Part shown: piece after piece, positions 1-20,170 of the stretch
How the letters are laid out: the number at the start of each line of letters is the position of its first letter
Position numbering within the stretch: position 1 is the stretch's first letter
The notes under the pieces: generated by a model
Database searches by the model: none
Told to the model about the DNA's origin: nothing
Seen by the model: the letters and a program-made list of their open reading frames with translations, nothing else
Program-made: the position numbers and the translations under genes
Source: a virus
Direction: 5' to 3' (one strand)
IMG/VR virus record: IMGVR_UViG_3300019776_000134
Coordinates: 1 to 20,170 of that record
Length of the DNA stretch: 20,170 bases

Positions 1-1
1 C

Positions 2-154
2 AATCAATTAACTTTTGATGAATATTCAGAATTATTAAACAAGTATCATGAAATCGAAAAGAATCAAGCAATTAATTTTGCTTTAACTGTTGCTATTTTT
101 CTATATGTTTTCATAGTTTGTTGTTTATTGTTTGTCATTGTGTGGGGGGGCTAA
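2..154 (+). CDS. 3' end of a small membrane protein gene (partial)
   Basis: This is an open frame that enters from the left edge and ends at TAA 152-154, giving 50 C-terminal residues; the start is outside the window. The visible part has a polar, probably helical stretch (residues 1-23) followed by a strongly hydrophobic segment of about 25 residues rich in V, I, F and L, with two adjacent cysteines, ending in W-G-G. The protein therefore probably ends in a C-terminal transmembrane anchor. It converges on the leftward gene at 125..469 and their ends overlap by 30 nt. I do not recognise a family. The frame is short and could be chance, but the clean amphipathic-then-membrane pattern favours a real gene. 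Confidence 0.5.
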   Translation, partial: NQLTFDEYSELLNKYHEIEKNQAINFALTVAIFLYVFIVCCLLFVIVWGG

Positions 155-469
155 ATTTGATATTGCCCATTGGGTTAATTCCAATGCCCTTTTATAACCT
201 TCTTTGTAACCATCTGAATACCTAATTTCATTTTCTGAGATTGTCATTTCTTTGGCTTGTTTCCAATCTTCAACGGTTAATTCTCGATTATATGCTATTT
301 CCCATAACCACTCCACTGCCGTCTGTTGTTTATCTTTTTCCATAAGTTCTTTTAGTTTTTCTTTACGCTCTTTTCTTAGTTGCTCTCTATTTTCAATACG
401 CCATTTGTTCTTTGCTATTGAATCCGATTGCTCTGCGTTTTCAAGGAGTTGTTTTATTTTGTCGTTCAT
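125..469 (-). CDS. Small charged coiled-coil phage protein, unknown function
   Basis: The 114-residue protein has no signal peptide or membrane segment. Residues about 1-50 are very rich in K, E, R and Q and probably form a long helix or coiled coil. After that comes a stretch with the pattern AVEWLWEIAYNRELTVEDW followed by QAKEM, which I associate from memory with small hypothetical proteins of Bacteroidota phages. The ATG overlaps the stop of the upstream gene (466..765) in an ATGA junction, so the two are probably coupled. An AAGGAGGTGA sequence lies at 473-482 just ahead of the ATG, a very strong Shine-Dalgarno match that is unusual for this type of host. It is the last gene of a three-gene leftward unit. 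Function unknown. Confidence 0.75.
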   Translation of the reverse strand: MNDKIKQLLENAEQSDSIAKNKWRIENREQLRKERKEKLKELMEKDKQQTAVEWLWEIAYNRELTVEDWKQAKEMTISENEIRYSDGYKEGYKRALELTQWAISNLAPPHNDKQ

Positions 470-765
470 TGCTCACCTCCTTCAAATTCCCTGGCCTTAT
501 ACTTATAACCGTGCATTGACTTTGCCGCATCCTCACCATGCCTAAACAATGCCTCAAAATACTTATATCCAACGCTCGGGCCTCCAGCTGCATTATAAGC
601 TTCTGCAATCACGTCTGCCTCTTCTTGCAATCTACGTTCACAAATCAAAATTGCCGTTTTTAACGTGTTTTGTGCGTCACGGTTAAATCCGTGCCTGGTT
701 TCAAATCGGTTGTGCTCCAATAAGGTCGTAAGGTCAATGATGGCATTTTCCAACGGGGTATTCAT
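466..765 (-). CDS. Small phage protein, unknown function
   Basis: The 99-residue soluble protein is mostly helical in appearance: an N-terminal helix with ENAIIDLTTLLEHNRFE, then a second helix with ERRLQEEADVIAEAYNAA. A glycine/aromatic segment (GPSVGYKYFEALFRHGEDA) follows. The ATG sits in an ATGA overlap with the stop of the upstream small membrane protein (762..983), and its own stop overlaps the next ATG in the same way, so it is the middle gene of a coupled trio. A GGGAGG sequence lies about eight bases before the ATG. I do not recognise a domain. The tight coupling on both sides is the main evidence that it is real. Confidence 0.7.
   Translation of the reverse strand: MNTPLENAIIDLTTLLEHNRFETRHGFNRDAQNTLKTAILICERRLQEEADVIAEAYNAAGGPSVGYKYFEALFRHGEDAAKSMHGYKYKAREFEGGEQ
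473..482 (-). promoter_or_regulatory. Very strong Shine-Dalgarno sequence before the 125..469 gene
   Basis: On the minus strand the sequence AAGGAGGTGA is followed by GAGCA-type spacing to ATG at 469 (AGGAGG is six bases from the start). Ten bases are complementary to the conserved 16S rRNA 3' end. It lies inside the last codons of the upstream gene (E-G-G-E-Q), so part of the match may be coding constraint. Confidence 0.5.
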
Positions 766-983
766 TTCGTGGCCCTCCCTTTGTAAAATTTGTAATTGTA
801 AATCGTTTGTGTGTACTCATCAAAATGAGGGATCATTTCATCACGCTCATACTGAAAAGGTTTCGCCTCTGGAAGGCTTGCGATGTCGCGCTTGTATTGT
901 TTGATTTTCCATGCTAGGAAACTAAGCCCCAAGGCAACAGGGCTCACGATTAGAATGTAAATTAAGTCCATAGTGTTATTCAT
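762..983 (-). CDS. Small membrane protein with N-terminal anchor
   Basis: From ATG 983 the product is 73 residues. Residues about 5-24 (DLIYILIVSPVALGLSFLAW) form one transmembrane helix. A basic turn (KIKQYKR) then suggests that the polar C-terminal part, rich in Y, F, D and K, lies in the cytoplasm. The frame stays open up to a TTG at 1010, but I prefer ATG 983 because a promoter -7-like box lies at 993-1000, between the two candidate starts. The stop is coupled by ATGA to the next gene. It is the first gene of the leftward trio. Function unknown; the position at the edge of the early region would fit an accessory or host-interaction role, but that is a guess. Confidence 0.65.
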   Translation of the reverse strand: MNNTMDLIYILIVSPVALGLSFLAWKIKQYKRDIASLPEAKPFQYERDEMIPHFDEYTQTIYNYKFYKGRATK

Positions 984-992
984 TTGTGGAAG

Positions 993-1023
993 CAAATTAA
1001 ACACACTCAATTCACATATGCAA
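993..1023 (-). promoter_or_regulatory. Bacteroidota-type promoter for the 762..983 gene
   Basis: On the minus strand TTG (1023-1021), 20 bases, then TTAATTTG (1000-993) match the known -33 TTG / -7 TAnnTTTG pattern with one mismatch in the -7 box. The predicted start of transcription falls a few bases before ATG 983. It lies directly downstream of the terminator of the preceding gene. Confidence 0.5.
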
Positions 1024-1043
1024 GAAAAAAGTGAAATAATTTT

Positions 1044-1081
1044 GTAAAAAAATACAAAAGGCGACCAAAACGGCCGCCCTT
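1044..1081 (-). terminator. Rho-independent terminator of the HTH gene
   Basis: Read on the minus strand, AAGGGCGGCC (1081-1072), a five-base loop and GGTCGCCTTT (1066-1057) form a 10-bp stem with two mismatches. It is followed by a T-rich tract TTTTGTATTTTTTT. It begins 29 bases past the stop of the 1110..1307 gene and separates that gene from the next leftward unit. Confidence 0.75.
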
Positions 1082-1109
1082 GTTATGAGAATAAAACACA
1101 ACGCCACTG

Positions 1110-1307
1110 TCAATGGCCCTCAAATTTACGATAGTTTTCTATTTCCTTTTCAATCAATCGCATTATTTGAATTGTTTTCGGTTCCTGTTCCTGCCATTGC
1201 GTTAATAGGCCACGTCTAACGCCAGCAGTTTTGCAGATTGCATTTAATGTGGTGCCCATATTCAGGCATTCCTTACGCCATTTAATTACAATATTTTCAT
1301 CATCCAT
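1110..1307 (-). CDS. Small HTH DNA-binding protein, candidate Cro/CI-like regulator
   Basis: The 65-residue basic protein carries a helix-turn-helix-like segment at about residues 19-40: TLNAICKTAGV, then RRGLLTQWQ. A C-terminal helix (IQIMRLIEKEIENYRKF) follows. This resembles small phage and Bacteroidota HTH proteins in which an A-G-V turn precedes the recognition helix. I use ATG 1307; the frame is open further upstream, but that would run through the start of the divergent exonuclease gene and past the promoter. It has its own promoter box (1312-1319) and terminator (1044-1081), so it is a one-gene unit. Its divergent position next to the recombination genes, with a dyad in the spacer, suggests it represses that promoter and perhaps its own. 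Regulatory role is inferred. Confidence 0.65.
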   Translation of the reverse strand: MDDENIVIKWRKECLNMGTTLNAICKTAGVRRGLLTQWQEQEPKTIQIMRLIEKEIENYRKFEGH

Positions 1308-1311
1308 ATTA

Positions 1312-1319
1312 CAAATATA
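1312..1319 (-). promoter_or_regulatory. -7 box of the HTH gene promoter
   Basis: TATATTTG on the minus strand is an exact TAnnTTTG match, followed by four bases (TAAT) and the ATG at 1307. A TTG lies 23 bases upstream, slightly further than the usual spacing of about 20. The transcript would start at or next to the ATG. Confidence 0.55.
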
Positions 1320-1326
1320 CGAAATT

Positions 1327-1346
1327 ATTGCATAAATTTGCACAAT
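1327..1346. promoter_or_regulatory. Candidate operator dyad in the divergent spacer
   Basis: ATTG-CAT-AAATTT-GCA-CAAT is an imperfect palindrome in which 7 of 10 base pairs are symmetrical, centred on AAATTT. It covers the plus-strand -7 box and reaches the exonuclease start codon, where a bound repressor would block transcription. The small HTH protein next door is the obvious candidate ligand. Confidence 0.4.
1333..1340 (+). promoter_or_regulatory. -7 box of the exonuclease/recT promoter
   Basis: TAAATTTG is an exact TAnnTTTG match, followed by CACA and the ATG at 1345. No convincing TTG is found about 20 bases upstream. The transcript would be nearly or fully leaderless. Confidence 0.5.
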
Positions 1347-2097
1347 GGAGAAACACATATTGTCAAAGTCACGCCTGGATTTAATACACAAAGCCCCTGT
1401 ATTATATAAAGCGAAATACATTGATGGCACTTTAAAAGGATCGGATGACAGCCCGGCCTTAATATTGGGCAAGGCTTTACACTGTCGCATTTTGGAGCCT
1501 CAAGAATTTGGGAAACGCTATACAATAGCCCCACAGATTGATAAACGCACAAAAGAAGGTAAAGAGTTATGGAATCGGTTTTTAATTGAAACTGAGGGCC
1601 TCACAGTGCTTACGCGTGAGCAAGATCATCAGATTGAAGCAATGGCAAAAAGCGTTTTTGAACACCCAGCGGCTGCGCTTTTATTAAAAAAGGATGGCAA
1701 AAGCGAAATTATGGTTAATTGGCAAGACGAAAGCCTGGTGCCTTGCCGTGGGATTATTGACCGGCTAACTGATGACGGGTTGATTATTGATTTAAAAACA
1801 ACGGATGATGCAAGTCCTAAGGGTTTCGCTAGATCAGTGCACAAATATCGTTACCACGTGCAAGCTGCATTTTATTGGGATGGTGTGCCCAATTCACAAG
1901 GTTTCTTTTTTATTGCAGTGGAAAAATCAGAGCCTTATTTGGTTGGGGTTTACTATTTAACCCAGGATGATCTAAACAGAGGCCGTCAAGAATATAAAGA
2001 AGATATTGCTCGTTTTATTGAATGCGTGAAACGTGATGAATGGCCTGGCTATGGCGATATCGTTCAAGCTTTAACACTTTTTAACTATGGAAAATAA
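1345..2097 (+). CDS. PDDEXK-family exonuclease of a phage recombination pair
   Basis: The 250-residue protein matches the RecE C-terminal/DUF3799 type of PDDEXK nuclease, which resects double-stranded DNA ends to expose single strands for annealing. Visible motifs in order: GKALH (residues 42-46), E121 in SEIMVNW, D139 in CRGIIDR, D149-x-K151 in IIDLKTT, and Q173-x-x-x-Y177 in QAAFY. These correspond to the active-site and helix motifs of lambda-exonuclease and RecB-like nucleases. The length fits a stand-alone nuclease domain without the long N-terminal part of E. coli RecE. It is the first gene of a rightward pair and overlaps the RecT-like gene by 11 nt. Its promoter faces the HTH gene across a 37-bp spacer, so it is probably an early, repressible gene. 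Confidence 0.88.
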   Translation: MEKHILSKSRLDLIHKAPVLYKAKYIDGTLKGSDDSPALILGKALHCRILEPQEFGKRYTIAPQIDKRTKEGKELWNRFLIETEGLTVLTREQDHQIEAMAKSVFEHPAAALLLKKDGKSEIMVNWQDESLVPCRGIIDRLTDDGLIIDLKTTDDASPKGFARSVHKYRYHVQAAFYWDGVPNSQGFFFIAVEKSEPYLVGVYYLTQDDLNRGRQEYKEDIARFIECVKRDEWPGYGDIVQALTLFNYGK

Positions 2098-2659
2098 AGA
2101 AATAACACAACAACCCACTGGCTTTGAAGTCGCACAACGCGAAGCAAAAGCACTGTCATCATCTGACCTTGTACCTCAACAATACAAAGGAAACGTCGCC
2201 AATACTTTGGTGGCTTTAGAAATTGCACATCGCATAGGCGCAAGCCCATTGATGGTGATGCAAAATCTTCACATCATTCATGGCCGTCCATCATGGTCTA
2301 GCACTTTTGTAATTGCTGCAATTAACGGATCCGGAAAGTTTACCGCTTTACGCTTTGTGGGCGATCTTAAAACTGGCATCAAAGCCGTAAGTGTTGAAAA
2401 GGCGACAGGCGAGCCTATTGAAGGCCCAGTCGTTACAATGGACATGGCGAAAGCCGAGGGATGGTTAGACAAGGCCGGGAGCAAGTGGAAAACAATGCCT
2501 GAACTGATGATGCGCTATCGTGCAGCTGCTTTCTTTGGCCGTTTATATGCGCCCGAAATTACAATGGGAATGCACAGCGTTGAAGAAATCATTGATATAA
2601 CTCACGAAGAGCCAAACGCAGTTGCGCAGCTCAACGCAATGATCAGCCCAAAAGATTAA
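2087..2659 (+). CDS. recT: RecT-like single-strand DNA annealing protein
   Basis: The 190-residue protein resembles the RecT/Bet superfamily. It has a substrate-like opening (LVPQQYKGNVANTLVALEIA), then HRIGASPLMVMQNLHIIHGR, in which position on the fold is set by the G-x-x-P pattern. A C-terminal segment R-Y-R-A-A-A-F-F-G-R-LYAPE-ITMGMHSVEE is typical of phage RecT relatives. These proteins coat and anneal the single strands made by the partner exonuclease. It is shorter than E. coli RecT (about 270 residues), lacking much of the variable C-terminal tail. Its start lies inside the end of the exonuclease gene (11-nt overlap), so the two are co-translated. Its 3' end overlaps the convergent lysin gene by 17 nt, and a terminator follows 32 bases later. 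Family assignment is good; the exact subfamily is uncertain. Confidence 0.8.
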   Translation: MENKEITQQPTGFEVAQREAKALSSSDLVPQQYKGNVANTLVALEIAHRIGASPLMVMQNLHIIHGRPSWSSTFVIAAINGSGKFTALRFVGDLKTGIKAVSVEKATGEPIEGPVVTMDMAKAEGWLDKAGSKWKTMPELMMRYRAAAFFGRLYAPEITMGMHSVEEIIDITHEEPNAVAQLNAMISPKD

Positions 2660-3206
2660 CGATATCTTTGGATTCTATTAGTGTATACGTAAAGCGGTTG
2701 CCGTGATGGGCGGCCGCTTTTTTTGCTAATAGCATAAACTCGTTAAAATCAGCAACTCGCTTAAATACCTGGCATCCATGGCTCCAGTCGTCAACTCGTG
2801 CGCTATCAACTCCAGCCTTATGTATGTTGATTCCAAAAACGCCAGTTTCAGTTTTATCAGTTTGATAGATTCCATCTTTTGTATAATCACGATACACAGT
2901 CACCGGACCGCATTGTTTTAATGCCTCATATTTTCCCTGGTGTAAACCGATGGCGTGGCTTCCTCTGTATTGGTTGCAAACTAGGCGAGCGGTTCCGCCT
3001 CCGTTGTCTGTGGTGATCATCCATTTTTTGATTTGCCAAACGCCACCGACTTGATAAACCACATAAAGCAAATCATCAAAAGCATTAGTAACTTTATTGC
3101 CGGTTGCAGAGTTGCGCACCCCAATAATATTCAGGTTATAATCACCGCCCTCAAAGAAAGCGTATTTCTTAGCAGCCATCGTGGCTTTGATTTGCTCAAG
3201 TGTCAT
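2643..3206 (-). CDS. Lysin with an L,D-transpeptidase (YkuD)-like H...SHGC motif
   Basis: From ATG 3206 the product is 187 residues. It carries NLNIIGVRN (residues 24-32), a region RGSHAIGLHQGKYEAL, and FGINIHKAG with H129 followed by W-S-H-G-C (142-145). This spacing of His and a following SHGC matches the catalytic H-x(n)-[ST]HGC signature of YkuD-type cysteine enzymes, which act on peptidoglycan peptides. I recall similar proteins as lysis-region genes of Bacteroidota phages. It has no signal peptide, so it should depend on the upstream holin. I prefer 3206 because it forms an ATGA junction with the upstream gene and the residues before it are not needed. An in-frame ATG at 3260 with AGAGGTGAT before it is an alternative that adds 18 residues. 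Lytic activity is inferred. Confidence 0.75.
   Translation of the reverse strand: MTLEQIKATMAAKKYAFFEGGDYNLNIIGVRNSATGNKVTNAFDDLLYVVYQVGGVWQIKKWMITTDNGGGTARLVCNQYRGSHAIGLHQGKYEALKQCGPVTVYRDYTKDGIYQTDKTETGVFGINIHKAGVDSARVDDWSHGCQVFKRVADFNEFMLLAKKAAAHHGNRFTYTLIESKDIVNLLG
2692..2724 (+). terminator. Rho-independent terminator of the recombination operon
   Basis: AAGCGGTTGCC, a six-base loop GTGATG, and GGCGGCCGCTT form an 11-bp stem (two G-T wobbles) at 2692-2719, directly followed by a run of seven T ending at 2724. It starts 32 bases after the recT stop. It lies entirely inside the last codons of the oppositely oriented lysin gene. Confidence 0.85.
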
Positions 3207-3508
3207 AGTATTGCGAAAATAAGTGTTAATAATGAAAGTCCAATGCTCACGCGTTGCCATTTGATCACCTCTTTGCTAGTTGCCTGTATACAATCTAAAA
3301 GCTTAGTTTGTATCTTATCCTGTTGGGCAATGACAGCACTGTCAACTTTACGAAACTCACGGCAAAGCGCTAAATTTTCTCTGGCTTCTGCGCCCTTAAT
3401 CAGGTAGTAATTACTTTCCGCAACTGTCGAGCTGTCGGTGCATTGCGATAAGGCGCTTTGTGGCACCGCAAGAAGTATCGCCAGAATAATAAATGTAAAG
3501 CGTGTCAT
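3203..3508 (-). CDS. Exported membrane-anchored protein, candidate spanin partner
   Basis: The 101-residue product has a signal peptide-like N-terminus (residues 1-22: basic TR, hydrophobic core FIILAILLAV, then QSALSQ) with Cys23 right after it. A polar, helical middle follows (residues 24-80), and residues about 87-101 form a C-terminal hydrophobic helix. The cysteine lacks a proper lipobox (S-Q-C rather than a small residue at -1), so lipidation is doubtful. The first 98 nt lie in a different frame inside the 3' end of the 3411..3704 gene, the nested arrangement typical of Rz/Rz1 spanins. The start cannot move without destroying the signal sequence. Position between holin candidate and lysin supports a role in outer-membrane disruption; the family is not recognised. 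Confidence 0.65.
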   Translation of the reverse strand: MTRFTFIILAILLAVPQSALSQCTDSSTVAESNYYLIKGAEARENLALCREFRKVDSAVIAQQDKIQTKLLDCIQATSKEVIKWQRVSIGLSLLTLIFAIL

Positions 3509-3704
3509 ATTTTTGATTGATTAGAACTTGAGTATCGTGAAGAGTTTTGTATTTTAATTTGATTTTCAAAAGAGTATCGTGCAATAACTCTATTTGCTTA
3601 TCAATTTGAGTGATTTTAAGGGGCTTTTCAGGCACTTTCGCAATGGTATAAAGGCAAAGTGCCAATATCATTAAACAAACTATCCAAAAGCCCCCGTTTT
3701 TCAT
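3411..3704 (-). CDS. N-terminally anchored coiled-coil protein, candidate inner-membrane spanin
   Basis: The 97-residue product has one N-terminal transmembrane helix (residues about 6-22, FWIVCLMILALCLYTIA). A charged region with heptad-like spacing (residues about 30-72, with IDKQIELLHDTLLKIKLKYK) follows, then a C-terminal part with two cysteines (SCG and SCGK). This is the layout of an inner-membrane spanin: short cytoplasmic tail, anchor, periplasmic coiled coil. The ATG overlaps the holin candidate's stop in an ATGA junction. The last third of the gene is overlapped out of frame by the start of 3203..3508. Sequence similarity to a known spanin is not evident to me, so the role rests on topology and position. 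Confidence 0.65.
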   Translation of the reverse strand: MKNGGFWIVCLMILALCLYTIAKVPEKPLKITQIDKQIELLHDTLLKIKLKYKTLHDTQVLINQKYDTLYIYYSGDTSCGATKRLIAMHRQLDSCGK

Positions 3705-3934
3705 TCTTCGTTTTTGGGTTTGCCGCTGAATTTGTCAACAGAAGTGAATCCAAGTGTCAAAATAACAACCCATTCAACGGATTCAACCAACTCTTTTGAC
3801 GGTGCAATTTCTGCAGGGCTCAAGGAATTGTGCGCCATAGTGCCGAACAAAACGAAAGCACCAATGATTCCGACAAAGCGTTTTGAACTCAATTCGCCTT
3901 TATCGCCTTTAAATATTTCTAGTAATTTTTTCAT
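3701..3934 (-). CDS. Two-helix membrane protein, candidate holin
   Basis: The 77-residue protein has a polar start (KKLLEIFKGDKGELSSKR), a first hydrophobic helix at about residues 20-36 (FVGIIGAFVLFGTMAH), a short loop, and a second helix at about 54-68 (EWVVILTLGFTSVDKF). It ends in a charged tail (SGKPKNEE). Size and two-helix topology fit a class II holin, and the SSKR motif before the first helix is familiar from small lysis-region membrane proteins of Bacteroidota phages. It lies two bases after a tiny basic gene and is coupled by ATGA to the spanin candidate downstream. Without a family hit the holin call is by context; it could be another small membrane protein. Confidence 0.65.
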   Translation of the reverse strand: MKKLLEIFKGDKGELSSKRFVGIIGAFVLFGTMAHNSLSPAEIAPSKELVESVEWVVILTLGFTSVDKFSGKPKNEE

Positions 3935-3936
3935 AG

Positions 3937-4056
3937 TTATCTACCTTGGCCACGATATTTTTTCTCTGGCTTGTTATTTTTTGAATGTACACCCTTGTTT
4001 TTACGCTTAGGCTTTGGTTGCCACTTTGCAGCTGCAGTTACTTTTGTCTTTGCCAT
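3937..4056 (-). CDS. Tiny highly basic phage protein (39 residues)
   Basis: This short frame fills the gap between two lysis-region genes. Its ATG overlaps the upstream TAA by one base (TAATG), and its TAA ends two bases before the next ATG. The product has 14 lysines or arginines and one acidic residue, with KPKRKNKGVHSKNNKPEKK in the middle and an ending KKYRGQGR. I recall similar very short proteins with a terminal Y-x-GQG-[RK] from Bacteroidota phage and bacterial genomes, but know of no function. The charge suggests binding to nucleic acid or ribosomes. The exact fit to both neighbours is the strongest evidence. It is easily missed by gene finders because of its size. Confidence 0.75.
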   Translation of the reverse strand: MAKTKVTAAAKWQPKPKRKNKGVHSKNNKPEKKYRGQGR

Positions 4057-4427
4057 TATCTTTTAATCCCGTTTAGTTGCAGCATATTGTTGATGCTAAG
4101 CGTGTCCATTTCAGCCAGTGCTGTATCGACTCCCATAAACATCATAGTAACAGCGTATTTTTCAACTTTTGCTTCCATCACTTGCGCCTTTTCTTCAGCT
4201 TTAATAACTGCTTCTTTCAACTCTGCCTTTTCTGCAACCTTAGCCTCTACCATTTTTTCAGTTACGGCTTTGGCTGCTTTGGTTGCCATTCCCACTGCGT
4301 GAGTATTATGCTGAATCTTTTTGAGCAGTGCATTTATTTCATTTTCGGGCGCTGGCTTAACTGCCCAACTTTCAGTAAATAAATATCCGCAGATAAATAG
4401 AAACGAGAAAATGTATAGAACCCTCAT
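4056..4427 (-). CDS. Exported or anchored coiled-coil protein, unknown function
   Basis: The 123-residue protein begins with a hydrophobic segment (residues about 3-22, VLYIFSFLFICGYLFTESWAV) that could be a signal peptide or anchor. A long alanine/lysine/glutamate-rich helix covers residues about 40-95 (for example KAELKEAVIKAEEKAQ), very likely a coiled coil. The C-terminal part is richer in methionine (MMFMGVDTALAEMDTL). It lies four bases after 4432..4713 and is joined by TAATG to the tiny basic gene. Its topology resembles the two other small anchored coiled-coil proteins of this region, so it could be a spanin-like or envelope-spanning protein. No family is recognised. Confidence 0.6.
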   Translation of the reverse strand: MRVLYIFSFLFICGYLFTESWAVKPAPENEINALLKKIQHNTHAVGMATKAAKAVTEKMVEAKVAEKAELKEAVIKAEEKAQVMEAKVEKYAVTMMFMGVDTALAEMDTLSINNMLQLNGIKR

Positions 4428-4431
4428 CGTA

Positions 4432-4713
4432 TTAAAGTTTTTTCATTGAGTTAATTATGCGTAGTTCAGTGATCGCCGCAGACAAAGCACTATCGGCAGT
4501 TTTGAGCGCCCTGTAAGCCTGTTTTTGTTCTGCTCTTAGCTGCGCCATCTCTTTCCGGCATTCGTCAATTTGTTGCTGATTCCCCGAACGCAAATCCATA
4601 TAAAGATAGCTAACTGCCAACAACATACAAAAAGCCACGGCAGCAACTGGATTTTTACGAAATTGGTCAAAGCTAACAGGTAGCGCATTGGGTTTTATTT
4701 TTGGAGCAGTCAT
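4432..4713 (-). CDS. Single-span membrane protein with coiled coil
   Basis: The 93-residue protein has a polar start of about 20 residues, a transmembrane helix at about 22-40 (PVAAVAFCMLLAVSYLYMDL), and a C-terminal coiled-coil-like region (QQQIDECRKEMAQLRAEQKQ and onwards). The predicted orientation puts the coiled coil outside the inner membrane, again like an inner-membrane spanin, although two further candidates lie downstream. The start codon is joined to the previous gene by a TAATG-type junction at 4713. I do not recognise a family. Confidence 0.6.
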   Translation of the reverse strand: MTAPKIKPNALPVSFDQFRKNPVAAVAFCMLLAVSYLYMDLRSGNQQQIDECRKEMAQLRAEQKQAYRALKTADSALSAAITELRIINSMKKL

Positions 4714-4943
4714 TATTCAGTAGGTGGAAATGGTGGTGGTAGTGGTGGTATGTATTCGGCTTCGGGTAAATCTAAAACCCAAGCCCATTCGGTTGTTGCA
4801 ACAACTTGCTTGTCCTCATCGGATAGGAATAAAAACCAAACATTATCGATTGACAAAACGCAATTAAAGAATTGGTATTCGGTGTAATACTGACCTTGTA
4901 CTTGGTTGTATTCATTTTCTGAAAGTGTATATCCTATTGACAT
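4713..4943 (-). CDS. Small aromatic, proline-ended tail-region protein
   Basis: The 76-residue soluble protein is rich in Y, W and F (for example QYYTEYQFFNCVLSIDNVWF) and ends in a proline-rich tail (YIPPLPPPFPPTE). The pattern suggests a compact beta-rich domain with an extended C-terminus. It follows the tail-tip gene by six bases and is coupled to the next gene. Small proteins of this kind, with a W-x-x-x-L-x-x-A-E-Y then prolines, are familiar from the fibre region of Bacteroidota phages, where they may be minor tail or fibre-assembly proteins. Function unknown. Confidence 0.6.
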   Translation of the reverse strand: MSIGYTLSENEYNQVQGQYYTEYQFFNCVLSIDNVWFLFLSDEDKQVVATTEWAWVLDLPEAEYIPPLPPPFPPTE

Positions 4944-4949
4944 AATTTG

Positions 4950-5756
4950 TTAAACATTACGAGATAAAGTGGTTTGAAACGCTTGTACTGCGGTGTAAAA
5001 TAATGATAAATTAGTATTTGATAAGCCATCACTAACACCCGCAAAACAATATCTTCTATCGGAAGGCGTTACAGGTACACCCGTTGATACTCGTTTAGCG
5101 GCACCTAAATACATTGTTTCGTTTATATATGTAAACCCATTTGTGTTTGTTGTTAAAATACTATTATTTCTAACGATAGAGTTTGTAGTGCCAAATACAT
5201 TTGCTTGAAAAAATCCCAAATTTGAAGAATTAAAAGGACTTGTAACAAATTGTGGTGGCCCACCATATAAACCTTGCAAACTATATGTTTCTGCATTAAA
5301 ATTCACTACACAATCATTTTCACTTGCCGTATCAATAATACCCAAGTCCCTTGATTGTGTCAAATTTGTTCCGTTATTATTGGTATAAACAAAAAAGTTA
5401 CCTCCACCACTTACGACTGTGCTTGGATTTAATCCCGTAGTCATGTACGAACTGGTACCATTCCCCGTCACTCCCGTACTCGCAAAAGTCCATCCACTTG
5501 TAAAAGTACCCGTAAATGAACTGCTTTTTAAGTTCTGAGCACACGCAGCAGCACTTGCGCCCACCATTGGGTAAATGGCTTTCATACTTGACCAAATACC
5601 CGCTGATTTCATATCCAATACCAATTGGTTCACCGCTTGTTTTTCGGTTGCAGATAACGAACCCCCTGCAGTAGTCACACGAGTAAAGAACGCAACTGCA
5701 TCCGCATCAAATGACGCAATCTGTGAGGCGATAATTCCGTTACTTGCTAATATCAT
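4950..5756 (-). CDS. Tail-tip or receptor-binding protein
   Basis: From ATG 5756 the protein has 268 residues. An N-terminal helical part (residues 1-75) carries SAGIWSSMKAIYPMVGASA, a motif I recall from tail proteins of Bacteroidota phages. It is followed by a long glycine/serine/threonine/asparagine-rich beta region (residues about 90-268), as in lectin-like or concanavalin-like binding domains. The frame extends to 5783, but ATG 5756 overlaps the fibre stop as TAATG, the junction used throughout this gene block. Its place after hub and fibre genes supports a role at the distal tail, most likely binding the host surface. The binding target is unknown, and such genes usually vary most between related phages. 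Confidence 0.65.
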   Translation of the reverse strand: MILASNGIIASQIASFDADAVAFFTRVTTAGGSLSATEKQAVNQLVLDMKSAGIWSSMKAIYPMVGASAAACAQNLKSSSFTGTFTSGWTFASTGVTGNGTSSYMTTGLNPSTVVSGGGNFFVYTNNNGTNLTQSRDLGIIDTASENDCVVNFNAETYSLQGLYGGPPQFVTSPFNSSNLGFFQANVFGTTNSIVRNNSILTTNTNGFTYINETMYLGAAKRVSTGVPVTPSDRRYCFAGVSDGLSNTNLSLFYTAVQAFQTTLSRNV

Positions 5757-6697
5757 TATGCTATATCTCCAAATAAATACCACTCATTGGTGTCAATTTT
5801 AATCAAAGTTGCACCGCTATATTGAGCATTCAATTTTAACTTTCCGCCATTGCTTCGGATCGTTACGCCACTTGTAGCAACGATGGTTGTTTGTCCTGCT
5901 CCGTATTGAGCCAACAAAATCTGTGTGCCTGTGCTGAATGCTACTGAACTATTTAAAGGAACGGTTAAGTTGTTTGCACTTGCGTTGTTAATTTCAACCA
6001 ATTTATCAGCATCACTCAAAACCAAAGTATAGGATGCAGTTTGTCTGTTGGTAGTGATCAGTTTATTTGTCTTGCTATCAATCTGCGTTTGAATGGCAGA
6101 AGTAACGCCATCAATATACCCGAACTCTGTATTTGAAACTGTACCTGAACCAATCGCAGTTGCATCAATTCCTGTCGCTGGTGCTACGCTGATATTCCCA
6201 CTACCTAAAAGCGAAGTGCTGTTGATAGTTTTGATGTTTGTACCCGAAACCAACGCATCTTGTTTGCTTGTTACCAAGCCACTATACTGCGAGTTGGTTG
6301 CATTGTCACCAGTATTTGTTCCGCTTGTGTTTCCCACAACTACCAATTGAGCATCGGTTACATAGCGTTTATTTGTTGAATCTGCGATATCTGCCGTTGT
6401 TGCATCTGCTCCAGCAGTTACCAAACCTTTTGAATCGTAGGTGACTTTTGTTTTAGTTGCTCCTGTTATCGCTCCGTTTCCAGTTACTTTCGCATCCAAT
6501 GCCGTTTGCGTAGCACTTGAAATTGGTTTGTTTGCGTCCGAAGTATTGTCAACATTGTTCAACGCCAAGCTAGTTTTAACTTGGGTTAAAGTGATTTTTT
6601 TGGTAGTGGTTGCAGACGTGTCAACTATGGGCAAAACGTCCGTCGCATTATCAATAGTGGAAATGGCGGTTAATTCGCTGATTTTTTGGTTGGCCAT
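5756..6697 (-). CDS. Repeat-rich tail fibre protein
   Basis: The 313-residue protein has fibre-type repeats: KKITLTQVKTSLALNNVDNT followed by SDANKPISSATQTALDAK near the N-terminus, then TEFGYIDGVTSAIQTQIDSK around residues 190-210. These segments are typical of trimeric phage tail fibres. The last 90 residues form a beta domain (TASYTLVLSDADK to NEWYLFGDIA) that resembles the C-terminal domain of the hub protein upstream. It starts 42 bases after that gene, an unusually large gap here, and carries its own -7 box four bases before the ATG. It may therefore be transcribed separately from the main late message. Probably part of the adsorption apparatus. Confidence 0.8.
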   Translation of the reverse strand: MANQKISELTAISTIDNATDVLPIVDTSATTTKKITLTQVKTSLALNNVDNTSDANKPISSATQTALDAKVTGNGAITGATKTKVTYDSKGLVTAGADATTADIADSTNKRYVTDAQLVVVGNTSGTNTGDNATNSQYSGLVTSKQDALVSGTNIKTINSTSLLGSGNISVAPATGIDATAIGSGTVSNTEFGYIDGVTSAIQTQIDSKTNKLITTNRQTASYTLVLSDADKLVEINNASANNLTVPLNSSVAFSTGTQILLAQYGAGQTTIVATSGVTIRSNGGKLKLNAQYSGATLIKIDTNEWYLFGDIA

Positions 6698-6701
6698 ACG
6701 C

Positions 6702-6709
6702 CAAAATTA
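6702..6709 (-). promoter_or_regulatory. -7 box before the tail fibre gene
   Basis: TAATTTTG on the minus strand is an exact TAnnTTTG match, followed by GCGT and the ATG at 6697. It lies in the 42-base gap after the hub gene. No TTG is found at the expected -33 position; the nearest is 15 bases upstream. Confidence 0.45.
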
Positions 6710-6739
6710 CGAAACGCCTACACGCAATTCGTTAACAAA

Positions 6740-9169
6740 TTACGGATTGTTCGCAATGATAAACCATTCGGTCCCATCGCAAATAATAGTAATGCTTCCA
6801 TAATTCCCATTGATATCAGCATGATCTGCGCCACTAATATTTTGCCCAGTGTAAGCTTGAATCGTAAGTGTATGTGCCGATCCTTTTTTCACAAAATAAT
6901 AGCGCTTACCTTTCTGGCCTGTTGCGGATGGCAAGTTAATTGTTACAGATCCAGTTGCGCAATCACCAATAAATCCCTCATAGGTTGTATCTAAAGAATA
7001 AGCCCCAGTTGTGTAAGTTTTAAACGTGCCATGTTCTTGCAATAGCCAGGTAATTGCTCCGGTGCTATTCGTGTAATTTAGCATCACCTCATATTGAGTA
7101 TTGGCTGAAGGCTGCGATGTGATTGGCTGATCAGCATAGTTTACTAAATATTCAAGTGTGCTTTGAGGCACTAAACTAAATTGCGAATTAAATGAGCTGA
7201 TGGCAAAATCATGATAATCTAAACGGCTTTGAATCACTCGCTCTCCAGTTCTAGGATTATAATTTACCCCTCCGCCAGCTGTCGCTTGTGTGTAATCAGG
7301 TGTTAATCCGAGCCATTCACCATCCCAAGTTTCAGATCGTGGGTTATATGTGCCCCCATTAAAAAGCCATCGTGTTGAATCAAACTGCAAAGTTTTGATT
7401 GCGCTCAACGTTCCGGCATCGTATAAAGTTCCCTGGATAACAGGTACAAATTTGTTATACATTCCGCCAATGCGTCGGCCTTGAATTGTGCCTAAATCCG
7501 AATGTATTGCTGAGGCATAGCCACTATACCAATCAGAAGATAAAACCCAACTGGTGCCATTATAGACGTAAATAGAGCCATATCCATAAGCGCCCTCACT
7601 ATCATAATATTTCGGCATCCATTCAATGCGCTGGCTGTTATTGCTAGCTGCTCCGGCAACTGAAATTGTATTTTTAGTGATCCGTGAATAATTTGGATTT
7701 TCAACAGTGCCAAAAGGTTGTGCAATACTGATTGATCCCCAGAAGTTAATTTGATTAAAACTGCTGGCAGTCCATGAATTAGGCGCAATAAACGATCCTT
7801 GTTCTGCGCTGATTTTCATGTCTACAAACATTCGATTATAACCACTCGGAGGCGCTGGCAATTGCCTATCAAATACATAAGTATTCCAGGCATTTCTTGC
7901 TTGGCCCATCGTCATGTATTCATTCAAATAAGTTGTGGGCCCCGTTGGTGTAAAATAATCATTGATATTTGGACTGTATTGTTTTACTGCGCCGCCAGAG
8001 TTTTTGAAATATATTCTGTATTCAAACGCATAACGCTGATATCGTTTTACTGAACTGCTTGTGATGGCAACATAACTGTTATCCATCCACTTAATAAGCA
8101 TTCTGCATCGAATGGCATTTGCATCATTAATGGATTGATCTATAACTGACAATTCAACACTATTCACATCCGGTTCAGTTCTAACAACCAAAATTGCATT
8201 ATCACGTTGTTCAATAACGTCTACTGACCTAACGGGCGGCTGATAAGTAAGCGTGGGCTTTGCCGCCCATTTTGGTCGTGCGCTTGTTCCTAGCGTTACA
8301 GCATGCGTTAAAGTTGTAGTTGATTGATAAGTGCCTGAAGTGTTATAGTTGCGTGTTGTAATGCTAGTTGCATTATAATTGTCATCCGAAACTATCCAAT
8401 ATGCGCCACTTTCTAAATGAATACGTGATCCATAGATTGATAAAATTTGCTCAATGGCTTGTTTGCAATTGGCTAAATCAATATTTGTTGTGGCGGCATA
8501 GCCGGTGCCATCGGTGTCAATGAAAGTAATATCACCAAACGCATCAAAATTGTTATAAAAAGACAGTATGTTTAATTTGGTATTTGCTAAGCCCTTATAA
8601 CTTGCCTGGGCAGTGTCGTACATTGTAACGCCATCTTTTAAATAAATAGAAGCTCCTAAATATGACCAATAATCATCTAGCTTTGCATATTTAATGCACT
8701 TGCGTATAATGTCTAAAGCGGTTGCCTGGTTGTCTGTAAACCACATTGGATCAATGTTAAAACCCTCAATCAAATTCAACGCATCCACAGCAACCAAATC
8801 AAAAATCATTGCGCCGTCAACAGATTCACGCAAATAGCTAGCTTGGTCCGCAATAACTCTTCCAACATAAAACAAATCAGACCCACGATATACGACTATG
8901 GCAAATTTGTTTTCCTCATTGTTTGCAATGTCAATAAATGCAGATTTTACCGTATTGTTTGGAATGTGCCAATAGGTTGTGATTCGTGATGGCCTTGTGA
9001 AATCCTGGTAATAAGTTGAGCCATCGCCTTGGCGCTCAATTTCAAAACCATCACCACTTAAAATTAATTCTGTGCCACTAGTTGTTGATCCAGTAGCGCC
9101 GTCGTAAAGCTCTACACGATACGTTATATTTTGAATGCTCTTGAATGAGCCATAGTAAATCCTAGCCAC
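6740..9169 (-). CDS. Large tail hub / baseplate-like protein
   Basis: The 809-residue protein follows the tape measure gene with an 8-nt overlap, using a GTG start (no ATG is available near the N-terminus). The first ~220 residues (MARIYYGSFKSI, FEIERQGDGS, FYVGRVIADQASYLRESVDG, LVAVDALNLIEGF) resemble a protein found after the tape measure in many Bacteroidota siphoviruses. There it probably replaces the distal tail and tail-associated proteins. A long beta-rich middle follows, with many Y, W, N and T. The last ~90 residues (AYSLDTTYEGFIGD to TEWFIIANNP) look like the fibre's terminal domain. It should cap the tail tube and carry fibre proteins. Hub role is inferred from position and N-terminal pattern. 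Confidence 0.75.
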   Translation of the reverse strand: MARIYYGSFKSIQNITYRVELYDGATGSTTSGTELILSGDGFEIERQGDGSTYYQDFTRPSRITTYWHIPNNTVKSAFIDIANNEENKFAIVVYRGSDLFYVGRVIADQASYLRESVDGAMIFDLVAVDALNLIEGFNIDPMWFTDNQATALDIIRKCIKYAKLDDYWSYLGASIYLKDGVTMYDTAQASYKGLANTKLNILSFYNNFDAFGDITFIDTDGTGYAATTNIDLANCKQAIEQILSIYGSRIHLESGAYWIVSDDNYNATSITTRNYNTSGTYQSTTTLTHAVTLGTSARPKWAAKPTLTYQPPVRSVDVIEQRDNAILVVRTEPDVNSVELSVIDQSINDANAIRCRMLIKWMDNSYVAITSSSVKRYQRYAFEYRIYFKNSGGAVKQYSPNINDYFTPTGPTTYLNEYMTMGQARNAWNTYVFDRQLPAPPSGYNRMFVDMKISAEQGSFIAPNSWTASSFNQINFWGSISIAQPFGTVENPNYSRITKNTISVAGAASNNSQRIEWMPKYYDSEGAYGYGSIYVYNGTSWVLSSDWYSGYASAIHSDLGTIQGRRIGGMYNKFVPVIQGTLYDAGTLSAIKTLQFDSTRWLFNGGTYNPRSETWDGEWLGLTPDYTQATAGGGVNYNPRTGERVIQSRLDYHDFAISSFNSQFSLVPQSTLEYLVNYADQPITSQPSANTQYEVMLNYTNSTGAITWLLQEHGTFKTYTTGAYSLDTTYEGFIGDCATGSVTINLPSATGQKGKRYYFVKKGSAHTLTIQAYTGQNISGADHADINGNYGSITIICDGTEWFIIANNP

Positions 9170-11051
9170 GTCGTGAATCTTTGTTATATCGTTCCAAAAC
9201 TATTGCCAAATCACGTCCTTGAATCTGAGTGCTTGCAATATATCCTGTATTGTCCCCAGTATTTAACATACCTTTCAATTTGTCCAAAGGTGCGATGATT
9301 TCAGGGTTTGTGCTTGCCCCAGGATATTCGCCCATAAGCCCAAGCGTTGGACCGCTTACAATACCACCGTCTGCAAATGCTGTGTATTTTGGGCCTTGGC
9401 TTAATTGAGCTCGCAATATTGCCGCACCCGCAACCAATGCAACACCCGCAGCAGCAGCTGCAAGAGGCTCTTTAAAAATTAATTCTTTAAATGCCTTTGA
9501 AGCGATTGCAGTTGTCACTAAAGCCGCTCCTACTGATTGCATAAAATTGGCAATGGCTCCCATCATGCTTTTACCAAAATTCGCTCCGGCATTTTTATCG
9601 CCTTCTGCAGTATCTGCGATGAATTGTGCAAATGAGTTTGCTGCATCAGTTTGCAATGTAGCAAATGAGTTATTGACGGCATTGGTAGCGTCTGCCATTT
9701 TTTGCTCGTAATCAGTCATGATTTTTACCTGTTCATCAGTGTTTTTCTGAAGATCAGTTGTCATGTCATTTGAAGCATAAGCGCCTCTAAATTTTGTAAC
9801 TGTTGGAGCCTTTGGGGCTGCGAATTGTTCTAATGGTTTGAAACCACTTATAAAGGCTTGTTCTTCGGCATAAATTTTTTGCGCCTCTTTTGCCGCCTTT
9901 TCGTTTTCTTTTGTTAATTCCTTATTGACTGCTTTAGTTGTAGTAACTTTTTGTTTTCCAACTGCTTTATGCGATTCAATTTCATCTAATTGAAATGCGT
10001 GTAATTTGTTTTGATATTCTTCATTAAGCCTAGTTCTAATATCAATGCTTTCTTTTTCATACCGAGCATAGATATTCTTTTTTTCTTCCTCATCTTTTCC
10101 TGCCAAACGCAATTCTTCAGATCTACGCTGATTTAATAAAATCAATGCATCTTCTCCGGCCTTTTTATATAATCCTTTTTGAGTTTCTAAGCTCTTTCTT
10201 TTTAATTCTAAAATAAATGCTTCGCTTTTGCCTTCTGCTTTTGCAGTTGCAATTGCAATTTCCAAACGGCGCTCTTCAAGTTTTATTTTCTTTTCTCCGT
10301 TTGACAATAAAGCATTTTGTGCTTCTTTTAAACGCTCTATATTTTTTTCAACCGCTGCAGTTTCTGATGCAAGTTTAGAAAGTAACATGCTTACCGCTGC
10401 AATAGATGCTGTCAACAACACCCAGGGCCCAGCTGACAATGCTAAATTTAATGCTCTTGTTGCTACCGTTGCGCCATTAGTTGCAGCTGCATAAATTGAT
10501 GTTGCTGCAGCGCTCAAACCTTGACGAACTGCACTTTCTTCTTGTAATGCATTTCCAATGGCCTGTAATCCGTTGACAATAGCCATAGTAGATTGCAATT
10601 TGACCATGGCCTCTTGCAAATCTTTGCCACCAATGCCGGCTAATTGCAAAGCGCCTTCCATAGCACCAAATCCTCCGGCTAAAGCTTGAACGCCACCCAA
10701 TACAGCATCCAAACGCCTAGTATCGCTTGAAAAATATCCAACCTCAGCACGTGCATCGCCGATGGCGTCCTTCATTCGGCCCGCCTGTTTGATGATTTCG
10801 TTAGCAACATTTGCAAACTCTGGACCCAGAGCCCTAGCTTCCATTGCCAACTGCGTCAATTGTCTTACGCTTCCCATTGTCGGGTTGCGTGTTGCAATTG
10901 CAGCCAAACGCTCTTCCATTCCCTTGGCCGACTTGGCAACCTCGGCACTCATTTGGTTGCTGCTCTTTTGAACTACCTCAATGGCTTTGTTAAAACCTTC
11001 ACGCAGTTTCTCAATGTCTGCACCAATAACGATATTTAAACTTTTTGCCAT
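9162..11051 (-). CDS. Tail tape measure protein
   Basis: The 629-residue protein is long, helical and alanine-rich. An N-terminal region (SLNIVIGADIEKLREGFNKA) is followed by coiled coil, and a hydrophobic helix lies at about residues 207-226 (AGPWVLLTASIAAVSMLLSK). A lysine/glutamate-rich coiled coil (residues about 230-380) follows, with further hydrophobic stretches near residue 550. It ends with FADGGIVSGPTLGLMGEYPG and NPEIIAPLDKL, a hallmark of tape measure C-termini. It sets tail length and probably passes through the membrane during DNA entry. At about 1.5 angstrom per residue the tail would be near 90-95 nm. The ATG overlaps the preceding stop as TAATG. Confidence 0.92.
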   Translation of the reverse strand: MAKSLNIVIGADIEKLREGFNKAIEVVQKSSNQMSAEVAKSAKGMEERLAAIATRNPTMGSVRQLTQLAMEARALGPEFANVANEIIKQAGRMKDAIGDARAEVGYFSSDTRRLDAVLGGVQALAGGFGAMEGALQLAGIGGKDLQEAMVKLQSTMAIVNGLQAIGNALQEESAVRQGLSAAATSIYAAATNGATVATRALNLALSAGPWVLLTASIAAVSMLLSKLASETAAVEKNIERLKEAQNALLSNGEKKIKLEERRLEIAIATAKAEGKSEAFILELKRKSLETQKGLYKKAGEDALILLNQRRSEELRLAGKDEEEKKNIYARYEKESIDIRTRLNEEYQNKLHAFQLDEIESHKAVGKQKVTTTKAVNKELTKENEKAAKEAQKIYAEEQAFISGFKPLEQFAAPKAPTVTKFRGAYASNDMTTDLQKNTDEQVKIMTDYEQKMADATNAVNNSFATLQTDAANSFAQFIADTAEGDKNAGANFGKSMMGAIANFMQSVGAALVTTAIASKAFKELIFKEPLAAAAAGVALVAGAAILRAQLSQGPKYTAFADGGIVSGPTLGLMGEYPGASTNPEIIAPLDKLKGMLNTGDNTGYIASTQIQGRDLAIVLERYNKDSRRG

Positions 11052-11539
11052 TAGATTATAATTTTATCGCCAGTTTCTAAAAGTATAAAATCACCAGATT
11101 CTAACAATAAATCGGATTCAACTGTCGGCGCAGAATAAATATAATTTAATAAATAATCTTGCGAAACTTGATAAAGCCCAGAAAAAGCAGCAACGTCATC
11201 AGCCGTGTGATTTTCGCCGTCAAACTCAACACGTTGCAGATAACATTCGTTAAATAGATCAGGCGTCACCGCATCATCAAACGCAGCTCTCACTTGTCCG
11301 CTCAATTCAATTGCATCAGCAAAACTAGTTGCATAAATATTCACTTGAACCCTAGCAAATTCAGTGCGAGAATGACCGCTATTTGTTGGATTTGCTACTA
11401 GAGAAACAAGGTTGTAACTAATAGCAGGAAAGGTGCTTTCTTGTGGAATTCTAACCGGATTTAAGCGGCTGCCTACCAACGACGTTACGCCCGTGGCATT
11501 GCTTAAGATGGAATAAACTATTTTTATAGGTGCGCTCAT
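11051..11539 (-). CDS. Tail terminator / completion protein (DUF3168-like) with LLLE-type tail
   Basis: Residues 1-135 match the DUF3168-type tail terminator: IVYSILSNATGVTSLVGSR, IPQESTFPAISYNLVS, RVQVNIYATSFADAIELSGQ. This protein caps the tail tube on the head side. The final ~25 residues (ESDLLLESGDFILLETGDK, then III) form a repeated LLLE-type beta segment of the kind often attached to virion proteins of phages. It is coupled by ATGA to the chaperone T region and by TAATG to the tape measure gene. In most siphoviruses this gene sits before the tail tube, so its place after the chaperones is uncommon. Confidence 0.8.
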   Translation of the reverse strand: MSAPIKIVYSILSNATGVTSLVGSRLNPVRIPQESTFPAISYNLVSLVANPTNSGHSRTEFARVQVNIYATSFADAIELSGQVRAAFDDAVTPDLFNECYLQRVEFDGENHTADDVAAFSGLYQVSQDYLLNYIYSAPTVESDLLLESGDFILLETGDKIII

Positions 11540-12209
11540 GCCTTGGCGTCTGGTGTTAATTTATCAAAGACATGCGAATATAACTTTAAAGCCTCATGGA
11601 TTCCGATGTGATCAGATTGCTCCCATGGAAATGTTAACAGACGTTTGGGCTCAATGGGTTTCTTTAAGTGCGGAGCCATGCCAGTTGCAACTGCCCAACG
11701 TGTGATTTCCCATTGATTTTTATAAGCTTGTTGCTGCGCCTCACGCATGCCTTCTAAACGCAAACGCCAATAACGAGGCGTGCATTTTAAAAATTCACGC
11801 TCAGGCATTAACATTTCTCCGTAAGCTATGCGCTCAATTTTGCGCCAAGTTAGCGGTGCGCCATCGCCCTTGGCAGTTACTCCCCCTGGCCTTCTTCCGC
11901 AGGTGCAAAAAATTCATTGACGGCGGTTGTAAAACCTTCTAAAGCCGGACTGATTTCGTGAAACTTTTTAAGGCTTGCACCAAGTTTTTGTACAGTTGGA
12001 AAAGGGGTTTGCTTGCCTTCATTTTCATAAGCTTCCAAAATTCCGTAAAATGCGCAATGCAATGCAAAATCCATTGATTTAGCTAGATCCTTTTGAATGC
12101 TTAAATCGGCAAATGTTTCCATCCCGGCAACTTGCATAATGTTGCGCAGGGAATTCATGTTAAACAAAAGGGGGTGTTGAACACCCCCGATTTTAATTGT
12201 TGTGCTCAT
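11536..12209 (-). CDS. Tail assembly chaperone G-T fusion made by -1 frameshift
   Basis: If ribosomes slip back one base on the G-run at 11882-11886, reading continues past the stop of protein G into the open -1 frame down to 11536. The fusion is then 224 residues: 109 from G, then GVTAKGDGAPLTWRKIERIA, YGE, and the 92 residues that begin MLMPEREF. The T part (FLKCTPRYWRLRLEGMREAQ, then a PKRLLTFPWEQ ending) has the look of T-type chaperone regions. It would bind the tape measure and recruit tail tube subunits; it is not part of the virion. The 92-codon frame from ATG 11814 might also be read alone, but its homologous region begins upstream of that ATG, which favours the fusion. Confidence 0.8.
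11844..11886 (-). promoter_or_regulatory. Programmed -1 frameshift signal (G-run, spacer, hairpin)
   Basis: On the minus strand GGGGG (11886-11882) lies two codons before the TAA of protein G. A seven-base spacer AGTAACT follows. Then comes a stem GCCAAG (11874-11869) with CTTGGC (11849-11844), extended inside by GGCG/CGCT. The geometry suits ribosomal slippage. It is not a perfect X-XXY-YYZ site: the A-site codon GAG would re-pair poorly with GGA. Confidence 0.75.
11877..12209 (-). CDS. Tail assembly chaperone G
   Basis: The 110-residue protein is mostly helical (FNMNSLRNIMQVAGMETFAD, SMDFALHCAFYGILEAYENE, AVNEFFAPAEEGQGE). It sits between the tail tube and the tape measure genes, the standard place for the G chaperone of lambda-like and HK97-like tails. 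It is made in excess over the G-T fusion and keeps the tape measure soluble until the tube forms around it. It has its own -7 box four bases before the ATG, lying in the 18-base gap after the tail tube gene. The last codons hold the frameshift site. Family assignment rests on context, size and the frameshift. Confidence 0.8.
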   Translation of the reverse strand: MSTTIKIGGVQHPLLFNMNSLRNIMQVAGMETFADLSIQKDLAKSMDFALHCAFYGILEAYENEGKQTPFPTVQKLGASLKKFHEISPALEGFTTAVNEFFAPAEEGQGE

Positions 12210-12213
12210 GGCA

Positions 12214-12244
12214 CAAATATAATAGTATTAAGCAACAGTGCCAA
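12214..12244 (-). promoter_or_regulatory. Complete Bacteroidota-type promoter before chaperone G
   Basis: On the minus strand TTG (12244-12242), exactly 20 bases, then TATATTTG (12221-12214), then TGCC and the ATG at 12209. Both elements and the spacing match the -33/-7 consensus. The -33 element lies in the last codons of the tail tube gene and the -7 box in the intergenic gap. This is the best-formed promoter in the window, and would give a leaderless or nearly leaderless message. Confidence 0.6.
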
Positions 12245-12665
12245 TTGTCAACGCTCCAGAACCTTGCAAGGTGCCAGTCCAGGTTGATTTATCGTTGTTT
12301 GGTGCTGTCAATGAAAGGCTGCTGAAGTAAGCTGAGCCAGTATATTTTTCGTCACCTGTAACGTTTGTAGAAATTACGATTGTCAACAAAGTTCCCGCAA
12401 GCAAATCAGTTGCCAAATCTTTGAATGATTGCTGAGAAGCTCCAACGCTTGCATCATCTTCAAATATTGCTTCAACGTTCAAAGTGTAGCCATACTCACC
12501 CGCAATAAATTCTTTTGCGCCTGCGCTGTCTTTGCTTGTAACGTCGATCATATCCTTAGAAACGTCGAATGAATGTGAAGTCGCATTTGCGATTTTCTTA
12601 AGTGTGCCGCTTACATCTTTATAGATGCTGATGAGCGTGCCGTTTACTGGTCCAGTAGTTGCCAT
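12228..12665 (-). CDS. Major tail tube protein
   Basis: The 145-residue beta-rich protein follows the pattern of the TP901-1/SPP1-type major tail protein family. It starts GPVNGTLISIYKDVSGTLKK, continues with SHSFDVSKDMIDVTSKDSAG (the typical sheet before D-x-x-x-x-K-x-S), and has a GEYGYTLNVEAIFEDDAS segment. It ends with ST-W-TGTLQGSGALTIG. It polymerises into the hexameric tail tube around the tape measure. It lies one base after the gp10-like gene and directly before the chaperones. As one of the most abundant late products it should be strongly expressed. Confidence 0.88.
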   Translation of the reverse strand: MATTGPVNGTLISIYKDVSGTLKKIANATSHSFDVSKDMIDVTSKDSAGAKEFIAGEYGYTLNVEAIFEDDASVGASQQSFKDLATDLLAGTLLTIVISTNVTGDEKYTGSAYFSSLSLTAPNNDKSTWTGTLQGSGALTIGTVA

Positions 12666-12666
12666 C

Positions 12667-13113
12667 TTATTTGTATATTAAATTATTTTTCTTTGCTAGT
12701 TTGGCGAGGATTTTGTCCACTCCGTTTATTATTCCATCAGTTACCTTGCTCGCATTTTGGTCCAATGCTGGGCGCATAAATGGGCGAGGCTCAATGATTC
12801 CTGTATAACGTCCTGTTTTTTCTTGAATACGTGCTACGGTGCCATATTCAAACATCGGACCCAGGTAATTGTTGTAATATTCCTTACGCAAACCAATCAG
12901 CACTTTTGTCTTGTTGTCTTTGTCTTTGCCTGTAATAAAGCCAATTGACTTGGCTAAATCGCCAGTTTTTTTTGGCGCTAAATTGCGAGCTGATTGAATG
13001 ATTGGTAAAGCTTGTGATTTGAGCATACGTTGAAATTCAGGGTTGTCAATTTCCACCCCCATTGCTTTTAAGGCATCAACTACCTCCGCAATATTTTCAA
13101 CATTTTTGCTCAT
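12667..13113 (-). CDS. HK97 gp10-like head-tail / tail completion protein
   Basis: The 148-residue protein has the features of the HK97 gp10 family. A basic helical region contains QALPIIQSARNLAPKKTGDL followed by AKSIG, the A-P-x-x-T-G-x-L-x-x-S/I motif of that family. Then come VLIGLRKEYYNNYLGPMFEYG, GIIEPRPFMRPALDQ and a helical C-terminus. These proteins act where head and tail meet or at the tail's proximal end. The ATG overlaps the stop of the joining-protein gene as ATGA. Fully consistent with its place between head-tail joining and tail tube genes. Confidence 0.88.
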   Translation of the reverse strand: MSKNVENIAEVVDALKAMGVEIDNPEFQRMLKSQALPIIQSARNLAPKKTGDLAKSIGFITGKDKDNKTKVLIGLRKEYYNNYLGPMFEYGTVARIQEKTGRYTGIIEPRPFMRPALDQNASKVTDGIINGVDKILAKLAKKNNLIYK

Positions 13114-13430
13114 TGTACCAATTCGGTTTCCAATTTCAAATATAGATTTCGAGCCAAGTTTGCCATGTTAACAATGTTTAAGGCTTTGCCACCTTCAACC
13201 ACTCTATCCTTTACATTAATAGCAGAACTATAACGGACTGTGTAATAAATAATTTGTCTGTGTTCTCTACGATCCGCATTCACTTGCTCACTTCCAGCTT
13301 CGCCTTCAACACGTTGAGCCCAGGCTGTAGCGTATTCGGTCCACGTTTGCAATTTTTCTCCTGTATTTGTGTCTGTAGTTTCGCTATATCGCTGCAAACT
13401 TACCAGCACATCCATTGCCCCGGCATTCAT
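13110..13430 (-). CDS. Head-tail joining protein (SPP1 gp16-like)
   Basis: The 106-residue beta-rich protein fits the head-tail joining family (stopper). It has VLVSLQRYSETTDTNTGEKL near the N-terminus, TWTEYATAWAQRVEGEAGSE, then HRQIIYYTVRYSSAINVKDR, which matches the F-x-I-R-Y-x-x-x-I-x-x-x-x-R pattern of the family. It plugs the connector after DNA packaging and forms the tail attachment site. The start is TAATG-coupled to the connector gene, and its stop is ATGA-coupled to the gp10-like gene. Confidence 0.85.
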   Translation of the reverse strand: MNAGAMDVLVSLQRYSETTDTNTGEKLQTWTEYATAWAQRVEGEAGSEQVNADRREHRQIIYYTVRYSSAINVKDRVVEGGKALNIVNMANLARNLYLKLETELVQ

Positions 13431-14089
13431 TAGATCATGATTTGAATTTTAAACGGATCTAAAAGATAATGGAATCCTAAAGCCATTGGCGAATTGCTTG
13501 CGCCAATCGTTACTGCGTTCCTGTTATCATAATACTGACCAACCATCAATAGGGCCGCATGTTTAATACCCATCGGAAAAATTGTATCTGGATCAACACC
13601 TGATGTTCCAACTGGATTAAAACCTTCAGAAATTTCCACAACATATTTAATAGTATCGTCAGTCAAACTGCTCGGCGTATTCTCTACAAAAATATTTCTA
13701 GAATATCCGCCCATCGGATCAGTCGAAGCAATAAAATCGCCCGAGCCAAATGCAGTTAAACTTTGATTGTCATTAATGTAATAAACATTAGTCACGCTCA
13801 AACAACGCGTATTTAAGCGAAGATAATTCCCCGAAGGTATATTGAGCCCATTAACAGGATTGACGAGCGCAGGTGAGCCCGTAAAGCCGTCAAATCCATA
13901 ACGTGCCGTTCCCTTTCTCACCGAATATCCCAAATAATTGCTACAAGCATCAATTGCCATAGAAATTAATCCGGAAATGTAATTATCATCATCTGATGAC
14001 GTAACACGCAAATGCTGTTTGGCATCCGATAAACTCACGTAATCGGTGGCAACATTTGCAAAGGTGGTATAACGGCGAGCTACAAACAT
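13430..14089 (-). CDS. Head-tail connector (gp6/gp15-like adaptor)
   Basis: The 219-residue protein begins with a helical domain containing VSLSDAKQHLRVTSSDDDNY and ISGLISMAIDACSNYLGYSV, the standard pattern of gp6-like adaptor proteins (L-x-x-A-K-x-H-L-R-V, then D-x-x-I). A beta-rich insertion of about 100 residues follows, then a last helix (IKHAALLMVGQYYDNRNAV). The C-terminal ending is typical of the family. It forms the ring under the portal. It is TAATG-coupled on both sides. Confidence 0.87.
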   Translation of the reverse strand: MFVARRYTTFANVATDYVSLSDAKQHLRVTSSDDDNYISGLISMAIDACSNYLGYSVRKGTARYGFDGFTGSPALVNPVNGLNIPSGNYLRLNTRCLSVTNVYYINDNQSLTAFGSGDFIASTDPMGGYSRNIFVENTPSSLTDDTIKYVVEISEGFNPVGTSGVDPDTIFPMGIKHAALLMVGQYYDNRNAVTIGASNSPMALGFHYLLDPFKIQIMI

Positions 14090-14286
14090 TATTCTGCGTC
14101 TAAATCAGTTTCTGGATTGATAGGTTTTTTCTTACTGGCCTTAACAGGTTTAAAATCCAATATTTCCTCAGCTACGCCCGCCTCAATTAAAAGCATTGCC
14201 TGCTTTGTTTCAATGATTACCTCTTCTCCAGCGTTGTAACTTAAGTTAAATTGGCCCGTTGGGTTTGCAATAAATCTTACTTTCAT
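14089..14286 (-). CDS. Small protein of the head gene cluster, unknown function
   Basis: The 65-residue protein has a compact N-terminal part (MKVRFIANPTGQFNLSYNAG, then IIETKQAMLLIEAGVAEEI) and a lysine-rich, probably disordered tail (KASKKKPINPETDLDAE). The arrangement of P-T-G, A-G-E and Q-A-x-x-L-I-E-x-G-V-A is common in short proteins just after the capsid gene in many siphoviruses. They are sometimes thought to assist connector assembly; that is not established here. It starts after a 73-base structured spacer, and its stop overlaps the connector ATG. Confidence 0.75.
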   Translation of the reverse strand: MKVRFIANPTGQFNLSYNAGEEVIIETKQAMLLIEAGVAEEILDFKPVKASKKKPINPETDLDAE

Positions 14287-14290
14287 ATTG

Positions 14291-14349
14291 GCCCAGGGGC
14301 GATGCAGTCAAGATCACCCCCGGCACTTGGAACTTTTACGCCCCCAAGC
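14291..14349 (-). promoter_or_regulatory. Two stacked hairpins in the spacer after the capsid gene
   Basis: On the minus-strand RNA, a hairpin with stem GCTTGG/CCAAGT (14349-14325, 13-base loop) is immediately followed by a GC-rich hairpin with GCC-GGGG paired to CCCC-TG-GGC (14324-14291, two-base bulge). The next ATG is at 14286. No T-run follows, so it is not an ordinary terminator. It may act on message stability, processing, or partial read-through. Confidence 0.45.
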
Positions 14350-14359
14350 GGGCAGGTTA

Positions 14360-15673
14360 TTAGGCTACGATGTCCTTACAAACTGCGAAAGCAGTAGGAT
14401 TCAACAAATTTACATCCAAATAAGCATTCAATACTACGTTGGTCAAACCAGCAGTAGCGCCGCTATAAGGATCAACTGTCAATTCCATTCCGCCCCAGTT
14501 AGCAATTGCCATTTTGCTAAAATCACCGAAGATCATTGCAGACAATGTGCTTGAAGTACCTTTGCTCAAGTTGCTAGGAACCAAAGTAGTAGTTTGAACA
14601 TTGTATCCGTTCAAATCTGTACCACCTGCAGGCCAAATAAAGTTACCTTCAACACCTGAAGCTTGACGGCTAGTAGTTTGCAATTTTGCTTTAACCAATG
14701 GGTTAGTCAAATAAGCAACACCATTTCCGTTGGCGTTTTCAACAGCTTTCATCAAGTTAACAACGTCAGCCCAAACTGGAGCAGCTCCGTTGGCGTTTGT
14801 GCTGTTTGAAGTTGCACCACCAGCGTAAGTAACGTTTACAGAGGAGTTGGCAATAATACCGGTAGGCTCATTTGATCCACCACCTTTGATGGCAGCAGTT
14901 TCCAAAGATTGAGCCATTGCATTCAATAACCAGTTACGCACATAACCATCGATGCTGTTAGAAGATTGCAACATCAACTGATTTGAAACCTGGATATAAG
15001 CAGCCAAACGCTTAGGGCTGAAAGTGATTTTAGAAAATGCGGGTGATTTCTCAGTAGCAGTTCCGTTTTCAGTATTCCATCCAGCAGAAGGCAAAGTGCT
15101 TGCAGTTGGTAAATCTAAGTTTCCAACCAATCCGCTCAACTTTTGTACGCCAAGACCAGCCAAAACCGTTTTAGGCAACAATACGTCGATGATTGAACCA
15201 ACAGAAGTTTGCACGTTTACACCACCTTCAGAACCCGAAGTTCCACCAGTTGCAGTCATATCACGCTTGAATACTTCAGAAGGGATTTTGATTGAGTGAG
15301 CAGATACAGAAACTCCAGAACGCTGGAATTCATCGCCACCCATAGCAGAAAATTCACCTTCAACGCCTTCACGACGGCCAGTGATAGCCATTTCCATTGC
15401 GCGCTTGAAGCTGTAATCTTTAGCCATGTTTGACTTTTCTTTCTCTTCGCTGCGGCTTGCGCTGTGACCAGCGGCTTGAGCAGCAAGATTCTGCAATTTT
15501 TCCAAGGTTTCAACCTCAGCTTTGATTGCTCCCAAACGGGCTTCAATTTCGCTCAAACGGTTGGTTTCAGTGTCAGCCATAGAACGCGCTTCGCGCTCGA
15601 TGGTGCTTTGCAAGGTGGACAATTCGCCGAGCAAACGGCCACGCTCTTCTTTTAGGGCTTTAATTTTATTCAT
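14360..15673 (-). CDS. Major capsid protein (HK97 fold)
   Basis: The 437-residue protein fits the HK97 family. An N-terminal charged coiled coil (residues about 1-65, KALKEERGRLLGELSTLQST onward) acts as built-in scaffold. It is followed by a linker and the capsid domain with PTASTLPSAGWNTENGTATE, FSPKRLAAYIQVSNQLMLQS, LNAMAQSLETAAIKGGGSNE and PTGI. A strand FGDFSKMAIANWGGMELTVD lies near the C-terminus. The adjacent protease presumably removes the N-terminal part during head maturation. The exact cut site is not clear from sequence alone. It lies between protease and small head genes, with a structured 73-base gap behind it. Confidence 0.95.
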   Translation of the reverse strand: MNKIKALKEERGRLLGELSTLQSTIEREARSMADTETNRLSEIEARLGAIKAEVETLEKLQNLAAQAAGHSASRSEEKEKSNMAKDYSFKRAMEMAITGRREGVEGEFSAMGGDEFQRSGVSVSAHSIKIPSEVFKRDMTATGGTSGSEGGVNVQTSVGSIIDVLLPKTVLAGLGVQKLSGLVGNLDLPTASTLPSAGWNTENGTATEKSPAFSKITFSPKRLAAYIQVSNQLMLQSSNSIDGYVRNWLLNAMAQSLETAAIKGGGSNEPTGIIANSSVNVTYAGGATSNSTNANGAAPVWADVVNLMKAVENANGNGVAYLTNPLVKAKLQTTSRQASGVEGNFIWPAGGTDLNGYNVQTTTLVPSNLSKGTSSTLSAMIFGDFSKMAIANWGGMELTVDPYSGATAGLTNVVLNAYLDVNLLNPTAFAVCKDIVA

Positions 15674-15687
15674 GATTATTTTTGGTT

Positions 15688-16299
15688 TTATAGGTTTTGA
15701 TATCTAAGCAAGGCCAAACGTAAAATATCGGCAGCTGCTTGACTTCTTTTTGCACTTTCTATTTCATTTTCTTGATCACGTAAAGCAAGGATTGTTCTGC
15801 AATCTGCTTCAGTTTCTTCGTAAGCTGGGTAAGTAACTGGGCTAACATCGTATAAACTATCAATTATTTTTATTGTACGCTTTCCCATGGTGCCGTATTT
15901 TGTACTATCTGACCATGTCTGCTCTTTGATTGTGAAAGCAAATGAGCTTTGAGTAATGTCTCCACGCATTATTGATCTAACAACTGAAACGTGAGTTGGA
16001 TTTTCGTAATCCGGAATCCAGGTATATTCTAAATTTCCATCGGCATTTACAAAAACTTTGCAAGTGTTGGACTTCGTGCGGCCCAAAATCAATTCAGCCT
16101 CATGGTTAAATAAACAACGGATGTCATAATCTTTAGAAAGGGCGTTATCAAATGCACCAGGCAAAATAACTTCCTCAAACATTCCTAAATCCGTTACACT
16201 GTTAACTACGGCAGCAATGCCACCAACTTCTGACGGCATTCCATCGCCAACGGCTCTAACGTGAACGGTGCCCGTGAAAGTTCTTTTTTCTTGTTTCAT
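15688..16299 (-). CDS. Prohead protease (HK97 family)
   Basis: The 203-residue protein matches the HK97 prohead protease family (herpesvirus-type serine protease). Key motifs are GIAAVVNSV, ILPGAFDNAL at residues 45-54, C-L-F-N-H-E with H66, a D-I-T-Q-S-S-F segment with the serine at 118/119, and LYDVSPVTYPAYEETEADCR at 149-168. His and Ser are in the expected order. It trims the scaffold domain of the capsid protein and destroys itself. It directly abuts the portal gene (stop and start next to each other) and lies 14 bases before the capsid gene. Confidence 0.93.
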   Translation of the reverse strand: MKQEKRTFTGTVHVRAVGDGMPSEVGGIAAVVNSVTDLGMFEEVILPGAFDNALSKDYDIRCLFNHEAELILGRTKSNTCKVFVNADGNLEYTWIPDYENPTHVSVVRSIMRGDITQSSFAFTIKEQTWSDSTKYGTMGKRTIKIIDSLYDVSPVTYPAYEETEADCRTILALRDQENEIESAKRSQAAADILRLALLRYQNL

Positions 16300-17571
16300 T
16301 TAATTTATTGTTTGGTTGTTCACCCCGTCGGGATTGTTGTTTTTATTTGCAGAGCTCATCAATTGAGCAATCTTTGCGTCCATATATTCGTTGACTTGAC
16401 TTGATGGCATCAAATTGGCTTCAATTAAATACTCATCACCGCCATCAAATCCGTTGACATCCTCATACATTCTCGCTTCGTTTCTAGAAAGCCAACCGCC
16501 TCGGATGCCTTTATTGTAATAATCTGCGCGCTCGTTGGCGCTGGCTCTCAGCAGCGAATTAAAGTTAAATTTGAAATAATAAGTAAGCTTATCATTTTCT
16601 GTTAACAGCTTGCGAGCCATTTCTTGTTCGATGTTGATTGCATAACTCATCAAAGTGCGAGCATAAAAATCTTGATATTCTTGCTCGACGCTGCCCATCG
16701 TTCCTTCTTTTGCTCCAATCATTGATGCGGGAACACCAAAAATTCGGGCAATTTCTTCAGCAGAAAATTTACGGGTTTCTAAATACTGAGCCTCTTCAGG
16801 GCTCAGGCTTAATTTTTCCATTTTAATCCCGTTTGGAAGCACTGTTGACCTGCTTGCGCCATCAACTACATCATCTAACGATTTTTTCAATGGACCGGCT
16901 TGCTCAGGTTTAATTTGCGAATCTGATGTTAACAAGAATTTTAAAACACCGTTTTTATAAACTCCAGCGCTCTGGCTAATAGCAGCCAAATCAATTCCCA
17001 AGGTTTCAGCATGCAACACAACAGGGCTCAAACCCACAAGCGGATTGTCGCCACACATTCCTTTAAAATGTAGCATTTCTGTTGCTGGAATCATTCCAGG
17101 ATAACCAGCCTGAGAAACTTTGTAAAACAAAATTCCATCTTGCATGACCGGTGTAACAAACTGCGGTGCGATTGGGTGTAATTCCACGCCAATATTTCGC
17201 ACATCACGATTGATAAAAGCATAAGCGTTGCCAGTTAATGCTAAGTGGCTTGCCATGTATTTAATGAAATCGTATTTAGTTTGATAAGGGTTGGGATCAT
17301 TTGTTAATGATGTCGCATAATGCACGATCACCAATTCTCTATTTTGGCCATCATCTTTATAAAGTTTTAAGCCAAGGCCCGCAATTCCATCCGCAATTAC
17401 CCTAACGCAAGCGTGTACCGACGCAATGCTCAATGCTGTGGTATTATTGACGGCTTGCCCTGATTTGGTTTGATATCCAAAAACATTGTTTAAGGTATTG
17501 ACAAACCAATCCGCTGGCTGCGATAGCATTGACCGCTTTTCGGGTTTCCGTTGCCAAAATTTTAAATTCAT
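16300..17571 (-). CDS. Portal protein (HK97 family)
   Basis: From ATG 17571 the protein has 423 residues and matches the HK97-type portal family. It shows IASVHACVRVIADGIAGLGL and KLYK near the N-terminus, DFIKYMASHLALTGNAYAFI, LHFKGMCGDNPLVGLSPV, then KFSAEEIARIFGVPASMIGA and GSVEQEYQDFYARTL near the C-terminus. It forms the ring through which DNA enters and leaves. The frame runs three codons upstream to a TTG at 17580, but ATG is the simpler choice. A weak -7-like GTAATTTG lies six bases before the ATG. Confidence 0.94.
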   Translation of the reverse strand: MNLKFWQRKPEKRSMLSQPADWFVNTLNNVFGYQTKSGQAVNNTTALSIASVHACVRVIADGIAGLGLKLYKDDGQNRELVIVHYATSLTNDPNPYQTKYDFIKYMASHLALTGNAYAFINRDVRNIGVELHPIAPQFVTPVMQDGILFYKVSQAGYPGMIPATEMLHFKGMCGDNPLVGLSPVVLHAETLGIDLAAISQSAGVYKNGVLKFLLTSDSQIKPEQAGPLKKSLDDVVDGASRSTVLPNGIKMEKLSLSPEEAQYLETRKFSAEEIARIFGVPASMIGAKEGTMGSVEQEYQDFYARTLMSYAINIEQEMARKLLTENDKLTYYFKFNFNSLLRASANERADYYNKGIRGGWLSRNEARMYEDVNGFDGGDEYLIEANLMPSSQVNEYMDAKIAQLMSSANKNNNPDGVNNQTIN

Positions 17572-17616
17572 CGCCCGCAAATTACAACTGCCCTAAATTT
17601 CCGTTGTTAACAAATC

Positions 17617-17802
17617 TTATTTATTCCGACCCTGGGCTAGCCATCTGCTCAATGCTGAGCGAAAGACATCGTAATTTTTATAGCGTTTTGCACCGTACTT
17701 ACCAAAATACTCATCCTCGGTCGCATTATACGCATCTTCATAGGTCCGATATTTCGGAAGGTTAAAATAATACCGATTCATGAAATCATCTACAAACCTC
17801 AT
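17617..17802 (-). CDS. Small protein between terminase and portal, unknown function
   Basis: The 61-residue protein is rich in Y, R, F and K: LPKYRTYEDAYNATEDEYFG, then KRYKNYDVFRSALSRWLAQG. The Y-E-D-A-Y-x-A-T-E-D-E and F-R-S-x-L-S-R pattern is familiar from tiny proteins placed after the large terminase in Bacteroidota phages. I choose ATG 17802, which forms an ATGA overlap with the terminase stop; the frame is open to 17817 with another ATG. Forty-five bases without a gene separate it from the portal. Function unknown. Confidence 0.7.
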   Translation of the reverse strand: MRFVDDFMNRYYFNLPKYRTYEDAYNATEDEYFGKYGAKRYKNYDVFRSALSRWLAQGRNK

Positions 17803-19424
17803 AAGCTTACAAACCAAAAATCAGATTCCTTTTCTTTGGCCGCATCCTGCATGCAAGTTCCCAGGGCCATCACAATTGAAACGGGTCCATCGACTTTATC
17901 GCCAGATTTGGCTTTGTTAATTTTAATATTTCCAGCGGGATCACTTTGCAAAAGCACGTTGCCCATCATCCAGCGCGTTACTGGATTGCCGTCATGTTTC
18001 AAACGTGAATCCTTTGTGAGTCGCTCCAATTCTTTAGTGGGTGAACTCATTGAAACAAATCCTTGGCCAAATGGGAACATTTGCAAACCTTCATTTTGTA
18101 GATCAATGACCAACTGCGAAGCATTAAAACGGTCATAAGCAATATCTTTAATGTCGTATTTTGTGGCTAAATCACAAATTCGGGCTTTTATAAAATTATA
18201 ATCCGTCACGTTTCCATCTGTCAACTCAATTAATCCATCTGAGGCCCATTGTCTAATTGATGCGCCCGCCGCATCCTTTCTTTTGTAAGCTGCATCAACT
18301 GGCAAAAAATACCAGGTGCGAATTGATGACGTTTCCGGAAAATACAGAGTAAACGCACAAAAGTCACCTGTGCTCGCCAAATCTAATCCGCCATAACAGA
18401 AAGCGCCTTCCAAATCTTCTTGCTCAGCGCATTGCATCCAAACGCTGTCATTGATCCACGTCATTGCTGTATCGGTCCAAACATTAAGCAGTTTTGTTTT
18501 AAACTCAACTTCTTTATGCACAAACTCTTTGGCTTCTGTTAAAGCTTGTTCCAATTGCCTTGGATAAACTGATATTTTCCAATTGGGGTTTGCTTTGGCC
18601 CAGTTATTTGGATCAGTCCAGTCATCACCATCGTCTAGCGTATAGATCACCGAAAATAACGCGTCGTCTTTGATTCCGCCGTTTAATACACTTGCGCAAT
18701 AATTTCTATGCTTGTAGCACGGTGATTCACGATTAAAGCCAGCAGTTGTGATGGTAAATAACAATGGCTGCCTCCTTGCCCCCATAGAGTTGCGCAATAC
18801 ATTGTAAAGCTCATCATTTGGATGCGCATGATATTCGTCTATGCAAGCAAAGTGCGCATTTAATCCGTCCTGTTTCCCTGGATTCCATTCTAATGGTTTG
18901 TAAACTGATTGTCCGTAAAGTATACGACGATTGTTTACAGAGTTGTTAACAGTTAGTGCTTCATTAAGCCATGGAATGTTTTGACAAACTCTGACGCTTT
19001 CCGAAAATACCATCATTGCCTGATCAAGTTTTGTGGCTGCGCTGTATACCTGGGCTGCGCTTTCATCATCCGCAATCAAGCCATAAAGCATGATGGCGCT
19101 CGAAAATGTAGATTTCCCGTTTTTACGTGGAACCTCAATATAGGCCCTAGTAAATCTTCGTGATCCATCCGGATTTAAAAAGCCAAAAAGATTCCAAACA
19201 ATAAATGCTTGCCATCCTTCCAGTATAAAAGGCTTTCCAGCATAATCACCCGTCGAGTGTTCGAGTTGTTCAATAAAGTCAATAGCATGCTGTGCGTAAC
19301 TTTCGGAAAACGCCCACCCGTTTGCACGATCAGACAAATACCGATTAACAGCATTGCTCACGTGTTCACAAACCAACACGCGCCCATTTATTACATCGTC
19401 AATATATTCCTCAGCTATGTTCAC
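17799..19424 (-). CDS. terL: Terminase large subunit
   Basis: The 541-residue packaging motor is of the P27/HK97-like terminase family. The ATPase domain has a Walker A-like P-R-K-N-G-K-S-T (residues 99-106), a Walker B segment FACIDEYHAH with D196-E197, and a coupling motif TITTAG (225-229). The RNase H-like nuclease shows acidic residues D348 (GLDLAST), D431 (IAYDRFNA) and D512 (VDGPVSIVMALG). The N-terminus fits the family (FIEQLEHSTGDYAGKPFILE, then GWQ). The start is GTG 19424, as no ATG is near enough. It overlaps the preceding small gene by 14 nt. All catalytic motifs are intact. Confidence 0.97.
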   Translation of the reverse strand: MNIAEEYIDDVINGRVLVCEHVSNAVNRYLSDRANGWAFSESYAQHAIDFIEQLEHSTGDYAGKPFILEGWQAFIVWNLFGFLNPDGSRRFTRAYIEVPRKNGKSTFSSAIMLYGLIADDESAAQVYSAATKLDQAMMVFSESVRVCQNIPWLNEALTVNNSVNNRRILYGQSVYKPLEWNPGKQDGLNAHFACIDEYHAHPNDELYNVLRNSMGARRQPLLFTITTAGFNRESPCYKHRNYCASVLNGGIKDDALFSVIYTLDDGDDWTDPNNWAKANPNWKISVYPRQLEQALTEAKEFVHKEVEFKTKLLNVWTDTAMTWINDSVWMQCAEQEDLEGAFCYGGLDLASTGDFCAFTLYFPETSSIRTWYFLPVDAAYKRKDAAGASIRQWASDGLIELTDGNVTDYNFIKARICDLATKYDIKDIAYDRFNASQLVIDLQNEGLQMFPFGQGFVSMSSPTKELERLTKDSRLKHDGNPVTRWMMGNVLLQSDPAGNIKINKAKSGDKVDGPVSIVMALGTCMQDAAKEKESDFWFVSL

Positions 19425-19647
19425 TGAAATAAGCCAGGGCTTGCTCGGCTAAATATTGATTGCGATATAAATGAGGCTGATCATTCCAAAGGCCATCCTT
19501 TCCGCATGGCCTGAATCCGCTGCCTTGACTTCTGGTGATCATAAAGTATAAACCGGCTTGCTCAATTTTAAAGCTTACGGCTTTGCCATCTGCTGAAATC
19601 TCAAAAGCACTAACGCCTTCAGGTATTTCAATTTTTTTCTTTGTCAT
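19411..19647 (-). CDS. Small protein between the terminase genes, unknown function
   Basis: The 78-residue protein starts with KKKIEIPEGVSAFEISADGK and continues as a probable small beta sheet (VSFKIEQAGLYFMITRSQ). A Gly/Trp/His-rich part follows (GFRPCGKDGLWNDQPHLYR), then a short helix (LAEQALAYFSE). It is ATGA-coupled to the small terminase gene and overlaps the large terminase start by 14 nt. Its invariable place within the packaging genes suggests a packaging or assembly role, but no domain is recognised. Confidence 0.7.
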   Translation of the reverse strand: MTKKKIEIPEGVSAFEISADGKAVSFKIEQAGLYFMITRSQGSGFRPCGKDGLWNDQPHLYRNQYLAEQALAYFSEHS

Positions 19648-20102
19648 GCTATTTTGGGTTTTTTAAGTGATTCTATTTTTGAAACTGGTTTTACATTGCT
19701 ACTAATCTTTGTTCTAGCCGCCGGTGTGATTCCAAACAGTTTCCCAATATCCACCGCGTTTTTCAAACTTTGGTTTTTGATGGATTGCCAAGGTGAAACC
19801 ACTGGGTACCCACTTGGAGCGGGCACAACTGCGCCATTCTTTTGCAACTCCGCAGCTGCATCCTTGTAAGTTTGCAATTCTGCGCAATATGCCTCAATCA
19901 AAGATAAGTCAACACCGGTTAAAATATTATTGCGTTTTAATTCTGTGCAGGTCACTGTCCACAATTCACGCGCTCCGGCGCTCAAATTGTTGGGCGCAGG
20001 CGGGATTTGGTCCATTGCAATAACTTGCATTTCGTTTTCAAGCACGTAACGTTTATCAAGCGTGCCCTTGAGTTTTTTTATTTCGGTTGGAATTGATGCC
20101 AT
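19644..20102 (-). CDS. terS: Terminase small subunit (P27 family)
   Basis: The 152-residue protein fits the P27-type small terminase. It has KKLKGTLDKRY near the start, PPAPNNLSAGARELWTVTCT, LKRNNILTGVDLSLIEAYCA, and LQTYKDAAAELQKNGAVVPA. It ends with a helix pair and KLFGITPAARTKI, the typical G-x-x-P-x-x-R finish. It recognises the packaging site on phage DNA and hands it to the large subunit. It is the first gene of the late leftward block, with a promoter box 15 bases before its ATG and no gene upstream in the window. Confidence 0.92.
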   Translation of the reverse strand: MASIPTEIKKLKGTLDKRYVLENEMQVIAMDQIPPAPNNLSAGARELWTVTCTELKRNNILTGVDLSLIEAYCAELQTYKDAAAELQKNGAVVPAPSGYPVVSPWQSIKNQSLKNAVDIGKLFGITPAARTKISSNVKPVSKIESLKKPKIA

Positions 20103-20117
20103 AGCCTAAATCTTTGT

Positions 20118-20125
20118 CAAATATA
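20118..20125 (-). promoter_or_regulatory. -7 box of the late operon promoter
   Basis: TATATTTG on the minus strand is an exact TAnnTTTG match, 15 bases before the small terminase ATG. No proper TTG lies 19-21 bases upstream, so the promoter may need an activator. A short dyad TCAC-GTGT-GTGA lies further upstream at 20152-20163. Confidence 0.5.
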
Positions 20126-20170
20126 CAATTATACCCTTAAAAAGTATTTTCTCACGTGTGTGAAGAAAAG

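Follow-up and report, generated by a model that had tools for sequence, protein, structure and literature searches.

Promoter boxes at a fixed distance from the start codon suggest leaderless messages at module heads in a phage clade

The messages of Bacteroidota are without Shine-Dalgarno leaders, and to our knowledge translation start in Bacteroidota phages has been little studied. The promoters of sigma-ABfr, the primary sigma factor of the phylum, are among the closest described systems. Within those F. johnsoniae promoters that were judged real, 4-5 nt separate the box from the transcription start, and the box extends from T-12 to G-5 (PMC6847099). Similarly, the box of F. psychrophilum lies at -12 to -5, and a related motif at -12 to -5 in this species, TAnnTTGY (SM5), has been ascribed to an alternative sigma factor (PMC9723704). 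The usual Bacteroidota leaders are about 20-30 nt long (PMC7366714, PMC9723704). Short leaders were reported at rates of 3.7% in B. thetaiotaomicron (PMC7366714), 5.5% in F. psychrophilum (PMC9723704), and up to 13% in F. johnsoniae (PMC6847099). Among phages, the lambda cI message is naturally leaderless and begins at the AUG (PMC8138138).

The DNA analyzed here, called the window, is the whole 20,170-base viral stretch of IMG/VR record IMGVR_UViG_3300019776_000134. Its minus strand carries, in order, TerS, TerL, portal, protease, capsid, connectors, tail tube, and a tail-chaperone-like pair, followed by the tape measure, large tail protein, fibre, and lysis genes. An exonuclease and RecT are encoded on the plus strand. 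The first-pass annotation of the window reported four genes with an exact -7 box, four further bases, and then the ATG (TANNTTTGNNNNATG). All four sites were located and are exact; however, the list missed the portal gene, where the strongest version of the arrangement is found with a variant box. The four boxes and their genes are as follows.

1312..1319, minus strand: -7 box TATATTTG followed by N4 (TAAT) and ATG 1307-1305; exact match, site 1319-1305.
1110..1307, minus strand: small regulator candidate, HTH-like and 65 aa long, whose first codon is the boxed ATG; identity from the sequence only, no Pfam or PHROG match.
1333..1340, plus strand: -7 box TAAATTTG followed by N4 (CACA) and an ATG at 1345; exact match, site 1333-1347.
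1345..2097, plus strand: PD-(D/E)XK exonuclease of recombination (PHROG exonuclease VIII, 4e-79; PF12684).
6702..6709, minus strand: -7 box TAATTTTG of the fibre gene, followed by N4 (GCGT) and ATG 6697-6695; exact match, site 6709-6695.
5756..6697, minus strand: fibre / minor tail protein (PHROG minor tail protein, 1.4e-26).
12214..12221, minus strand: -7 box TATATTTG followed by N4 (TGCC) and ATG 12209-12207; exact match, site 12221-12207.
11877..12209, minus strand: tail-chaperone-like gene, so named from its place between tail tube and tape measure and from a second ORF overlapping it in the -1 frame; no Pfam or PHROG match.

The pattern TANNTTTGNNNNATG was observed 4 times in the window, and about 0.55 occurrences were expected from dinucleotide-preserving shuffles, none of which reached four matches in 100 trials. 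The box TAnnTTTG alone is not enriched (31 observed, 25.9 expected). This indicates that the excess in the window is an excess of position. Given the box density of the window, its 32 gene starts should yield 0.025 matches at spacing 4 by chance (P(>=4) = 1.5e-8). The window has 704 ATGs, yet the four matches all sit on these 32 starts (hypergeometric P = 3.5e-6). Since the spacing was picked after the data had been seen, these P values carry less weight than the independent tests in relatives and other sequences, which are the fairer ones.

A megablast of the window against deposited phages gave no match, and at the DNA level there is no close phage among them. The source samples of the clade are freshwater. 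Hundreds of relatives are present in IMG/VR, with identities of 85-100% for the portal, 71-91% for the tail-chaperone-like protein, and mostly 55-90% for the fibre. The relatives of the window lysin belong mainly to Bacteroides and crAss-like phages. No prophage was found when the portal was aligned with 84,980 species genomes. Alignment of the lysin matched one Flavobacteriales MAG, which was used only as the centre for sampling Bacteroidia and not as a host; genome-wide pattern counts in one MAG were too noisy and were set aside.

The spacing was then counted as distinct contexts over about 240 related viral loci, with TAnnTTTG placed before an ORF-opening ATG. Spacing 4 accounted for 56 distinct contexts and spacing 5 for 26, whereas the neighbouring spacings 3, 6, 7, and 8 had 2, 4, 17, and 10. 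The first-pass annotation had tied its reading to an enrichment of this spacing in relatives, and 4 and 5 are indeed the peak. The reversed box gave 9 and 3 contexts at these two spacings and peaked at 9-10, and no peak at 4 or 5 was seen with either reversed or reverse-complement boxes in these loci. When every spacing between 0 and 40 is allowed, 49 of 240 gene families have a box. Spacing 4 is the majority in 11 of the 49; the next highest count for a spacing is four families. Orthologue starts were checked for 32 window genes, and over 20 of these genes, some with as many as 133 orthologues, had zero boxes; these orthologue counts all come from one clade and are not independent of each other. 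Of 54 relatives, 21 have a box before the lysin gene at spacing 5, but this candidate was rejected: the box consists of codons of the C-terminus of the preceding gene and is not kept in the other relatives.

Isolated phages and host chromosomes were examined in the same way. The 11 isolated Bacteroidota phages examined contain 13 genes with the box at spacing 4-5, two with it at 0-3, and one with it at 6-8, a few of the counted ATGs being internal to the longest ORF. Genes of this kind are found, for example, in Flavobacterium phage 11b (at 4930 and 21116 of AJ842011) and in Polaribacter phage P12002L (at 5260, 13709, and 1757 of KR136259). Beyond 8, the spacings form a broad set from 16 on, and 4-5 is a separate class. 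In 60 Bacteroidia genomes, TATATTTG-Nk-ATGAAA matched 66 times at k=4, 37 times at k=5, and 23 times each at k=3 and k=8. Within 800 kb of host stretches, box spacings of 3-8 and of 14-24 are both in use. Spacing 4-5 was found in 14 of 49 boxed families of the phage clade versus 17 of 181 in the hosts (Fisher p = 0.0015). The predicted leaderless class thus occurs across the phylum, but at low frequency, and this phage clade is richer in it. The chromosomal leaderless genes of Bacteroidota (about 4-13%, with leaders <10 nt; PMC7366714, PMC9723704, PMC6847099) share the geometry described here; in the host sample, too, spacings 4-5 are elevated, but such genes are rarer per boxed gene than in the phage group. 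The motif TAnnTTGY showed no peak at 4-5 in hosts or isolates as a general leaderless box. In Flavobacterium phage 11b (L286:4858-5340), the annotated TerS gene has an in-frame ATG 72 nt past its start, with a box 4 nt ahead of this ATG, and the annotated start may be too early.

The two spacing peaks in the phages, 4 and 5, are exactly the box-to-start values published for F. johnsoniae. The first-pass annotation stated that transcription in this promoter class begins a few bases past the box, and the published start-site data give this distance as 4-5 nt. N4-ATG would therefore put +1 on the A of the ATG, and N5 would put it within one base. Other hallmarks of the class were compared over 16 families. 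The two free positions of the box contain no G (TAHHTTTG) in 15 of the 16, versus 753 of 1134 background boxes (p = 0.028), and the sequence upstream of the boxes is A+T-rich. TTTG is found at -35/-34 in 4 of 16 families and TTG at -35 to -33 in 6 of 16; the TTG/TTTG near -33 is weak in F. johnsoniae too (PMC6847099). The boxes thus share with sigma-ABfr promoters the motif itself, the exclusion of G, the A+T-rich upstream region, and, as predicted, a start 4-5 nt downstream. They differ in that the start here would fall on the start codon and that an extra TTTGTTAAC lies 21 nt upstream at two loci. The box signal is the ordinary promoter of the host and not an invention of the phage; only the TTTGTTAAC part looks phage-specific.

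Our main reading, given a probability of roughly 0.8, is that sigma-ABfr-type promoters starting at or near the A of the ATG would produce leaderless messages at module heads, with TTTGTTAAC acting at the portal and fibre genes. Host RNA polymerase would start at, or 1-2 bases from, the A of the start codon, and the message would be leaderless. The regulator and exonuclease would be headed by divergent, mutually overlapping promoters, the head module by the portal promoter, and the tail module by the promoter of the tail-chaperone-like gene; further promoters would head the fibre or its replacements and, in many relatives, TerS. Separate control of the modules, which we infer, fits promoters at the module heads. 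The leaderless interpretation in the first-pass annotation is supported by the 4/5 peak in relatives, isolates, and Bacteroidia chromosomes together with the published starts. As a prediction from sequence, it is well supported.

The fibre and portal loci carry a bipartite form of the signal, with the following additional features.

6731..6739, minus strand: TTTGTTAAC upstream element of the fibre promoter, exactly 21 nt before the fibre box, at -42 to -34 from the predicted start.
17606..17614, minus strand: TTTGTTAAC upstream element of the portal promoter.
17577..17584, minus strand: variant -7 box TAATTTGC (TAnnTTGY) of the portal, followed by N5 (GGGCG) and ATG 17571-17569.

The fibre promoter, which follows the large tail protein gene, reads TTTGTTAAC-N21-TAnnTTTG-N4-ATG. 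TTTGTTAAC is present at this locus in 68 of 72 relatives, with a gap of 21 throughout. The box in the 72 relatives is TAnnTTTG-N4 in 48 and N5 in 2, and in the other 18 given here it is lost (TAATTTTA-N4, 9 relatives) or shifted (TAAATTGC-N7, 9 relatives). Of 92 fibre orthologues, 39 have the box at spacing 4 and two have it at spacing 5. The proteins encoded behind this promoter are of at least three unrelated kinds, namely the MxxQKISEL fibre, MAVALY, and MAEASID/MAQASID. This indicates that the promoter and its distance to the ATG outlast gene replacement. The segment 6695-6742 of the minus strand, after the large tail protein gene, is a site of gene exchange, in relatives too.

Similarly, the portal region 17569-17614 of the minus strand reads TTTGTTAAC-N21-TAATTTGC-N5-ATG. 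The full element with TAATTTGC was found in 98 of 102 portal orthologues (N5 in 59, N4 in 39), and the other four keep the arrangement with TGTTAAC. This makes ATG 17571 the probable portal start in the window, in place of TTG 17580, which falls within the box. In the N4 relatives, this TTG is out of frame, and many portal matches begin at residue 4. The portal box fits the TAnnTTGY motif of SM5 promoters of F. psychrophilum exactly, its position resting on the predicted start; what differs from SM5 is its combination with TTTGTTAAC-N21.

Among 198 Bacteroidia genomes, the whole bipartite element had four matches and its reversed control had more, which indicates that the element is not a host class. 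In viral contigs, the gap of 21 was compared with a control gap of 18 by the share of matches opening long ORFs. Among the matches listed, long ORFs were opened by 62 of 107 at gap 21 versus 14 of 119 at gap 18, and nearly all of those listed behind a proper box at gap 21 belong to this clade. GTTAAC was considered as a general operator and dismissed: the other TTTGTTAAC sites fall mostly within conserved coding sequence. The position of TTTGTTAAC at -42 to -34 would suit an activator or a -35-type contact. The portal and fibre promoters would also need, or be controlled by, TTTGTTAAC, which is most likely a clade-specific activator site or an alternative -35-type contact. A more tentative proposal is a late promoter class particular to the clade, TTTGTTAAC-N21-TAnnTT(TG/GC)-N4/5-ATG, by which a phage activator or an altered polymerase would make the head and fibre modules leaderless together. 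If so, translation of late genes could be favoured when infection changes the initiation machinery of the cell.

Orthologues provide the strong test of the spacing, as in the tail-chaperone-like gene. Its box sits in an 18-nt gap after the stop of the major tail protein and is kept in all 136 orthologues, 134 of them with spacing 4 and 2 with spacing 5, over 29 distinct contexts. The per-column identity of the box flanks is 34-91%, and the start context ATGAGC is fixed; the alignment requires the box, so only the variation of the flanks is informative. At 11877-11916 of the minus strand, the second ORF of the pair overlaps the final 37 nt of the first one in an open -1 frame, adjoining CAGGGGGAG, an overlap that resembles the programmed frameshifts of tail chaperones.

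The boxes could be real promoters with the true start codons further downstream, behind ordinary leaders. The start codons here are predicted, the usual leaders of about 20-30 nt (PMC7366714, PMC9723704) would agree with this, and boxes in the host stretches also cluster at spacings 14-24. However, the boxed ATG and second codon of the tail-chaperone-like gene are invariant in all distinct contexts, the protein is conserved from residue 1-5 onward, and no further in-frame ATG occurs until codon 18. Conserving an exact distance from box to ATG would also be pointless for an unused ATG, but this distance is conserved even before unrelated genes. We consider downstream starts improbable. Slightly less credible still is that TAnnTTTG-N4 is a translation signal, an unusual ribosome contact in a read-through message with a leader. 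The motif is fixed to the ATG, and the tail-chaperone-like and fibre genes may share one long operon; yet the motif is the published promoter box, with its exclusion of G, A+T-rich upstream region, and, in some families, TTTG near -33, and the identical box is found upstream of host genes at other spacings. Moreover, the gap between TTTGTTAAC and the box is fixed at 21 while the spacing from box to ATG varies among 4, 5, and 7, which indicates DNA recognition. A few chance matches inherited within a young clade would explain counts taken from related sequences and a window sample of four, but this is very unlikely given the chance level in the window, the divergence of the flanks, the 11 families with spacing 4 as majority, and the independent signal in 11 isolated Bacteroidota phages and in Bacteroidia chromosomes.

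Leaderless starts at module heads remain our preferred reading; short leaders predicted at some of these heads count against it. One such case is TerS in the window.

20118..20125, minus strand: -7 box TATATTTG before TerS, 15 nt before ATG 20102, giving a short leader.

The box is at spacing 5 in 44 of 59 TerS orthologues, whereas the TerS of the window has it at 15. Further upstream, some 50 nt from the start of TerS, TCACACACGTGA lies at 20152-20163 of the minus strand, and a similar TCACACATGGGC / CACACCCGTGC, then AAAATA, is found upstream of TerS in relatives. In four relatives (L106, L115, L135, and L165), GTTAAC lies 10 nt before the TerS box; the corresponding distance at portal and fibre is 21 nt. 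The regulator and exonuclease boxes of the window stand back to back with 13 bp between them (1305-1347). All four regulator relatives have the box at spacing 6, and exonuclease relatives with the divergent arrangement have it at 6 or 8, with the divergent boxes 12 bp apart. At spacing 6-8, these messages would not be strictly leaderless but would carry a few leader bases. With 13 bp between the boxes, both promoters could hardly be occupied at once, and the kept gap of 12-13 bp suggests mutually exclusive firing of the regulator and exonuclease promoters.

The lambda cI message likewise is a phage message that begins at the AUG, and a regulator gene is also among the boxed genes of the window. 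The two cases differ in the class of sigma factor, and the boxed genes here are mainly heads of structural modules, not a single repressor. Leaderless genes are already known in Bacteroidota and phage lambda; the arrangement is uncommon, and the literature searched held no report of leaderless messages in phages of Bacteroidota. In E. coli, leaderless translation shows a lower sensitivity to kasugamycin. The new element is a phage clade predicted to fix leaderless genes at module heads, with an upstream element of its own. With the distance between promoter and ATG fixed, exact transcript ends and true start codons can be predicted without data beyond the sequence, and a corrected portal start was predicted here in this way. 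The same spacing allows a direct test of leaderless messages as a coordinated class during infection.
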